This document shows, in pieces, positions 1 to 64,000 of a stretch of 64,000 bases of DNA (position 1 is the first letter of the stretch; each line of letters begins with the position of its first letter). The DNA lies in contig NZ_CP013611.1 in assembly GCF_001482385.1 (NCBI RefSeq), positions 434,001-498,000 of the forward strand. Direction: 5' to 3'. A program made the position numbers and the translations under genes. The notes beneath the pieces are model-generated. The model was not told the origin of the DNA, did no database searches, and saw only the letters and a list, made by a program, of their open reading frames with translations. The stretch comes from Pseudoalteromonas rubra. Its GTDB lineage: Bacteria; Pseudomonadota; Gammaproteobacteria; Enterobacterales; Alteromonadaceae.

Positions 1-1
1 A

Positions 2-598
2 TGGACCTATAACACCGGCCAGCGTCGTGTTCGCCGCGCACCAAACGTTGCTTATGACGCACCGGGAACAGCATCGGACAGCCTGCGTACGACAGACGAC
101 TTTGATATGTTCAACGGATCACCGAACCGTTATAACTGGACCTTGAAAGGCAAGCAGGAGCTTTACATTCCGTACAACAGCTACAAACTGCACAGTGATA
201 AGCTAAAGTATGACGATATTCTGATGGCCGGTCACGTAAAACCGGAACACGTTCGCTATGAGAAACACCGCGTTTGGGTTGTTGAAGCAAACCTGAAAGA
301 GGGCACGCGCCACATCTATAAGAAACGTGTTTTCTACATTGATGAGGATAGCTGGCAGATCCACGTTGCAGATTTGTATGACAACCGCGATCAAATGTAT
401 CGCGTAGCGATGGCCCACGGCCTGAACTACTATGATGTGCCTACTCACTGGAGTACGCTGGATGTCTATCATGACCTGAACTCTCGTCGTTACCTGGCTA
501 TTGGCCTGGATAATGAAGAGAAAATGTACGACTTCAGCCAGTCTTTCCAGGACAATGAGTTTACACAAAGCGCTTTACGTCGCGAGGGTAGACGATAA
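2..598 (+). CDS. DUF1329 family outer-membrane-associated protein (5' end outside window)
   Basis: The reading frame is open from the first bases of the window, so the N-terminus is missing and about 198 C-terminal residues are seen. The stretch WTYNTGQRRVRRAPN near the visible start, and the later YIPYNSYKLHS, are hallmarks of the DUF1329 family (LolB-like beta fold, periplasm or outer membrane). Family members usually follow a DUF1302 gene and precede a YCF48-like protein and an RND exporter; the latter two follow here, so a DUF1302 gene is expected just upstream. The exact role is unknown; an envelope lipid or hydrophobic-compound export function is inferred from the company it keeps. Internal ATG at 107 is not the true start because homologous sequence continues upstream. 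Confidence 0.85.
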   Translation, partial: WTYNTGQRRVRRAPNVAYDAPGTASDSLRTTDDFDMFNGSPNRYNWTLKGKQELYIPYNSYKLHSDKLKYDDILMAGHVKPEHVRYEKHRVWVVEANLKEGTRHIYKKRVFYIDEDSWQIHVADLYDNRDQMYRVAMAHGLNYYDVPTHWSTLDVYHDLNSRRYLAIGLDNEEKMYDFSQSFQDNEFTQSALRREGRR

Positions 599-707
599 GC
601 ATAGCTGCCGGTTAATACCGGCACAGCACTACTTCTCAGGGGCTACATTGGTAGCTCCTGAAATTGCACTTCCTATTCTCTCTCACACTAATTATCGAGT
701 ACTCATC

Positions 708-1706
708 ATGATTAAGAAGTTAGTCGCAACCACGATTGCAGTGATGGCAATGCAAAGTGATGCAGTAGCCGCAGCTTCTGATGCACTAATGGTGGCACAT
801 CCGCAGCGTACACTATTAACAGATATCAGTTATACCGGTGCGCAGCTGGTCGCTGTTGGTAAGCATGGCACCATAGTAACCAGTAAAGATGGTAAAAGCT
901 GGCAGCAGGCAAAAGTGCCGGTGCAAAGTTTGCTTACCTCAGTCACGTTTGCCAGCGAAAAAAAAGGTTGGGCCTGTGGCCATGACGCAACAATTTTAAA
1001 CACAGACGACGGCGGACAAAGTTGGCAAATTCAGCAACATTTGCCAGATATCGAAAAGCCGTGTCTGGATATTACCTTTGCCAATGAGCAAATTGGTTAT
1101 GCCGTTGGTGCCTATGGCATGATGTATGAAACGACCGATGGCGGCCAAAACTGGACGAAACGTTTTATTGATGCCTTTGTTCATCCCGATGATGTCACTT
1201 ACCTTGCTGAGCTTAAAGCAGACGACCCGGCTGCGTATGAAGATGAAACAGCGTTTATTTTGCCGCATTTCAACACCTTATTGATTGATGGCTCACAGTA
1301 CTTATTAGCCGGCGAAATGGGCTTATTCGCTGTAAGCGATGATGCAGGGAAGAACTGGCGTAAGTTACCTGAGTTCTATGCTGGTTCTTTGTTCACCGTT
1401 AGTAAAACTGCGGATGGCCGTGTAGTCACTGCCGGGTTACGTGGAAACGCATTTGTTTCTGACTCTGAGTTGTCACAGTTTCAGCGCCTGGCATTCGACA
1501 AAACAGCCACCATTAATCAGGTACTAACGGTGAACGAACAACAATATTTGTTTGCAAACAGTGGCGTTATTCACACACGTAGTGAAGCGGGTCTGTCTAG
1601 CGAGCAGTTGAAAAATGGTAAATCCATTATGGCCGGTGTTATGTTCGAGGGGCAATTGGTGCTGGCAACGGAAAACGGGATCCAGATAGTAGAGGTTAAA
1701 CGCTAA
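708..1706 (+). CDS. YCF48/BNR-repeat beta-propeller protein, secreted
   Basis: About 332 residues. A typical signal peptide (MIKKLVATTIAVMAMQSDAVAA) supports the start at 708 rather than the longer in-frame extension, which overlaps the upstream gene. The body has repeated propeller blades of the BNR/YCF48 type (TSKDGKSWQQ, NTDDGGQSWQ, ETTDGGQNWTK, SDDAGKNWRK), as in the photosystem II assembly factor family. In non-photosynthetic bacteria these proteins accompany DUF1302/DUF1329 proteins and an RND exporter, as here. The stop codon overlaps the next start by one base (taATG), so translation is probably coupled. The role is probably periplasmic scaffolding for the exporter; this is inference. 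Confidence 0.85.
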   Translation: MIKKLVATTIAVMAMQSDAVAAASDALMVAHPQRTLLTDISYTGAQLVAVGKHGTIVTSKDGKSWQQAKVPVQSLLTSVTFASEKKGWACGHDATILNTDDGGQSWQIQQHLPDIEKPCLDITFANEQIGYAVGAYGMMYETTDGGQNWTKRFIDAFVHPDDVTYLAELKADDPAAYEDETAFILPHFNTLLIDGSQYLLAGEMGLFAVSDDAGKNWRKLPEFYAGSLFTVSKTADGRVVTAGLRGNAFVSDSELSQFQRLAFDKTATINQVLTVNEQQYLFANSGVIHTRSEAGLSSEQLKNGKSIMAGVMFEGQLVLATENGIQIVEVKR

Positions 1707-4036
1707 TGCAGTCATTGTTAAACCAACTTGTTTATGTTGTTTTCAGACATCGTGTTGCGATGATTATACTCTTCATCATAACAACTCTGTTTCTAGGCTA
1801 TCGTGCAACACAGATCCAGCTTGATGCATCTTTTAATAAGAATATTCCCCTGAATCATGAGTATATGAAAGTATACCTGAAACATGAAAAACAGTTTGGC
1901 GGTGCAAATAGCATTCTGATATCCGTCTGTGATGCAGATGGAGATATTTTTAATCCTGAGTTCTTTACTCAGTTGAAAGCAGTACATGATCAACTTTATT
2001 TTATCCCAGGTGTGAATCGACCGCTGGTTAACTCTATTTTTGCGCCCAGCGCACGGTTTGTCGAAGTCGTCGAAGATGGTTTTGCGGGCGGTCCTATTAT
2101 TCCTGCAAATTTTTCGGCCGACGAGACCGGTCTGGCTGTGGTCAAGCAAAACATTGAAAAAGCCAAAGTAGTGGGTCGCATGGTGGCCAGTGATTATTCG
2201 TGTGCGATGGTCACAGCTCAACTTATGGAAATTGACCCTCAGACACAAGAAAAGCTAGATACGCTGGCATTTGCGAAAAAGCTGGAAAGTGAAATTCGTG
2301 AACCACTCAGCACAGATAAGGTGTCTATTCATATCATCGGCTTTGCTAAAATGGCGGGTGATATTGCAGATGGTGCAAAAGGCGTCATCTTGTTCTTTGC
2401 AGTTGCGATTTTATTCACGTTTGTGATGGTTTGGCTATTCTGTAAAAGCTTCAAATTGACTCTATTGCCGATTATGTGCTCCTTGATAGCAGTAGTATGG
2501 CAAATGGGCCTGCTTACCGTAATGGGCTTTGGGTTAGATCCTATGTCTATTTTGGTGCCATTCCTGGTTTTTGCAATTGGTGTGAGCCATGGCGTACAGA
2601 TGATCAATGCGATCGGTAAGAAAGTGGCTGAAGGCGTAAACAGCAAAGTGGCGGCTGAGGCGAGTTTTAAAGCGCTATTAATACCGGGTGGCATTGCGTT
2701 GCTGTCTGACACAGTAGGCTTTTTGACCTTACTTGCTATCGACATCGGGATTATTCGTGAGCTGGCCATCACCGCAAGTTTGGGTGTCGCCGTGATTATC
2801 TTCACTAACCTGATCCTGCTGCCAGTTCTGGCTTCTTATTTTAACTCCAGCAAAATACACCGTGTTGATGACGGTAATTCGTTTAGTAATAAACTTTTTA
2901 CCACGATGCGAGAAGCACTGGTGAAAACCACAGATAAGCGCGTTGCACGAGTCATTTTGCTGATCAGCGCGATTCTATTCGGCCTTGGTTACTGGCAATC
3001 TCAGCATATGCAAATTGGCGATTTGCACGCGGGCGCACCTGCGCTTCATGAAGATGCTCGCTACAATCAGGATACTTTCCTGATCTCAGACCGGTATGCT
3101 ATTTCATCTGATATTCTCAAAGTACTGGTTGAAGCCTATCCTGCGGCCTGTACAGAGCACGACACCATGGACAGGGTCAGCCGTTTCCAGTGGCGCGTTG
3201 AGAACTTACCAGGTGTCCAGTCAGCCGTGTCTCTGAGCTCAGTCGCACAATCTGTGAATGCGGGGTATAACGAGGGCAATCTGAAATGGCAAACGTTGCC
3301 GCGTAATAGCGCGTCATTAGTTCAGGCGACGTCGCGAGTTGAAACAAGTACCGGTTTGCTCAATGGTGATTGCTCTGTGATGCCTATTATTATCTTCATG
3401 GCCGATCACAAAGCACAGACTATAGACAACGTGGTCACGCAGATTAAAGCGTTTGCAGAGGAAGAAGGCACCGATACTGTGCAGTTTAAACTGGCTTCGG
3501 GCCCAATTGGTGTTATGGCTGCGACCAATGAATCCGTATCTGAAGCGCAGTTGCCTATGATGATCTATGTATATGGTGCCGTTATCGCGCTGTGCCTGAT
3601 CAGTTTCAGAAGCATACGTGCGACCATTGCGGTGGTTTTACCTTTGTATATCGTATCGACTCTGGCGCAAGCCTTGATGGTTAAACTTGAAATCGGTTTA
3701 ACGGTATCAACCTTGCCAGTAATTGCGCTAGGTGTGGGTATAGGTGTGGACTATGGTATTTATATTCTCTCTTCTATGATGACGCAGCTTAAGCAAGGCG
3801 TGCCACTTGCCTATGCATATCGCAATGCGTTGGCAGAAAGAGGCAGTGCTGTACTCTTTACCGGGATCACTTTGGCTATTGGTGTCAGTACCTGGATTTT
3901 CTCAGCACTCAAATTCCAGGTAGATATGGGGATATTATTAACCTTTATGTTCCTGGTTAATATGCTGGGCGCCGTTTTATTATTACCTGCAATAGGAACC
4001 TTAATCTGGACAGACCAGAAAAAAAAGTGTGAATAA
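1706..4036 (+). CDS. MMPL/RND superfamily exporter
   Basis: 776 residues with the duplicated RND layout: TM1 at about residues 17-36, a large periplasmic loop, a block of five helices from about 223 to 380, a second TM at about 413-430, a second periplasmic loop and a final helix block from about 620. The two equivalent TM4-type motifs IGVSHGVQMI and IGVDYGIYIL support an MMPL/SSD-type permease of the inner membrane driven by proton motive force. The substrate is not known; hydrophobic or lipid-like cargo is usual for this family. It is the last gene of the DUF1329-YCF48 operon, overlapping the upstream gene by one base, and is followed by a hairpin at 4045-4070. Confidence 0.9.
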   Translation: MQSLLNQLVYVVFRHRVAMIILFIITTLFLGYRATQIQLDASFNKNIPLNHEYMKVYLKHEKQFGGANSILISVCDADGDIFNPEFFTQLKAVHDQLYFIPGVNRPLVNSIFAPSARFVEVVEDGFAGGPIIPANFSADETGLAVVKQNIEKAKVVGRMVASDYSCAMVTAQLMEIDPQTQEKLDTLAFAKKLESEIREPLSTDKVSIHIIGFAKMAGDIADGAKGVILFFAVAILFTFVMVWLFCKSFKLTLLPIMCSLIAVVWQMGLLTVMGFGLDPMSILVPFLVFAIGVSHGVQMINAIGKKVAEGVNSKVAAEASFKALLIPGGIALLSDTVGFLTLLAIDIGIIRELAITASLGVAVIIFTNLILLPVLASYFNSSKIHRVDDGNSFSNKLFTTMREALVKTTDKRVARVILLISAILFGLGYWQSQHMQIGDLHAGAPALHEDARYNQDTFLISDRYAISSDILKVLVEAYPAACTEHDTMDRVSRFQWRVENLPGVQSAVSLSSVAQSVNAGYNEGNLKWQTLPRNSASLVQATSRVETSTGLLNGDCSVMPIIIFMADHKAQTIDNVVTQIKAFAEEEGTDTVQFKLASGPIGVMAATNESVSEAQLPMMIYVYGAVIALCLISFRSIRATIAVVLPLYIVSTLAQALMVKLEIGLTVSTLPVIALGVGIGVDYGIYILSSMMTQLKQGVPLAYAYRNALAERGSAVLFTGITLAIGVSTWIFSALKFQVDMGILLTFMFLVNMLGAVLLLPAIGTLIWTDQKKKCE

Positions 4037-4044
4037 AAGTGCTT

Positions 4045-4070
4045 ATAAATGGCCGGTTTCGGCCATTTAT
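4045..4070 (+). terminator. Hairpin terminator after the RND exporter gene
   Basis: Perfect 10-bp stem ATAAATGGCC / GGCCATTTAT with a 6-nt loop, beginning 8 bases after the exporter stop codon. The following sequence is AT-rich but lacks a clean T-run. Confidence 0.6.
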
Positions 4071-4238
4071 ATCTATATTTAGTGAATATCTGACCAACCA
4101 GCTGAAAAGGCTATAATGTTTTCGTCGAAAAGGCTTTTTATTAGCGCCAGAAAGGTTAAAATTCACATGACTCCACGCTAATAAATGGCTGTACAAATAA
4201 TCTACCGTTCAAAGGTGGTATAGATTAAGGAACACATA

Positions 4239-7200
4239 ATGACACAAAATGAAGGTCCAGCGTCAGTTATCCTGGATAACGTCACCAAGCTGATCCACAA
4301 AAAAGTTCATGCCGAAAACGTGTCGCTCGTTGAAACTTTTGCCAAAGCCTTGTACAGCAATATGTCTAAAGAGGACTTGGCACATCGTAACGACAGCGAC
4401 TTATACGGAGCCGCATTGAGTCTTTGGAATTCTTTGGAAAAGAATGCTAATGACGATGCGGTTATTCGCGTTTTTAACCCTGAAGTAGCCAAAGATGGTT
4501 GGCAATCCTCTCACACGATCGTTGAGATCATCGCGAAAGACATGCCGTTCTTGGTTGATTCGGTACGCATGGCACTTAGCCGCAAAAATATCGTGTCTCA
4601 CTTACTGTTACACAGCCCGCTTAAAATAAAGCGCGATGGTGACAATAAGATTACTGCGCTTTCGAACTTAAAAACAGAGCAGGAATCCTCGTCGACAAAA
4701 ACTGTTTTCTTCATTGAGATTGATCGTCAGACTGATGCAAAAGCAATGAAAGAGTTCACCGAAGAACTGGAATCAGTATTGAAAGATGTGTCTGTTGCTG
4801 TAGAAGACTGGAAGCCTATCCGCGATAAACTGGTTGCGGTCAGTAAAGAGATACCAACGCGTCCCCATGACTGCTCACAGGCAGAAGTTAATGAAGCCGT
4901 TGAGTTCCTTGAATGGTTATCTTCAGATAACTTCACCTTCATGGGCTACCGTCAGTACGATTTGGTGCCTGTTCAGGGTGACCATGAACTGCGCGCAGTG
5001 CCAGACACTAGCCTGGGTTTGATGAAAAACTCGGGCCATGACGGCGGCCGCTTACTATCGGAGCTGCCAGAAGTCGCACGCAAAGAAGCTCGCAGCAAGA
5101 ACCTACTGATCTTAACTAAGACCAATTCACTGTCTCGTGTTCATCGTCCAGCCCATATTGATTATGTGGGTATTAAGCGCTTTGACGAGGCGGGCAACGT
5201 GATCGGTGAAGACCGGTTCATCGGTTTATTCTCATCGAGCTTCTACAACAACAGTGCGGCAGATGTGCCCGTTCTTAAGAGCAAGATCCAGCGTATTATG
5301 GAGCAGTGTGACTTTGCACAAGGGACACACGCTTACAAGGCTGTGCTTAACCTGCTGGAAACTTATCCGCGTGATGAGTTGGTGCAAGCGCGCGAGGCCG
5401 AGCTTTTAGAAGTCGCAACCGGCGTGTTGCAAATTCAGGAACGAGACATGTGTCGTCTGTTCGTCCGTCGCGATGTATACGGGCGCTTCTTCTCATGCAT
5501 GGTCTATGTACCACGTGAGCGCTATAACACAGCACTACGTCGTGAAACTCAGAAGTTGTTGGCAGATGCATTTAAGTCCAATGAAAAAGTTGAGTTTACG
5601 ACCTTTTTCTCAGAGTCCACACTGGCGAGAACGCATTACATCGTGCGTGTGGCAGATAACAGTATTAAGTACAACGTGAAAGACATTGAAAACAACCTGG
5701 CAGAAGCCGCTCGCACTTGGGAAGACAAACTACAATCAGCACTGCTTGGTAGCAATGGCGAGACCCGTGGTAACGAGCTAAACCGTAAATATGCCAACGC
5801 TTTCCCACACTCATATAAAGATCAAGTGTTGCCAAGTGCCGCGGTAGTCGATATCGAGAAACTGGAGCAGCTGAGCGATGAGAAAAAGCTGGAAATGCTT
5901 TTTTACCGTCCTCAGGAAGAATCAAACAGCGAAATTGTTCGTTTGAGCTTGTTCCACAAAGACGTGCCAATCCACCTGTCAGACGTTATGCCAATGTTGG
6001 AAAACTTTGGTTTACGCGTGATTGGAGAAACGCCTTACGCAATTAAGAGTAGCGATGGCCAGGTAAACTGGATCATGGATTTCTCCATGATGATCGACTC
6101 AAAAGGGATTGCGGACTTTGATAAAGTTTCGGCCCGTTTCCGTGCTGCGCTGACTAACGTTTGGAATAACCGTCTTGAGAGCGATGGTTTCAATCGCATG
6201 GTTCTGCTGGGTGGCATGACCGGACGTGAAGCGTCAATTTTGCGTGCGTATGCTAAGTACATGCGCCAGATTGGTGTGACATTCTCGCAGTCTTATATCG
6301 AAAATACGTTTGAGCATTACCCGCACATCGCAGCACAAATTGTTGAGCTGTTTGTGAAGAAGTTCTCACCAGCGAAAAAAGCGGCTGAGAAGACGCTTGA
6401 AAAACTGATCGAGAAAATCTATCAGGAGCTCGAAAACGTTGCAAACCTGGATGATGACCGCATCATTCGTATGTATGTTGACATGATCAACGCAACATTG
6501 CGTACCAACTTCTATCAAAAAGAAGCGGACGAAAGCAACAAATCTTATATTTCATTCAAGATCAACCCGCATGCGATCCCTGAGATGCCTCTGCCGCTGC
6601 CTGCGTATGAAATCTTCGTTTATTCACCACGTGTAGAAGGTGTACATTTACGCGGTGGTAAAGTTGCGCGTGGTGGTCTGCGTTGGTCAGATCGCCGTGA
6701 AGATTTCCGTACTGAGGTACTGGGTCTTGTTAAGGCACAACAGGTTAAAAATACGGTAATCGTTCCTGTCGGGTCAAAAGGTGGTTTTGTTTGTAAGCAG
6801 CTGCCAAACGATCGTGAAGGCTTCTTTAAAGAAGGTCAGGAATGCTACAAGATGTTCATCCGTGGTCTGTTAGACATCACTGATAACATCATTCATGGCG
6901 ACATTATTCCGCCAGTTGATGTAGTACGTCACGACGAAGATGACCCATACCTGGTTGTTGCTGCCGATAAAGGCACCGCGACATTCTCTGATATTGCCAA
7001 CGGCATTGCTGAAGAGTATAACTTCTGGCTGGGCGACGCATTTGCTTCTGGTGGTTCAATTGGTTATGACCACAAGAAAATGGGTATCACTGCGAAAGGT
7101 GCGTGGGAGTCGGTTAAGCGTCATTTCCGCGAAATGGACATTGACTGCCAGACAACTGACTTTACAGCGGTTGGTATCGGCGACATGGGCGGTGACGTAT

Positions 7201-9077
7201 TTGGTAATGGTATGTTGCTGTCTAAGCACATTCGCCTGCAGGCAGCCTTCAACCACATGCACATCTTTATCGACCCGAATCCGGATGCGGCAAGCTCTTA
7301 TGTAGAACGTGATCGTCTGTTCAATTTGCCTCGTTCAAGCTGGGAAGATTACAACAAAGAGCTTATTTCTGAAGGTGGTGGTGTATTCTCTCGTGCAGCT
7401 AAGTCAATCACATTGACCGCTGAAATGAAGAAAATGATTGGCACCAAAAAAGCCAGCATGACACCAAATGAGCTGATTAAAGCGCTACTTAAAATGCCAG
7501 CTGACCTACTTTGGAACGGTGGTATCGGTACTTACATTAAAGCTAAGTCTGAATCTAATGCAGATGTGGGTGACCGTGCAAATGACGGTCTACGTATCGA
7601 TGGTTCTGAGCTGGGCGCGAAAATCTTCGGTGAAGGTGGTAACCTGGGTGCAACACAGTTGGGCCGTATTGAGTTTGCTGAGAAGGGCGGGCGTATCAAC
7701 ACCGACTTTATCGATAACGTAGGTGGTGTGGCGTGTTCGGATAACGAAGTAAACATTAAGATCCTGTTGAATGGCCTGGTTGCTGAAGGTGACTTGACTA
7801 AGAAACAGCGTGATGAACTTCTGTATGCAATGACTGATGAAGTATCTGAGTTGGTACTGGCAGACTGTTACCGTCAAACGCATACGCTGTCTATCACTAA
7901 GTCGAAAGGCCCGGCAACACTGAAAGAGAAAATTCGCTTTATCCATGCATTGGAAAAAGAAGGTAAGCTTGACCGTACGATTGAGTTTTTACCTACCGAT
8001 GAAGAACTGGCAGAGCGTGCTGCTGCAGGGTCAGATCTGACTCGTCCAGAGCTGTCTGTGTTAGTCTCTTACTCTAAAATGGTGCTGAAAGAATCGCTGG
8101 TTGTTGATGAGATTTCAGAGAATCCATACTATCGTCAGCTATTAGTGAATTCATTCCCAATCCCACTGCGTGAGCGTTTTAACGCGGCAATGGATAACCA
8201 CCCACTGCGTAAAGAGATTATTGCAACTAAACTTGCAAATAATATCGTGAATGACATGGGTCTGAATTTCATGATCCGTATGCACGAAGAAACCGGTGCA
8301 ACGGAAGCCGAAATTGCGCTGTGTTACTCAATTGCCAGTGAAATTTTTGAAATGAAAGAGACCTGGCAGTCAATTGCAGCATTGGATAACCATATTCCAT
8401 CAGCAGTACAGACTGAGATGTTGTATCAATTGCGTCGTACAGTACGTCGCACGACACGTTGGTTCCTGCGTCACCGTAACAAAGGTATGACGATTGAAGA
8501 AACCATCGCGTTCTTTGCTCCGACCTTTGCTGATCTGAGCAATAACCTGAACAGCTACATGGTTGAAGATGAAAGTGCACGTTTGACAGAAAAAGCCGAT
8601 GCGCTTGTTGCACAAGGTGTACCAGAGAAAATTGCTATGCGTATCGTTTCTCTGTCTAGTCTGTTCTCTGTAATGGATCTGGCTGAAGTAGCAGCAAACT
8701 CCGGTCGCGCGATTGATGTGGTGTCAAACACTTACTTCAAACTGGGTGCGAATATGGGTCTGCACTGGTTCCTGGATCAGATCACCGCACAACCTGTCGC
8801 CAACCATTGGCAGGCTCTGGCGCGTGCATCTTACCGTGAAGAGCTGGATTGGCAGCAACGCGCTTTGTCTGAAGTTGTATTGAACAGCTTTGAGGGAGAC
8901 GACCATGATGTCGATTCACTGATCAATCAGTGGATGGAAAATCAGTCTACCTTGTTGCTACGCTGGCAACAGATGCTGGCTGAATTCAAGACCTCACAAA
9001 GCCATGACTTTGCGAAGTTCTCAGTGGCATTGCGTGAGCTGATGTTGTTGAGTCACAACTGTGACACTTCCAAATAA
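4239..9077 (+). CDS. gdhB: NAD-specific glutamate dehydrogenase, large (about 180 kDa) class
   Basis: 1612 residues, the usual length of the large bacterial NAD-GDH class (about 1600). It catalyses glutamate + NAD+ = 2-oxoglutarate + ammonia + NADH, a catabolic entry of glutamate into the TCA cycle, in the cytosol. The N-terminal half carries ACT-like regulatory sequence; the central catalytic region shows RGGLRWSDRREDFRTE and VPVGSKGGFV (glutamate-binding lysines), then GDMGGDVFGNG and GEGGNLGATQLGRIEFA of the NAD-binding domain. A good Shine-Dalgarno (AAGGA) lies just before ATG 4239. Monocistronic, with a strong terminator behind. Gene symbol usage varies (gdhB/gdh2). Confidence 0.96.
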   Translation: MTQNEGPASVILDNVTKLIHKKVHAENVSLVETFAKALYSNMSKEDLAHRNDSDLYGAALSLWNSLEKNANDDAVIRVFNPEVAKDGWQSSHTIVEIIAKDMPFLVDSVRMALSRKNIVSHLLLHSPLKIKRDGDNKITALSNLKTEQESSSTKTVFFIEIDRQTDAKAMKEFTEELESVLKDVSVAVEDWKPIRDKLVAVSKEIPTRPHDCSQAEVNEAVEFLEWLSSDNFTFMGYRQYDLVPVQGDHELRAVPDTSLGLMKNSGHDGGRLLSELPEVARKEARSKNLLILTKTNSLSRVHRPAHIDYVGIKRFDEAGNVIGEDRFIGLFSSSFYNNSAADVPVLKSKIQRIMEQCDFAQGTHAYKAVLNLLETYPRDELVQAREAELLEVATGVLQIQERDMCRLFVRRDVYGRFFSCMVYVPRERYNTALRRETQKLLADAFKSNEKVEFTTFFSESTLARTHYIVRVADNSIKYNVKDIENNLAEAARTWEDKLQSALLGSNGETRGNELNRKYANAFPHSYKDQVLPSAAVVDIEKLEQLSDEKKLEMLFYRPQEESNSEIVRLSLFHKDVPIHLSDVMPMLENFGLRVIGETPYAIKSSDGQVNWIMDFSMMIDSKGIADFDKVSARFRAALTNVWNNRLESDGFNRMVLLGGMTGREASILRAYAKYMRQIGVTFSQSYIENTFEHYPHIAAQIVELFVKKFSPAKKAAEKTLEKLIEKIYQELENVANLDDDRIIRMYVDMINATLRTNFYQKEADESNKSYISFKINPHAIPEMPLPLPAYEIFVYSPRVEGVHLRGGKVARGGLRWSDRREDFRTEVLGLVKAQQVKNTVIVPVGSKGGFVCKQLPNDREGFFKEGQECYKMFIRGLLDITDNIIHGDIIPPVDVVRHDEDDPYLVVAADKGTATFSDIANGIAEEYNFWLGDAFASGGSIGYDHKKMGITAKGAWESVKRHFREMDIDCQTTDFTAVGIGDMGGDVFGNGMLLSKHIRLQAAFNHMHIFIDPNPDAASSYVERDRLFNLPRSSWEDYNKELISEGGGVFSRAAKSITLTAEMKKMIGTKKASMTPNELIKALLKMPADLLWNGGIGTYIKAKSESNADVGDRANDGLRIDGSELGAKIFGEGGNLGATQLGRIEFAEKGGRINTDFIDNVGGVACSDNEVNIKILLNGLVAEGDLTKKQRDELLYAMTDEVSELVLADCYRQTHTLSITKSKGPATLKEKIRFIHALEKEGKLDRTIEFLPTDEELAERAAAGSDLTRPELSVLVSYSKMVLKESLVVDEISENPYYRQLLVNSFPIPLRERFNAAMDNHPLRKEIIATKLANNIVNDMGLNFMIRMHEETGATEAEIALCYSIASEIFEMKETWQSIAALDNHIPSAVQTEMLYQLRRTVRRTTRWFLRHRNKGMTIEETIAFFAPTFADLSNNLNSYMVEDESARLTEKADALVAQGVPEKIAMRIVSLSSLFSVMDLAEVAANSGRAIDVVSNTYFKLGANMGLHWFLDQITAQPVANHWQALARASYREELDWQQRALSEVVLNSFEGDDHDVDSLINQWMENQSTLLLRWQQMLAEFKTSQSHDFAKFSVALRELMLLSHNCDTSK

Positions 9078-9090
9078 AAAATAACTCGTT

Positions 9091-9122
9091 AAAATACCCC
9101 GGCTTTGCTGGGGTATTTTTTT
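9091..9122 (+). terminator. Intrinsic terminator of gdhB
   Basis: Stem AAAATACCCC / GGGGTATTTT with a 9-nt loop followed by a T-run, 14 bases after the gdhB stop. Confidence 0.9.
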
Positions 9123-9138
9123 ATCTCAGATTTGAAAT

Positions 9139-9300
9139 TGATACCAAGCCGCTTCATTAAATGAGTTATTTTGGCAAAAATTTTCGGCGATAGTCTGGCT
9201 GTAAGTCTACCGTTCGGTGTACTAAATAAGAGATTTTTAGCACCGTTAGCAGCAGATTCTACCCTTCAAATTAGCTATGCTTGAATGCGGGTTGGTGTCA
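9139..9300. repeat. MITE-like intergenic element between gdhB and pyrD
   Basis: A 162-bp non-coding stretch bounded by imperfect terminal inverted repeats: TGATACCAAGCCGCTT at the left and, on the complementary strand at the right, TGACACCAACCCGCATT. No ORF is contained. The size and the ATACCAA-type end resemble small non-autonomous repeats of marine Alteromonadales. The call rests only on the inverted ends; copy number cannot be seen here. Confidence 0.4.
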
Positions 9301-9328
9301 TACGTTACTAGGAACTTAAGGAGTCTCA

Positions 9329-10339
9329 ATGTTTTATGATTTAGCGCGTCGTTATATGTTCAGTAAAGATGCCGAGTGGGCTCATGATTTCGCACTCGGA
9401 AACTTACGCCGCTTCGCGAATACCCCATTAAGTATGGCCTGGTCACAATCACTTCCAAAGAAACCGGTTAATTTCCTTGGCCTGGAATTTGACAATCCGG
9501 TTGGGTTAGCGGCGGGACTCGATAAAAACGCGGAATGTATTGATGCATTCAGCCAGATGGGCTTTGGCTTTATAGAGGTGGGTACAGTTACACCCAGACC
9601 TCAGGCAGGTAACGACAAACCGCGCATTTTCCGACTGCCTGAAGCAAACGCAATTATTAACCGGATGGGCTTTAATAACAAAGGGGTCGATAATCTGGTT
9701 AACAACGTAAAAGCAGCACGTTATAACGGGATCCTGGGTATCAACATAGGGAAAAACAAAGATACGCCGAACGAGCAGGGCAAAGATGATTACATTCATT
9801 GTATGCGCAAAGTATTTGAGCACGCATCTTATATTACAGTGAATATCTCGTCCCCCAATACACCGGGGTTGCGCGACCTGCAATATGGTGAAGCATTGGA
9901 TGACCTGCTACAAAGTTTAAAGAATGAGCAGATTGATCTGATCGAGAAGCACAAAAAATCGGTTCCGATGTTAGTGAAAATCGCACCTGATGTTGATGCT
10001 GTTCAGTTGCAACAAATTGCCGAGTCATTAGTGAACAGTCGTATTGATGGTGTTATTGCAACTAATACCACTTTATCGAGAGAAGCGGTTAAGGGGTTAG
10101 AGCACGCCGAAGAAGCCGGTGGCTTATCGGGTCGCCCGGTACGTGAAAAGTCTACACAAGTCGTTAGTGAATTGAAACGGATGACTGAAGGCAAACTACC
10201 TATTATTGGTGTAGGTGGGATCGACAGTGCCGCTGCTGCAAAAGAAAAGCTCAATGCTGGGGCAGACTTAGTACAGGTTTACACAGGCTTTATCTATGAA
10301 GGACCTCAGTTGATCAAAAAGATCCTTACTGAGATCTAA
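9329..10339 (+). CDS. pyrD: Dihydroorotate dehydrogenase (quinone), class 2
   Basis: 336 residues, the standard length for membrane-associated class 2 PyrD, which oxidises dihydroorotate to orotate with quinone in pyrimidine synthesis. Class-2 features visible: the amphipathic N-terminus [44 protein letters not shown], the catalytic-serine loop [14 protein letters not shown], and the FMN phosphate-binding region [23 protein letters not shown] 9329 has an AGGAG site at proper distance. Followed by zapC and rlmKL as in many gammaproteobacteria. Confidence 0.97.
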
Positions 10340-10413
10340 CTGGCTGCATTATAAGCCAATGAAATAGTTTGTAATTATTTTGCAGTATACAGGCGAATTC
10401 TGACGCTGGTTTG

Positions 10414-10452
10414 AAAAACGATCGTTCCTTTGTAGGGGAGGATCGTTTTTTC
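10414..10452 (+). terminator. Intrinsic terminator of pyrD
   Basis: Stem AAAAACGATC / GATCGTTTTT with a 17-nt loop that can pair further internally, ending in a run of T. Lies 75 bases after the pyrD stop. Confidence 0.8.
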
Positions 10453-10585
10453 CTTATAAAGATCATTTATATAGCGCGATGATCTAAAACAATTTGTTAT
10501 TACAAAAATTTTTACACTGTGATAATTCGCGATATACTTCTTTACAGGCTTAAACACATAACACATTGATATTGGGAGGTCCATT

Positions 10586-11113
10586 TTGCAAGCATCCAAA
10601 GAGTGGCGTTGGATAAGATGTAGCCACAGAAACAGACTGCTTGTTGATTTGGGTGAGGACCTTCAGTTGTGCACGCCTTTTCGTTTGAGACAGTTGACCG
10701 AAGATTCCCTGCATAGTGTCGATTTGAGTGTTGACGAAGCCGCCTTTTATCGTAACGTCTATGATTATTTGCTTGGTTTTAAAGTTTGGTCTGAACCCCA
10801 GTGCTGTCAGATAGCGCTTAACGCCACCGCGGCAAAGTTTCATTTACTTCCCGTACAGGCTAAAAGTTGGTTTTTCAATTGTTATAATGGAGGCCAACCA
10901 TTGTGCGAAGCTGTGGTTACGCTTCAATCAAGGTGCCAGTCAGGTGAATTTCTGATTGTAGATCACAATCAGGAAACCAGCATGTGTATCAACCTGACGC
11001 AGGGTTTTATGCTGGATGAGAACATCGAGCTGGAGCAATTTCAGGCCATTAAGGTACTGAATGACAGAGTACACCCTCTGATCCAGGTACATAAGATGAC
11101 CCAAACCGCCTGA
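10586..11113 (+). CDS. zapC: Cell division protein ZapC
   Basis: 175 residues. The N-terminal WRWIRCSHRNRLLVDLGEDL and the central AELVLNA-like region (QIALNATAAKFHLLPVQAKSW) resemble E. coli ZapC, the cytosolic FtsZ-ring bundling factor. Synteny supports it: zapC sits between pyrD and rlmL in enterobacteria too. Translation most likely starts at TTG 10586, because GGGAGG lies 6 bases upstream and no ATG is available near; a weak start would fit low expression. No close alternative family was recognised. Confidence 0.85.
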   Translation: MQASKEWRWIRCSHRNRLLVDLGEDLQLCTPFRLRQLTEDSLHSVDLSVDEAAFYRNVYDYLLGFKVWSEPQCCQIALNATAAKFHLLPVQAKSWFFNCYNGGQPLCEAVVTLQSRCQSGEFLIVDHNQETSMCINLTQGFMLDENIELEQFQAIKVLNDRVHPLIQVHKMTQTA

Positions 11114-11224
11114 TAGTTTTGCGCATCGCTTTTACCATGCGACACTGCGCACACCCACTCTGATATCCCAGTCTGCCACTTGCTGTGTTATACTCGCTGC
11201 AATTGAAATTATTGAGTATTTACA

Positions 11225-13336
11225 TTGCAGTTTATCGCCTTAACGTCCATCGGAATTGAAAACCTGTTGCTTGAAGAACTTCAGTCTCAGGGACTTGAAG
11301 TCGTGAAGCAAAGCGTTGGCTCTGTCCGCTTCACTGCGGATAGCCTGGCAGTTCAAAAGTTCTGTATGACAACGCGTTTTGCTACGCGCGTCATGATGCT
11401 GATTGATGAACATGAAAACATCAACAATAAAGATGACTTGTACAAGTTTGCGCGTTTTCAGGGCTGGCAGGAGTGGTTCGGCCCTAAACAAACGTTTGCC
11501 GTTGAGTTCAATGGTACTAATCGGGAGCTAAAGAACACTCAGTTTTCCGGCTTAGTCATCAAAGATGCCATTGTAGATTATTTTCAGGATCTGTATGAGC
11601 AACGTCCGTCTGTTGATAAACAAGAAGCCAATGTACGCGTTATCGCCAAGCTTAATAAACAAAAAATAGCGTTATATATCGACTATTCTGGTCCGCGATT
11701 GTCTGACCGAGGGTACCGAACCAAGCAAGGTCGGGCACCGATCCGGGAAAACCTGGCTGCAGCTCTAGTACAACGAAGTGGCTGGCTGAGTGATACCTCT
11801 AAGCCATTATTTGATCCCTGTTGTGGTTCCGGTACTTTATTAATTGAGGCGGCCAGTATGGCCCTGAATATCCCAGCTAATCTGAATAAAGATTTTGCCT
11901 TCAAACGCTTGCCTGGTTTTCGCGATGCTAAATTTAAAGAGCTTAAAACTGAGTTGAAACAGGCACAGCTGGATAAACCCTTATGGATCATAGGGCAGGA
12001 CATTGATGAGCAGGTGCTGGACACCGCCAGAGGGAATGCTAAACGCGCCGGGCTTGAGCAATATATTCGCTTCAATGACGGAGACGCCAGTCAGCTTACT
12101 TGTGTCGCCAAGCGTCCAGGCACGTTATTAAGTAACTTGCCTTATGGTGAGCGTCTTGGCTCAATGGCTGAACTGATTAACCTGTACAGGGGCATGGGGG
12201 ATCGCTTTAAGAAGCATTATAAAGATTGGTCACTGGCATTGCTTGGCACGGATGAAGCGCTGTTTAAAACACTTAAGCTGTCGTCTAAAAAACGCTACAA
12301 ATTCAAAAATGGCCCGCTCGACGTGTCCCTCTATTTATATGATATGGATGAGCGTCAGGTTGCACAAAACGAACAAGCGGGCGCACTGCATTTTGAACAG
12401 TCACGGGCTTTTGCAAACCGGGTAAAAAAGAACAAACAAGCCCTGAAAAGCTGGCTCAAGAAAGAGCAAGTAGAGGCCTACCGAGTCTACGATGCGGATA
12501 TTCCGGAATATAATGTGGCAGTCGACGTCTATGGTGAGAGTGCTGTGGTATTTGAGTATGCAGCGCCAAAAGAAATTGATGAACTGGTTGCCAATAAGCG
12601 TCTCCAGGATGTGGTCACGCTCACCGCCGAAACGTTGGATATTGACCCCTCTAACATTGCAGTCAAAGTACGCAAAAAGCAAAAAGGCCAGGAACAATAC
12701 AATGCACTCAGTAAGCAAAACCGAGTGCAAGTCGTTGAAGAGTTTGGGGCTAAATTCAAAGTAAACTTGTTTGATTACCTGGACACCGGGCTGTTTTTAG
12801 ATCACCGTCTGGCCAGACGATATATTCAGCAAAATGCTAAGAACAAGCGGGTTCTGAATTTGTTCGCGTATACTGGCAGCGCCTCAGTTCATGCGGCTCT
12901 TGGTGGGGCAAAAGCGGTGACGACCGTCGACATGTCCAAGACGTACCTTAAGTGGGCAGAAGAAAACTTTGCCTTAAACGAGTTGCGTAACCCTCGTTTT
13001 AGGTTTGAACAGGCAGACTGTCTGAAATGGCTTGAACATGCACAAGGTCAGTATGATCTTATTTTCCTTGACCCGCCGACTTTCTCGAATTCAAAGCGCA
13101 TGAAAGAGGTTTTTGATGTTCAGCGTGACCATATCCAGTTGCTTGAATGGGTCAAAAAAATTCTCAGTCCGGGCGGTACCTTGTTATTCTCCAACAACAA
13201 ACGCGGTTTTAAAATGGATGAAGTCGGTTTGATGGGACTTGGCCTGAAAGCTGAAAATGTGTCAGACCAAACCTTGTCGCCTGATTTCAAGCGTAACAAG
13301 CAGATCCACAACAGTTGGTTGATCACCCATGGCTAA
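11225..13336 (+). CDS. rlmL: Bifunctional 23S rRNA methyltransferase RlmKL
   Basis: 703 residues, matching the fused enzyme that makes m2G2445 (RlmL half) and m7G2069 (RlmK half) in 23S rRNA. The N-terminal half has a THUMP-type region (residues about 40-155) and a Rossmann methyltransferase with DPCCGSGTLLIEAA and the N6/N2-type catalytic motif SNLPYGERLG. The C-terminal half has a second methyltransferase with VLNLFAYTGSASVHAAL and LDPPTFSNSKRM. The start is TTG 11225; no ATG is present upstream in frame. The last 8 bases overlap the next gene. Confidence 0.96.
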   Translation: MQFIALTSIGIENLLLEELQSQGLEVVKQSVGSVRFTADSLAVQKFCMTTRFATRVMMLIDEHENINNKDDLYKFARFQGWQEWFGPKQTFAVEFNGTNRELKNTQFSGLVIKDAIVDYFQDLYEQRPSVDKQEANVRVIAKLNKQKIALYIDYSGPRLSDRGYRTKQGRAPIRENLAAALVQRSGWLSDTSKPLFDPCCGSGTLLIEAASMALNIPANLNKDFAFKRLPGFRDAKFKELKTELKQAQLDKPLWIIGQDIDEQVLDTARGNAKRAGLEQYIRFNDGDASQLTCVAKRPGTLLSNLPYGERLGSMAELINLYRGMGDRFKKHYKDWSLALLGTDEALFKTLKLSSKKRYKFKNGPLDVSLYLYDMDERQVAQNEQAGALHFEQSRAFANRVKKNKQALKSWLKKEQVEAYRVYDADIPEYNVAVDVYGESAVVFEYAAPKEIDELVANKRLQDVVTLTAETLDIDPSNIAVKVRKKQKGQEQYNALSKQNRVQVVEEFGAKFKVNLFDYLDTGLFLDHRLARRYIQQNAKNKRVLNLFAYTGSASVHAALGGAKAVTTVDMSKTYLKWAEENFALNELRNPRFRFEQADCLKWLEHAQGQYDLIFLDPPTFSNSKRMKEVFDVQRDHIQLLEWVKKILSPGGTLLFSNNKRGFKMDEVGLMGLGLKAENVSDQTLSPDFKRNKQIHNSWLITHG

Positions 13337-13559
13337 ACTTACCCTGTTTTATACCGATGGCTGCCATCTTTGCGAGCAAGCCTATGAATTGGTGTTACGT
13401 TGCGTCGCCAGTGATGCTGTGCAGCATCAGGATATTGTGGAAGATCCGCAACTGATGGCTGAATATCAGACGTCTATTCCCGTACTTAAGTCAACAGACA
13501 GCGCCAGAACTTTGTTCTGGCCCTTCACAGAACAAGATATAAAAGAGTTGTTAAAGTAA
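13329..13559 (+). CDS. Glutaredoxin/thioredoxin-fold small protein (DUF836 type)
   Basis: 76 residues beginning LTLFYTDGCHLCEQAYEL, with the redox CxxC (CHLC) of the DUF836 glutaredoxin-like family. These short cytosolic proteins sit between rlmKL and uup in many gammaproteobacteria; function is not established. The gene overlaps the rlmKL 3' end by 8 bases and ends one base before uup, which suggests a coupled operon rlmKL-this gene-uup. Confidence 0.9.
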   Translation: MAKLTLFYTDGCHLCEQAYELVLRCVASDAVQHQDIVEDPQLMAEYQTSIPVLKSTDSARTLFWPFTEQDIKELLK

Positions 13560-13560
13560 G

Positions 13561-15474
13561 ATGGATTTAATCAGAATTGCACGGGCCCAACTGGCTTTTG
13601 GTACTCATCCCCTGTTAGATCAGGCAGATGCAGTCATTGAAGCGGGTGAGCGGGTCTGTATCGTCGGGCGCAATGGTGCCGGTAAGTCAACCCTGCTCAA
13701 AGTCCTGGACGGGCAAGTCCAATTGGACGATGGTGAAATCAATCAGGTCTCCGGACTAAAAGTGTCGCGGCTGGAACAGGATCCGCCTAAAGGGGCCCAG
13801 GGAAGTGTATTTGATTATGTAGCGGGTGGCCTGCCAGATATTGCCCAGCTGCTGATTGATTATCATAACGTCAGCGAAGCGTTGCAGACCGATCACTCGA
13901 GTAGCCTGTTGAGCCGTTTGGAACGTTTGTCTGCAGACATTGAAGCTAAGGATGCATGGCGGTTTGAAAGCCGTATCAAGCTGGTACTGACACAGTTGCA
14001 ATTGACTGCCAATATGAAGCTCGAAAAGTTATCTGGTGGCTGGCTACGTAAAGTGGCTCTGGCTAAGGCTTTGGTGAGTGACCCGGATCTGCTATTACTT
14101 GATGAACCGACCAACCACCTGGACATGAGCAGCGTTGAATGGCTGGAGCAGTTCTTAAAAGAATTTAAAGGCGGCATTGTTTTTATCTCGCACGACCGTG
14201 CATTTATTCGTGGTGTTGCAACCCGAATACTCGACTTAGATCGCGGTAAGCTTATTTCTTACCCGGGCGATTATGCCAAGTACCTGGACCAAAAAGCCCA
14301 TGATCTGAAAGTTGAAGAGGCGCAAAATGCCTTGTTTGACAAGAAACTCGCTGAGGAAGAGGCTTGGATCCGTCAAGGGATCAAAGCGCGACGCACACGC
14401 AACGAGGGACGAGTCAGAGCCCTTAAAGCACTGCGGGTTGAGCGTAAGCAGCGTGTTGAGCAAGTCGGTAAGACTGACTTTAACATTGAGTCAGCTGAGC
14501 GTTCGGGGAAACTGGTATTTGAGGCTCAACATATTGGCCATGCCTTTAAAGATAAGCGCATTGTCGATGAATTCTCGACTTTGGTTATGCGTGGTGATCG
14601 GGTTGGCTTAATTGGCCCTAACGGCGTAGGTAAAACGACTTTACTGAAAATTCTATTTGGTGATATTTCTCCGGATAAAGGTAAGGTGAAGCAAGGCGTT
14701 AACCTCGAGGTGGCCTATTTTGACCAGTACCGGGAAAAACTGGATGAAGAAAAAACGGTTCAGGACAATGTCGCTGAAGGTAAACAAGAGGTACAAATGG
14801 GCGGTCGCAGCCGCCATGTACTGGGTTACCTGCAAGACTTCTTATTTCCTCCTGCACGCGCCCGTACGCCGGTTAAGGCATTATCAGGAGGAGAGAAGAA
14901 CCGTCTGTTGCTGGCTAAACTGTTCCTGAAACCTTCGAACGTGCTGGTGCTGGATGAACCGACCAATGACTTAGACATAGAAACGCTGGAGTTACTTGAA
15001 GAGATCATTAACCAGTATCAGGGAACTATCCTGATTGTGAGCCACGACAGGGAGTTTATTGATAATACCTGTAACAGTGTTTGGGCATTTGAAGGTCATG
15101 GTAAAGTAACTGAAATTGTCGGCGGCTTTAGTGACTTTGAAGCGTACCGAACACAGCAGCAGGCGCAGCAAAAAGCGCTAGAAAAGCTCGACAAAGAGAA
15201 ACAACAAGCGAGCGATAACAAAAAATCTGCCAATAAAAACAAATCCGGTAAATTAAGCTACAAATTAAAGCTTGAACTGGAAGCATTGCCGGGTAAAGTA
15301 GAGGCTCTGGAAAACGAGCTGGAAGAGCAGCAAAACCTGGTGAATTCGCCGGAGTTTTTTAAGCAAGATCCTGAAACGACCCAAACCGCGTTGAACCATT
15401 TGGCTGACCTTGAGTCCAAGCTTGAAGCCGCGTTTGAGCGTTGGGAAGAATTAGAAGCATTACAGAATCAGTAG
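13561..15474 (+). CDS. uup: ABC-F family ATPase Uup
   Basis: 637 residues with two soluble ABC cassettes and no membrane segment. First cassette: Walker A GRNGAGKSTLLK (about residues 36-47), signature LSGGWLRKVALAKAL, Walker B LLLLDEPTNHLD. Second cassette: GPNGVGKTTLLK, LSGGEKNRLLLAKL, VLVLDEPTNDLD. A charged linker and a C-terminal coiled-coil domain (about 545-637) distinguish Uup from other ABC-F proteins. Uup acts on ribosomes and affects transposon precise excision in E. coli. It is the last gene of the rlmKL operon. Confidence 0.95.
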   Translation: MDLIRIARAQLAFGTHPLLDQADAVIEAGERVCIVGRNGAGKSTLLKVLDGQVQLDDGEINQVSGLKVSRLEQDPPKGAQGSVFDYVAGGLPDIAQLLIDYHNVSEALQTDHSSSLLSRLERLSADIEAKDAWRFESRIKLVLTQLQLTANMKLEKLSGGWLRKVALAKALVSDPDLLLLDEPTNHLDMSSVEWLEQFLKEFKGGIVFISHDRAFIRGVATRILDLDRGKLISYPGDYAKYLDQKAHDLKVEEAQNALFDKKLAEEEAWIRQGIKARRTRNEGRVRALKALRVERKQRVEQVGKTDFNIESAERSGKLVFEAQHIGHAFKDKRIVDEFSTLVMRGDRVGLIGPNGVGKTTLLKILFGDISPDKGKVKQGVNLEVAYFDQYREKLDEEKTVQDNVAEGKQEVQMGGRSRHVLGYLQDFLFPPARARTPVKALSGGEKNRLLLAKLFLKPSNVLVLDEPTNDLDIETLELLEEIINQYQGTILIVSHDREFIDNTCNSVWAFEGHGKVTEIVGGFSDFEAYRTQQQAQQKALEKLDKEKQQASDNKKSANKNKSGKLSYKLKLELEALPGKVEALENELEEQQNLVNSPEFFKQDPETTQTALNHLADLESKLEAAFERWEELEALQNQ

Positions 15475-15485
15475 TAAGGATTGAA

Positions 15486-17207
15486 ATGAAATATTCACTT
15501 ATGGCCGCCAGCATTATTTTCGGCCTATCTGGTCAGGCGATTGCCGCGACCTACAAACTCACTGAATTACCAACCAGCGACATTGGTAAAATGCATTATG
15601 TCACTGATGTCAATGAAAGCGGCGATGCTATTGGCCGCGTGACAGGCTTGTTTAATTTGCCAGTCGACATTAGCTATATTGACTTTCAAGACAATTCGAT
15701 CACTAGTTACTACAATAGCTACAAGGATATCCTGGAAGATAGAGACGAAACCATTTCTTTCACTCTGGATGATATAGAAAATGGTAACGCGCTTTCAACA
15801 GATGCAGAAGCACACAACTTTATGCTGGGCTACTTATCGTCTGGTACCCAAAGTGCCAGCGCTGAATTCCAAAAAATCAGTTCTGTAGCTGGCCTCGAAT
15901 TTACAGGCACCAGTGTTAACCTGGTCGATATATTCGATATAGAATCGCCCGATTATGCGGGTCTGACACGTTCAGTCAGTAATGCGATGACGGCAGTCGC
16001 GGCAGACGGCACTGTGGCTGGCTGGGGCTCTGCACCTTTTAAAAAAATCACTTTCACTCCAGAGGGGGAAAGTGAGGAAAAAACCTACTTTGTGCGTGAC
16101 TGGCATGCTCGTGGGATCGTGATATCTCCGGGTGGCAAGCGCGTAGTATTGGAACCTGCATTCACTGAATATGGTGGTTACAGCATTGCCTCTGATATTA
16201 CTCTGACTGATGAAGGCAATTATTTGGTTGTTGGCCAGGCGTCGGTAGGCTTGTCTGAAAACAGCCAGACGACGATTACGGACAATTGTGATGACAAAGA
16301 TGAGCCTGAAGCTGTGTGTATCTGGCGTCAGGGCAGGGGAGTCTATGATCTGCGTGCTTACCAGTGGACGCTGGATAAAGACTTCAATGTCATTGATACG
16401 AAAGACCTGGGTATCGGTTTGGAGCGCAAAGACGATGAAGATAATCCGTTTTACAGCTCGGCTTATGCCATCAACAAAGCGGGTATTGCAGTTGGCAGGT
16501 CCCGAGTTAGGATCGACGATAGCTTAAAGGCTTATGAAGAGCCAGGCTATTACCAGGATGGTCAGTTTTTCACTTTACGAGAGCATGATGACTTTTATCA
16601 GTCCGGATATGCTCTGGACATCAATGACAGTAATGTGATTGTGGGGTACGTAGGCAGACAAAACCAGGGCACGTTATTTGAAGTGAAAGGGTTTTACTAC
16701 GATATGAATGATAAAACCTTGGTAGAGATCCCAAGTTATTTCAGTGGCTCCGACACGCATGTCCGAGACATTAACAACGCCGGTTATATGGTCGGTGACG
16801 GCGAGACTGAGAAAAACGTGTCTAACTCTCGTAGTGAAGCCTTTATGTATAAGATTGGTGATGAAAAGCTAACTAATATTAATGATCTACTACCTTGTAA
16901 AAGCGATGAATTCCCATATACCGTATCCGAGGCGATCCGGATAACGGATGACAATACGATCTATGCGGTTGCTACAAAAACGGTGACCAAGCTAGACTCG
17001 TTTGGGAACCCAGACAAGGATTCAGACGGCAACGAGGCATCAGAATCCGTTGTAGTGCCAGTGGTTCTGACTAAAACAGGTAGCACAGAGCTCAGTGAAT
17101 GTGTTGCGCCGGAAACAGAGACGTATGAGCGTCAGTCTGCATCTCTGAGCTGGTTGTCTTTACTTGCACTTCCTTTACTGTGGGTACGTCGCAGACGCCA
17201 GAAATAA
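15486..17207 (+). CDS. DUF3466 family secreted protein with C-terminal membrane tail
   Basis: 573 residues. Start ATG 15486 gives a clean signal peptide (MKYSLMAASIIFGLSGQAIA), unlike the longer frame overlapping uup. The body contains repeated extracellular-style motifs such as AYAINKAGIAVGRSR, GYALDINDSNVIVGY and VRDINNAGYMVGDG, typical of the DUF3466 / HAF-like repeat family. The C-terminus (SLSWLSLLALPLLWVRRRRQK with preceding residues ASA) is a short hydrophobic helix followed by arginines, like GlyGly-CTERM sorting tails cut by rhombosortase, though the diglycine itself is absent. Function unknown. Confidence 0.8.
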   Translation: MKYSLMAASIIFGLSGQAIAATYKLTELPTSDIGKMHYVTDVNESGDAIGRVTGLFNLPVDISYIDFQDNSITSYYNSYKDILEDRDETISFTLDDIENGNALSTDAEAHNFMLGYLSSGTQSASAEFQKISSVAGLEFTGTSVNLVDIFDIESPDYAGLTRSVSNAMTAVAADGTVAGWGSAPFKKITFTPEGESEEKTYFVRDWHARGIVISPGGKRVVLEPAFTEYGGYSIASDITLTDEGNYLVVGQASVGLSENSQTTITDNCDDKDEPEAVCIWRQGRGVYDLRAYQWTLDKDFNVIDTKDLGIGLERKDDEDNPFYSSAYAINKAGIAVGRSRVRIDDSLKAYEEPGYYQDGQFFTLREHDDFYQSGYALDINDSNVIVGYVGRQNQGTLFEVKGFYYDMNDKTLVEIPSYFSGSDTHVRDINNAGYMVGDGETEKNVSNSRSEAFMYKIGDEKLTNINDLLPCKSDEFPYTVSEAIRITDDNTIYAVATKTVTKLDSFGNPDKDSDGNEASESVVVPVVLTKTGSTELSECVAPETETYERQSASLSWLSLLALPLLWVRRRRQK

Positions 17208-17909
17208 ACTATCCGGGGCATACAATACATGAGTATGCCTCGCACCTCCTTTGGTTACAGCTGCTTTTTAATATTACCCGCCCGGGCACTGCTGTGGCGT
17301 TATTTTTAGCTTCAAAAAAGCGCTCATCATAGGTCATGCAGATTTAACCTGGCTGACACAGACTCTTTCCTTCACTTTAATCAGAGCTACTTTATTAGCT
17401 CGAAATACGAAATATCCTTTCTTGTCGAACAGATAATTATGTCAGTCTGACTCGTTGCTTTTGTGGCTTCTTGCACTTATGTGCAGACTTTGAACATTGT
17501 TCAATCTTTGATAACGCCTTATTTTTGTAAATATATCGTATTGAACTGTACAGTAAATACTGTTTTTTTGGTTCTAAAGTGCTGTCCTCTTAAAATTTAG
17601 CCATCCTTACGTCTGTTCTTACCAGCTTGATTTGTAAATTTACTGATACAATGTGGAACCTTCCAAATACCTCGGCATTCATAAATATGCAACAAATAAA
17701 TAATCTCTATATTAATCATATGCATGGTGCGAATTTTTATCGATGTCGTTGTGTATTTAACAGTAAAAATGTACTGGATTATTATTGTTAACTAGTTACT
17801 TGTTATGTTTTTTTGTCTCGATAAACTTCATCCGCCTGCATCTAAGATAAAGATGTAATGAAGTTTTATTGATGTCAGGTTAAAAATAAAAACAAGTGAG
17901 GATGCATTT
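17208..17909. promoter_or_regulatory. Long upstream region of the chitin operon with several dyads
   Basis: 702 bases without a gene. Perfect or near-perfect inverted repeats are seen: TGCAC-4-GTGCA at 17472-17485; TTGAACA-T-TGTTCAA at 17490-17504; ACTGTACAGT at 17545-17554, overlapping ACAGT-4-ACTGT plus a T-run at 17550-17569. These are candidate operators or a terminator for transcription entering from DUF3466. No promoter was assigned with confidence. A further hairpin lies at 17821-17869. Confidence 0.45.
17821..17869 (+). promoter_or_regulatory. Nested hairpin just before the first chitinase gene
   Basis: Outer arms ATAAACTTCAT / ATGAAGTTTTAT (one bulged base) enclose a second dyad CATCT / AGATG, giving an extended hairpin that ends 40 bases before the ATG. 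It could be a regulator site or a 5' untranslated-region structure controlling the operon; which one cannot be told from sequence. Confidence 0.5.
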
Positions 17910-20900
17910 ATGCAACTAGTTAACATAAAAAAGCCAGCCGTTAAGCTTAGTGCAATAGCGCTGGCATTAATGGCACACCACGCGAGTGCGGCGGTGGATT
18001 GTAGTGAGATACCTCAGTGGCAGGCAGGACAGGTGTATACATCTGGCCAGCAAGTGCAACAAGATAACATAGCTTATCTGGCAAATTGGTGGAACCGTTC
18101 ATCACCTAAGCTTCGCTCTGGCCAATGGCAGGAGTGGCGTAAACTGGGTGAATGCCAGGGAGGTGAGCAACCTAATCAATCACCTGTGATTGACATGGAG
18201 CAACCGGGTAGTGATATGAGCGTGACGGAAGGCGAAAAGCTTCAGTTCGTTTTCAGTGCACATGACAGCGATGGCATCGTCAGACAGGTTTCTGTGTATC
18301 ACAATGACGCTTTGGTGAAAGTACTGGACGAGGCCCCATACGTGCTCAACTGGAAGGCACGCGTCGGGGATCACATTTTCCATGCTGTTGCGATTGATGA
18401 CGATGGTGCAAAGTCGGTATCAGCAAAGCGTACTGTTCAGGTAGCAGCATTGCCGCCGGAAGAAAAAAATACCGCTCCTGTCTCACGCCTCACAGCAGAA
18501 TTGCCCAATGAACTGGAAGTGGGTAGCCAGGTCCGGCTGACATTGCGAAGTCACGACAAAGAAAATGACCGTTTAACACAGGTGTTGACGTTGAATGGTC
18601 AAGAGATCAAGCGCACTGAGCTTGCGCAAGCACATTACGAGTGGTCAGCTGCATCGGCCGGGCGTCATGAATTTACTTTGCAGGCAACGGACGAGCATGG
18701 CTTGGTGTCAGAAACCATCACGCGTACTTTTATTGTGAAAGCGCCGGGGGATGATAAAACCAGTCAGTTGGATTGTTTGCCTGCTGGTCTATATCGCACA
18801 CCTGGCGTAACCAGTGCTTATTGTGATGTTTACGATAGCGAAGGTCGGGAGAAAATGGGCGCTGATCATCCGCGGCGCGTGATCGGTTACTTTACCAGCT
18901 GGCGTCATGGTCAAAATAATCAGCCAAGCTATCTGGTAAATGATATCCCCTGGGACAAGATCACGCATATTAACTATGCCTTTGCCCATGTAAACAGTCA
19001 GAATGAACTGAGTATTGGTGACCCCAAAGCTGAAGGCAACGCTGCGACCAATATGACCTGGCCGGGTGAGGCGGGTGTTGAAATGGACCCAAGTCTTCCT
19101 TATACCGGACATTTCAACTTGTTAAACCGCTACAAAAAGCAGTATCCACACGTCAAAACGATGATTTCTGTGGGTGGCTGGGCTGAAACCGGCGGTTACT
19201 TCGATGAAACCGGGACGCGCGTTAACAATGGTGGTTTTTACACTATGACCACCCATGCCGACGGCAGTGTGAATCATGATGGGATACGAGCGTTTGTTGC
19301 CAGCTCTGTTGCGTTCTTACGTCAGTACGGGTTTGATGGCCTAGACATTGACTACGAATATCCGTCGTCAATGAAAGATTCGGGTCACCCTGAAGATTTT
19401 GACATCAGTAACCAGCGCCGTGCTGGCCTGAATAAGTCTTATCAGGTGCTGATGAAATCTTTGCGTGAAGCGCTGGATAAAGCGGGTGAGCAGGATGGTA
19501 AGCACTACATGCTGACCATAGCGTCTCCTTCTTCGGGTTACCTGTTAAGAGGCATGGAAACGTTTCAGACTGCACAGTACCTGGATTTTGTGAACATCAT
19601 GAGTTACGACCTGCACGGTGCCTGGAATGACCATGTTGGCCACAACGCGCCTTTGTATGATACCGGTAAAGACACTGAACTGAAAACCTGGAATGTATAC
19701 GGTACCAAAGAGTTTGGTGGAATTGGCTACCTCAACACAGACTGGGCCGTGAATTATTTCAGAGGTGCATTACCAGCCGGGCGGATCAACATAGGTATTC
19801 CCTATTACACCCGTGGATTTAAGGATGTGCGTGGTGGTGAAAATGGTCTTTGGGGTCGTGCGCCACAGCCTGATCAAAACGCCTGTCCGAAAGGAACAGG
19901 GATCGGTGAGAAGAACAAATGTGGTAACGGTGCCATTGGCATCGACAACCTGTGGCATGACATAGAAAATGGTCAGGAAGTCGCTGCCGGGTCGAACCCC
20001 TTATGGCACGCCAAAAACCTGCAACATGGTATCAATCCAAGTTATCTGGCTGACTATGGCCTGACGCCTGCTACAGATCCGGATGATGTGATGCGAGGCG
20101 ACTATGTGCGGCATTACGATGATATCGCTGTCGCTCCCTGGTTGTACAATGCACAGAAAAAAGTCTTCTTGTCGATGGAAGATACTGAGTCCATGCAAAC
20201 CAAGCTTAATTATGTGCTTGAAAAAGGCCTGGGTGGCGTGATGTTCTGGGAGCTGGCCGGCGACTTTGACTACCATGCAGATAAAGGTGAGTACTTCATG
20301 GGCTCGACTATGACCAGTCTCGCTTATAACACTTTCAATCAAAGTGGCACAGACTACGCCACGGTGCAGGGCGATGCAGAATTTGTTGTGCCTGAGTCAG
20401 CGGTTGATATTCGTTTTAACGCCAAAGATTTCCCGGTTGGCGATCAGAATTACCCAATCAGACCCACATTCGCGTTCACCAACCACTCTGAGCTGGACCT
20501 GAGCGGGGCGACAATTAGCTTCAATGTGCCGGTCTCAACCTCTGCGATCTTTAAGTCCAACTGGAATGCTCGCAAAAAGCTGGGCATGAAAGTAGAGCAT
20601 GATGCCAGCAATGCACGCGGTAACAACATTGGTGGCTTTGACAACGCATTCCATCGTTTCTCAATTACCCTGAAAAACGAGTGGGGCGGTCAGCTGGAGT
20701 CGTTTAAGCCAGGCGAGACCGTGAATGCTCAGGTTATATATTACATGCCAATCACGGGGCCCGTTAACTTTGTCATCGAAAAAGGCAGCAAACAATATGC
20801 CTTCACTAGCGAATATCCTCAGTTGCCTGTAGCGAAAAAGTCGGACGACACATCCGGTGGTAATCCACCATCCGGCACGCTTTGTGAGGGGGTTGAACTA

Positions 20901-21071
20901 AGTAATATCAATCATTACCCACAGTGGCCACGCACCAACTGGGCTGGCACACCGAGCCATGCGCTTGGTGGCGATATGCTGATACACAACGGTTACGTCT
21001 ACAAAGCCAAGTGGTGGACCAATGCTACGCCATCCAATGGTGGTGCCTGGCAGCAGGTTTGCTCGCTGTAA
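17910..21071 (+). CDS. Secreted GH18 chitinase with two chitin-binding modules
   Basis: 1053 residues. Signal peptide to about residue 28; CBM5/12 at 31-83 (AxxWW motif ANWW); two Ig-like domains at about 92-280; GH18 barrel at about 322-805 with the DxxDxDxE signature DGLDIDYEYP (Asp476, Asp479, Asp481, catalytic acid Glu483); a chitinase-C-type domain at about 826-970; and a second CBM5/12 at about 990-1053 (AKWW). It hydrolyses beta-1,4 links of chitin outside the cell. First gene of the operon, 48 bases before the AA10 gene. Resembles chitinase A of Vibrio/Alteromonas type; the symbol chiA is used inconsistently in this genus, so none is given. Confidence 0.95.
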   Translation: MQLVNIKKPAVKLSAIALALMAHHASAAVDCSEIPQWQAGQVYTSGQQVQQDNIAYLANWWNRSSPKLRSGQWQEWRKLGECQGGEQPNQSPVIDMEQPGSDMSVTEGEKLQFVFSAHDSDGIVRQVSVYHNDALVKVLDEAPYVLNWKARVGDHIFHAVAIDDDGAKSVSAKRTVQVAALPPEEKNTAPVSRLTAELPNELEVGSQVRLTLRSHDKENDRLTQVLTLNGQEIKRTELAQAHYEWSAASAGRHEFTLQATDEHGLVSETITRTFIVKAPGDDKTSQLDCLPAGLYRTPGVTSAYCDVYDSEGREKMGADHPRRVIGYFTSWRHGQNNQPSYLVNDIPWDKITHINYAFAHVNSQNELSIGDPKAEGNAATNMTWPGEAGVEMDPSLPYTGHFNLLNRYKKQYPHVKTMISVGGWAETGGYFDETGTRVNNGGFYTMTTHADGSVNHDGIRAFVASSVAFLRQYGFDGLDIDYEYPSSMKDSGHPEDFDISNQRRAGLNKSYQVLMKSLREALDKAGEQDGKHYMLTIASPSSGYLLRGMETFQTAQYLDFVNIMSYDLHGAWNDHVGHNAPLYDTGKDTELKTWNVYGTKEFGGIGYLNTDWAVNYFRGALPAGRINIGIPYYTRGFKDVRGGENGLWGRAPQPDQNACPKGTGIGEKNKCGNGAIGIDNLWHDIENGQEVAAGSNPLWHAKNLQHGINPSYLADYGLTPATDPDDVMRGDYVRHYDDIAVAPWLYNAQKKVFLSMEDTESMQTKLNYVLEKGLGGVMFWELAGDFDYHADKGEYFMGSTMTSLAYNTFNQSGTDYATVQGDAEFVVPESAVDIRFNAKDFPVGDQNYPIRPTFAFTNHSELDLSGATISFNVPVSTSAIFKSNWNARKKLGMKVEHDASNARGNNIGGFDNAFHRFSITLKNEWGGQLESFKPGETVNAQVIYYMPITGPVNFVIEKGSKQYAFTSEYPQLPVAKKSDDTSGGNPPSGTLCEGVELSNINHYPQWPRTNWAGTPSHALGGDMLIHNGYVYKAKWWTNATPSNGGAWQQVCSL

Positions 21072-21119
21072 TCCTCAACAAATAGCGGTGGCTTAACTGC
21101 CACCGCAGGAGATATCCCT

Positions 21120-22709
21120 ATGAAATATAATAAAACCCTATCGGCTCTTGCCGTGGGGATGACCTTGGCTGCTGCCAATCAGGCATTGGCGCACGGCTAT
21201 ATGGACTTTCCCAAGGCCCGTCAGGCGATTTGTCAGGAGCAGGGCGGATTTTGGTGGCCAAAAGATGGTTCCAAGATCCCCAATGCAGCCTGCCGCGCCG
21301 CATTTTTGAAATCTGGTCATGTACAGTTTATTCAAAAACATGAATTCGCTGCCAATACGGCACATTTTAACGATCAAAGCGCGGTTGAGGCGAATATTCC
21401 TGATGGCACTTTGTGTCATGCCGGCGATAAAAACAAAGCGGGCATGGGTTTACCCTCAACAGACTGGCAGACAACCCCAGTAACGGTCGACAGTCAGGGG
21501 CAAGTTAAAATTCGTTATCGGGCGACAACGCCACACAATCCCAGCTTTTGGCAGTTTTATCTGACCAAGCCGGGTGTTGATTTTAAAAACAAAGCACTTA
21601 GCTGGGCTGATCTCGAACTGGTACAAAGCCATGGCAATATCGACTTTTTTATAGCTCCCGATGGTAAACGTTACTACGAGATGAAAGTCGCAATTCCCGA
21701 GCGCTTTTCGGGTGATGCGATCCTTTACAGTCGCTGGCAGCGGGACGATGTAGTCGGAGAAGGTTTTTACAACTGTAGTGACATTACCATTGTCAGGGGA
21801 GCAGAACCTCAGCCACCACAAAGCTGGCATAACGCCGGGTACTATCTGCGTCAGGGGCAGCAAGCGCATGTTGGCGATACAGTTTGGGTGCGCGTGTTCG
21901 ACACCAATGGTAAAGAGTTGATCCAGGAAAAGCTCACTATTACTGAGCCTCATCACAATAACTGGCCTGAGTATTTTGCGACTCAGCTCAATGAGGCGTT
22001 TGCTTCGCTGATCCGTATTGGTATAAAGGATGAGCATGGCAATATTCACTTTGATGCAACCAGTCTGGCGAGTAATCAGGTTTTCGTCACTGATCAGACG
22101 CATAGCTTTAATCTCAGTGTGGTGGCTAAACCAGCCAATACACCGCCTACGGTACACCCCCCAGCAATACTGACCGTAAAAGAAGGGCAAAGTGCTCATT
22201 TGCATGTGCATGCTTTCGATGATCAGCAAAGCACACTGTATTTCGACTGGCAGCTACCGGCTCAGATCAGTTACACCGGAACCGGCTCAACCATCACGGT
22301 CACGGCCCCACAGGTTGATAAAGACACGCAGTTTAGTGGCAAGGTCACCGTCTCCGACGGACAGCTAAGCACCTCAGTCAATGTGGTTATTGCGGTGACT
22401 AATCAGGATACCACTCAAACACCACCCGATAGTGACGCCTGGCAGGCGGATAAGGTTTATACCGGTGGAGACATTGTGAGCTTTAACGGGAGTCAATACC
22501 GGGCCAAGTGGTGGGTTCGCGGACAGCGGCCAGACAGCAGCCATGCCTGGGAGCGCATAGCATCACCTTCTGAACCTCAAGACCAATGGCAAGCCTCAGT
22601 GGCTTACGCGGGGGGGGCTGTTGTGCGTTACCAGGGTCAACGTTATCAGGCCCGTTGGTGGACCCGTGGTCAGCAACCAGGCAAGCACAATGTGTGGAAA
22701 AAACTATAA
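21120..22709 (+). CDS. AA10 lytic polysaccharide monooxygenase, chitin-active type
   Basis: 529 residues. The signal peptide ends at Ala24, leaving His25 as mature N-terminus (HGYMDFPKAR), the first ligand of the copper histidine brace; the second is probably His139 in TPHNPSFWQFYLTK. Catalytic domain about 25-222, then a GbpA-domain-2-like region (about 225-330), an Ig/PKD-like domain (about 338-436) and two CBM5/12 modules (about 438-482 and 487-529, motifs AKWW and ARWW). Oxidative chain cleavage opens crystalline chitin for the flanking GH18 enzymes. AGGAG precedes the ATG; the next gene follows after 19 bases. Confidence 0.95.
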   Translation: MKYNKTLSALAVGMTLAAANQALAHGYMDFPKARQAICQEQGGFWWPKDGSKIPNAACRAAFLKSGHVQFIQKHEFAANTAHFNDQSAVEANIPDGTLCHAGDKNKAGMGLPSTDWQTTPVTVDSQGQVKIRYRATTPHNPSFWQFYLTKPGVDFKNKALSWADLELVQSHGNIDFFIAPDGKRYYEMKVAIPERFSGDAILYSRWQRDDVVGEGFYNCSDITIVRGAEPQPPQSWHNAGYYLRQGQQAHVGDTVWVRVFDTNGKELIQEKLTITEPHHNNWPEYFATQLNEAFASLIRIGIKDEHGNIHFDATSLASNQVFVTDQTHSFNLSVVAKPANTPPTVHPPAILTVKEGQSAHLHVHAFDDQQSTLYFDWQLPAQISYTGTGSTITVTAPQVDKDTQFSGKVTVSDGQLSTSVNVVIAVTNQDTTQTPPDSDAWQADKVYTGGDIVSFNGSQYRAKWWVRGQRPDSSHAWERIASPSEPQDQWQASVAYAGGAVVRYQGQRYQARWWTRGQQPGKHNVWKKL

Positions 22710-22728
22710 CAACGAACGAGGAAAAAAC

Positions 22729-25371
22729 ATGTTTAACTATTTGATCAGTGCGGCTGCGGTCGCATCAGCTTTATCAGTAGCGACAGCTGTCGCCGCACCA
22801 TCAACCCCGAGCATCAACTGGAAACCGCAAAATTACTCGTTCGTTGACGTCAACATTTACGGCAGAGGCTCCTACAAACAGCTGATCCAGGCCAAAGAGG
22901 TGGTCGATATCGCCATCGAATGGAATGCCTGGTCGGGCAAAGGAGGGGACAGCTACAAAGTGTACTTTGATGACAAGGTGGTTAATGAAGGGCAGTTGGC
23001 GAAAGGCACCACCAGCGGGGTGATCCGTTTCCCTTATCATAAATCAGGCCGTCATGAATTGCGCATTTCATTGTGTGATGCGTCCGGTTGCGCCACCTCT
23101 GCCAGTAAGCCCATCGTAATTGCCGATACCGATGGTGGGCACCTGGAACCACTCAAGCTGAACGTCAACCCCAATAACAAGCAGTATGACACAGACCCAA
23201 ATACTGTGGTGGGTGCCTATTTTGTCGAGTGGGGCATATACGGCCGAAACTTTGATGTAACCCAGCTCCCGACGGATAACCTGACTCACCTGTTGTATGG
23301 CTTCATTCCTATTTGTGGGCCGAATGACTCGCTGGCAGAAATTGAAAATGGCAATAGTCTGCGCGCGTTAAAGTTGGCGTGTGGCAGCTCTGAAGACTAT
23401 GAAGTGGTGATCCACGACCCCTGGGCTGCGGTGCAAAAAGCCCTGCCGGGGATCAGCAGTAAAGATCCAATTCGCGGTACCTACGCGCAATTAATGGCGC
23501 TTAAACAGCGTAACCCGGACCTGAAGATATTACCTTCGGTGGGGGGCTGGACTTTATCCGATCCCTTCTTTGACTTTACCGACAAAGCGAATCGCGACAC
23601 CTTTGTCAGGTCAATGCGCGAGTTCCTGACAACCTGGAAATTCTATGATGGTGTGGATATAGACTGGGAATTCCCGGGCGGTGATGGTGCCCACCCAGAC
23701 TTAGGCGCAAGCACGGATGGTGAAACCTATGTGTTGCTGATGAAAGAGCTCAGAGTAATGTTGGATGAGCTGGAAGCCCAGACGGGTCGCGACTATGAAC
23801 TGACATCAGCCATTGGCACTGGCTGGGACAAAATCGAAGATGTGGATTATCGCGATGCTGCGCAGTACATGGATTACATCTTTGCCATGACTTATGACTT
23901 TTACGGTGGCTGGAACAATGAAACAGGTCATCAGACGGGCATTTATTGTGGTTCACACCTGAGTTCAGATGAATGTCAGGGTAACGGGTTAGATGAGCAA
24001 GGGAAGGCAAGAAAAGGCCCTGCTTATACCCTGGACAATGCAATTCAGTTACTGCTTAAGCAAGGTGTGCCCAGTGAAAAGCTGGTAGTTGGTGCAGCCA
24101 TGTACGGACGTGGCTGGGAAGGTGTTTATCCGAACAATGCGCAAATTGCTGATAACCCGATGACCGCGCCGGCCAATGGTAAGTTGCGTGGTAGTACGTC
24201 ACAGGGCGTTTGGGAAGCCGGTGTCATTGACTATAAAGGGCTCAAGGCACACATGATTGGCCGTGATGAGCTGGGCATCAATGGCTTTGAAGTGGGTTAT
24301 GACACCACAGCCGAAGCGGCTTATGTTTGGAACCGTGATACAGGCACATTGGTGACCTATGACAGTCCGCGCTCCGTCAGAGCAAAAGGGCAATATGTCC
24401 GTGAACACAATCTGGGCGGCTTGTTTGCCTGGGAAATTGATGCGGATGACGGTGATATTCTCAATGCGATGCACGAAGGATTGGCCGGGAAAGTGACTGA
24501 GCCGGTACCAGTGAACAAAGCACCAGTAGTCACAATGCTGCCTAACCTGACGCTGGCGGCGGGTGACATTTATATTCTGACTGCCGATGCGCGCGATCCG
24601 GAAGGTAAAGCACTGACTTATCGCTGGTCTGGTGATGCTCAGCTGAATCTGCAAAGTGAGTATGACAGCGTTATCGTAACGGCACCAAATATCACTCAGG
24701 ACGCGGTGTATACGGTTAACTTGCAGGTTTCCGATGGGGTGAACCAGGTACAGCGACAGGTCAAAGTACTGGTAAAAGCGCCGGTGGTTGAAAATAAAGC
24801 GCCAATTGTTGGAAATATCGCGAGTATTAGCCTGGATGAAAAGTCCAGCAAAACGCTGACCGTAAGTGCTACTGATCCGGAAGGCAAAGTACTGAGTTAT
24901 CGTTGGAATGTGCCTGGTCACGCAATCAGCGGGCAGGGCGCATCTGTCACCCTGAACGCCTCTGAAGTAGATAAAACACAGACTGTGACTGGTACTGTGA
25001 CCGTCAGCGATGGTGTCCATGAAGTGCAGCGTCAGTTTAACGTCACAGTGAAAAATCTGGCTGAAACGCCTGAACCGACGCCTGGGGATGGCAAAACCAC
25101 CTGGGATGCCAACACAGTGTATGTAGGCGGTGATAAGGTGTTTTACAAAGGCGTTGAATATCGTGCTCGCTGGTGGACACGAGGAGCAACGCCTTCCAAC
25201 GGGGGCGTGTGGCAGGAAATCATTCCAGACGATGGCAAAGTGCGAGCATGGCGCAGTGACCTGGTTTATACCGGCGGAGACAAAGTCTCACACGGCGGAG
25301 AAACCTGGCAGGCACGTTGGTGGACTCGAGGTCAGACGCCAGGTACTAACGGTGTGTGGCGCAAGCTATAA
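22729..25371 (+). CDS. Secreted GH18 chitinase, Serratia ChiA-like, with two CBM5/12
   Basis: 880 residues from ATG 22729, chosen because it has a GAGG ribosome site and begins a signal peptide; the longer frame runs into the AA10 gene. Order: ChitinaseA_N fibronectin-like domain (about 24-150), GH18 barrel (about 160-583) with DGVDIDWEFP (Asp307, Asp310, Asp312, catalytic Glu314, close to Glu315 of Serratia ChiA), two Ig-like/PKD-like domains (about 594-680 and 688-780, both starting NKAP), and tandem CBM5/12 (791-833 and 840-880, both ARWW). Probably a processive partner to the first chitinase; processivity is inferred from the ChiA likeness. Confidence 0.94.
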   Translation: MFNYLISAAAVASALSVATAVAAPSTPSINWKPQNYSFVDVNIYGRGSYKQLIQAKEVVDIAIEWNAWSGKGGDSYKVYFDDKVVNEGQLAKGTTSGVIRFPYHKSGRHELRISLCDASGCATSASKPIVIADTDGGHLEPLKLNVNPNNKQYDTDPNTVVGAYFVEWGIYGRNFDVTQLPTDNLTHLLYGFIPICGPNDSLAEIENGNSLRALKLACGSSEDYEVVIHDPWAAVQKALPGISSKDPIRGTYAQLMALKQRNPDLKILPSVGGWTLSDPFFDFTDKANRDTFVRSMREFLTTWKFYDGVDIDWEFPGGDGAHPDLGASTDGETYVLLMKELRVMLDELEAQTGRDYELTSAIGTGWDKIEDVDYRDAAQYMDYIFAMTYDFYGGWNNETGHQTGIYCGSHLSSDECQGNGLDEQGKARKGPAYTLDNAIQLLLKQGVPSEKLVVGAAMYGRGWEGVYPNNAQIADNPMTAPANGKLRGSTSQGVWEAGVIDYKGLKAHMIGRDELGINGFEVGYDTTAEAAYVWNRDTGTLVTYDSPRSVRAKGQYVREHNLGGLFAWEIDADDGDILNAMHEGLAGKVTEPVPVNKAPVVTMLPNLTLAAGDIYILTADARDPEGKALTYRWSGDAQLNLQSEYDSVIVTAPNITQDAVYTVNLQVSDGVNQVQRQVKVLVKAPVVENKAPIVGNIASISLDEKSSKTLTVSATDPEGKVLSYRWNVPGHAISGQGASVTLNASEVDKTQTVTGTVTVSDGVHEVQRQFNVTVKNLAETPEPTPGDGKTTWDANTVYVGGDKVFYKGVEYRARWWTRGATPSNGGVWQEIIPDDGKVRAWRSDLVYTGGDKVSHGGETWQARWWTRGQTPGTNGVWRKL

Positions 25372-25459
25372 ATTAACTCACTGTTACGGATAGTCCTTAT
25401 TAGCGCAGGGATGCGCTGCCAACGGATAAATAAAAACAACGAACAATAAGAGCATAATC

Positions 25460-28216
25460 ATGTACAAATTATCACCCATAGCGTCTTTTCTCGGTGCGAT
25501 GAGCGTATTTGGTGCCACAGCCAGCACAGCACCAGTGAGCATTCATAGCGACCAGCAACTTGAGTCACAGCTCATTGAACAATTGCAACAATCAACGCGC
25601 TTTTTCCAATCTCGTCAGGCACGTGTTCAGGCTGGCCTTGAATTTAAAACCCATAGCCGCAGTAAAGATGGCAAACACCTTCGTCGTAGCCAGTATTATC
25701 AAGGGGTCCGCGTACACGGTGGGGAAATTGTCACACATCATGACGCACAAAACTTGTTTAGTGTGTGGTTTTCACCGCAGGGGGATATCACCGGGATCAG
25801 TGGTTCAGTGGTGCCGGCTCCCAGGCTGGATTCAATTGTTGCGTCAATTGATGAAGCACAAGCACTGAGTAGTGCAAAGAGCAGTATTTCGGATCTATTG
25901 CTCACTCACGATGAGCAGGTTGAACTGGTGGTTTATCCTTATCAGAGCGGCTTTAGATTGGCATACATGGTCACTTTCTTTGCTGAGACAGAGCACGCCC
26001 CCAGCAGACCGGAGTTTTTCATTGATGCGCACAGTGCTGAAATCCTGAGTCATGTTGAGACTCTGACCCATGGAAAAATTGGTACGGGCCCCGGCGGCAA
26101 TGAGAAAATCGGCCGTCATTATTACGGCGAAGGCAAGCCGAAGTTTTATGCGACTGAGCGTGACGATGGACGCTGTGCGCTGGCGCATGATGACATTCGT
26201 GTGATCGATATGGGACACGACATCAGCAATACCGAGACCTTCGTGTTTGATTGTCATGAGAACCAGCATAAGTCAGTCAATGGTGCCTATTCTCCCCTCA
26301 ATGATGCCATGTATTATGGTAAAGCGACGCTGGAGATGTTTGATGACTGGTACAGCAGCCGTGCACTGGAAGGCGATTTGGTGATGCGGGTGCACTACCG
26401 CGAAAATTATCTCAACGCGTTCTGGAATGGCAAAGAAGTGACGTTTGGTGATGGCAACTTGTCTCGTTATGGCGTATATCCTTTCACATCGCTGGGCGTG
26501 GTCGCCCATGAAATTGCCCATGGTGTGACTTCGCAGAACTCAAAGCTGGTTTATAGCAGTATGTCAGGCGGGGTGAACGAGGCGTTTTCAGACATGACGT
26601 CGGAGGCATTGGAGTGTTTTCTGAATCAAGACGCCGATGGCAATTGTGAAGTGGATTGGTTAATCGGTGCCAGCATTTTCAAAAACCGTACAGCGCTGCG
26701 CTATATGGATGATCCAACCAAAGACGGCAAGTCTATTGATCATGCGGATGATTACACTATAGGGCTCGATGTTCATTATAGTTCTGGGGTATTTAATAAA
26801 GCTTTTTATCTGCTATCTACGACACCTGGCTGGGGCGTAAAAAAAGCCTATGAGGTGATGTTGCACGCAAACAAACACTACTGGGTGTACAACGGCAATT
26901 TTGAGTCGCTGGCTTGCGGTGTAACGGATGCGGCCGAAGAGCTGGGTTACGATATCAAGGATGTGGGCAGGGCATTTAAACAGGTCGGCGTGTTTGCCTG
27001 CACAGAAAATAAAGCCCCTGAAATCACCATAACGAGCCCGGAAGAGGGTAGTCGTTTTAAGATTAACTCAGCGCTGACTTTCAGTGCCGATGCGCAAGAT
27101 GACTATGGTGAAGTTGCTAAAGTGACCTTTATTGTGAACGGAGAGCAATATCAGACAATAACCGAGGCGCCTTTTGAGGTGCGCTGGCAAAGCGATCAGA
27201 CGGGTATCTATCAACTGAGTGCGATAGTGGAAGATAATGAAGGCTTACGTGTAACCTCAGATCCTGTGCAGTTTACGTTAATCGACCCGAGTCAATGTCA
27301 GACACCCCAATGGCAGGAAAATCAGGTCTATGTGCAGGGCAATAAAGCCGCCTTTGATGGCTATGAATACACTGCTAAATGGTGGAATCGCGGTCAAAGT
27401 CCTGCGCATAATTCGGGTTCCTGGGGAGCGTGGCAGCGCGGCGTTGAGTGTAGCCAGACTAAGGAGCAACCAAACCAGGCACCTGAACTGATCTTCTTGT
27501 CACCTGAGAACAACCTCGAAGTCAAAGAAGGTAGCCGGGTAGCGGTGGCACTAAGCGCAACCGATCAGGATGGTGAAGTGAAAGAGGTGCTGTTCAGTGT
27601 GAATGGCCAGCTATTGACTGAGCTTACCCGAGCACCTTATGTGTTTAATTTTAATGCTCAGCAAGCTGGCGAGTACACCTTGAGTGCTGTTGCAGTGGAT
27701 GATGACGGTGCGCGCTCTCATGTTGTAACACGGACTATTAAAGTGGCACCAAGTCAGGGTGAGGTAAATGCGCCTGAGGTGGTTTTAACCAGCCCCAAAA
27801 ATGGTAGTCAGTTTGTCCCTGAGCAGCCAATTATGCTTCAGGTTCAAGCGTCGGATAAAGATGGTGATTTGGCTCAGGTCCGATATTTCATTAACGGCAA
27901 ACAAGTAGCAAGCAGCAATCTTGAGCCTTTCAGTGCGTCGACGACTCTGAGCGAGGCAGGGACCTACGAGCTGTATGCCGTGGCCAGCGATAAGAGCGGT
28001 TTGCAAACGCGTTCAGCCACGCACCAAATTAGCATCAAAGCGAAGGCACCAGGCTGTCGGACTCGTGGCTGGTCTGCTGGCACTGTATATACCGCTGGTG
28101 ATCAGGTGAGCTATAACGGCAAACTGTACCAGGCAAAATGGTGGACACGTAATCAAGTTCCGGCTGATTACTCAAGCCGCTGGGCAGTGTGGAAAGTAAT
28201 TGGGGAGTGCAAGTAA
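25460..28216 (+). CDS. Secreted M4 (thermolysin-type) metalloprotease with two chitin-binding modules
   Basis: 918 residues. Signal peptide, FTP and PepSY propeptide regions (to about 200), then the M4 catalytic domain (about 205-513) with zinc motif HEIAH (His350, Glu351, His354) and third ligand Glu374 in GGVNEAFSDM, 24 residues on as in thermolysin. The C-terminal half alternates Ig-like domains (about 520-610, 671-765, 770-860) with CBM5/12 modules (about 612-665 and 865-918, both AKWW). It lies 88 bases after the second chitinase with no U-tract terminator between, so it probably belongs to the operon and may strip protein from chitin of shells and exoskeletons. Confidence 0.93.
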   Translation: MYKLSPIASFLGAMSVFGATASTAPVSIHSDQQLESQLIEQLQQSTRFFQSRQARVQAGLEFKTHSRSKDGKHLRRSQYYQGVRVHGGEIVTHHDAQNLFSVWFSPQGDITGISGSVVPAPRLDSIVASIDEAQALSSAKSSISDLLLTHDEQVELVVYPYQSGFRLAYMVTFFAETEHAPSRPEFFIDAHSAEILSHVETLTHGKIGTGPGGNEKIGRHYYGEGKPKFYATERDDGRCALAHDDIRVIDMGHDISNTETFVFDCHENQHKSVNGAYSPLNDAMYYGKATLEMFDDWYSSRALEGDLVMRVHYRENYLNAFWNGKEVTFGDGNLSRYGVYPFTSLGVVAHEIAHGVTSQNSKLVYSSMSGGVNEAFSDMTSEALECFLNQDADGNCEVDWLIGASIFKNRTALRYMDDPTKDGKSIDHADDYTIGLDVHYSSGVFNKAFYLLSTTPGWGVKKAYEVMLHANKHYWVYNGNFESLACGVTDAAEELGYDIKDVGRAFKQVGVFACTENKAPEITITSPEEGSRFKINSALTFSADAQDDYGEVAKVTFIVNGEQYQTITEAPFEVRWQSDQTGIYQLSAIVEDNEGLRVTSDPVQFTLIDPSQCQTPQWQENQVYVQGNKAAFDGYEYTAKWWNRGQSPAHNSGSWGAWQRGVECSQTKEQPNQAPELIFLSPENNLEVKEGSRVAVALSATDQDGEVKEVLFSVNGQLLTELTRAPYVFNFNAQQAGEYTLSAVAVDDDGARSHVVTRTIKVAPSQGEVNAPEVVLTSPKNGSQFVPEQPIMLQVQASDKDGDLAQVRYFINGKQVASSNLEPFSASTTLSEAGTYELYAVASDKSGLQTRSATHQISIKAKAPGCRTRGWSAGTVYTAGDQVSYNGKLYQAKWWTRNQVPADYSSRWAVWKVIGECK

Positions 28217-28226
28217 TTCAACTCAA

Positions 28227-28254
28227 GGGCCTGAACTGCTTTTGTATCAGGCCC
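28227..28254 (+). terminator. Hairpin at the end of the chitin operon
   Basis: Perfect 8-bp stem GGGCCTGA / TCAGGCCC with a 12-nt loop, 10 bases after the protease stop. The T-run is poor, so termination may be partial or factor-dependent. Confidence 0.55.
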
Positions 28255-28366
28255 ACCTTGCCTGTTGCGTAATGAGACAAAAGGTAACATTAAATAACAT
28301 GCAACTGGTTGGTCACTATCATACACCCAGATAGAATGCAGCGTAGAGCTTGTTTAAGGACAAATA

Positions 28367-29083
28367 ATGAGGAAACGCACATTCATAGCACTCATACTAT
28401 CGGGTATTCTGGTTGGCTGTGGTTCTGGCAACAGTGAGCCCACGTCTGGTATAACAGGGCCTGTAACGCCACCGAAACCGAGTGTAAAAAGCTCTAAGAT
28501 AGTCACTCAGGGATTTGAAGTGAGCATCTATAATCGACTGGCCGAGCAAGATGCCGGCGATCCTGAGTACAATCGAGATACACCTTATCAGGCGAACGAA
28601 CCTGTCACTTATCGGGATATCGTGTTTGGCCTCGACACGCAAACAGAGTCAGTACAATTGGCGTCCGGGTTTGAAACATTTACACCGTTTCAGTTGATTT
28701 CCAAAGCCCATGCTTTGTCGCCGATGCCCCCACAGACAGAAGAAAGTATTGTGTCAATGGATATCACCTCAGCAATGGATTTTAGTCAGCAACACCCCTC
28801 CGGGAGCAATCTGAATGCATTATTTTCGGTGACTTATGATGACGCGCTCAACAGATATTATTCTTACAAAAACGACACGAAAACGTTTTTTACAGTGGAA
28901 GAGTTTTTACAATACGGTCGCGATGGACAGGCGTTGAACGCAGGCTTTACGCGCAATTTAGTGCTAAATACAGGACTTGAGTATCCTGTAAACATGACTT
29001 TTTACATCAGGATAGAATTGGATAACGGGAAAGTCTTCTCGTTAGAGACGCAAGAGATAACCTTTCAGGTTCTGGACGAATAA
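28367..29083 (+). CDS. Predicted lipoprotein of unknown function
   Basis: 238 residues beginning with a lipoprotein signal peptide and lipobox LVGC (cysteine at about residue 18), then a Gly/Ser/Thr/Pro linker. The rest has alternating polar/hydrophobic pattern suggestive of beta structure; no family was recognised. AAGGA precedes ATG 28367. It lies 150 bases after the chitin operon behind a hairpin and may be separately transcribed. Membership in the chitin system is possible but unsupported. Confidence 0.75.
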   Translation: MRKRTFIALILSGILVGCGSGNSEPTSGITGPVTPPKPSVKSSKIVTQGFEVSIYNRLAEQDAGDPEYNRDTPYQANEPVTYRDIVFGLDTQTESVQLASGFETFTPFQLISKAHALSPMPPQTEESIVSMDITSAMDFSQQHPSGSNLNALFSVTYDDALNRYYSYKNDTKTFFTVEEFLQYGRDGQALNAGFTRNLVLNTGLEYPVNMTFYIRIELDNGKVFSLETQEITFQVLDE

Positions 29084-29128
29084 CGTAGGAACAATCCACT
29101 ACTGTTTAATAACGGATTTGCAACATGA

Positions 29129-29152
29129 AAGCCGGTTCAGATGAACCGGCTT
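29129..29152. terminator. Bidirectional terminator hairpin
   Basis: AAGCCGGTTCA / TGAACCGGCTT, perfect 11-bp arms, between the converging lipoprotein gene and the minus-strand phosphate-binding-like gene. In both directions the stem is followed by a few T residues. Confidence 0.7.
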
Positions 29153-29180
29153 AAGACTGATATAAAAGCACCAAAAGTTG

Positions 29181-29588
29181 CTAAAACTGTTGTATTACTT
29201 TCACAGCATCAGTGACCGAATCGGAAGAGACAAAGCCAATTGTATCCGGGTTTGCAGAAACCATTTTGATGACTTCTGCGTCATTAGAGACTTCCTTGGG
29301 TGGTGTGCCTTTACCAGTAAAGATGAGTTTAGACCAATATGCCTTGAGCTGAGCAGAAGATTTATTAAGTGCTTTGCTGTTAAACTCATCGGTGATCGGG
29401 TTACCCGGCTCTTGTGACACCGGGATCGCTTTATTCCCATTGGAAAAAGATTTCTCTTTGCCAGTAAAAATACGGTTGATTGTTGAGGTATCAAAGCTAC
29501 TGCCGTTGCTGGGGTGAACAATCACGGATACGCCAGCATAAGCGTTAAAAGCCGACGACAATAGCACTGCGTATATTAAATTTCTCAT
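29181..29588 (-). CDS. Small periplasmic phosphate-binding-like (PstS-like half) protein, copy 1
   Basis: 135 residues from the ATG at 29588, which has an AGGGG site and starts a signal peptide (MRNLIYAVLLSSAFNAYA); the longer frame overlaps the porin. Motifs VIVHPSNGS, IFTGKEKSFSNGNKAIPVSQ, LKAYWSKLIFTGKG and IGFVSSDSV match the short PBP-like-2 proteins often annotated as phosphate ABC transporter substrate-binding protein, but it has about half the length of PstS and no permease gene is nearby. It follows the porin gene by 10 bases. A paralogue with the same context is at 34258-34662. Ligand unproven. Confidence 0.85.
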   Translation of the reverse strand: MRNLIYAVLLSSAFNAYAGVSVIVHPSNGSSFDTSTINRIFTGKEKSFSNGNKAIPVSQEPGNPITDEFNSKALNKSSAQLKAYWSKLIFTGKGTPPKEVSNDAEVIKMVSANPDTIGFVSSDSVTDAVKVIQQF

Positions 29589-29598
29589 GTCATTTCCC

Positions 29599-30672
29599 CT
29601 AAAAAACCAAATCAACACCAAAAGTGAGTGATTCACTGTCGCCTGCTACTGCCAGTGCAGTCGAATCATCTTCTACTTTGTCATATTGTACTTTGAAGGC
29701 TGCGGAAGGATGGAAGTCCCATCTAACCCCGACGGCACGAGTGTCATGCTTCTCCGGATCGTCTCCATTTTTTTGTTCAAAGTTGGAATACATAATATAT
29801 GGGGTGATGGTATCGAATCGGTAGCCAGCACTGATCATGTAAGTATCTAAGTCACCATCGAGGTCCAGCCGGTTAAACTCAGTTAAGATAAAGACATTGC
29901 CAAAATCTGCATTGGCGGCGAGACCATAAAACTTACCATCTCGGCTGTCTTTGCCGTTCCAAAGCTCAGGTTCACCATTGCGAAAACGTTTGTTGGTATA
30001 GCGCATGTGGGTGACTCGCAATTCGAGCCAGTCATAGCTGAGCTGTACCACACCGCCCAAAATATCTTCCCAAATCTCCCTGGTAGGGGTTTGGAAGAAG
30101 AATTCAGACAAGAGTTTGTTTTCGGTGTCGTCTTCGCGCCCTGTGTATACGTTGGCAGAAATGCCCCAATCTCCGATTGCACCGCTGTACAGCAGGTTGG
30201 CACCTTCATAATTAAATATCTGCCAGGTATAATTGTCGGCAGGGGCGCGCATCCACACATACGCATACCCAACATCATAAAAATCAGAGTAGTAAAACAA
30301 AGGTAAACGCTTTTTACCGACCTGAAATGTCCAGTTGTCGTTTATTTCGTATGAGGCATAGGCCCATTCAAATTCTGCGTCGTAATCATTGGCACCCCTG
30401 GCGACAATTTGACCTGTAACGCTCAAGCCTTCACCCAGGTCGCTGCTGATCTGCAACCCAATCAGGGATTCAGGCGAAAAGGATAAATCCTCTTTATAAG
30501 CGCTCACGATGGGATAGTCAGCCAGAAAAGTAGGTTCCAGACCAAACTGAGGGACACCCGACCCACTTAACACCTGGCCACCTGTCATACTGGCGAACCC
30601 AGATATGTTGACCTCGGCATGAAGTGTCGTTGATGCTAACGCTGTGACCAAGAGAGTATATTTTAGTTTCAT
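29599..30672 (-). CDS. Outer-membrane porin-like beta-barrel, copy 1
   Basis: 357 residues with a signal peptide (to about residue 19, TLHA), alternating beta-strand pattern throughout, tyrosine/tryptophan girdles, and a terminal phenylalanine (FGVDLVF) as used by the BAM machinery. Similar to the protein at 33048-34247 (shared features FAS, DxDAEFEWAYASYEIN, ending GVDLVF). First gene of a two-gene unit with the PstS-like protein; the pair suggests an outer-membrane channel with a periplasmic binding partner, perhaps for an oxyanion; this is inference. Confidence 0.88.
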   Translation of the reverse strand: MKLKYTLLVTALASTTLHAEVNISGFASMTGGQVLSGSGVPQFGLEPTFLADYPIVSAYKEDLSFSPESLIGLQISSDLGEGLSVTGQIVARGANDYDAEFEWAYASYEINDNWTFQVGKKRLPLFYYSDFYDVGYAYVWMRAPADNYTWQIFNYEGANLLYSGAIGDWGISANVYTGREDDTENKLLSEFFFQTPTREIWEDILGGVVQLSYDWLELRVTHMRYTNKRFRNGEPELWNGKDSRDGKFYGLAANADFGNVFILTEFNRLDLDGDLDTYMISAGYRFDTITPYIMYSNFEQKNGDDPEKHDTRAVGVRWDFHPSAAFKVQYDKVEDDSTALAVAGDSESLTFGVDLVF

Positions 30673-30812
30673 GGATAGCTCCGCTAAACTCGTGTTGTTG
30701 GCACTGCTAAGTATAGTTATATATGCAAAAAAGATAGGTTTTTTGAATAAATTGTGGGCAGGTTTGTGGACTTAGTGAAGGAAACCAGGAAGCTTTAGAC
30801 ACATGCCTTTGA

Positions 30813-30830
30813 CCGGGCTCAAGAGCCCGG
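30813..30830 (-). terminator. Hairpin after the chemoreceptor gene
   Basis: CCGGGCT / AGCCCGG with a 4-nt loop, 26 bases past the stop of the minus-strand chemoreceptor gene. No T-run is seen, so the assignment is tentative. Confidence 0.45.
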
Positions 30831-30855
30831 GCAATCACAATCTGGCACGCCCAAT

Positions 30856-32475
30856 CTAGAGTTTGAACTGACTGGTCGCTGACACTAACCGATCAGAAGC
30901 CTGATGCAGTCTGTGAGAAACATCATCCAGGTCAGTGAAGGACGCGTTAACCTGTTTCTGTCCTTCATTCATCTTTTCAATCGTATCGGCAACCTGAGCA
31001 GCCACAGAGCTCTGTTGTTCTGTTGCAGATGCAATTTGGTTGTTCATTAGCGTAATATTGGCGATTTTACTTTGGATCTCTTCTAATGCCTGCCCGGCTT
31101 TTAGCGCTCTGGATTCGTTGCTGCTTGCCTGTTCATCGGCCTGGCTCATCATTTTAACGCTGCGCTCAGCAGCATTTTGCAGTGAGTCGAGCATTGTGCG
31201 TATTTCTGTCGTGGCATCACCTGTGCGCGAGGCGAGCGTACGTACTTCATCGGCAACCACCGCAAAGCCCCGGCCTTGTTCACCAGCCCGGGCAGCCTCG
31301 ATGGCTGCATTGAGTGCCAGCAGGTTGGTTTGCTCAGCGATTGAACTGATCACGTCTAAAATGGATGATACATTGCCAGTGCCTTTTGCAAGATCATTGA
31401 CCGCCTCTGCCGCTTCGCCAATCTGTTGGTTAAGCTCTTTTGAATTAGCTATGGTATCGGTTACCGCTGAGAGGCCATTATGTGCTTCTTGCTCTGTTTC
31501 ATGCGCAGCGGTGTTCGCCGCAGATGCAGAGTCGCTAATGCTGTCTATGGACTGAATGAGTTCATTAATCGACTGTTGTGTTTGCGCCGCCTGGGCTGAT
31601 TGCTGATCTGTCACTCTTCTTACTTTTTCAGTGCTGTGTACCAGCTTTTCCGAGGTATCAAGGAGTGGTTGTGAAACGGACATAACACCATTGATTGCTG
31701 TGGTGAGCGTATCCATAAACTTGTTAAAGTTGAGCGCTGTGCGGCCAAGCTCATCGTCACCTAGTACTTCAATACGCTGATTTAAGTCACCATGCCCATC
31801 TGCCAGTTCACTTAACGAGCTGCGTAATTCATTGGCAGTGAAGCTGATATTGCGAGCAACGGACAGTGCCACAATCACCAGCAGAATCGTCAAAACCACG
31901 CCTGACTGAATTGATAGCCACAAACCGTCGTTACCGCTTTCATATGCCTTTTTGATGGTACTTTGAAACAACTCGTCGACACTTTTCTGGTAGGCAGTAA
32001 GGCCGTTTTCTGCTTTTTCAAACAGGTCTGATTTTTGTTTCGCAAGCGTGGGAAGCGTACTGAAATCAATGGTGTTATTGATCATGCCTTGTGCGAGCCG
32101 CTCAGACAGAGTTTTGTATTCGGCAATGACTTCAAGCTGGTTTCTGATCAGTGTACTGTTCTCAACATCTAACACACGCAGTTCATCGAGGTTTGCTCTC
32201 AGGCCTTGCACTGTTTGCAAGGCTTGATTCATGACATCGTTATCTGCAAACGAAACCGCCTGACTGAAAAGCTCGTCAGCCCGGCGGATGAGAACACTGT
32301 TAATTGTGGACAGTTGAACCGTTTTGTAAATTTGCCGTTCTAGCAGTAAGAGCTCTTTTTGAGTGTTCTGAAAGGCAAAGAAATTGATGAGCAGGTTAGC
32401 AGTAAATACGGAGACAGACAGAGCAACAATCAAACTTATTTTGTAAAACAGTGGTAGGTTTTTAAACCAATGCAT
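30856..32475 (-). CDS. Methyl-accepting chemotaxis protein
   Basis: 539 residues. TM1 at about 11-31, periplasmic sensor with helical-bundle character (about 32-185), TM2 at about 187-207, HAMP (about 208-262), and a cytoplasmic signalling domain whose hairpin tip reads [20 protein letters not shown], then [18 protein letters not shown]. It signals to CheA/CheW to steer flagella. No C-terminal CheR pentapeptide is seen. GGGGAA precedes ATG at 32475. It is enclosed by two porin/PstS-like pairs, which suggests but does not prove a shared ligand. Confidence 0.95.
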
Positions 32476-33047
32476 AACCGAGTTCCCCAGTATTAAAACA
32501 CCGAACTATCACCAGGATGACCGCCTGTACCTGCACAGGTACGGTGCGCGATGCTAGTCCAACACAGTAACAAGTCTTAGTCATAAACGCTCAATTTGCC
32601 AATTGTTTGTAAAAATTAAATAAAAAAGGGAAGGCTTAGCCTTACTTCTACAGCCAGAGACCTGTATTGGGCAATATGCGGGTTATTGCAATTTAGGCAC
32701 CTCGCTCGTGCCTTACAACTCTTAACAGTGTCAATGTGAACTTTGGAATGAGTGGCTGAATGTTTTTAAATGTCAGAAATATAGTGACTTTTATCCCATG
32801 TGTAATCTGCTTAGCTCAGTGTTCGCGCCTGTTAAGGAGCAGTCAGCTGTATGAACGTTGTGAGCACCAGTTTCAGGTTGGCCTGCACATCGCCCTGTTG
32901 ACGACAGTGTGAGAAGGTGAGCGGAGCTGATATTACCCGCTTCAGGGAATCAAAATATCCCAGCTAGCAAAAGGGTTAAGTTGCGCTAGGGTTAAAAGGC
33001 GTTATGTAACTCTGCGCGCATTGAAAGACAAACGGGTACGACTAACT
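32476..33047. promoter_or_regulatory. Divergent intergenic region between chemoreceptor and porin copy 2
   Basis: 572 bases with no credible gene. It must hold promoters for the chemoreceptor (minus) and for porin copy 2 (plus). Two clear dyads are visible: GTACCTG-CA-CAGGTAC at 32527-32542, about 50 bases before the chemoreceptor start, and AAGGCT-T-AGCCTT at 32631-32643. Either could be an operator. Promoter boxes were not assigned. Confidence 0.4.
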
Positions 33048-34247
33048 ATGAACTGTAATTATGCTATGAAGTGGGTAATTGGAGGCGCTTTGGTGACGAG
33101 CAGTTTCGCCAGCTACGCCGACGTCGTATTTAATGGCTTTGCTTCTTTAAGGGCGACTGCTGCCGATAGTGATGGGGGCACGTCTCCATTTGAGACACTT
33201 GAGGGGGACGGCGATATCTCGTTTTCTGACGAATCTTTGTTTGCACTTCAGGCACGAGCGGATCTGGGTGGTGGCCTCAGTGCGACTGTTCAGTTGCTCG
33301 CTGAAGGCAAAGGTGATTTTGACGCAGAAGCACGGTGGGCGTATGTCAGTTATGAAATCAACCCACAGCATACTATTAGCATGGGGCGCTTTGCCAACCC
33401 TAGTTTTTACCAATCTGAGTACCAAAATGTTGGCTATACACACAACTTTGGCCGTTTGCCAAAGGCGGTTTACGTCGGATTTGATTTCACGACAATTGAA
33501 GGCGTGTCTTTAGACAGCAACTTTATTCTTGGCGATTATGCGTTGTCGACCAAAGTACTGTACGGCAGTTGGCGCGGTACTACGTTTCTAGCCGCAACTC
33601 AGCAAGACGAATCTTTTGGCTTCAAAGATGAGCTGTCTGTCAGGCTCGAATTATCTAAGGACTGGTGGACCGTATACGGTGGCTTTTTCATAGTCGAAAT
33701 AGAGGGCGGCACGGTCGATACCAATGCGATCCTTGGTGGGGCTCAGGGGGCAATTGAACTGGCTAAGTCTCAGGGGGCAACAGAGCAACAGGTTCAGGCG
33801 TTCAGAGATGCTGTGGTTTGGGATGGCAAAAATGGTTTGTATGGTTACACGGGATTTCGTATCGATTATGACCGCGTCATTCTGGATGTCGAATATGCTG
33901 ACTACGGCGTTGAAGACTCGAGTGATGGATTTAATCAGGTCTGGTACAGCGCAATTGGTTACCGTGTAGTCGATGATGTCATCGTCACAGTACATCACGA
34001 AAGGTTTTTGCAAGATAACAAAGATCTGGACTTCCTCAATGGCGTAGACCAGCCAACCTTGAGAGCGACCGGGGTTGCGATTCGAAATAACCTGGCACTG
34101 CGAGAATTTGATGGTGTCGGTCTGTCTGTCAGATACGATTTCCATCCTAATGCAGCGTTAAAGTTTCAGTATGTGAGCGGTGAAGACTCCCGGCCTTCTG
34201 TCGGAGACTATTCGATTTGGACCGCGGGCGTCGATTTGGTCTTTTGA
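33048..34247 (+). CDS. Outer-membrane porin-like beta-barrel, copy 2
   Basis: 399 residues from ATG 33048; ATG 33066 (MKWVIGGALVTSSFASYA) is an equally good signal-peptide start, and no clear Shine-Dalgarno decides between them. The protein shows the same pattern as the porin at 29599-30672: FNGFASL near the N-terminus, FDAEARWAYVSYEIN, and the terminal AGVDLVF with final phenylalanine. It is followed after 10 bases by its own PstS-like gene, exactly as copy 1. Likely an outer-membrane channel; substrate unknown. Confidence 0.86.
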   Translation: MNCNYAMKWVIGGALVTSSFASYADVVFNGFASLRATAADSDGGTSPFETLEGDGDISFSDESLFALQARADLGGGLSATVQLLAEGKGDFDAEARWAYVSYEINPQHTISMGRFANPSFYQSEYQNVGYTHNFGRLPKAVYVGFDFTTIEGVSLDSNFILGDYALSTKVLYGSWRGTTFLAATQQDESFGFKDELSVRLELSKDWWTVYGGFFIVEIEGGTVDTNAILGGAQGAIELAKSQGATEQQVQAFRDAVVWDGKNGLYGYTGFRIDYDRVILDVEYADYGVEDSSDGFNQVWYSAIGYRVVDDVIVTVHHERFLQDNKDLDFLNGVDQPTLRATGVAIRNNLALREFDGVGLSVRYDFHPNAALKFQYVSGEDSRPSVGDYSIWTAGVDLVF

Positions 34248-34257
34248 GGGGAAAGCA

Positions 34258-34662
34258 ATGAAAGCGATTATATTTACGGGCTTGATTGGCTTGTCTTCTT
34301 CATGCTGGGCTGTTGATGTCGTTGTCCATCCCTCAAATACGGCTGCGTTAGACAAGAATCAGATAGAGCAAATATTTTTGGGTAAGTTAAAAACCTTTAA
34401 TGGTGCCGGTAAAGCCGTGCCAGTCAGTCAGTCCGATACAAGTGCTGCCAGTGAAGAGTTCTACAGCAAGGTGATCGGTCGCAGTGCCAGCCAGTTAAAA
34501 GCCTACTGGTCTAAGCTCTTGTTTACAGGTAAAGGGCAACCGCCAAAAAAACTGGCCAATGACCAGGAAGTGTTGGATATGGTGAAAGGAGACGCCAGTA
34601 TTATCGGCTATGTCACCAGTGGCAGTGCGGATGACAGTGTCAGGGTCATCGCGTCTTTTTAA
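34258..34662 (+). CDS. Small periplasmic phosphate-binding-like protein, copy 2
   Basis: 134 residues from ATG 34258 (GGGGAA upstream). Signal peptide MKAIIFTGLIGLSSSCWA, then VVVHPSNTAAL, IFLGKLKTFNGAGKAVPVSQ, LKAYWSKLLFTGKGQPPKK and IGYVTSGS, clearly paralogous to the protein at 29181-29588. Same short PBP-like-2 family. It forms a unit with porin copy 2. Its stop codon overlaps the end of the frameshifted gene on the opposite strand. Confidence 0.87.
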   Translation: MKAIIFTGLIGLSSSCWAVDVVVHPSNTAALDKNQIEQIFLGKLKTFNGAGKAVPVSQSDTSAASEEFYSKVIGRSASQLKAYWSKLLFTGKGQPPKKLANDQEVLDMVKGDASIIGYVTSGSADDSVRVIASF

Positions 34663-35455
34663 CGTAAAAGATCATGAAACTGATCAACCACGTTTGAGTA
34701 CAGGAAGCTTTGTTCCAGCAAAGCTTCCATCAGGCCTTCTTTCTGTGCTTTTATGATTGCGGCTTCCAGCTCTGATTTATAGGTAGGCAGGCGCTTTGGT
34801 TAGAAAGCACTAAGTAAACAGGATTGATATGCACGGGCTCCGGGAGCATAGCCAGTGGTAGAGCTTGCGCGCTGTAGAGGTTCAGCCAGCTACTAATGGC
34901 CTGCCACTGAGGCGCAATAAAGTAATCGATACGTTTCATGGACAGCATTTTTAGTGCTTTTTCGACGCTGTCTGCTGTTGTGAGGGTAAGCTGAGTCAGA
35001 TCAAAGCCTGTGTGACTCTGAGTAGCTGATTTTTCGCTGCGCAAGGTCGCGCCTCTGAGCGGGATCAGCTCTGCCATGCTAGTTAGAGAGGTCTCTTTAC
35101 GTCGATAAAAAACACTGTGGGCTGAGGTGGTTAAGGCAGGTTCCAGATAGGTAAACCACTCACGCGGGTAGTCAGCACTTTGCAGCCCAACCAGCATGTC
35201 AATGTGACCGTCTCTGGCCCATTGTATTGCCCTCAGCCAGGGCATGGGTTTAGTGATTTCAATTTGCGTGTGTGCAGGTAAAACTTGTCGTACAAAATCA
35301 AAGCCAATGCCACGCAACTTGTCTTCATGGATAGCGTAACTTATCGGCGGGGCATCCGGACTACCTCCCATGCGCATCAAGGTACACATTGCAAAGCTCG
35401 GAGCACTAACAAAAAAGCAAAACAAAAAGGTTGTCAAATTCGCATTATTCCACAC
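34659..35455 (-). pseudogene. Frameshifted periplasmic solute-binding protein (SBP_bac_3 type)
   Basis: The open frame 34751-35455 codes for 234 residues of an amino-acid-type periplasmic binding protein with signal peptide (to about SFA), GIGFDFVRQVLPAH, PWLRAIQWARDGHIDMLVG and a lobe-2 region. It then ends abruptly in SWKPQS. The normal C-terminal helix continues in another frame: reading on from about 34795 gives LPTYKSELEAAIIKAQKEG and a natural stop at 34659-34661. A one-base indel near 34785-34805 therefore separates the two parts: a true pseudogene or a sequencing error. No transporter genes are adjacent; such orphan proteins are common in this genus. Confidence 0.75.
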
Positions 35456-35714
35456 AACTTTGCCAGATAAACGTGATTACTTGCTGGCATTAGTTATAGC
35501 CCAGTTTCGGTGGTTTTTCTTGATGAACTGTGTCGCATAAGGGGGGTGGTGCATAACAAAAAGTGGCATTCAAGTTGAAAATGGTCGTAATTGATTATTG
35601 ATGGGCTGGCGAAACGGACGGGGGCGGCAAAAAAACATCATTGAATTATACTAACATATTCAATAACAGAGATGCGCCTTCATAACATCTGAAGTATGGG
35701 AAACGGGTGGTTAT

Positions 35715-36750
35715 ATGTCCGAAAACACCGCTGATTTTAAATATCTGGTGTGCTTTGTTTTGTGTCTGACATTCAGTGTGGCCTCTGTCGCTCAAACGCC
35801 TTTATCGGCCGAGCTGATGGCAGAGAAGATAGCAAGCGCAGAAGGAAATGAAAAAGTAGAAGCAATCATAGACTATGTTGCGCAACACTTTCATACTGCC
35901 GAATCAATCGCTTATGGTCAAGAAGGGCTTTCATTGCAGGCGGACAACCCCAATGATGACCAGAGTGCCCGATTGTTGAGTCACCTGGCCCGTGCCCATA
36001 TATCGAAACGAGAACTTAGCCTGGCTAAAAAGTTGGCTGAGCGCGCGAATATACTGGCAGTACAAAGCCGGGTCTAGGCTAATCAGATATTGGCTAAATT
36101 GGTCTTTGCGGATATTGCTACTTGACAGCAGAATGTTGTTATTGCTGAAACTGATCTTGTATTCGCAATGCAATTAGCAACGAAAATAGGTCACGACAGA
36201 TATCTTGCTCGAGCCCACCAGTTGTCCGGTATACTTAATATTCGAATAATGCGCTTTGATGACGCCTTAGCTGACTTTCTTCATAGCCTGAATTTATATC
36301 GCAAATTACAGGATAACTACCGGGCATCTTCGATACACCAAAGTTTGGCCTCTCTTTACCGAAGGATGAACCTTTACGAAAGGTGCTGTTTAACCAGAGT
36401 AAAGCTATCCAGATAGCGTTATAGCACAAAGGTGACAGAAAGCTGGGAATTTAGCTAATAGAGAGTAATACAATGCGGGTTGCACAATTGTTGAAGCGAT
36501 TTAAGCAGGCATCTGCCCATGAATATACCAGCAATCAAGATCGTGTTGAGGCAAAGGCATCTCAGGCGACACACTGGCACACATTTTCGAACCATTTCAC
36601 ACTACCATTCGACACCAGGGCAATGTAGGGCTGGGTCTTTATATGGTGTTTAATTTGATGACTTTTGTACTGAGCGGCGAAATTAAGTGTATATCTGCGC
36701 CTGATAAGGGTTGTCGGTTTGAAATGGTCTTTCCGGCAGACAGGGCATAG
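35715..36750 (+). pseudogene. Broken TPR-containing sensor histidine kinase
   Basis: Pieces of one gene remain in several frames. 35715-36077 encodes a signal-like N-terminus and TPR-type helices (KVEAIIDYVAQHFHTAESIA). 36129-36416 continues TPRs in another frame (ARAHQLSGILNIRIMRFDDA). At about 36473-36560 a dimerisation-helix-like stretch (RVAQLLKRFKQASAHEYTS) appears. 36571-36750 encodes the end of a HATPase domain: IFEPFHTT, GNVGLGLYMVFNL and GCRFEMVFPA, ending at a stop. Frameshifts, stops and loss of the kinase core show it is dead. The original was probably a membrane histidine kinase with a periplasmic TPR sensor. Confidence 0.75.
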
Positions 36751-36769
36751 CCAAGGTCGCGATAGGGAT

Positions 36770-36991
36770 ATACCAATTTCACTTAATACCTGATCTATTT
36801 GAAGGAGCAAATAGGACGCTAACAGCGTTAAAAATTTCTCATTTAGAACCTTATACCTTAGACATAGGTTCACAAATTTTTGCCTCGCCTATAGGGATGT
36901 AGGTGCCTCAGCGGTAGCAGGACGCGGGAGCGGTGTTATCGACCCTATTTTCTCGCCTCAAAATAGCTCACTTAATTAAGCAAATTGGTAT
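36770..36991. repeat. MITE-like element with ATACCAATTT ends
   Basis: 222 bases with inverted ends: ATACCAATTTcaCTTAAT on the left, and on the opposite strand at the right ATACCAATTTgCTTAAT. No ORF inside. It directly follows the histidine-kinase pseudogene. The structure fits a small non-autonomous transposable repeat; copies elsewhere cannot be checked here. The rest of 36992-37097 is the upstream region of the MAPEG gene. Confidence 0.5.
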
Positions 36992-37097
36992 TAGGTCATC
37001 TTATTTTACTGTAGATTTAATCGTACAGCGATTGACACACCTGGACAAAATAGGTCACTGTGTTTGCACCTAAATTTTATACAGCAAGGAAGTCAGC

Positions 37098-37508
37098 ATG
37101 ACAGACCTTTTGGCCCCATACCAGTTGAGTATTTTAGTACTTGGATTATCAGGCGCTTTATTCTTAGTTCAATTGGCGATTGTAGACATTATGGCAATTA
37201 AACAAAAGCACCCGCCGGGTGTGACGGTGACGCAGGATCCGAATGATCTCTTGTTTCGGTGTAATCGTGTGTTCGCTAACAGCAATGAGACTGTGGGGAT
37301 CCTGATATTGGTGGTGATGTTTGCGATGTTTTCAGGGGCCAATCCCAGTTGGCTAAACGGACTGGCAGTGGTGTATTTTGCCTCCAGAGTTGGCCATATG
37401 GCTTGTTACTACCTCGGAAAAAAACTGATGCGTAGTGTCTCTTTCGGCGTCTGTTATATTAGTTTATTCGGTATCTTTGGCATAGGGTTGTCTGCCTGGA
37501 TAGGCTGA
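37098..37508 (+). CDS. MAPEG family membrane protein
   Basis: 136 residues, about four transmembrane helices (residues 8-30, 60-80, 85-105, 112-133). The segment FRCNRVFANSNETVGILI corresponds to the conserved MAPEG motif around helix 2 (ENxxE-like), and FASRVGHMACYYLG matches the RxxYxxxY-type region. Bacterial MAPEG proteins are often glutathione transferases or peroxidases in the membrane; the activity here is unproven. AAGGA lies before ATG 37098. The next gene converges with a gap of 15 bases. Confidence 0.85.
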   Translation: MTDLLAPYQLSILVLGLSGALFLVQLAIVDIMAIKQKHPPGVTVTQDPNDLLFRCNRVFANSNETVGILILVVMFAMFSGANPSWLNGLAVVYFASRVGHMACYYLGKKLMRSVSFGVCYISLFGIFGIGLSAWIG

Positions 37509-37517
37509 ACCAGGCAG
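37492..37517. terminator. Hairpin between converging MAPEG and coiled-coil genes
   Basis: Perfect 8-bp arms CTGCCTGG / CCAGGCAG with a 10-nt loop that contains the MAPEG stop codon. It could end transcription in both directions; T-runs are weak. Confidence 0.45.
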
Positions 37518-37523
37518 TAATTG

Positions 37524-38000
37524 TCAGGTTATGGCGCGAATAATGATCCCGGGGTCCGTGATCCCTTCTTTTTTCAGCGCCTCCTGAATGTTCTTGATGA
37601 TGTCGAAATATTGCCCCTGTATCTGCATAAGGTACTGGCTTTTCATTTCAGTGAGCTGTTGCGTTGCTTCATCGGGCGCGCGTTCTGCTTGCAGTTCTAT
37701 CAGCTCTTCTTTAAGTAACGTTATTTCTTCTTTAATCTTTTCCAGGCGCTCCAGCATGCGTTGAATATATGCCGGCACATCCTCGTATTTTTCAGCATCC
37801 TCTTTGGCTTTTTCCCCGGACAACACATGTTTGTCTTCATTGGACAAGGTGATCCCTTGTGCTTCCTCTGCAGTGTCGGTCGCAGCGGCAGCTGCCTGTT
37901 CTTCGCTGGTCTTTTCACCGGCTGGCTCTTTTGCAGGCGCTGGTGGCTTTGTTTGAAATGCGGAAATATCAGTGGTGGCCTGATGGATGATAAATGTCAT
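37524..38000 (-). CDS. Hypothetical coiled-coil protein
   Basis: 158 residues, very charged and without signal peptide or membrane helix. An Ala/Glu/Pro-rich, probably disordered N-terminal third (about 15-50) is followed by a strong coiled coil at about 80-115 (ERLEKIKEEITLLKEELIEL) and a Gln-rich helical end. AAGGA precedes the ATG at 38000. No family recognised. It may be cytosolic; no operon partner. Confidence 0.75.
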   Translation of the reverse strand: MTFIIHQATTDISAFQTKPPAPAKEPAGEKTSEEQAAAAATDTAEEAQGITLSNEDKHVLSGEKAKEDAEKYEDVPAYIQRMLERLEKIKEEITLLKEELIELQAERAPDEATQQLTEMKSQYLMQIQGQYFDIIKNIQEALKKEGITDPGIIIRAIT

Positions 38001-38101
38001 TGCACGTTCCTTGGGTCATTTATGCGCGAAATACACACTGAATAATACTTTTATATTATTTTGTATCGGCAGGAATAGTGACACCTTTAGGAAAAAAGTA
38101 A

Positions 38102-38491
38102 CTATAAATGCGATGAATTGCGGTACCTTAGACGTGTTATTGATGGCACTAACGCCAGGAGAATGAGCAGGTAACCACCTGAGAGTGGCATAATGATCAC
38201 TATTATCAGGCCGAGGGTGAATAAAGCCGGGCAAAGCAGCCGTGGCAAAGGCACATCGTGTTTCTGGAGGTGTTTAAGGACACAACCTAAAAGAACAAAT
38301 AAGCACCCGCAGATCAAAAACCAAACGATGGCTTCGCGATCAAATAACATCGTGTCTTGTTTTATTGTGCTTGCGAACCAGCCATCCTGGTGCATTGCTA
38401 TAAGCACCTCCCAGCCCATCAATAAACCTACCAGGTTATGTAACAGGCCGATGGCAATCAGGCCGTAACTCATGAAGTAGGGGGATTTCAT
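38102..38491 (-). CDS. DUF6463-type integral membrane protein
   Basis: 129 residues with four predicted membrane helices (about 8-26, 55-75, 85-103 region and 100-118). The N-terminus (SYGLIAIGLLHNLVGLL) and WEVLIAMHQDGWF-like spacing match the small DUF6463 family. It is the last gene of a three-gene operon: its ATG overlaps the stop of the TetR gene by four bases. It is probably controlled by that regulator. Function unknown. Confidence 0.75.
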   Translation of the reverse strand: MKSPYFMSYGLIAIGLLHNLVGLLMGWEVLIAMHQDGWFASTIKQDTMLFDREAIVWFLICGCLFVLLGCVLKHLQKHDVPLPRLLCPALFTLGLIIVIIMPLSGGYLLILLALVPSITRLRYRNSSHL

Positions 38492-39027
38492 ATTAACGCT
38501 CCTAATTGTTCTTTTGCTTGTTTTGAGCTCAGTGCCAGACAGTCCTGAACGGACAGTCGAGGGTAGAGCTGCTGGAGCCCGAGAAAGCTGGCGTAGCTGG
38601 TTGTTGCCAGTTGTTCTGCGCGCGCTTTATCCAGGCCTAATTCGAGATAGCAGGTTTTAAGATAGTGCTGGCGCTGAGTGTCTATGGTACACAAATGGTG
38701 CTGTATGCTGGCATCTTTCAGTGCCCAGGCGCGAATATGCAATTCGGCTTCAATGTCTGTGGCTGCGATGGCCTCATCAAGACGTTCCAGTCTGGTCAGT
38801 GGGCAGGGCTGCGTATCGGCAATCGCAATCAGACGTGTTGTAGCCTGTTCATACCAGTACGTCATGAGTGCATCTATGAATGCCTGGCGATTTTTAAAAT
38901 GATGATAAAAAGAGCCTTTGGTCACTTTTTTACGGGCACAAAGTCGGTCTATTGTCAGGGCATCAGGGCCACTGCTGATCAGCGTTTTTAAGGCAAATGC
39001 CAGCCAGCCTTGTTTTGCATCACTCAT
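38488..39027 (-). CDS. TetR/AcrR family transcriptional regulator
   Basis: 179 residues. The N-terminal helix-turn-helix is clear (ALTIDRLCARKKVTKGSFYHHFKNRQ, of which TKGSFYHHFKNR is the recognition-helix signature), followed by an all-helical ligand-binding domain. The gene overlaps both neighbours by four bases (ATGA), so it is translated with the DUF2867 gene before it and the DUF6463 gene after it. The perfect palindrome at 39551-39573, overlapping the operon promoter, is its likely operator, giving autorepression. The inducer is unknown. Confidence 0.92.
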   Translation of the reverse strand: MSDAKQGWLAFALKTLISSGPDALTIDRLCARKKVTKGSFYHHFKNRQAFIDALMTYWYEQATTRLIAIADTQPCPLTRLERLDEAIAATDIEAELHIRAWALKDASIQHHLCTIDTQRQHYLKTCYLELGLDKARAEQLATTSYASFLGLQQLYPRLSVQDCLALSSKQAKEQLGALI

Positions 39028-39524
39028 AATCGGCCCGCCTTTTTGGCGCTCTGTATAACACTGCGAGCAACGACATAATGAAAGGGCAAGATGGCATTGA
39101 GGTAAATGCGCCCCGTTAGGGTCTTTGGGTTGACCAAGGTGGATACAATCACAGAGCTTTGCTGTTTTTTTACACTGAGATAAAAAACCATGTGGCGATC
39201 TTCCGAGTAACTGATGATCTCCTCCGGGTATTTTTCACACACGTTCAGAAAACCTGCCTGATCGCCTACTGCAAGCTCATCACTGGCGGGGGTCATGGTC
39301 TCTTGCCCGGTGGAAAAGCCAAATACTGCGACCAGCTTGTTTCTGAGTCGCATCAGCTGTGTTACCCAGCCGGGCATCGTATTAAAAATTCGGTATTGCA
39401 GCTGACTGGGGGTCAGGGAGGGGGTATCGAGCGCAATTTGTAATGCATCACGGAAATGGTGTTGGCCTGCTTTCGCTTGAAGGCGATCGGGCTCAGGGGT
39501 CAGGCTAATGATATGACTGAACAT
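39024..39524 (-). CDS. DUF2867 family protein
   Basis: 166 residues from the ATG at 39524, which has AAGGAG at the right distance; ten extra in-frame codons upstream would include that site. The central and C-terminal motifs (SYSEDRHMVFYLSVKK, VSTLVNPKTLTGRIYL, PFHYVVARSVIQSA) are typical of DUF2867, a START-like fold family often paired with NAD-dependent epimerases or TetR regulators. Function unknown. First gene of the operon under the palindromic operator. Confidence 0.88.
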   Translation of the reverse strand: MFSHIISLTPEPDRLQAKAGQHHFRDALQIALDTPSLTPSQLQYRIFNTMPGWVTQLMRLRNKLVAVFGFSTGQETMTPASDELAVGDQAGFLNVCEKYPEEIISYSEDRHMVFYLSVKKQQSSVIVSTLVNPKTLTGRIYLNAILPFHYVVARSVIQSAKKAGRL

Positions 39525-39550
39525 AAACAACTCCTTCTTGTAACTAATGC

Positions 39551-39573
39551 ACATACCATACTGTATGGTATGT
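39551..39573 (-). promoter_or_regulatory. Perfect palindromic operator overlapping the TetR-operon promoter
   Basis: Arms ACATACCATAC and GTATGGTATGT around a single central base: 11+1+11 with no mismatch. On the minus strand a promoter can be read with -35 TTGCCA (39578-39583), a 17-base spacer and -10 TATGGT (39555-39560), so the palindrome covers the spacer and the -10 box. It begins 27 bases before the DUF2867 start. This is the classic layout for repression by the adjacent TetR protein. Confidence 0.85.
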
Positions 39574-39650
39574 TCATTGGCAATGATATTTGCCCGCTTT
39601 TTATTCAGAAATATTCAGAAGACGTATTTAAAAAAAGTGAAGTGAGAAAG

Positions 39651-39673
39651 CCGGGCCTGAACAGAGGGCCCGG
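39651..39673 (-). terminator. Terminator of the Tsx-like gene
   Basis: CCGGGCC / GGCCCGG with a 9-nt loop, 15 bases beyond the minus-strand stop, followed on that strand by pyrimidine-rich sequence and a T-run further on. Confidence 0.6.
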
Positions 39674-39687
39674 TCAAACAGTGTGGT

Positions 39688-40473
39688 TTAAAATGTCCAG
39701 GCAAGGTGGATCTGGGGGACTGATTCGTCGGTGTCAGTACCCAGTTTATTTTGCCAGTATTGCCATTCGAGACCGAGCATGAGCTGGTTTTCAGGCATCT
39801 CCAGCGCGTGACCCAGATCCCAGCGTAAAATAGGTTGTGCCAGCAACCAGTTCTTCACGTCGCCACCGACTTCATTATCACGGCCTGTGAGGTATTCAAC
39901 GTGACCGGTGAATTCAAATTTTTGATCGCCCAAAGAGAATGGATAGCTCCAGGCCACATCCAGTATGTAACTGTTGGTTTCTTTCGGTGCGCCACCGGCG
40001 TTAACGCCGCGGTTGTCATCGATGTAGCCAGTTAAAGTGGTTGCGAAGAAATTAAACCCTTCAAGGTTCCAGGACAGCTTTACGCCTGGCAGGTATTTCA
40101 TGACTTTGGCATCACCGGCGGCGTTAAAGCCCATCACAATGCCAACGTCTTGTAATGGTGAGTCATTAAACTTCAGACCCGCCAGTTTCCCCAGGCTAAA
40201 AGTCGAATACCATTCGCCGTAAAAGTCGCCATCCTGATGACCATCATCCAGGTCATCTGTACTGTAATCGATGAAGAAAAAGTTATCGCCGTAGCGGTAG
40301 CCCGAGGCATGTTGCAGGGAATAGATTGTCTGATTTGCTTTGTGCTGACTAAACGGGTTTTTGAACTCGCCATGGTTAATGTGTAATTGCGTGTTACTCC
40401 AGTCCGCGGCAGTGACCGAGGTTGTTGTGAGCGTAAATCCCAGTGTGAGCGCAGTAAAAATAGGTGTTTTCAT
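39688..40473 (-). CDS. Outer-membrane channel protein of the Tsx/OmpK type
   Basis: 261 residues with a signal peptide (to about SVTA, residue 22), beta-barrel strand pattern and terminal phenylalanine (QIHLAWTF). The sequence NTQLHINHGEFKNPF near the N-terminus, FFFIDYSTDDLDD and GEWYSTFSLGKL are characteristic of the nucleoside-specific channel (Tsx) family of short 12-strand barrels. Likely imports nucleosides or related molecules. Monocistronic with its own terminator. Confidence 0.85.
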   Translation of the reverse strand: MKTPIFTALTLGFTLTTTSVTAADWSNTQLHINHGEFKNPFSQHKANQTIYSLQHASGYRYGDNFFFIDYSTDDLDDGHQDGDFYGEWYSTFSLGKLAGLKFNDSPLQDVGIVMGFNAAGDAKVMKYLPGVKLSWNLEGFNFFATTLTGYIDDNRGVNAGGAPKETNSYILDVAWSYPFSLGDQKFEFTGHVEYLTGRDNEVGGDVKNWLLAQPILRWDLGHALEMPENQLMLGLEWQYWQNKLGTDTDESVPQIHLAWTF

Positions 40474-40602
40474 TGTTTCTCATGGTTGTGGGGTTATAAA
40501 CAGCTGAATTATATACGCAAAATACTACAGAAAAGGAATAAAAAACTAATAATTTATTAATGCGGGGGAATGAATGGCATCCGCTTGGATGCCATTGAAG
40601 TA

Positions 40603-41916
40603 TCAGTCTTTATGACGACGAATACAAATCACAGCGACCGCTGTAAATGCCAGAATAAAGCAGTAAAAGGACGAGGTAGACACTTCCCAGGGGCTGATTT
40701 TAAAGGTTGCACCCAGTAACAGTGCTTGTGCGCCATAGGGTAGGGAGCCTTGCATCACACAGGCAAAAATATCCAGCAGGCTGGCTGAGCGTTTGCCCGA
40801 GATCTGTCCATCATCGGCCAGCTTTTTAGCAACGGGCCCAGCTACAATGATACTGACAGTGTTGTTCGCAATACACAGGTTGCTGGTCAATACGAGCGCT
40901 GCAATGCCCAGTTGATCTGCCACTTTTCTGTGCCATTTGGCGATGAGCGCAGTGATTGCCTGGATCTTATGTGCCAGGTAATCCAGTCCATCATTAACGC
41001 GAATAAATTCAGACAAACCGCCAATGAACATAGAAAGCAGGAAAATCTCTTGCATGTCACTGAAGCCTTTATACACGTCTTTGACAAAGGCGGCCCCCTG
41101 GTAATCACCGGTGAACCCCATCAGGGCGGCGAAAATAATGCCACTAAAGAGCACCACAAAAACGTTAATACCCACCACAGCCAGTACCAAAATAAACGCA
41201 TAAGGTAACACCAGCAGCCAGTCAAAAGGCTTGGTTTCAACGGCTTGTGGCTCAGGTGTCAGGAACACCAATAAGGCAACGGTGAGTGCAGCAGCGGGCA
41301 GAGCAATTTTCAGGTTTTCCCTGAATTTGTCTTTCATTTCACAGCCCTGAGTACGGGTTGCCGCTATGGTGGTGTCAGAAATAATCGATAAGTTATCTCC
41401 AAACATCGCGCCTGAGACTATGGTACCGGCCATCAGAGCCGGATCGATCCCGGTTTTGACGGAGACAGCGTAAGCAATGGGGCCAATGGCACCTATGGTA
41501 CCCATGGACGTTCCCATGGCGGTTGAAACCACGGCAGCGATTAAAAATAGCCCAGGTAATAGCAGACTGGGTGGGATCAGCGATAAACCGGCATTGACCA
41601 CTGCGTCAACGCCGCCTGTGGCACTGGCAACCGACGAAAAGGCGCCGGCAAGCAAGTAGATTAAACACATGGTGATGATATTGCTGTGTCCGGCACCTTT
41701 GATAAAGGTTTCAACGCTCTGGTTGATGGTGCCTTTGTTGATCCAAAAAGCGATCACAATGGCAGGCAAAATGGCCACCGGTGCAGGTAACTGATAGAAA
41801 GCATAATCGACCCCCTGTGATTGCAGGTACAGACCCGCGCCCAGGAATAGGCCAACAAAGGTTAAAAGAGGTAGCAAAGAAAGCTTTGCTTGTGTGTGAT
41901 TTAAGTTTGGCTGCAT
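40603..41916 (-). CDS. NhaC-family Na+/H+ antiporter or related exchanger
   Basis: 437 residues from ATG 41916; GGGGAG lies 4 bases before it, whereas the in-frame TTG upstream overlaps that site. Around 11 hydrophobic segments. The signature region GTSMGTIGAIGPIAYAV, then GAMFGDNLSIISDTTIAATR, is typical of the NhaC family (inner membrane, ion-transporter superfamily), which includes Na+/H+ and malate-lactate antiporters. Substrate cannot be fixed from sequence. It stands alone. Confidence 0.88.
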   Translation of the reverse strand: MQPNLNHTQAKLSLLPLLTFVGLFLGAGLYLQSQGVDYAFYQLPAPVAILPAIVIAFWINKGTINQSVETFIKGAGHSNIITMCLIYLLAGAFSSVASATGGVDAVVNAGLSLIPPSLLLPGLFLIAAVVSTAMGTSMGTIGAIGPIAYAVSVKTGIDPALMAGTIVSGAMFGDNLSIISDTTIAATRTQGCEMKDKFRENLKIALPAAALTVALLVFLTPEPQAVETKPFDWLLVLPYAFILVLAVVGINVFVVLFSGIIFAALMGFTGDYQGAAFVKDVYKGFSDMQEIFLLSMFIGGLSEFIRVNDGLDYLAHKIQAITALIAKWHRKVADQLGIAALVLTSNLCIANNTVSIIVAGPVAKKLADDGQISGKRSASLLDIFACVMQGSLPYGAQALLLGATFKISPWEVSTSSFYCFILAFTAVAVICIRRHKD

Positions 41917-41928
41917 AGCACTCCCCAA

Positions 41929-42369
41929 AAACTAACCACAGCCAACGGATCCATTATTAGCTGCATTTAAACTACGTCGCCCGCAATAATTGAAATCGGC
42001 GAGGGCGGAAGTTTATATGGTTAGACGTCCAAAGTCCATGGTGTTTCGTTATTATGTTTATCTTCCCGGTAACAGAGTGTGCGCTGAGCACATCGACATG
42101 ATTTACAGCGGTTGAAACGCCTTTTTGGTAAAGCCAGTCTTACTCGCAGTATTCACCTGGCCTGCTTCACAGCGGTCCATGACGGGATAGATTAGTATTA
42201 TTGTCAACTGACTATGACACAGAGATCGGGTAAACTCTAGGCCACAAAATCAATCATCCAACTAAAAAGCTGGGTGACTGGGCTTATCTCTCTTGCGCTG
42301 AAAATCGGGAAAATACGTTTCCGTACCACTGAACAGGGTGGAAAATCTAATACAAAGGAAAACCGCAAT
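41929..42369. other. Intergenic region before dapB
   Basis: About 440 bases between the divergent antiporter and dapB genes. It must contain both promoters; no convincing -35/-10 pair, operator or RNA structure was recognised. An in-frame extension of dapB to 42274 exists but lacks conserved sequence. Confidence 0.5.
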
Positions 42370-43173
42370 ATGACGAAAATCGGTATTTTTGGCGCCAATG
42401 GCCGCATGGGTCTGGCGCTGATTGAAGCAGTCCAACAGTCTCAACATTGCCAGTTAGGTGGCGCGTTTGTCAGAGCATCATCGCCACATCTGGCTCAGCC
42501 CATTGCTAATTTACAGCCGCAAGCGCCAGCCGGGTCAACTTTTAGCGCTGAGCAACAGCTGGGCGATGAGCTGGATGTACTGATCGACTTTACACTACCA
42601 GAGGGCATGCTCGGCCACCTGCAACAAGCTGTCGCGAACAACATACCAATGGTGATTGGCACAACCGGCCTGAGCGCGCAGCAAATGCAGGAACTGGAAT
42701 CAGCCTCACAGTCTATTCCTATCGTCTTTGCACGTAATTTTAGCGTGGGTGTAACCCTGATGCTGGACCTGGTACAGACCGCCGCGGCAAAGCTTGCAGA
42801 TGAAATGGACATTGAAATTTTTGAAGCCCACCACCGTAACAAAGTAGACGCGCCGTCGGGTACCGCACTGGCGATTGGTGAAGCCATTGCAGAGGCAAAA
42901 GGCTGGGATCATGAGCAGGTTGCTCGCTATGACCGAACTCAGGTACATGAGGCAAAAAGTCAACAAGAAATTGGCTATTCAGTGCTCAGAGCTGGCGATA
43001 TAGTTGGTGAACATACGGCTTATTTTGCCACCATGGGAGAAAGGCTGGAATTAACACACAAAGCAACATCAAGATTAACCTTCGCATCAGGTGCTGTAAG
43101 GGCTGCGCAGTGGTTAAAAGATAAGCCGAACGGACTTTATTCCATGCAAGATGTGCTTGGATTGAATAAGTAA
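42370..43173 (+). CDS. dapB: 4-hydroxy-tetrahydrodipicolinate reductase
   Basis: 267 residues, the normal length. NAD(P)H-dependent reduction in the lysine/diaminopimelate pathway, cytosolic. The nucleotide-binding start IGIFGANGRMG, the substrate loop EAHHRNKVDAPSGTAL with catalytic His and Lys, and GEHTAYFATMGERLELTH are all present. Start ATG 42370 is chosen for its AAAGGA site and because homologous sequence begins there. Followed by carA as in many gammaproteobacteria. Confidence 0.97.
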   Translation: MTKIGIFGANGRMGLALIEAVQQSQHCQLGGAFVRASSPHLAQPIANLQPQAPAGSTFSAEQQLGDELDVLIDFTLPEGMLGHLQQAVANNIPMVIGTTGLSAQQMQELESASQSIPIVFARNFSVGVTLMLDLVQTAAAKLADEMDIEIFEAHHRNKVDAPSGTALAIGEAIAEAKGWDHEQVARYDRTQVHEAKSQQEIGYSVLRAGDIVGEHTAYFATMGERLELTHKATSRLTFASGAVRAAQWLKDKPNGLYSMQDVLGLNK

Positions 43174-43181
43174 GCTTACTA

Positions 43182-43229
43182 TTTTAGCGTGTTCGTTAGT
43201 AAAAGTCGCTAAAAACCTTGTTTTTTTAT
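43182..43229 (+). terminator. Probable dapB terminator
   Basis: TTTTAGCG / CGCTAAAA, perfect 8-bp arms with a 17-nt loop beginning 8 bases after the dapB stop, followed by a T7 run after six other bases. Confidence 0.55.
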
Positions 43230-43244
43230 TTTTCACTTGAATTA

Positions 43245-43274
43245 TTAGACGAATCTAAGAAAGTGCTGTAGACT
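43245..43274 (+). promoter_or_regulatory. Candidate carA promoter
   Basis: TTAGAC (43245-43250) and TAGACT (43269-43274) separated by 18 bases, followed by another AT-rich TATAAC. Position fits a leader transcript of about 95 bases before carA. Low information content makes this tentative. Confidence 0.35.
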
Positions 43275-43311
43275 ATAACGAATTTGCCAAAATTTTAATA
43301 ACTGCGTGTTA

Positions 43312-43361
43312 CCAAGCGCTTTGTAGACGGGAAGATAAGCGCTGGCTTGCTCCCGTTTTTT
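43312..43361 (+). promoter_or_regulatory. Candidate transcription attenuator in the carA leader
   Basis: Terminator form: ACGGGA (43327-43332) pairs with TCCCGT (43351-43356), enclosing AAGC / GCTT, and runs into a T-tract. Competing form: CCAAGCGCTT (43312-43321) can pair with AAGCGCTGG (43337-43345), which would break the terminator. The structure ends 19 bases before the carA start codon, after dapB's own terminator. This is the expected shape of an attenuator; the signal that would switch it is unknown. Confidence 0.55.
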
Positions 43362-43379
43362 ACTATCTAGGAGGTTAAC

Positions 43380-44516
43380 TTGACTAAATCCGCTCTCTTA
43401 GTCCTTGAAGACGGCACTGTGTTTCGCGGTACTGCCATCGGCGCTGACGGCCTGTCCGTTGGTGAGGTAGTATTCAATACGTCTATGACGGGATATCAAG
43501 AAATTTTGACGGATCCTTCTTATGCAGAACAGATTGTGACGCTGACTTATCCGCACATCGGGAATACCGGTACTAACAGTGAGGATGAAGAAGCCGATAA
43601 AATCTGGGCTAAGGGTCTGGTAATTCGGGATTTGCCATTGCTTGCAAGTAATTTCCGTAACGAGCAATCGTTAAGTGACTACTTAAAAGCACGCAATATC
43701 CTTGGGATTGCCGATATAGATACGCGTAAGCTGACGCGTATCCTGCGTGATAAGGGCGCTCAAAATGGCTGCATCATCGCGGGCGATGAGATTGATGAGC
43801 AGCAGGCACTGGAAGCGGCAAAAGCGTTCCCAGGCCTTAAAGGGATGGATTTAGCGAAAGTCGTTACAACAGAACAGACTTATGAGTGGCGTGAAGGTAG
43901 CTGGACTTTAGGTCAGGGCTTCCAGACTCTGAGTTCTGAGGAAGAAAAATTTCATGTTGTAGCGTATGATTTTGGTGTGAAAAAGAACATTCTTCGTATG
44001 TTGGTTGACCGTGGTTGTAAACTGACAGTAGTACCTGCAGAAACCTCCGCTGCAGAAGTGCTGGCGATGAATCCAGATGGTATTTTCCTGTCAAATGGCC
44101 CTGGTGACCCTGAGCCATGTACTTATGCAATCGATGCGATTAAAGCCTTCTTAGAAACTGATACGCCTATCTTTGGCATTTGTTTGGGCCATCAGTTACT
44201 GGCACTGGCTTCTGGTGCGCAGACGGTGAAAATGAAATTCGGTCACCATGGCGGTAACCACCCGGTGAAAGACCTGGAGCGTGACGTGGTAATGATCACT
44301 GCACAGAACCATGGTTTCGCAGCGGATGAGGCCACTTTGCCAGATAACCTGCGTGCAACGCATAAATCGTTGTTCGACGGTACCTTGCAGGGTATCCATC
44401 GTACTGACAAGCCGGCTTTCAGCTTCCAGGGTCACCCTGAAGCAAGCCCGGGTCCGCACGATGCAGCACCGCTGTTCGACCACTTCATTGAATTAATGCA
44501 AGCACGTAAAGCCTAA
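43380..44516 (+). CDS. carA: Carbamoyl-phosphate synthase small (glutaminase) subunit
   Basis: 378 residues. It hydrolyses glutamine and passes ammonia to CarB for carbamoyl phosphate used in pyrimidine and arginine synthesis. N-terminal domain with [17 protein letters not shown]; class I glutaminase domain with nucleophile Cys268 in [12 protein letters not shown] and the His/Glu pair in [12 protein letters not shown]. The start codon is TTG 43380 behind a strong AGGAGGT site; conserved sequence starts immediately after it. carB follows after 17 bases. Confidence 0.97.
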
Positions 44517-44533
44517 TTAAAACCGGAGTAACA

Positions 44534-47500
44534 ATGCCAAAACGTACCGACTTAAACAGCATACTGATCCTGGGCGCAGGCCCAATCGTCATCGGCCAAG
44601 CCTGTGAGTTTGACTACTCTGGTGCTCAGGCGTGTAAAGCGCTGAGAGAAGAGGGCTACCGGGTTATTCTGGTTAACTCAAACCCGGCAACCATCATGAC
44701 TGACCCGGAAATGGCAGATGCGACTTACATCGAGCCAATTCACTGGGAAGTGGTTGAGAAAATCATTGAAAAAGAAAAGCCAGACGCGGTACTACCGACT
44801 ATGGGTGGCCAGACTGCGCTGAACTGTGCGCTTGACCTGGACAAGCATGGTGTACTGGCTAAGCACGGTGTTGAGCTGATCGGTGCAACTGCGGATGCCA
44901 TCGACAAAGCAGAAAACCGCGAGCGCTTCGACGTTGCGATGAAAAACATTGGCCTTGAGTGTCCTCGTGCCGAGATTGCACACTCAATGGATGAAGCGCA
45001 CGACGTACTGTCGCGCATTGGCTTCCCGTGTATCATTCGTCCTTCTTTCACCATGGGTGGTACCGGTGGTGGTGTTGCTTACAACATGGAAGAGTTTGAC
45101 GAAATCTGTACCCGTGGTCTTGATTTGTCTCCGACCAACGAGCTGTTGATCGATGAAAGCTTGCTGGGCTGGAAAGAATACGAAATGGAAGTAGTGCGTG
45201 ACAAAAACGACAACTGCATCATTGTGTGTTCTATCGAGAACTTCGACCCTATGGGTGTTCATACCGGTGACTCAATCACAGTTGCACCAGCACAAACTCT
45301 GACTGACAAAGAATATCAGATCATGCGTAACGCCTCGATGGCGGTACTGCGTGAGATTGGCGTAGAAACCGGTGGTTCAAACGTTCAGTTCGGTGTTAAT
45401 CCGGACGATGGCCGTATGGTTATTATTGAAATGAACCCGCGTGTATCGCGTTCATCAGCACTTGCATCTAAAGCAACTGGTTTCCCGATCGCTAAGATTG
45501 CAGCTAAGCTGGCAGTGGGTTACACCCTGGACGAGCTACAAAATGACATCACAGGCGGTGCAACTCCTGCGTCATTCGAACCGTCAATCGATTATGTTGT
45601 GACTAAGATCCCACGCTTTAACTTCGAAAAGTTTGCCGGCGCTAACGACCGTCTGACTACACAGATGAAGTCAGTGGGTGAGGTGATGGCCATTGGTCGT
45701 AACCAGCAAGAATCACTACAAAAAGCACTTCGTGGTCTGGAAGTGGGCGCAACGGGTCTTAACCCAATCGTTACACTGGACGACCCGAAAGCGAAAGAAA
45801 CCATCATTCGTGAACTACGTGAGCCAGGCGCTGAGCGTATCTGGTACATCGCCGATGCAATGCGTCACGGTATGAGCGTAGAAGAAGTGTTTGAGCTGAC
45901 CAAAGTTGACCGCTGGTACCTGGTTCAGATTGAAGACATTCTGAAAGACGAAGCAACCATCGCAGAAGTGGGCATGGCTGGTCTGAACAAAGACTTCCTG
46001 CGCCGCCTGAAGCGTAAAGGTTTCTCAGATCCGCGCATCGCAGAGATTGCGGGTGTGTCTGAAAAAGAAATTCGCAAGAAGCGTCACCAGCTGGATATCC
46101 TGCCGGTTTATAAGCGCGTTGATACTTGTGCAGCAGAATTCAGCTCAGACACGGCTTACATGTACTCATCTTATGATGAAGAGTGTGAAGCGGCACCGTC
46201 TGACAAAGATAAAATCATGGTAATTGGTGGTGGTCCTAACCGTATCGGTCAGGGCATCGAGTTCGATTACTGCTGTGTACACGCTGCGCTGGCAATGCGT
46301 GAAGATGGCTACGAGACCATCATGGTTAACTGTAACCCTGAAACGGTTTCAACTGACTACGATACGTCAGATCGTCTATTCTTCGAGCCAATCACATTAG
46401 AAGATGTGCTTGAAATCGTGCGTGTTGAAAAGCCAAAAGGTGTGATTGTTCAGTACGGTGGTCAAACACCACTGAAACTGGCCCGTGACCTTGAAGCGAA
46501 TGGTGTTCCTGTGATTGGTACTTCTCCTGACGCAATCGACCGCGCGGAAGACCGTGAGCGTTTCCAGCAACTGGTTGAGCGTCTTGACCTGCTTCAGCCT
46601 GAAAACGCAACGGTAACGTCACTGGAAGAAGCGATTGCTAAATCTCAGGAAATCGGCTTCCCACTGGTTGTACGTCCTTCTTATGTACTGGGTGGTCGTG
46701 CGATGGAAATCGTGTACGACGAAGATGACCTGCGTCGCTATATGACCGAAGCGGTATCTGTGTCTAACGAAGCACCAGTATTGCTGGACCGTTTCCTGGA
46801 TGACGCTATCGAAGTAGACGTTGATGCGATCTGTGACGGTGAGAACGTCATCATTGGCGGTATCATGGAACACATTGAGCAAGCCGGTGTTCACTCTGGT
46901 GACTCTGCTTGTTCATTGCCTGCGCACTCTCTGTCTCAGGAAATCCAGGACGTAATGCGCAAGCAGGTGCGTGACATGGCACTTGAGCTGGGCGTGGTTG
47001 GTCTGATGAACACCCAGTTTGCTGTGAAAGATGGAAAGGTTTACCTGATTGAAGTGAACCCGCGTGCTGCGCGTACAGTACCGTTTGTTTCTAAAGCAAC
47101 GGGTGTTGCGCTGGCAAAAGTAGCAGCACGGTGTATGGTTGGCCAATCTTTGGAAAGCCAGGGTGTAACTAAAGAGGTGATCCCACCTTACTACAGCGTG
47201 AAAGAAGTGGTACTGCCATTTGCTAAGTTCCAGGGTGTTGACCCAATGCGTGGCCCAGAGATGCGTTCTACGGGTGAAGTGATGGGTGTTGGTGAAAACT
47301 TCGCCGAAGCCTTCGCAAAAGCGCAATTAGGTGCATCAAACGCTTTACCACGTGGTGGTCGCGCGCTACTATCTGTTCGCAATGGTGACAAGGCACGTGT
47401 TGTTGAGTTGGCTAAGACCATGAAAGCCATTGGCTTTGAGCTGGATGCAACCAAAGGGACAGCACAAGCTCTGGAAGACGCCGGCATCGAAGTACGTCGC

Positions 47501-47752
47501 GTAAACAAGGTATTTGAAGGTCGTCCGCACATTCTTGACCGCATCAAGAATGGTGAGTACAGCTACATTGTTAATACCACAGAAGGCCGTCAGGCTATCG
47601 AAGATTCGAAGGTGTTACGTCGTGGTGCACTTCAGCATAAGACTAACTACACCACTACGCTCAATGCAGCGTTTGCAAACTGTACAGCTAATGAGGCTGA
47701 TGACAGAAGTTCTGTAAACTCTGTTCAGGAGCTACACCAGCGTTTGAACTAA
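44534..47752 (+). CDS. carB: Carbamoyl-phosphate synthase large subunit
   Basis: 1072 residues, standard for CarB. Two homologous ATP-grasp halves (about 1-400 and 553-935) with [20 protein letters not shown] and [19 protein letters not shown], an oligomerisation domain between them, and a C-terminal MGS-like allosteric domain (about 936-1072) that binds effectors such as UMP and ornithine. Codon use looks optimised, as expected for a well-expressed housekeeping gene. Operon with carA; greA follows after 45 bases. Confidence 0.98.
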
Positions 47753-47797
47753 GAAGAACAAGGCCAGAGCGTAAGCTCTGGCAATGAGTGAGATACT

Positions 47798-48274
47798 ATG
47801 CAATCAATTCCGATGACAGTACGAGGCGAAGAAATGCTTCGTGAAGAACTGAACCACTTAAAGAAAGTCGTCCGTCCAAAGATCGTTGCCGATATCGCGG
47901 AAGCCCGTGAACATGGCGATCTGAAAGAGAATGCGGAATACCACGCTGCACGTGAGCAGCAGGGGTTCTGCGAAGGCCGCATCCAGGAAATTGAAGCCAA
48001 GCTGTCAACATCACAGGTCATTGATGTCACTAAAATGGCAAACAATGGCAAAGTGATCTTTGGCAGCACGGTGACCATAGTCAATGTTGATACGGACGAG
48101 GAAGTGACCTACAAAATCGTAGGTGATGATGAGGCAGATATTAAAAACAATCTGATCTCGGTTAACTCGCCTATTGCACGTGGTCTGATCGGAAAAGAAC
48201 TGGATGATTCAGTAACCATTCAAACTCCAAACGGTAGCGTTGAATACGACATCATCGAAGTTGAATATGTCTAG
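47798..48274 (+). CDS. greA: Transcription elongation factor GreA
   Basis: 158 residues: N-terminal antiparallel coiled coil (about 8-76) with the acidic tip region [20 protein letters not shown], then the C-terminal FKBP-like domain. It rescues backtracked RNA polymerase by stimulating transcript cleavage. Located behind carB as in other gammaproteobacteria, ending in a strong terminator. Confidence 0.97.
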
Positions 48275-48296
48275 ATTTGTCTAACCTATAGCACCA

Positions 48297-48323
48297 AAAA
48301 CCCGACCCAGTGTCGGGTTTTTT
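48297..48323 (+). terminator. Intrinsic terminator of greA / car operon
   Basis: AAAACCCGAC / GTCGGGTTTT with a 5-nt loop and a T6 tail. Confidence 0.92.
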
Positions 48324-48404
48324 ATTAACCACTCCTTAACCTTGTGCCAGATCAAAGAGCCACAAAAGCAGCGCGTTATGATGAGTTTAACAAAGGAGAA
48401 CATC

Positions 48405-48719
48405 ATGACTGCTGACCAATTAAATAGTTTTCTCAAAACCAAACAAAGCGAACTGAGTCAACGGATAGCTGCCATTGAAGCCGATTTCAGAAAGGGCCGC
48501 TCGGCCAACTTCGCAGAGCAAAATACAGAGCGTGAAAACGACGATGTACTGGACGAAATTCACCAGGAAGCGAAGCAAGAGCTGGTAATGGTGAATCAGG
48601 CGATACTGCGTATAGAGCAGGGGGCTTATGGCGTGTGTCAGCATTGTGAAGAACAAATCAACCCGGAGCGTTTAAACGCTCTGCCTTACACAACGACTTG
48701 TATTAAATGCGCAAAATAG
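48405..48719 (+). CDS. TraR/DksA C4-type zinc-finger protein
   Basis: 104 residues from ATG 48405, which has AAAGGAG six bases upstream; the frame is open further but without support. An N-terminal helical part with charged residues (about 1-65) is followed by the four-cysteine finger CQHC ... CIKC near the C-terminus. Smaller than DksA (about 150), like the YbiI/TraR-type members that may act on RNA polymerase. The next gene follows 13 bases later, so both are probably cotranscribed. Confidence 0.88.
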   Translation: MTADQLNSFLKTKQSELSQRIAAIEADFRKGRSANFAEQNTERENDDVLDEIHQEAKQELVMVNQAILRIEQGAYGVCQHCEEQINPERLNALPYTTTCIKCAK

Positions 48720-48732
48720 AAAGGACCGTATT

Positions 48733-48984
48733 ATGACAATTGAAAAACATGATCTGCACCACGAGTTTCCTGAATACAAAGATGAGATCCACCACCTGAA
48801 AATGAACGACGCACACTTCGCTCGTTTGTTTAAAGAATACCATGAGTGCGATCACGAGGTGCATCGCATAGAAACCGGCGCAGAAAACACCTCTGACGAC
48901 TACCTCGAATCACTGAAAAAGCAGCGCCTGCACCTTAAAGATCAGCTGTTCTCTATTATTAAGAAGTCGCAAACTGTTGCTTAA
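48733..48984 (+). CDS. YdcH/DUF465 family small protein
   Basis: 83 residues, helical, with the family pattern: FPEYKDEIHHLKMNDAHFARL, then YHECDHEVHRIETG and KKQRLHLKDQLFSII. DUF465 proteins are short cytosolic helical hairpins of unknown function. It shares an operon with the zinc-finger protein before it and ends in a terminator. Confidence 0.9.
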   Translation: MTIEKHDLHHEFPEYKDEIHHLKMNDAHFARLFKEYHECDHEVHRIETGAENTSDDYLESLKKQRLHLKDQLFSIIKKSQTVA

Positions 48985-49004
48985 GTTGCATAAGACTTAA
49001 CTTG

Positions 49005-49047
49005 AACTGTCAGATTTGGCTGATAAAGCTTAATCTGACGGTTTTTT
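49005..49047 (+). terminator. Terminator of the zinc-finger/YdcH operon
   Basis: ACTGTCAGATT / AATCTGACGGT (one G-U pair) with a 17-nt loop and a T6 tail. Confidence 0.8.
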
Positions 49048-49263
49048 GTGTGCCAGAGGCCAAAGTTATGCTGTTTTTATACAAAGTGCCTGGTTTTGTC
49101 CTATAACACTATTACTCGCCGTTTTTGGGAAAGGTGACAAAGCGAGATGTAACGCTATGCTATCTTTCTGTTTACATTGGCAGTTATTAGTGGAATCATG
49201 AAGGTATGTAATATGAGCCGTTTTGGTGTGTTTTGAACTATCAAAGTGGGACAGAATTGAGTT
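49048..49263. other. Boundary region left of the cassette remnants
   Basis: 216 bases with no credible gene. The first recognisable integron-like boundary (GTTAGGC) is at 49264. A complete attC to its left could not be recognised, so the sequence may be the rearranged chromosome-cassette junction. Confidence 0.4.
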
Positions 49264-49285
49264 GTTAGGCATTCAAGGAAGTTTA

Positions 49286-49822
49286 GTGAAAATTTTAGGA
49301 GCCTTAATTTCAATCTTATTTATTGTATTGGCAGGTGCGCACTTATTTGTTGAGAAAATAACTGTTGATGCAATTACGATTGTTCTTTTAGTTCTAGCCA
49401 GTCTACCTTGGCTTTTTCCTTACTTAAAATCTCTTGAATTACCTGGCGGTATTAAAGTTGAACTAAAGGATGCTCTCAAAAAGGTTGAAAATGCCGTTCC
49501 AGAAGACAAAACTACTGCTCCAAAATACGCTGGTGTAAACTCCTCGTTAGCCTTTGTGGCTCTCAGAGTTGAGATTGAAAAAACAATCAGGAAGTATCAA
49601 TCTGATTTAGGTCATAAAAGCCATTCTCTGTCGATTAGATTACAAATCCTCGCCAACGATAATGTGATAAGTAAACCGCTATCGGAAGCCCTACTGGAAA
49701 TCGTAAAGTTAGGTAATGCAGCTGCGCATGGACAAACAATTGATTCTGAAGAAGCTGAGCTAATTCTAATGAGATCTGATTCTCTGCTAAATAAACTCGA
49801 AGACAGTCTAAAGAATGCCTAA
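49286..49822 (+). CDS. Cassette gene: membrane protein with DUF4145-like tail
   Basis: 178 residues from GTG 49286, preceded by AAGGAAG and lying 16 bases after the cassette boundary GTTAGGC (49264-49270); the longer frame to 49223 crosses that boundary and is rejected. Two membrane helices (about 3-22 and 31-48), then a cytosolic part with a coiled segment and a helical end (LLEIVKLGNAAAHGQTIDSE) similar in flavour to the DUF4145/HEPN-like NAAxHG helix. The stop codon TAA lies inside GCCTAAC, the first box of the following attC, as in genuine integron cassettes. AT-rich relative to the housekeeping genes. Function unknown; a defence role is speculation. Confidence 0.7.
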   Translation: MKILGALISILFIVLAGAHLFVEKITVDAITIVLLVLASLPWLFPYLKSLELPGGIKVELKDALKKVENAVPEDKTTAPKYAGVNSSLAFVALRVEIEKTIRKYQSDLGHKSHSLSIRLQILANDNVISKPLSEALLEIVKLGNAAAHGQTIDSEEAELILMRSDSLLNKLEDSLKNA

Positions 49823-49918
49823 CATGCCGGTCAAGGGTGGAGGCAAAACAGTAGGCTTGCGCTCGTACCTCGCTAAATTTAGCCGACTATTTGTGCGCCG
49901 CTTACCGGGGCGTTAGGC
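49817..49918 (+). other. attC-like recombination site of cassette 1
   Basis: 102 bases bounded by GCCTAAC (49817-49823) and GTTAGGC (49912-49918), which are exact reverse complements. Inside, CCGGTCAAG near the left box pairs with CTTACCGG near the right box except for one extra C, the position where attC sites carry an extrahelical base. The layout R''-L''-loop-L'-R' is therefore visible. It follows the cassette gene in the plus orientation. Confidence 0.75.
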
Positions 49919-49940
49919 ATCAAATACGGAGTATTCAGCA

Positions 49941-50077
49941 ATGGGTGGTGATGAAAAAAAGCCGTACCTCTCTCTCAATTCATTTCTCGTAAAAGATGAG
50001 CATAAAGACCTCAACGTCAGTGAGTTCCTGAAGAGTTCTGCACAAGTTAATTCTTACGATATTGAAGGACAAACAGA
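49941..50077 (+). pseudogene. Truncated cassette gene
   Basis: Starts 22 bases after the attC end with a CGGAGT site and ATG 49941 (MGGDEKKPYLSLNSFLVKDE). After about 45 residues (ending DIEGQTE) the frame enters the transposase element that begins at 50078 and soon stops at 50127-50129. No remaining 3' part was recognised on the far side of the element. Product unknown; the N-terminal part is hydrophilic. Confidence 0.6.
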
Positions 50078-51335
50078 GACACCCACCCGCAACTGGCGTG
50101 CGGAATGTACGTCGTCTACCTTTAGGTAATGCTCAATGGATTGAGAATGACAAATTATGCCAACTGCAAGGAAGAAGCAGGTCAGCTTATCAGACACTAA
50201 GTACTACCACTGCATATCCCGGTGTGTTCGTCGGGCATTTCTGTGCGGCAAAGACTGCGTCACGGGCAAGTCTTATGAACATCGGCGAGACTGGGTTGAG
50301 GAAAAATTACTGACCCTTGCGAAGGTGTTTTGCATTGATGTGTGTGGTTATGCCGTTATGAGCAATCATACGCATATCGTGTTGTATGTGGATGATAAGA
50401 AAGCACAAAGGTTATCAGATAAAGCGATAGTACTCCGCTGGCATAAACTGTTTAAAGGTAGCTGGCTGACACAAAAATACATCAATGGTGATGAGCTTAG
50501 CGAGTCAGAGCAAAGTTTACTTGATGCAGACATCAATGAATTCAGAATACGCCTTGCGAGTATCAGCTGGTTTATGCGGGTACTTAATGAAGAGATTGCC
50601 CGCAGGGCCAATAAAGAAGATGGCTGTACAGGCCGGTTTTGGGAAGGGCGATTTAAGTCACAGGCTTTGCTAGATGAGGCGGCACTGGCAGCGTGCCTGG
50701 CTTATGTTGACCTGAACCCAGTCAGAGCCAAAATGGCAGTTACACCGGAAACGTCAGATTACACCAGCATTAAAAAGCGTATTGAACATGCACAGCAAGG
50801 AAAGCAACCCAAAAGCTTACTACGTTTTGTGGGCAATCCAAGAAAGCACATGCCTAAAGGGTTGCCGTTTGAGCTGACCTATTACATACAGCTAGTTGAA
50901 TTAACAGGCCGAAGTATGCGTGCAGATAAGCGGGGTTATATCAGCGATAGCCAGCCTTTGCTGACACGATTGCAAATAGAGCCAGACAGCTGGCTCAAGC
51001 TCACTACGCAATTTACGAAGGTCTTTCATGGCGCGGTAGGGCGAAAGCAAGCGATGATAGATTACTGTAAGAATCTTCACAAAAGGCGACGCGCCAACTT
51101 GACTCAGTGCGAGCGTTTACTGGGTTAACACCTTCCCGTGATTACCATTTCGATTTATCTAAGTTGAGGCTTGGATGCGCATTCGTATTGTCCGAATCTG
51201 ATTATTCTTCAGGATTTCGTGCTTAAACTTACGACTTTCACGAATCGGAGCTTATAGAAAGCGCAGCATTTGATAGTCTTGCATTTCTTTATTGAACCTG
51301 CCAACAATTGGTTCGTGAATTTAATGGTGGGTGTC
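50078..51335. mobile_element. RAYT-type transposase element with inverted GACACCCACC ends
   Basis: A 1258-bp unit bounded by GACACCCACC (50078-50087) and its exact reverse complement GGTGGGTGTC (51326-51335). Behind the left end is a small hairpin (CCGCA / TGCGG), as in REP palindromes. It contains one IS200-like (Y1/HUH) transposase gene. It cuts a cassette gene on the left and an attC site on the right. REP-associated transposases are normally flanked by inverted REP units, which fits. Confidence 0.65.
50157..51128 (+). CDS. REP-associated (Y1/HUH, IS200-like) transposase
   Basis: 323 residues. The N-terminal domain has YYHCISRCVRRAFLCG, the His-hydrophobic-His motif HTH in MSNHTHIVLYV, and the region CLAYVDLNPVRAKMA containing the probable catalytic tyrosine, as in RAYT proteins. 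The extra C-terminal domain (about 215-323, rich in basic residues) distinguishes RAYTs of the longer class from plain IS200 transposases. It appears intact. The start ATG 50157 has no strong Shine-Dalgarno. Confidence 0.88.
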   Translation: MPTARKKQVSLSDTKYYHCISRCVRRAFLCGKDCVTGKSYEHRRDWVEEKLLTLAKVFCIDVCGYAVMSNHTHIVLYVDDKKAQRLSDKAIVLRWHKLFKGSWLTQKYINGDELSESEQSLLDADINEFRIRLASISWFMRVLNEEIARRANKEDGCTGRFWEGRFKSQALLDEAALAACLAYVDLNPVRAKMAVTPETSDYTSIKKRIEHAQQGKQPKSLLRFVGNPRKHMPKGLPFELTYYIQLVELTGRSMRADKRGYISDSQPLLTRLQIEPDSWLKLTTQFTKVFHGAVGRKQAMIDYCKNLHKRRRANLTQCERLLG

Positions 51336-51375
51336 ACTTATAATTATTTCCGACTTTTTAAACGCCTTGTTAGGT
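51336..51375 (-). other. Truncated attC of the minus-strand cassette array
   Basis: On the minus strand the sequence reads ACCTAACAAGGCG immediately after the stop of the gene at 51377-51769, as expected for the first half of an attC. It runs for about 40 bases and is then replaced by the end of the transposase element, so the second half is missing. Confidence 0.55.
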
Positions 51376-51376
51376 T

Positions 51377-51769
51377 TCATAGCTTATCAGCCTGAATTAT
51401 AACCATATCGGAACTTACTAAAGAATATGGTCCAGAATAATACCCCCCCGACTTAATAAAAAACATACCATCCATAAGAGGTGCTTCTTCGCCCAAAAGT
51501 TTCAGGGAAAAGAAAACGTGTTGGCTATCAGAACAAGTAATCTTGGCGGTCCAGAGCCTTTCATTATCTTCACTGGGCACTTGCTCTATTACTTTTACAT
51601 CATCAAGTTGCTTAAAGTTTGAAAGAAAAGGAATGTGAGAGTACGTGCCGTCGCTTACACCTTTTACAGAATTATCTATCGCATCATAAGCTTTAGTTTT
51701 AAATCGTGAGCAGTCCGCTTCTGCTTTAAGAGCAAACAGTAGCAAGAAAAAAGCTAAAAAACTTCTCAA
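51377..51769 (-). CDS. Cassette gene: small secreted protein of unknown function
   Basis: 130 residues from TTG at 51769, eight bases after AAGGAG; a TTG two codons upstream is too close to that site. Signal peptide MRSFLAFFLLLFALKAEA, mature start at DCSRFK. The mature part is soluble and periplasmic or secreted; no family recognised. It lies between two attC-like boundaries on the minus strand and is the second cassette counted from the dead integrase. Confidence 0.7.
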   Translation of the reverse strand: MRSFLAFFLLLFALKAEADCSRFKTKAYDAIDNSVKGVSDGTYSHIPFLSNFKQLDDVKVIEQVPSEDNERLWTAKITCSDSQHVFFSLKLLGEEAPLMDGMFFIKSGGYYSGPYSLVSSDMVIIQADKL

Positions 51770-51786
51770 TGGCAACTCTCCTTGAA

Positions 51787-51858
51787 ACCTAACGCCGCGC
51801 TCTGCGGCAAATTTGGAGCGCAGCGGAAAAATTGTCCGACAGCAGCGCCTTGTTATAC
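51787..51858 (-). other. attC-like recombination site between the two minus-strand cassettes
   Basis: 72 bases on the minus strand, from GTATAAC (51858-51852), which includes the stop codon of the OLD-family gene, to GTTAGGT (51793-51787). The arms GGCGCTGCTG and CGCAGAGCGCGGC can pair imperfectly into an attC-type hairpin. Orientation agrees with the transcription of both minus-strand cassettes. Confidence 0.7.
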
Positions 51859-53532
51859 ACCGACTAGCCCCTTCACAATTGTTTCAAGATCACTTTTCTT
51901 CTGGTCATCAATTAAACCGTCAACATGATGTTTGATTATATTAATTGGTTTTAGATCGTTACGCCCTTGTGGCTTAGGTATACCAAGAAACTCTTCAAGG
52001 TCTTCAGTGAACTGATGAATACCAGAAGTTAGCGGCGTCGATGCATCTGTCACAATTCCATTCCATGCGGAATGATGGCCCCTATTGTTATCACCATCGA
52101 ACACAACTGAATGAGGAATACCCAGCTCGGTTAGAAGGTGAATAAATCTATGCAGGTTATATTTACCGAGACAATCCAACACATATACCCTAGATTCTCT
52201 CAGAAACCCCCACTCATTATCGGCCAAATAGTCAAAATAGATCTTTTCTGAAGCACCTTCGCACAGTAAAACGTGGCGAGCGAAGAATAAACTAGATCTT
52301 TCTGAATCTAGCCAGAGAAAATACCTTAACTCCTCATCGGCCATTCTCACTTCTTCATCGAAATTAGGATCTTGGTCTTCACCAAACTCTCTGGCAGCAA
52401 CCAAGTTATTATCTAGCACTTCCTGCATTGTGGCTTCAGTTAGCTGGTGTGCAACTGAATGTTTATCGCTACGATGCAAGCGTAAGATTGAGGTTAAATC
52501 ACTTACTGATTTCCCGACGAACTGCGACGAATGCGTAGATACTATTACCTGCTGGCCATCGGCATCACCCAATTCTTTAAGGCTTCTGAATAGTACATCT
52601 TGTTGTGACGGATGAAGAAACGCCTCAGGCTCTTCAAATAAAAGCAATGTATAATCAGGATTAAAATCTTTCTTAGAGGATTTAGATGGAGCATTATATT
52701 GAGAAGACATCTTGATCAAAGTATAGATAAGATGCCTCTGCAAACCTTGTCCAAATGAAGATATATCAACACGCTGCCCGTTCAGCTTATGATCTTCAAT
52801 ATGTGGTTTAAGCAGATTTTTAACAATGTCGTCTGACTTGATCGGTGAGACCTCAATATCAATTCCAACGCCCCATTGCGATAGTTCAGCATTTACACCT
52901 GATTTAATCCCATCTATAGATAATCCGCTAGCTTCCTCTCCTTTAAATTCGTTGTTAAACTTTGAAAAAGCATTATTTAGCTCATCAAAGACGTTGCTGC
53001 TTGCAACGACTTTCTTCATCACTAGATTCACTAAATCTCGGAATGGCGAAGGCCCAGAAGTTTTTAAGGTGTCTTCTACTTTACTTACAGCCGGTATATA
53101 TATTATTGAACCAAGCTTCGATGATGAAACATTTGCGGCCCCATAAAAGTTATTTTCTGATAAAGCTCCATTTTCATACGCATAAATATTAGACTGCTTG
53201 GCTTTGACTCTTCCCTCGTCAGACAGAAAATATTTACGAACCTTTAGAATATTGTCGGACGACTTGTAGTCATCCTTTAAGGAGTCTTGTTCTTCATCAG
53301 ATGTATGGAAATGCAACTCGATCCAAGATTCATTGTCAGTAGTATCAATCTTCGGGAAATCTCTATTCTTGTCGAATTTTAGACCGCCATCCTCATAAAA
53401 GACTCTTAAGGCACTGAGCAGGTTCGTCTTCCCTGAATTATTTTCACCAACAATAAGGCTGTAGTTCGAGACTTCGAAAGTAGCATCTAGTACAGACCTG
53501 AAATTGTGAATGATTACCTTCCTTAGCTTCAT
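51853..53532 (-). CDS. OLD-family ATP-dependent nuclease (AAA/ABC ATPase + Toprim), first cassette
   Basis: 559 residues. N-terminal SMC/ABC-like ATPase: Walker A VGENNSGKTNLL (about 28-39), signature-like SFGQGLQRHLI (about 265-275), Walker B LLLFEEPEAFLHP, and H-loop VSTHSSQF. The C-terminal Toprim nuclease has the metal-binding glutamate in LLCEGASEKIYFDYL and the aspartate motif VVFDGDNN. This is the architecture of OLD/GajA nucleases, known from phage exclusion (P2 OLD) and Gabija. No UvrD-like helicase (GajB) follows, so it is probably a stand-alone class 1 OLD protein. Stop codon inside an attC box and start 26 bases after a GTTATAC boundary mark it as a gene cassette. AT-rich compared with the core genes, consistent with transfer. 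Confidence 0.85.
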   Translation of the reverse strand: MKLRKVIIHNFRSVLDATFEVSNYSLIVGENNSGKTNLLSALRVFYEDGGLKFDKNRDFPKIDTTDNESWIELHFHTSDEEQDSLKDDYKSSDNILKVRKYFLSDEGRVKAKQSNIYAYENGALSENNFYGAANVSSSKLGSIIYIPAVSKVEDTLKTSGPSPFRDLVNLVMKKVVASSNVFDELNNAFSKFNNEFKGEEASGLSIDGIKSGVNAELSQWGVGIDIEVSPIKSDDIVKNLLKPHIEDHKLNGQRVDISSFGQGLQRHLIYTLIKMSSQYNAPSKSSKKDFNPDYTLLLFEEPEAFLHPSQQDVLFRSLKELGDADGQQVIVSTHSSQFVGKSVSDLTSILRLHRSDKHSVAHQLTEATMQEVLDNNLVAAREFGEDQDPNFDEEVRMADEELRYFLWLDSERSSLFFARHVLLCEGASEKIYFDYLADNEWGFLRESRVYVLDCLGKYNLHRFIHLLTELGIPHSVVFDGDNNRGHHSAWNGIVTDASTPLTSGIHQFTEDLEEFLGIPKPQGRNDLKPINIIKHHVDGLIDDQKKSDLETIVKGLVGV

Positions 53533-53557
53533 GATTTCTCCGAAATTAGATTAAGGT

Positions 53558-53742
53558 GTATAACAATTTATTCTACCCCAAAATGTCGGAACATAAACCG
53601 ACAAAACGGGCTGTATTACATACCCTCATAGTCCCACGGAACAAACTCAAAGTAAACAATCGGTTGCAACCTGCAAAAATACACGTGTGTGAAAATTGGA
53701 CAAAACGACACGTAATAATGTTATTGGACAACAGTCAAAATA
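53558..53742. other. Candidate attI/leader region between first cassette and integrase remnant
   Basis: On the minus strand GTTATAC (53564-53558) marks the start of the first cassette. The sequence from there to the LexA-like box is non-coding and is where attI and the cassette promoter would lie in an integron. attI cannot be recognised by motif alone; the call rests on position. Confidence 0.4.
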
Positions 53743-53758
53743 CTGTCTATACATCCAG
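53743..53758 (+). promoter_or_regulatory. LexA-like box upstream of the integrase remnant
   Basis: CTGTCTATACATCCAG matches the gammaproteobacterial LexA consensus at 13 of 16 positions, including both CTG and CAG ends. It ends 26 bases before the ATG of the decayed integrase. SOS control of intI through LexA is established for other integrons, so the site probably survives from the functional state. Confidence 0.6.
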
Positions 53759-53784
53759 TTCCAAGCGTACCAAATGGAACGTTC

Positions 53785-54080
53785 ATGAAATAACCTTTTC
53801 TACTCATGCTGCAAGAGCAGATGTACCTACGACGTTATGCCAAACGCACCATTGAAGCGTAACTAAAATGGATTGCTGAATTTATTCGCTTTAACAATAT
53901 GCGACACCATACAACTATGGGGGATAGAGAAGTTGAACTATTTCTTAACCACCTTTAAATGGCCAAAATGTTGCTTAAGGCAAACAAGCGCTGGCATTAA
54001 ACGCCTTATGCTTTTTGTATAAAGAGATACTCAAAAAGCCATTGTCTTTACCAAAGAAAAGAAAAACGCAGACACCTGGC
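53785..54080 (+). pseudogene. intI: Decayed integron integrase (5' part)
   Basis: Translation from ATG 53785 gives MK*PFLL, MYLRRYAKRTIEA*LKWI, EFIRFNNMRHHTTMG and DREVELFLNHL*, closely following the N-terminal SAM-like domain of Vibrio-type IntI (RYYAKKTIEAYLHWI, MGDKEVEEFL). Nonsense codons are at positions 3, 26 and 58. After a frameshift near 53975 the frame reads KQALALNALCFLYKEILKK and PLSLPKK, matching the next IntI helix. The C-terminal catalytic domain is gone; an IS110-family fragment follows at once. Orientation, divergent from the first cassette, is that of a real integron. Confidence 0.85.
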
Positions 54081-54081
54081 C

Positions 54082-54243
54082 TTAACTGTTCTTGTATGGA
54101 TTTATCTTTTGAATCGCGTCACGGATCCCTTGCTCGTCATTTTTGACGGTGCAGTGAATATCTAAAGATCGTATATAAATGTCGAGCTGAAATTTGCCGG
54201 TATCGACACCAATGTTGATGCTTTGATTTGTTTTGGTATTCAT
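54082..54243 (-). pseudogene. IS110-family transposase, N-terminal fragment
   Basis: 53 codons on the minus strand: MNTKTNQSINIGVDTGKF, then QLDIYIRSLDIH and NDEQGIRDAI. IGVDxxK is the DEDD-domain start (first catalytic Asp) of IS110 transposases. The frame stops after DAIQKINPYKNS and the remaining roughly 270 residues are absent. The fragment abuts the integrase remnant and may have caused or followed its truncation. Confidence 0.7.
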
Positions 54244-54650
54244 AGAGGCTAACTCATGCTTGCAAAATGCGGGCTCGAGGCCTAGTTGACTATTCGAGTG
54301 TGGTGCTTGGAGTCTTTTACATCGTTCATTCTTGTTACCGGTCTCTCAATAGAGGAACCGAGATTCAATCGAACTACTGTAAATGAAGGCTTTAATTGCA
54401 GCTACAGCCTGGAACTCACTTTACCCAGAATCGGTAAAACACATAAATTTGATGGCTCTATTATCCATACAAGTTACTCAAAAGGACGCATTCGCCCTAA
54501 CTCATTCCTGATCGAAAAAATGTTAGAGCGGCCGTCCGCTGCTCATTCACCCAAGCACCCACCTACATACTTTGAAACGATTTGTCATACTCATCTGGAC
54601 CCCCCTTTGCTACACTTCCTGAATCGTCGTCACCGCATATTGGAAGTTTT
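54244..54650. other. Intergenic region with no assigned gene
   Basis: About 400 bases beyond the insertion-sequence fragment. An open frame at 54286-54663 (plus, 125 codons) has no ribosome site, no recognised domain and overlaps the better-supported small gene at 54651; it is probably chance or gene debris. Confidence 0.4.
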
Positions 54651-54947
54651 ATGTTTTCTTTAATCAAAGGGTTATTGTTTAAGTCTCTAAAGCACAAGGC
54701 GGGCCGAAAAGTAGCCGATGCTGTTGTTGAAAAGTGTGTTGAGCAGGGTATGGAGTATATGCGCGGGCGAGGCGGCTCAGCGCCGCAAAAGTCCAGCGAG
54801 CTGGACGGATTGATTGTCGGGCTCAATAACCTGACGGCCAGGCGATTGCCTGATGGTCAATACCCGATCAGATTAGAGCATCAAACCCTGATAGTCACCA
54901 TTGAAAACCATGGGATTGTGTCTATTACGGAGTTGCACACCGATTAG
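54651..54947 (+). CDS. Hypothetical small protein
   Basis: 98 residues from ATG 54651, with GGAAG five bases upstream; the in-frame extension to 54582 is less credible. The N-terminal half is amphipathic and basic (LIKGLLFKSLKHKAGRKVAD), followed by a short Gly-rich turn and a C-terminal beta-rich part. No family recognised and no clear neighbour relationship. Confidence 0.55.
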   Translation: MFSLIKGLLFKSLKHKAGRKVADAVVEKCVEQGMEYMRGRGGSAPQKSSELDGLIVGLNNLTARRLPDGQYPIRLEHQTLIVTIENHGIVSITELHTD

Positions 54948-55791
54948 TTAAGATCAGACAGAGCTTTGACTTATTTGAAGTTAAGCACAGAAGTGGATTG
55001 TAATATTCCTGTCTAAACGTTATGTAAGTATTTGGAAATGTTTAAAAAACATTAACACCTACGAAAGTCGTTAGCCTGAGTCAGCTGTCGGCTTAGTAAA
55101 AGGCTTCCTTTTCCTCACCCGTGTTTAAGGTTGCGCGCTATACAAGCTGAGGAACAGACTCTTGGCATCGTGTCCCACTTCGTATGCTGGCGCGCAAAGA
55201 GACTTTGGGTGTCTTCTCTGAGTTGTAAAATTGAGTGCCACCTTACTTGCCAATTCTGCCAAACCATATGGGTAACACCAGGGCCTCTCAGAAAGCACCG
55301 ATGTTTATCGGGCACTGTTGAGTTGACCCAATCTACGCGCCCGTAACGTGAGCAGCATGCGTTGATACTTCACTCATATTGCTGCAATCGCGAAACTTTC
55401 TCATTTTGGCATGCCATCTTTGCCAGCTTAGCAGTCAGCTATAGGGCAATTTACCAATTTTCTTGGTTCAGCCTGTTTCACTTTATTTTGAGTGTTGGTT
55501 AACAAGTGGTGGTTATGCAACCATTAGCGAAGCTACCTTTGTTGATGAATTTGCTACTAATTTTTTGCTTTTTTGATTGTTTTATGAGCAGGCTCGCGGG
55601 GTTAAACATTTTTATTCTTTTCATAAAACCGATAACTTTCTGACTTAAATGAATAAATTATGCTTAAAAGGAAAAGCTAGGTGGCATATTTAATAAAATT
55701 ATATAAATTATATTGTATACACTGTGTGCGTGGTGTTAATAATATGTCACCTCTTCTGGGGTTTGGATACACATTTTAAAAAGGTTAAATT
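54948..55791. other. Long intergenic region upstream of the collagenase gene
   Basis: About 840 bases with no credible gene. The part nearest the collagenase (about 55540-55790) is strongly AT-rich and probably holds its promoter. No inverted repeat, RNA or insertion-sequence end was recognised with confidence. Confidence 0.5.
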
Positions 55792-58569
55792 ATGAAAATA
55801 AAAGCAATACTCGCTGCGCTTCCCTTGCTCTGTGCAAGTGTGGAAGCCGCACAACAACACGTTGAACGACACTTTAAACCACTGAGCGTGGCCGATCTGC
55901 AATTAGCACATGGCGATGAAGGTCATAATCACACAGCACAGGACAACGCGCCGACAGCAGCACGTGACATTGCGCTGCATTCACATTTGCCCGTGATGAT
56001 GCAGATGGCGTCTGAGCAGGTCGATCTTGCCAGCGGCTGTGACTTAACCGCATTTGCCAATGCGAGTGCATCGACAATCGTGGCACAGATCACCGGGCAG
56101 GGGGCAACCTGCGTTAACGATCTATTCAGTGCGCCGTCGGCGACCCAGGTGGCAACCTTCACATCGGCCAAAATGTTGGCTGCGGCGCAGCAAGCGACCA
56201 CCCTGTCTACCAGCTATAGTGGCACCGGCAGCAGCGAGCTGGAAGCGCTGTTTTTGTTTATTAGGGCCGGTTTTTATGTCGAGTTTTACAATGACTCAGT
56301 GAGCTTTGATCCCACAGTGCAGAGCACAGTTCGAAGTGCCCTCGATGCCTTTGTGAATAACCGTCATTTCTATGACAACAATGATGCGCACGGAGAAGTG
56401 CTGAGTGAAGTCATAACAACGATGGACTCTGCTGAGTTACAGCACGTTTATCTGCCAGTGGTCAAAGCCTGGTTATCTCGCTGGAGTGAAAGCTATGCAA
56501 CCAGCTGGCATATGCGTGGTGCGGTGAATGGGATCTTCACAATTTTATTCCGGGGTCAGTGGAACAGTGATTTCGTTACGCTCGTTGGTAAGGATACCGA
56601 ACTGGTTAGCTTGCTGGCTAATTTCACTAAGCAAAGCTGGATGGTGGGCTCGGACGCAGAATTCATGATCATTAACGCGGGCAGAGAACTTGCCCGATTG
56701 AAAAACTATCAGGGTACGGCTATCCAGAGCTCGGTTGATACAGCCCTCAAAGCGCTGTTTTCGACTTATCAGAGCTATGGTTATGGTGACGGGATCTGGC
56801 TTGGTGCCGCTGATGTTGCGACCTACTACGCGGATTGTAATGATTTTGGGATTTGTGGATTTAAAGAGGAGCTGACCACCAAGGCCTTGTCACAGACCTA
56901 TCAGTGCAGCAGCACAATCCGTATTCGATCGCAAGATATGACTCAGGCACAACATCTGTCAGCATGTGACACCATGGCGGCGGAAGAGGCCCGCTTCCAT
57001 ACCATGCTGGAAACCAATCAAACACCAGTTGCTGATGACAACAATACCATGTTGCAGGTGAACATTTTTAACAGCAGCAGTGACTACAAAAAGTATGCTG
57101 GACCAATTTTTGGTATTGGCACAGATAACGGTGGTATGTATCTGGAAGGTGATCCGAGTGTGGTTGGCAATCAGGCAAACTTCATTGCCTATGAGGCCAG
57201 TTATGCCAAGGCTGATCATTATGTCTGGAATCTCGAGCACGAATACGTGCATTACCTGGATGGCCGTTTTGACCTGTATGGTGATTTTAACGCGCCAACT
57301 GAGGCAATTGTGTGGTGGAGCGAAGGGGTTGCAGAGTATGTGGCAAACCTGAACGACAATCAGCGCGCCATAGATACGATTAAAGACGGCAGCACTTATC
57401 AATTAGGCGAAGTATTTGAAACCACTTATGATGGTTTTGACCAGGATCGTATCTATCGCTGGGGCTATCTGGCGGTACGCTTCATGATTGAAACACATAA
57501 AGATGAAGTTAATGCAATGTTGGGGGAGACGCGGGTTGGCAACTGGAGCGCCTATAAAACGCGTATGAATAAGTGGGCTGCACAGTACAGCAACGAGTTT
57601 ACTCAGTGGACCCAGCAACTGGCCGGGGACACCAATCAGGCACCAACAGCTGTGATCAATGGGCCTTATCAGGGCACTGCTGGGTCATCGGTCAGCTTCA
57701 GCAGTCAAGGCAGTTCCGATCCCGAAGGTCAAAGCCTGAGCTACCTGTGGCAATTTGGCGATGGCGCGCAGAGCACCCAGGCCAGCCCCACACATACTTA
57801 CGGGGATGCCGGAAATTATACGGTGACATTGAAAGTAACCGACAGTGAGGGCTTGGCACATCAAGTGACCACTCAGGCCGTGATTGAACCAGATCAGGGG
57901 ATCACTGAGCTGCAAAATGGTCAGGCAGTGCGTGTAGCAGGCGCTCAGGACGAACTGAAGTACTTTAAAGTTCAACTGCCGGCCGGGGCAACTGATCTGA
58001 CGGTCAGCACGAGTGATGGCACGGGTGACGTTGATTTATACCTGCGCCATGGTCAGCAGCCAACGCTGGACACTTACGATTGTCGGCCTTACGTTGGCGG
58101 TAACGCTGAGCGATGCGATGTTGCGACACCGCAGGCCGGAGAGTATTACATAATGCTCAGAGGCTATAACGCATACGCTGATGTGAGCTTGGTTGCAAGC
58201 TATACTGCACCGGTTGCGGGTTTGCCGGATACTTGCGTGGATCAGGGCAGTGTCTCTGGTGGTCGACTATCCGCTGATCAGGCGGTTTGCTTAAGTGATC
58301 AGGATCCTATGTGGTTTAGCCTGGAGAATGTGAGTGGTCAGCAGAGCATTCGCATTGAGACCGCACATGGCAATGGTGATTTGACGCTTGAGTACAGTAA
58401 CCAGGGCTGGCCTGACGGGAGCAATGTTGACGCTCGCTCCGAGCGCGCAGGCAATGGTGAATGTATCAACCTCAGCGGGCAAAGCCAGTACTGGGGGTAT
58501 TTGAAGGTGAGCGGTGCACCAAGTGGTGCCACTATCCAGGTTACTTATAACGATGGCTGGTGTAACTAA
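55792..58569 (+). CDS. Secreted M9 collagenase with PKD and PPC domains
   Basis: 925 residues with signal peptide (MKIKAILAALPLLCASVEA). An N-terminal activator-type region precedes the peptidase domain, whose zinc motif is HEYVHYLDGRF (His483, Glu484, His487), with the probable third ligand Glu511 in WWSEGVAEYV. This is the Vibrio/Clostridium microbial collagenase (M9) type. A PKD domain (about 613-700), a PPC domain (about 705-805, containing DVDLYLRHGQQP) and a last PPC-like beta domain (about 815-925) follow; PPC domains are often removed on secretion. It degrades collagen outside the cell. It stands alone, with a hairpin behind. Confidence 0.93.
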   Translation: MKIKAILAALPLLCASVEAAQQHVERHFKPLSVADLQLAHGDEGHNHTAQDNAPTAARDIALHSHLPVMMQMASEQVDLASGCDLTAFANASASTIVAQITGQGATCVNDLFSAPSATQVATFTSAKMLAAAQQATTLSTSYSGTGSSELEALFLFIRAGFYVEFYNDSVSFDPTVQSTVRSALDAFVNNRHFYDNNDAHGEVLSEVITTMDSAELQHVYLPVVKAWLSRWSESYATSWHMRGAVNGIFTILFRGQWNSDFVTLVGKDTELVSLLANFTKQSWMVGSDAEFMIINAGRELARLKNYQGTAIQSSVDTALKALFSTYQSYGYGDGIWLGAADVATYYADCNDFGICGFKEELTTKALSQTYQCSSTIRIRSQDMTQAQHLSACDTMAAEEARFHTMLETNQTPVADDNNTMLQVNIFNSSSDYKKYAGPIFGIGTDNGGMYLEGDPSVVGNQANFIAYEASYAKADHYVWNLEHEYVHYLDGRFDLYGDFNAPTEAIVWWSEGVAEYVANLNDNQRAIDTIKDGSTYQLGEVFETTYDGFDQDRIYRWGYLAVRFMIETHKDEVNAMLGETRVGNWSAYKTRMNKWAAQYSNEFTQWTQQLAGDTNQAPTAVINGPYQGTAGSSVSFSSQGSSDPEGQSLSYLWQFGDGAQSTQASPTHTYGDAGNYTVTLKVTDSEGLAHQVTTQAVIEPDQGITELQNGQAVRVAGAQDELKYFKVQLPAGATDLTVSTSDGTGDVDLYLRHGQQPTLDTYDCRPYVGGNAERCDVATPQAGEYYIMLRGYNAYADVSLVASYTAPVAGLPDTCVDQGSVSGGRLSADQAVCLSDQDPMWFSLENVSGQQSIRIETAHGNGDLTLEYSNQGWPDGSNVDARSERAGNGECINLSGQSQYWGYLKVSGAPSGATIQVTYNDGWCN

Positions 58570-58599
58570 GGTTAAGACTATTTAACAAACGTGCTTGAA

Positions 58600-58646
58600 G
58601 GTTGGAGAGACAAGCTCTAGATTTAAAGGGTCTTCTCCAGCCTTTT
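58600..58646 (+). terminator. Hairpin after the collagenase gene
   Basis: GGTTGGAGA / TCTCCAGCC (one G-U pair) with a 25-nt loop and a T4 tail, 30 bases after the stop. Confidence 0.55.
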
Positions 58647-58659
58647 GTGGCAGCTATTT

Positions 58660-59427
58660 GTGAAATTAAACCTGTTGATTAATGGCCTTATCTTACTTTT
58701 ACTCAGTGTACTATTGCCGTCGCACGCAGCAGAGCGGCTGAACATCTATGTTTACCACAATAAACCGCCTTACATCATGAATCAGGCAGAGCAGCGTGGC
58801 CTGTATTTTGACTTTGTAGCCTTACTCAATGCGTCTCAGCCCCATACACGTTATAAGCTGGTATATCTGCCACGCAGGCGTATTGAACGGGATCTTAACG
58901 AGCAAACTTTCGATGGTGCTGTATTGGGGGTTCACCCTGTGTGGTTTAAAGACCCCTATAAATCACGTTATTTGTGGAGTGCAGCCCTGATGTATGACAC
59001 CGATGAATTTGTCTCTTGTGCTGAAAACCCCTTTGAATACGATGGCGCAGCTTCTATGGCCAACAAAAAGTTTGGTGGCATTTTAGGCTATCATTACTTT
59101 CGCACGGTTAAGCCTGTAAAAGCGGGGGCGCTGGAGCGAGTTGATGCAAACAGTGAAGAAGGTCTGCTGGAGCTGGCACTGAGAGAACGTGTAGATTTTG
59201 CGATTGTCAGCCGTTCGACACTAAACTACTTTATCAAAAAGAATCGCTGGCAGGACCACTTCCACCTGTCCAAACAACCTCATGAAACTTACTATCGGGC
59301 AATGCTTTTACCGAAACAACTTCAGCCCCAGTTTGAAAAGTTATCGGCCATACTCAGCGATGAAGAGTTTCGCAGCAAGCTGACTCAATTATTAAGCCGT
59401 TATCAGATAGATGCAGGTCCGGGCTGA
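58660..59427 (+). CDS. Periplasmic solute-binding-like protein (SBP_bac_3 type)
   Basis: 255 residues from GTG 58660, which directly begins a good signal peptide (MKLNLLINGLILLLLSVLLP); TTG 58645 would add five residues and lies in the terminator tail. Neither start has a clear ribosome site. Motifs LNIYVYHNKPPYIMN, GLYFDFVALLNA and RVDFAIVSRSTLNYF fit the amino-acid-type binding-protein family found as orphans in this genus. No permease or ATPase genes are adjacent, so a transport role is uncertain; a sensory role is possible. Confidence 0.75.
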   Translation: MKLNLLINGLILLLLSVLLPSHAAERLNIYVYHNKPPYIMNQAEQRGLYFDFVALLNASQPHTRYKLVYLPRRRIERDLNEQTFDGAVLGVHPVWFKDPYKSRYLWSAALMYDTDEFVSCAENPFEYDGAASMANKKFGGILGYHYFRTVKPVKAGALERVDANSEEGLLELALRERVDFAIVSRSTLNYFIKKNRWQDHFHLSKQPHETYYRAMLLPKQLQPQFEKLSAILSDEEFRSKLTQLLSRYQIDAGPG

Positions 59428-59504
59428 GACTTGCGCGTTTATATCGGGCTCAGGTTTTGAACCCGAATTTATCAATCAATGACTGTCGCTAAGACAGAGC
59501 AGCT

Positions 59505-59945
59505 TTACCAGTTTCCGGTATTTTCCATGCTTAGCCAGGGTTCTTGTGGTGGCAGTGGCTCGCCTTGTTGCAACAATTCAATGGAGATACCATCGGGGGA
59601 TTTGATAAAAGCCATGTGCCCACATCTGGGAGGGCGATTAATCGTAACGCCCGCCGCCTGAAGCTTTTCGCACAGCGCGTAAATATCTTCTACGGCAAAG
59701 GCTAAATGCCCGAAGTTGCGCCCGCCAGTGTATTGTTCAGTATCCCAGTTGTAAGTCAGCTCAATGGTGGGAGAAAAGTGCGTTTTAGCTTCTTCCAGTT
59801 GGCTTGGTGCCGCTAGGTAAACCAGTGTAAAGCGGCCTTTTTCACTGTCTTTACGTTTTACTTCCACCAAACCCAGTAGGTCACAATAAAAGCTTAATGA
59901 CGCGTCTAAGCTCTCGACCCGAACCATAGTATGCAGATATTTCAT
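59505..59945 (-). CDS. VOC-family glyoxalase I-like protein
   Basis: 146 residues in two beta-alpha-beta-beta-beta modules: [20 protein letters not shown] with a metal-ligand-type His6, then [17 protein letters not shown] and [14 protein letters not shown] with the expected His and Glu. This matches lactoylglutathione lyase (methylglyoxal detoxification), but the extended C-terminus and moderate likeness leave other VOC functions open. It converges with the binding-protein gene on the plus strand. Confidence 0.85.
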
Positions 59946-60040
59946 AAATTTGCCCCTTTAAAGTCAGGACTGAAAGATAAGGGCATATCGAGAAAAATCA
60001 AGGAGAGCAGGGGGGTTGCTCTCCTGATTGCGTCAGACTA

Positions 60041-61999
60041 TCAATACTCTGCGGTCAATGTGACATCGCTGAAGCCTTTATAGGCTTTCACGGAGATATG
60101 CCATGTACCGGTTTGAGGTTGAGTTTGTGTGCACGTTTCGGCATTGCCATCTTTGTATGGACGGCAATCGTAACTGGAAGAGGTTGGCTGGGCGCCATAG
60201 CGAACATACAGATCGGCATCACCGCTGCCGCCGGAGGTACTGACGGTGAGCTTAGTGGCACTGGCTGGCACATCAAAGGTTTTATGGATCCAGTTGCCTG
60301 TTGTTGCATTCAACCCAGTCCAGACTTGTTTATTACCATCTCCCGGTGGAGTGCCCAGATCATACTGGCCGACTATGGATACGCCGGAAAACGCCTGATA
60401 ACCCCGAACCACGATATAATAAGTGCCTGCTTGTGCCGGGTTGATGCTGCAACTTTCATTATTACCATCTTTATAGGGGCGGCAATCATACGTTGAGGTT
60501 GTGGGTTTTTGCGCAAAGCGTACGTAGAGATCGGCATCGCCACTGCCACCACTCATGGTAAAGCGCAGATTACTTGCCCCTTCTGGTACAAGCATTGTAA
60601 AGACCTTTTCACTGTCAGCGGCGCCTGACAAGTTACCGACAGGCTGGCCGTTTTGCAGCTCATTGCCCGGGTCAACCGGGCCACTGTCTCTGTCGATGAT
60701 TGACAGCGAATTGGCGGCACGCTTGAGTGTCATGGTTTCTCCAAGCTCACTGGCATACCACCAACTGATATTGGCAGGCAGCGCCAGTGCGTCGGCAGCA
60801 CGTTGTTCGCGCGTGAGCGTATCAGCGCCAGCTGTGAATTGGGCAGTTTGTACTTTCAGGGTGTCGGGTGCCACACTCAGTACTTTAAACTGTTGAATGC
60901 TAGCCAAATCAATCGTCCAGCTTTTTGGATCGTTGGCAGAGCGTGCCGGGGCACCCCAGCTGCCTTCGCCCACATACACTGTACCGCCTGTGCTGGTTTT
61001 GGTAAATCCGGATCCTGAAGGTTGCAGAGCTTCGGTCAGCTTGTTGATGTGTGTATCTGATTCCACGACCAGGTTCATAGCATGCTGATAAAACAAATCA
61101 GCCCACCAGGTATGCAGAATTGTATTGTCTGATTTGCCAGAGTAGTGGGGATACATGGGCTTATGGTATTGAGCAACGCGCCACTTGGTGCTATCGCCAT
61201 TACTTTGCAGATCTTGCTTGAGCCAGTTGTTCATGGCCGTTGCATAGGCAGACCAGCCGCTGTCTTTATATTGGCTGTTTAGGGTGTAAACACGCAGGAG
61301 GTTAGCAATATTGAAGGCACCATAGCTGTCTTTATTGGTACAGGCACCGTCTTTGTCAAAATCTACGCCGAATACCTGACAAAGCGTTTTAAAGTTGTCA
61401 CCTTCATGATTACCAAATGTCGCCACAAACGGGTAAATTCGTTTGTAGTTTTGCCCGTCGATCACGTCGTTTGAAAATGTCAGCTGCCAGTCTTTGAGGT
61501 ACTCTCGCATTTCCTGAGCAGAATTGGCATTGGTATAGTCACCACCATGCATGATAAATAGAGGGCGGATCTTTGCGACCAGTGCGTTGCCTTCACGTCG
61601 AGTCGTCCAGCCTGTGCGGGTGTCTCCGCCAGCGATGGCGACGAACCCTGTGCTAGATTGGGGGGCTGTTTTAAACCATAAGCGCTGGCCACATCCGGTG
61701 CTGTCGCACACGCGATAGTAAATAGCAGTATTGGCACTTAGCCCGGTTAACGTCACAAACTCGCTTTGCAGGCTCCCATCAAAAACACTCGTTGCTGTTG
61801 GTTGCACTGTCGTCCAGCTTTGCTCATTCGTTGTTGTGCCATATTTAACGTAATGGTTATTGCCGCCAGTAGGGGTATACCCCACAGTGGCCTGATGACT
61901 GGGGTTGGCGTCCCAGATCAGACGGTGATAATCACTGGCGCTGTGGGCAGTGGTGGCATATAACGCAACCGTAGTGAGGCCTGCTAAAAGCACTCTCAT
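60041..61999 (-). CDS. Secreted purple-acid-phosphatase-like metallophosphoesterase with two PPC domains
   Basis: 652 residues with signal peptide (to about HSA, residue 21), an N-terminal fibronectin-III-like domain (about 22-115) as in purple acid phosphatases, and a calcineurin-like catalytic domain (about 118-395) with the metal motifs GGDTR, HGGDYTN, GNHEGD, YHKP and SDTHIN. Two PPC domains follow (about 446-550 and 555-652), each with GGSGDADLYVR and YDCRPYKDGN. It probably releases phosphate from organic phosphoesters outside the cell. It precedes, on the same strand, no obvious partner; the next gene upstream is the Lcl protein 21 bases away. Confidence 0.9.
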   Translation of the reverse strand: MRVLLAGLTTVALYATTAHSASDYHRLIWDANPSHQATVGYTPTGGNNHYVKYGTTTNEQSWTTVQPTATSVFDGSLQSEFVTLTGLSANTAIYYRVCDSTGCGQRLWFKTAPQSSTGFVAIAGGDTRTGWTTRREGNALVAKIRPLFIMHGGDYTNANSAQEMREYLKDWQLTFSNDVIDGQNYKRIYPFVATFGNHEGDNFKTLCQVFGVDFDKDGACTNKDSYGAFNIANLLRVYTLNSQYKDSGWSAYATAMNNWLKQDLQSNGDSTKWRVAQYHKPMYPHYSGKSDNTILHTWWADLFYQHAMNLVVESDTHINKLTEALQPSGSGFTKTSTGGTVYVGEGSWGAPARSANDPKSWTIDLASIQQFKVLSVAPDTLKVQTAQFTAGADTLTREQRAADALALPANISWWYASELGETMTLKRAANSLSIIDRDSGPVDPGNELQNGQPVGNLSGAADSEKVFTMLVPEGASNLRFTMSGGSGDADLYVRFAQKPTTSTYDCRPYKDGNNESCSINPAQAGTYYIVVRGYQAFSGVSIVGQYDLGTPPGDGNKQVWTGLNATTGNWIHKTFDVPASATKLTVSTSGGSGDADLYVRYGAQPTSSSYDCRPYKDGNAETCTQTQPQTGTWHISVKAYKGFSDVTLTAEY

Positions 62000-62020
62000 A
62001 GACTCGTTTCCTGTTGTTGG

Positions 62021-62701
62021 TTAATGGGTCACACCTTTGAGGCGTGTAGATTGAAACTCTGTGGGTAAGTCGGCTACCAGTAACACAAACGCTGCGTTAC
62101 GATAGGGAAGTGGGTACTGCTCCCCGGTATGAAAGTTGACAGCAGTTGCACCTTGTTTGAAGCGTTGATAATGGCCTGAAAGAGGCTGTGAATGATCCGC
62201 GCTCCAGTAATCTCCATGCTTCATATGAGGGAAAAAGTCCTGGGCGATATGCACATGTCCTGGGCGGGCTGGGTTTTGCAACAAGCTGCTTAATTCACCA
62301 CTGGTAGGCAGGCGCCAATGTGTCAGACCACATAAGGCTGTCTGTCTGGCTCGGTTAATCAAATCCTGAGTGTCACATCGCGAAGACTCGAAGTAACAAT
62401 CTCCCAGGTTCGCTTCGCCTCTGGCCTGGCTTTGGATGGTCTCGTCAGCTGAGAGATACCAGGAATACGTCCAGTAACCGTCATGAATGTTCTCACTGTC
62501 GGTTTTAACTTCCCATACCAGGTCTTTTTGGGTATCTAACACACAGGACCAGGGACCCTGCCAGGGGGATAATGGATGACCTGATTGATCCAATTTAACA
62601 AATCTAGGGTGTGGCTGGACGACTGGACTCAAAGGTTCTATCCACAACAATGAGATTACAATGACAGCGGTCGCCAATGACATTAATAGACGGGTGATCA
62701 T
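62021..62701 (-). CDS. Lcl/DUF1566 domain protein with N-terminal anchor
   Basis: 226 residues. An N-terminal hydrophobic helix (about 4-21) anchors or exports it. The body has DTQKDLVWEVKT, the Cys-containing GDCYFESSRCDTQ, and LTHWRLPTSGELSSLL and YWSADHSQ, which are the conserved parts of the Lcl C-terminal (DUF1566) domain, related to fimbrial or FGE-like folds. Its start overlaps the stop of the upstream cytochrome-like gene by four bases, and the phosphatase follows after 21 bases. Function unknown. Confidence 0.85.
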   Translation of the reverse strand: MITRLLMSLATAVIVISLLWIEPLSPVVQPHPRFVKLDQSGHPLSPWQGPWSCVLDTQKDLVWEVKTDSENIHDGYWTYSWYLSADETIQSQARGEANLGDCYFESSRCDTQDLINRARQTALCGLTHWRLPTSGELSSLLQNPARPGHVHIAQDFFPHMKHGDYWSADHSQPLSGHYQRFKQGATAVNFHTGEQYPLPYRNAAFVLLVADLPTEFQSTRLKGVTH

Positions 62702-64000
62702 AGCGGGTACCTTAAGATGGCTGGACGAATGTGGCGGGTATGTGCCACCTGAGCATGGTCAAAAGCGGAAAACCACATACAAGTACCACTTTCAAGTGGC
62801 ACATCATGTAAAGAGCCGGTGTTGTGCTTGCGCACTAATTCAAGGGTCCAGATACCACTGTCCCAGCTACCTCGCGCTCTGACATCGGCTCGATCTCCCT
62901 CGAAACGATTAGAGCGGTACAGAATAGATGAGAGCTTGCTTCCGGGTACAAACATATCCTTTTTCTTGTGATAAGGCGTACTGCCAAACCAGGGTAAGAC
63001 GTTCAGGTGCACATTGTCTTTGTCTGGTAACCGTTTCGGGATGACGGTTTCTGGCGTGTACCACTGCCAGTTCATCACATAGGCACCACTTTCTTTGCCA
63101 TCAGGCTGATACCCGGCGGTATAGCGGCGCTGCCCTTGCTGCACCAGGGCCGGTGGCCCAAAAAAATTATCATCCGCCTGATACATGTCATTGGTTCGAA
63201 CCGCTTTCCAGTGCCATAAGTCTCGTATTTGTCCATCCATACTGGCGTGGAACCCCTTGCCGTGCCAGTTGGGTGGTTTGCCCTCAAGGGGTCGATGGCC
63301 GAGATAGGTGGTATTATCGGCCCCGCTTGAACACGAGCGGGAAAGCATCACCGCCAGTTTGTCTTCGTAGAAAGTACGCTCGTCAAATTGGTAAAAGCCA
63401 TTTTGTTGGATTTTCCAGCCTGCTTTAGTTTTTAATAAAGGCAGGTGGTTGGTACTCATGCTGGGATCGGTCCAACGTATCAGGAAGTAGCTTTCATACT
63501 GATTGGCTAGCGCCTGTATGCGAATAGTGCTGCGTCCATCGTTAAAGTTTGCGCCACCATGGGTTTCTATGGTGTAAACAGGCGCCCTTGTCCAGTGTGT
63601 TTCATCACCGTGCCCATCTATGTCAATGAACTCACTTGGACTCAGCGACGCGACTTCAAGTGTGTCTGCCGAATAGCGAGTGCTGGTGAATAACAGAAAC
63701 CCCAGTATGCATACAGAGGCCAGGATAAGCGCACCTTGTTTCTCAATGTGTGACGGGAGGAGGGCAAACAACACGCGCTTGCCATACTGAATAAAATAAA
63801 TCCAGCCATGTACGAGCAGGTAAAGCAGCAATAGCCAGACACCATAGAAGTGCAGCGGCTGCATCACCACAACATATACACCGGCCCAGAGAAACCAACC
63901 CGAGCAGAGCAGGCTTAATATAATCAGATACCCCAGACGGTTAACCCAAAGGTGGTATTGGTTTGGGTTGCTGCGATAGGGTCGCCATAGTGAAAGCGAC
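62698..64000 (-). CDS. Cytochrome b561-like membrane protein fused to EB_dh haem-binding domain (5' end outside window)
   Basis: The frame is open to the window end, so at least 433 residues are seen and the N-terminus is missing. The first visible part has three membrane helices (YLIILSLLCSGWFLWAGVYV, GVWLLLLYLLVHGWIYFI, LILASVCILGFLLF) resembling the end of a cytochrome b561-type unit; the rest is a periplasmic ethylbenzene-dehydrogenase-type (EB_dh) haem domain: DGHGDETHW, SYFLIRWTDPSMS, SGTCMWFSAFDHAQV. The GTG at 63868-63870 is not the true start, since conserved membrane sequence continues upstream. Likely an electron-transfer protein; partners lie outside the window. Confidence 0.8.
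   Translation of the reverse strand, partial: SLSLWRPYRSNPNQYHLWVNRLGYLIILSLLCSGWFLWAGVYVVVMQPLHFYGVWLLLLYLLVHGWIYFIQYGKRVLFALLPSHIEKQGALILASVCILGFLLFTSTRYSADTLEVASLSPSEFIDIDGHGDETHWTRAPVYTIETHGGANFNDGRSTIRIQALANQYESYFLIRWTDPSMSTNHLPLLKTKAGWKIQQNGFYQFDERTFYEDKLAVMLSRSCSSGADNTTYLGHRPLEGKPPNWHGKGFHASMDGQIRDLWHWKAVRTNDMYQADDNFFGPPALVQQGQRRYTAGYQPDGKESGAYVMNWQWYTPETVIPKRLPDKDNVHLNVLPWFGSTPYHKKKDMFVPGSKLSSILYRSNRFEGDRADVRARGSWDSGIWTLELVRKHNTGSLHDVPLESGTCMWFSAFDHAQVAHTRHIRPAILRYPL

Follow-up and report, generated by a model that had tools for sequence, protein, structure and literature searches.

Known integron systems and the present locus

Integrons are usually read as systems of one integrase, one attI site, and one cassette array, and arrays without intI are usually classed as CALIN or as fossils. 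The locus described here lies within a window of 64,000 nucleotides (the whole stretch of DNA analysed) of Pseudoalteromonas rubra and resembles a CALIN in that its attC cassettes have no functioning intI close to them. Set against the definition of this class (at least two attC sites and no intI nearby), it has two full attC sites within 2.1 kb and a dead intI, and attI sites are also present. CALINs are defined by attC alone, whereas the arrays considered here begin at a conserved attI/promoter module. In excerpts of the respective papers, CALIN cassettes are described as mobilisable in trans (PMC12444791), and attI is stated to go undetected by IntegronFinder 2.0 outside class 1 (PMC9024848).

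Sedentary chromosomal integrons with an inactivated intI, such as those at ilvD in Xanthomonas, also combine a dead intI, a conserved locus, and attC cassettes; excerpts of the same source report their inactivated intI and CALINs at conserved positions (PMC12444791). Unlike these integrons, the present sites have cassettes that differ after local loss of intI, and several attIs can be scattered over a single genome.

The dfrA1 integron of Aliivibrio salmonicida pRVS1-224 has an attI of the window family (116.7 bits). It is plasmid-borne, with intI adjoining attI, whereas the window locus is chromosomal and its intI is dead. The IntI of this integron, which we take to be the "class 5" mobile integron, and its SDR neighbour are 99.4% and 99.2% identical to their counterparts in one Pseudoalteromonas genome (G021). 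Compared with a pRVS1-224-like IntI (99.4% identity with that of the plasmid), the decayed intI of the window shows 47% identity over residues 1-85 and 75% over residues 58-89, two overlapping stretches, and the window locus has IntI and attI of the same type as this mobile integron. Neither transposon nor plasmid carriage was found for the window locus, which lies on a chromosomal contig with flanks common to relatives.

Organization of the window locus

The left head is a predicted attI, attI_L (49165..49267, plus strand), without adjoining intI. It was recovered at 96.3 bits (E 4.3e-16) by an attI covariance model (R2) with no window sequences among its seeds. Conservation begins at about 49076, and the core GTTAGGC occupies 49264-49270. 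A Pc-like promoter, TTTACA-17-AATCAT (49171..49199, plus), is a consensus match only; a consensus scan of 49050-49300 gave two sites against 0.6 expected, and TTTACA is kept in most of 25 aligned attI copies. An inverted repeat at 49221..49246 (plus) corresponds to a covarying stem, in which 94% of cells are paired and double-changed cells number 15 against 3.7 in shuffled data (25 copies, none from the window). attI_L had no match in the phage collection; it is conserved in G100, G059, and G036, where the same left flank leads to another next gene. The right head, attI_R (53561..53662, minus; core GTTATAC at 53558-53564), was found by R2 at 83.7 bits (E 1.7e-13), and its region is 92% identical to a chromosome-2 copy. 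The sequence model thus predicts a primary recombination site twice, and since the locus ends on the left in a second attI without integrase, the two attIs converge on the cassettes.

Two attC covariance models were used, R1 from 10 sites, none within the window, and R3 from 89 attCs, all outside it. Cassette 1 (49265..49912, plus) contains a DUF4145 gene of 178 aa (49286-49822), and its attC (49817..49918, plus) scored 74.6 bits with R1 (E 4.5e-18 over the 64-kb window) and 77.5 bits with R3. In cassette 2 (49913..50077, plus; read directly), a gene starting at ATG 49941 is interrupted by the next element, a Y1/REP-type transposase element (50078..51337, plus; ORF 50157-51128, 323 aa) with ends GACACCCACC/GGTGGGTGTC and numerous copies across the genus. 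This element, whose Pfam Y1_Tnp match (E 0.01) is under the cut-off, forms the junction of both arrays. On the minus strand follow a 5' half of an attC truncated by the element (51338..51375), a cassette gene of 132 aa with no family found (51377..51775), and a short, 72-nt attC (51787..51858) of an OLD cassette. The latter attC was absent from both default-filter scans; with filters off it scored 23.2 bits with R1 (E 1.3e-4 over 7 kb) and 30.7 bits with R3 (E 3.8e-6 over 5.6 kb), and it matches L017:16456-16525 in the intact integron of the same genome with 95.7% identity over 70 nt. The first right-head cassette gene (51853..53532, minus) encodes an OLD/GajA-like ATPase-TOPRIM protein of 559 aa with Pfam AAA_15 and OLD-like_TOPRIM matches, a PADLOC Old match (E 1e-58), and 95% amino acid identity to its counterpart in G056. 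When each window attC was folded singly, on either strand, the z-scores (-0.66 to -1.40) were not significant; the sites are therefore proved by the covariance models and not by folding energy alone. A Rfam gathering scan of the window returned nothing, and ARAGORN found neither tRNA nor tmRNA in it.

Between attI_R and intI, a LexA-like box (CTG-N10-CAG; 53743..53758, plus) was read directly, and intact relatives have a similar box at the corresponding position. The decayed intI (53785..54081, plus) diverges from the right-head cassettes and comprises the N-terminal part only. Two stretches of it, of 63 and 32 residues, match another IntI fragment of the same genome at 85.7% and 78.1% protein identity. 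It has four TAA codons in the starting frame over residues 1-85, plus a frameshift. No similarity was found past about residue 95 of 320, the catalytic domain being absent, and with its truncation, stops, and frameshift it is not a functional integrase. The gene is truncated by an end fragment of an IS110-type element (54082..54468; ORF 54082-54243, minus), a family name given from reading, the ORF having no Pfam match. G036, G041, G102, and G118 have similar DNA on different contigs or at different positions, and 54253-54480 is found at the same site in G100. Beyond it, 54469..54490 (plus) may be a weak remnant, without model match, of the distal attC of an ancestral left-headed array; the counterpart in G059 and G033 reads ...ATAACAAG|TTACTCAAAAGGACGC. 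The flank of the locus in G044 and G102 gave no clean empty site.

A previous sequence-only reading had recognised a chromosomal integron in these remains, and the attC models, the attI sites, and the intI remnant bear it out. Its two full attC sites have the attC fold by covariance model, the second with filters off only, and its decayed intI next to the cassettes, with a LexA-like box nearby, agrees with the above; the gene does point away from the two nearest cassettes, both on the minus strand. The truncated attC that it proposed can be seen by eye but was recovered by no model. Stop codons, which it had placed inside the first attC box, lie there in two of three cassette genes (49820-49822 and 51853-51855), and the third gene ends 1-2 nt before the box.

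Distribution of the attI family

In a panel of 30 genomes of the genus, each of at most four contigs, R2 gave 70 attI matches, 19 of them model seeds, distributed over 18 genomes, and both window attIs were found independently. Only eight matches adjoin intI or an intI fragment, and 62 do not. Pairings with an attC lying downstream and rightly oriented numbered 65 with R1 (within 4 kb) and 80 with R3 (within 4.5 kb); none lay upstream, and the two wrongly oriented ones, with R1 and R3 alike, each join a window attI to an attC of the other head. For 27 of the 62 orphans there was no R3 attC within 4.5 kb. At 53 orphans, an ORF of 80 aa or more on the same strand starts within 300 bp of the core, and in 43 of these 53 the distance is 16-33 nt. 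One orphan (G100 L085:15625) retains a 17-residue intI stub, and some weak attI copies have a degenerate core. As read from these matches, orphan attIs occupy many sites on chromosomes and plasmids, mostly without intI; G021 has nine such matches, plus one beside an intact IntI.

The conserved module, mostly about 170 bp, corresponds to the intI-attI interval of intact integrons. In many orphans, a distinct upstream segment starting from GAGCGA, about 240 bp, replaces the LexA box and the start of intI. Cassettes might instead sit at ordinary secondary sites of the attG type, the attI resemblance being incidental. Like orphan attIs, attG sites receive cassettes away from the integron, and their use by IntI is known from excerpts of two reports (PMC12901181, PMC12444791). 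However, attG sites, which are neither attI nor attC, have no conserved site, whereas a dedicated module of 170-240 bp with a covarying stem is found here. This module is shared among sites, which contradicts the attG explanation and leaves it scarcely credible.

Two attI copies in G021 are part of a repeat of 1599 identical bp, 319 bp of which lie ahead of the core. No ends or target duplications were recognised at this repeat, and the attI module could not be linked to a transposon. Among the loci searched, only two plasmids, pMEGA of TAC125 and one of P. arctica A37-1-2, have a plasmid tyrosine recombinase and a small ORF upstream of attI.

With regard to the two-headed shape, it is fairly likely to be a functionally meaningless accident, in which a deletion and the Y1 element joined two integrons. 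A Y1-type element lies where the heads meet and truncates one cassette to its left and one to its right, and the panel list contains only three convergent attI pairs within 20 kb, two of them orthologous. On the other hand, G100 retains the convergent pair and has a second one at another site. Such an origin is compatible with the exchange of cassettes proposed below.

Integrases elsewhere in the genome

P. rubra itself encodes an intact IntI at C1:907765-908721 (396 bits, the curated cut-off being 265). Its intact array shares 636 identical nucleotides with a truncated-intI attI on C2, starting exactly at the core. On the right, this identity stops where the intact array has an insertion sequence, so that only the left end marks a recombination point. 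With one query at E 1e-8, no full-length stop-free IntI was found in eight of the 18 attI-bearing genomes, and an intact IntI beside an attI of the window family occurs only in G021 and G022. R2 had no match at the attI of the intact IntI of P. rubra or at the attIs of the intact IntIs read in G109, G020, G121, and G133 (L017, L199-L202); these IntIs would therefore need to act on an attI foreign to them.

Cassette differences at shared sites

Comparison of 33 pairs of loci with a shared upstream flank, from 13 orphan sites in two genera, showed that 32 differ past the core and one is the same. Breakpoints were placed by gapped alignment; an ungapped change-point test misplaces them where attIs differ by indels. 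The alignment stops 0-7 nt past GTTA in 28 of the 32 differing pairs and ends at +26/+34, -17, -29, and -11/-14 in the other four.

These pairs bear on the view that every orphan attI is a plain fossil, a decayed integron with intI lost and the leftover cassettes fixed. The dead intI of the window, the eight genomes without intact IntI, and an SDR-intI-attI locus where deletion of intI demonstrably created an orphan are all in its favour. At that very locus, however, a single deletion of almost all of intI is common to G046, G121, and G020, which have different first genes, so that cassettes differ between species after a common loss. The differences directly past the core in 32 of 33 pairs and the identical 636-nt cassette in an intact array and at a truncated-intI attI are equally at odds with fixation. 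Unless the intI loss of every lineage postdates its last exchange, this view is largely contradicted, and it is quite improbable.

It is also unlikely, if a little less so, that a local intI exchanged cassettes in cis until recently and was then lost separately in each lineage. Some attIs do adjoin intI fragments, and intI is intact in G021 and G022 at the SDR locus, one of the 13 sites; no intact intI was found at the other 12 among the loci compared. Separate losses fit poorly with the single deletion junction of the three species, with the many orphans carrying the GAGCGA segment, and with the IS110-type fragment at the dead intI that the window shares with G100. The latter two loci have no cassette in common by blastn, and their ancestor might have had a larger array of which each descendant keeps another part.

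The conclusion of the sequence-only reading that the remaining cassettes are immobilised thus finds no support: cassettes at orphan attIs differ between species at the same place, an intact IntI exists elsewhere in the genome, and the 636-nt identity links the two kinds of site. Its picture of a decaying integron is right for the dead intI and only half right as an immobilised fossil, the plus-strand cassettes belonging to the second head, attI_L, which that reading had missed.

Proposed mechanism

Orphan attIs are probably platforms at which an integrase working in trans exchanges cassettes. The window locus would be an integron platform with two heads and no surviving integrase of its own, its two attIs of one family, attI_L and attI_R, facing each other across short cassette arrays. 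attI_L belongs to a family of modules of about 170-240 bp, with an attI and a promoter-like sequence, that mostly lack intI. The sites, the breakpoints at the core, the cassette differences, the dead local integrase, and the intact distant one are read from the sequence itself. An IntI encoded elsewhere would insert and remove cassettes at orphan attIs in trans, the catalyst here being perhaps the intact IntI at C1:907765-908721 and earlier perhaps others. The promoter-like sequence of the module would express the first cassette, and the distant IntI as catalyst, a working promoter, and ongoing turnover are what we infer from these observations.

Implications

An integron is not necessarily dead when its integrase gene is, because docking sites without intI seem to keep swapping cassettes. 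We lean somewhat towards a distributed integron, in which a single integrase, or several in succession, would act on many dedicated attI platforms with promoters on chromosomes and plasmids; the platform rather than the integrase gene would be the stable inherited unit, multiplied on its own, and each would be a separate place where one cassette or a few are expressed at once. In these genomes, attI appears to outlive the integrase and is present in many places, with continued change of its cassettes on an evolutionary time scale. If this is true, a cell would have many first positions instead of one. Orphan attIs served in trans could explain CALINs at conserved loci, and the question of whether arrays without integrase are alive becomes testable. 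In addition, through its attI family, a plasmid integron carrying a resistance cassette (dfrA1) is placed in a marine chromosomal lineage.

The Window Locus and Its Two attI Sites

The locus lies on contig C1 (window, C1:434001-498000) of the 5.91-Mb, three-contig genome, between a dksA-like/DUF465 gene pair (48342-48984) on the left and a metalloprotease-like gene (55792) on the right, both named by reading. The plus-strand cassettes have their left boundary at the core GTTAGGC (49264-49270), and ~190 bp upstream of it are kept, up to the core, at the same chromosomal place in three congeneric genomes (G100, G059, and G036); past the core, these and the window each continue with a different gene. 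G021 and G022 have segments similar to this left one (attI_L, 49165-49267) in the attI position next to intact intI, and attI_L aligns with the intI-attI interval at the window's right end. By these comparisons, attI_L is an attI without integrase, and the window holds two attIs that face each other, the other being attI_R (53561-53662, minus strand). In the attI, an 8-bp stem shows covariation (15 double-changed cells versus 3.7 in shuffles), which is only suggestive because the attI copies compared are related.

The sequence-only reading had proposed two full attC sites, a truncated one, and a decayed intI. R1, a covariance model built from 10 attCs elsewhere in the genome, had a sole match in the window at default filters, the attC at 49817-49918 (74.6 bits; E 4.5e-18 for the whole window). 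That scan did not recover the short attC at 51787-51858, which, with filters off, reached 23.2 bits (E 1.3e-4) with R1 and 30.7 bits (E 3.8e-6) with R3, a broader model; E-values of such purpose-built models are rough. The truncated site persists as a half-site (51338-51375) read by eye only and recovered by no model. The decay of intI (53785-54081) is borne out: only its N-terminal part is left, which contains stops and a frameshift and is truncated at 54082 by an IS110-type fragment. G100 has part of this fragment (54253-54480) at the corresponding place, so the loss of intI probably predates the split of the window's lineage from G100; no common cassette was found by blastn between the two arrays. 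The right flank opens in G059 and G033 with an attC-like half-site (54469-54490); an attC may therefore have been at or next to the point where the IS110-type element inserted. The OLD/GajA-like protein gene at 51853-53532 is a single gene forming a complete cassette, and the same cassette occurs in G056 (95% amino acid identity).

Distribution of the attI Family

R2, which models the final 102 nt of attI (25 seeds, none from the window), gave 70 matches, 19 of them model seeds, in 18 of 30 genus genomes chosen for having ≤4 contigs, and none in the remaining 12. Three sites, both window attIs and a seed copy on contig C2, were found in the window's genome; its attC arrays L058 (C1:4.52 Mb), L059 (C1:2 kb), and L060 (C1:818k) have no attI of this family. 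By tblastn, an integrase or fragment adjoins 8 of the 70 matches (a ninth flagged neighbour, a 24%-identical match, is left out), and the other 62 are orphans, one of which, in G100, retains a 17-residue intI stub. Across the order, in a panel of 119 genomes searched under stricter filters, matches were confined to the window's genome and three genomes of another genus, g12 (2, 6, and 10 matches). Among IntI loci in named genomes, 7 of 80 carry such an attI (six Pseudoalteromonas and Colwellia maritima).

The attCs lie consistently on one side. Within 4.5 kb, R3 gave 80 rightly oriented downstream attI-attC pairings, 2 wrongly oriented, and 0 upstream, the window attC at 51787, detected only with filters off, being entered by hand; the corresponding R1 counts within 4 kb were 65, 2, and 0. 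The two wrongly oriented pairings are those of each window attI with the attC of the opposite head. A downstream R3 attC within 4.5 kb is present at 35 of the 62 orphans and absent at 27. At 53 orphans, an ORF of 80 aa or more starts on the same strand within 300 bp of the core, and at 43 of these it does so at 16-33 nt. A Pfam scan of 51 of the 53 first proteins (loci L221 and L180 were omitted, their proteins being the same as at L134 and L188) matched 26 families at E 1e-4; among the matches listed, 25 families were each matched by one first protein. The first cassettes at other orphans include ones that match Drt4, HerA, and a TIR effector family.

Cassette Differences at Shared Sites

Among 44 site pairs, i.e., loci with >250 bp of common flank beyond 300 bp upstream, the downstream sequence differs in 43 and is the same in 1. 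Once the 11 pairs with an intI-bearing locus are set aside, 33 pairs at 13 orphan sites remain, some on second replicons; 32 of them differ downstream and 1 does not, pairs at one site not being independent. Gapped local alignment stops 0-7 nt past GTTA in 28 of the 32 differing pairs and elsewhere in 4.

One of the 13 sites, the SDR locus, has intact intI in the relatives G021 and G022. G046, G121, and G020 have one deletion in common there (equivalent to 4130 to 5072 of L124) that leaves only about the first nine intI codons, but their arrays begin, respectively, with a DUF262/GmrSD-like gene, a ~200 aa gene, and a reverse-transcriptase-like gene (by reading); GmrSD_N and RVT_1 have one match each among the 51 first-cassette proteins. 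Each of the three genomes has another intact IntI elsewhere (57-61% identical).

At the C2 attI, the adjoining intI is cut to 117 residues, and the first cassette shares 636 identical nt with one in the intact array at C1:898k. The identity begins exactly at the core and stops at the last attC box, a right end that is uninformative because an insertion sequence interrupts the other copy there. Of 17 attI loci read in g12, one adjoins intI. Three pairs there are 94-99% identical over the upstream 600 bp, one 97% over 301 bp, and one 80% over 411 bp, all with no similar sequence directly downstream. L134 (G049) and L221 (G001) have an identical first-cassette protein (239 aa) behind attIs of equal score, and the genome IntI search found no IntI in G001.

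Integrase Supply and Proposed Mechanism

The window's genome has one intact IntI (319 aa; 396 bits versus a cut-off of 265), with a cassette array to its left and an attI that R2 does not match. Full-length, stop-free IntI was found in 10 of the 18 attI-bearing genomes and in none of the other 8, G008 being counted as not intact for an extra stretch inside its 412-aa open frame. In G021 and G022, intact IntI adjoins an attI of the R2 family, and the intact IntIs of the others are of a different type. Exchange in trans must presuppose enzyme loss with re-supply and use of a foreign attI, or else the IntI search missed some. Another broken intI of the same type (244-aa C-terminal ORF) was seen at C1:4066k (L005/L009), where Y1-type transposase copies adjoin it and a short DNA match to the N-terminal part is out of order.

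The dead intI, two attIs, attCs, and between-species differences starting at the core are directly seen. In established integron chemistry, a folded attC strand is joined to double-stranded attI, which is cut after the G of GTT. IntI from another locus would act likewise on a folded attC strand and an orphan attI in double-stranded form, cutting at that position, and the first cassette would then be read from the Pc-like match in attI_L, TTTACA-17-AATCAT.

Insertion Sequences in Arrays of the Same Genome

Copies of one IS4-type transposase element (~400 aa, family by reading) are found in several attC sites of L017, L058, and L059, at the same spot, immediately ahead of the TT in the last box; the element seems to target attC. 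L058 (C1:4512890-4532889), at the end of C1, has a near-perfect tandem repeat of two cassettes and an IS element (period ~2.3 kb), which is either a real amplification or an assembly artefact.

Relation to Known Integrons and Plasmid Links

CALINs and trans-mobilisation of attC arrays are already known (PMC12444791), and attI outside class 1 is said in PMC9024848 to be poorly described and undetected by IntegronFinder. No report of multi-copy or orphan attI was found in the portions of open-licence literature searched.

The window attI family is also linked to the attI of the integron of Aliivibrio salmonicida plasmid pRVS1-224 (dfrA1 cassette), the 'class 5' mobile integron. Its IntI and flanking SDR gene are 99.4% and 99.2% identical to those of the Pseudoalteromonas-type chromosomal integron L124 (G021), and that chromosome group is therefore its likely source, flank included. 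On plasmids of P. translucida TAC125 and P. arctica A37-1-2 (L313 and L317), the same tyrosine recombinase and small ORF (98% and 95% identical) precede an orphan attI, and this gene pair is a possible route by which the attI has spread.
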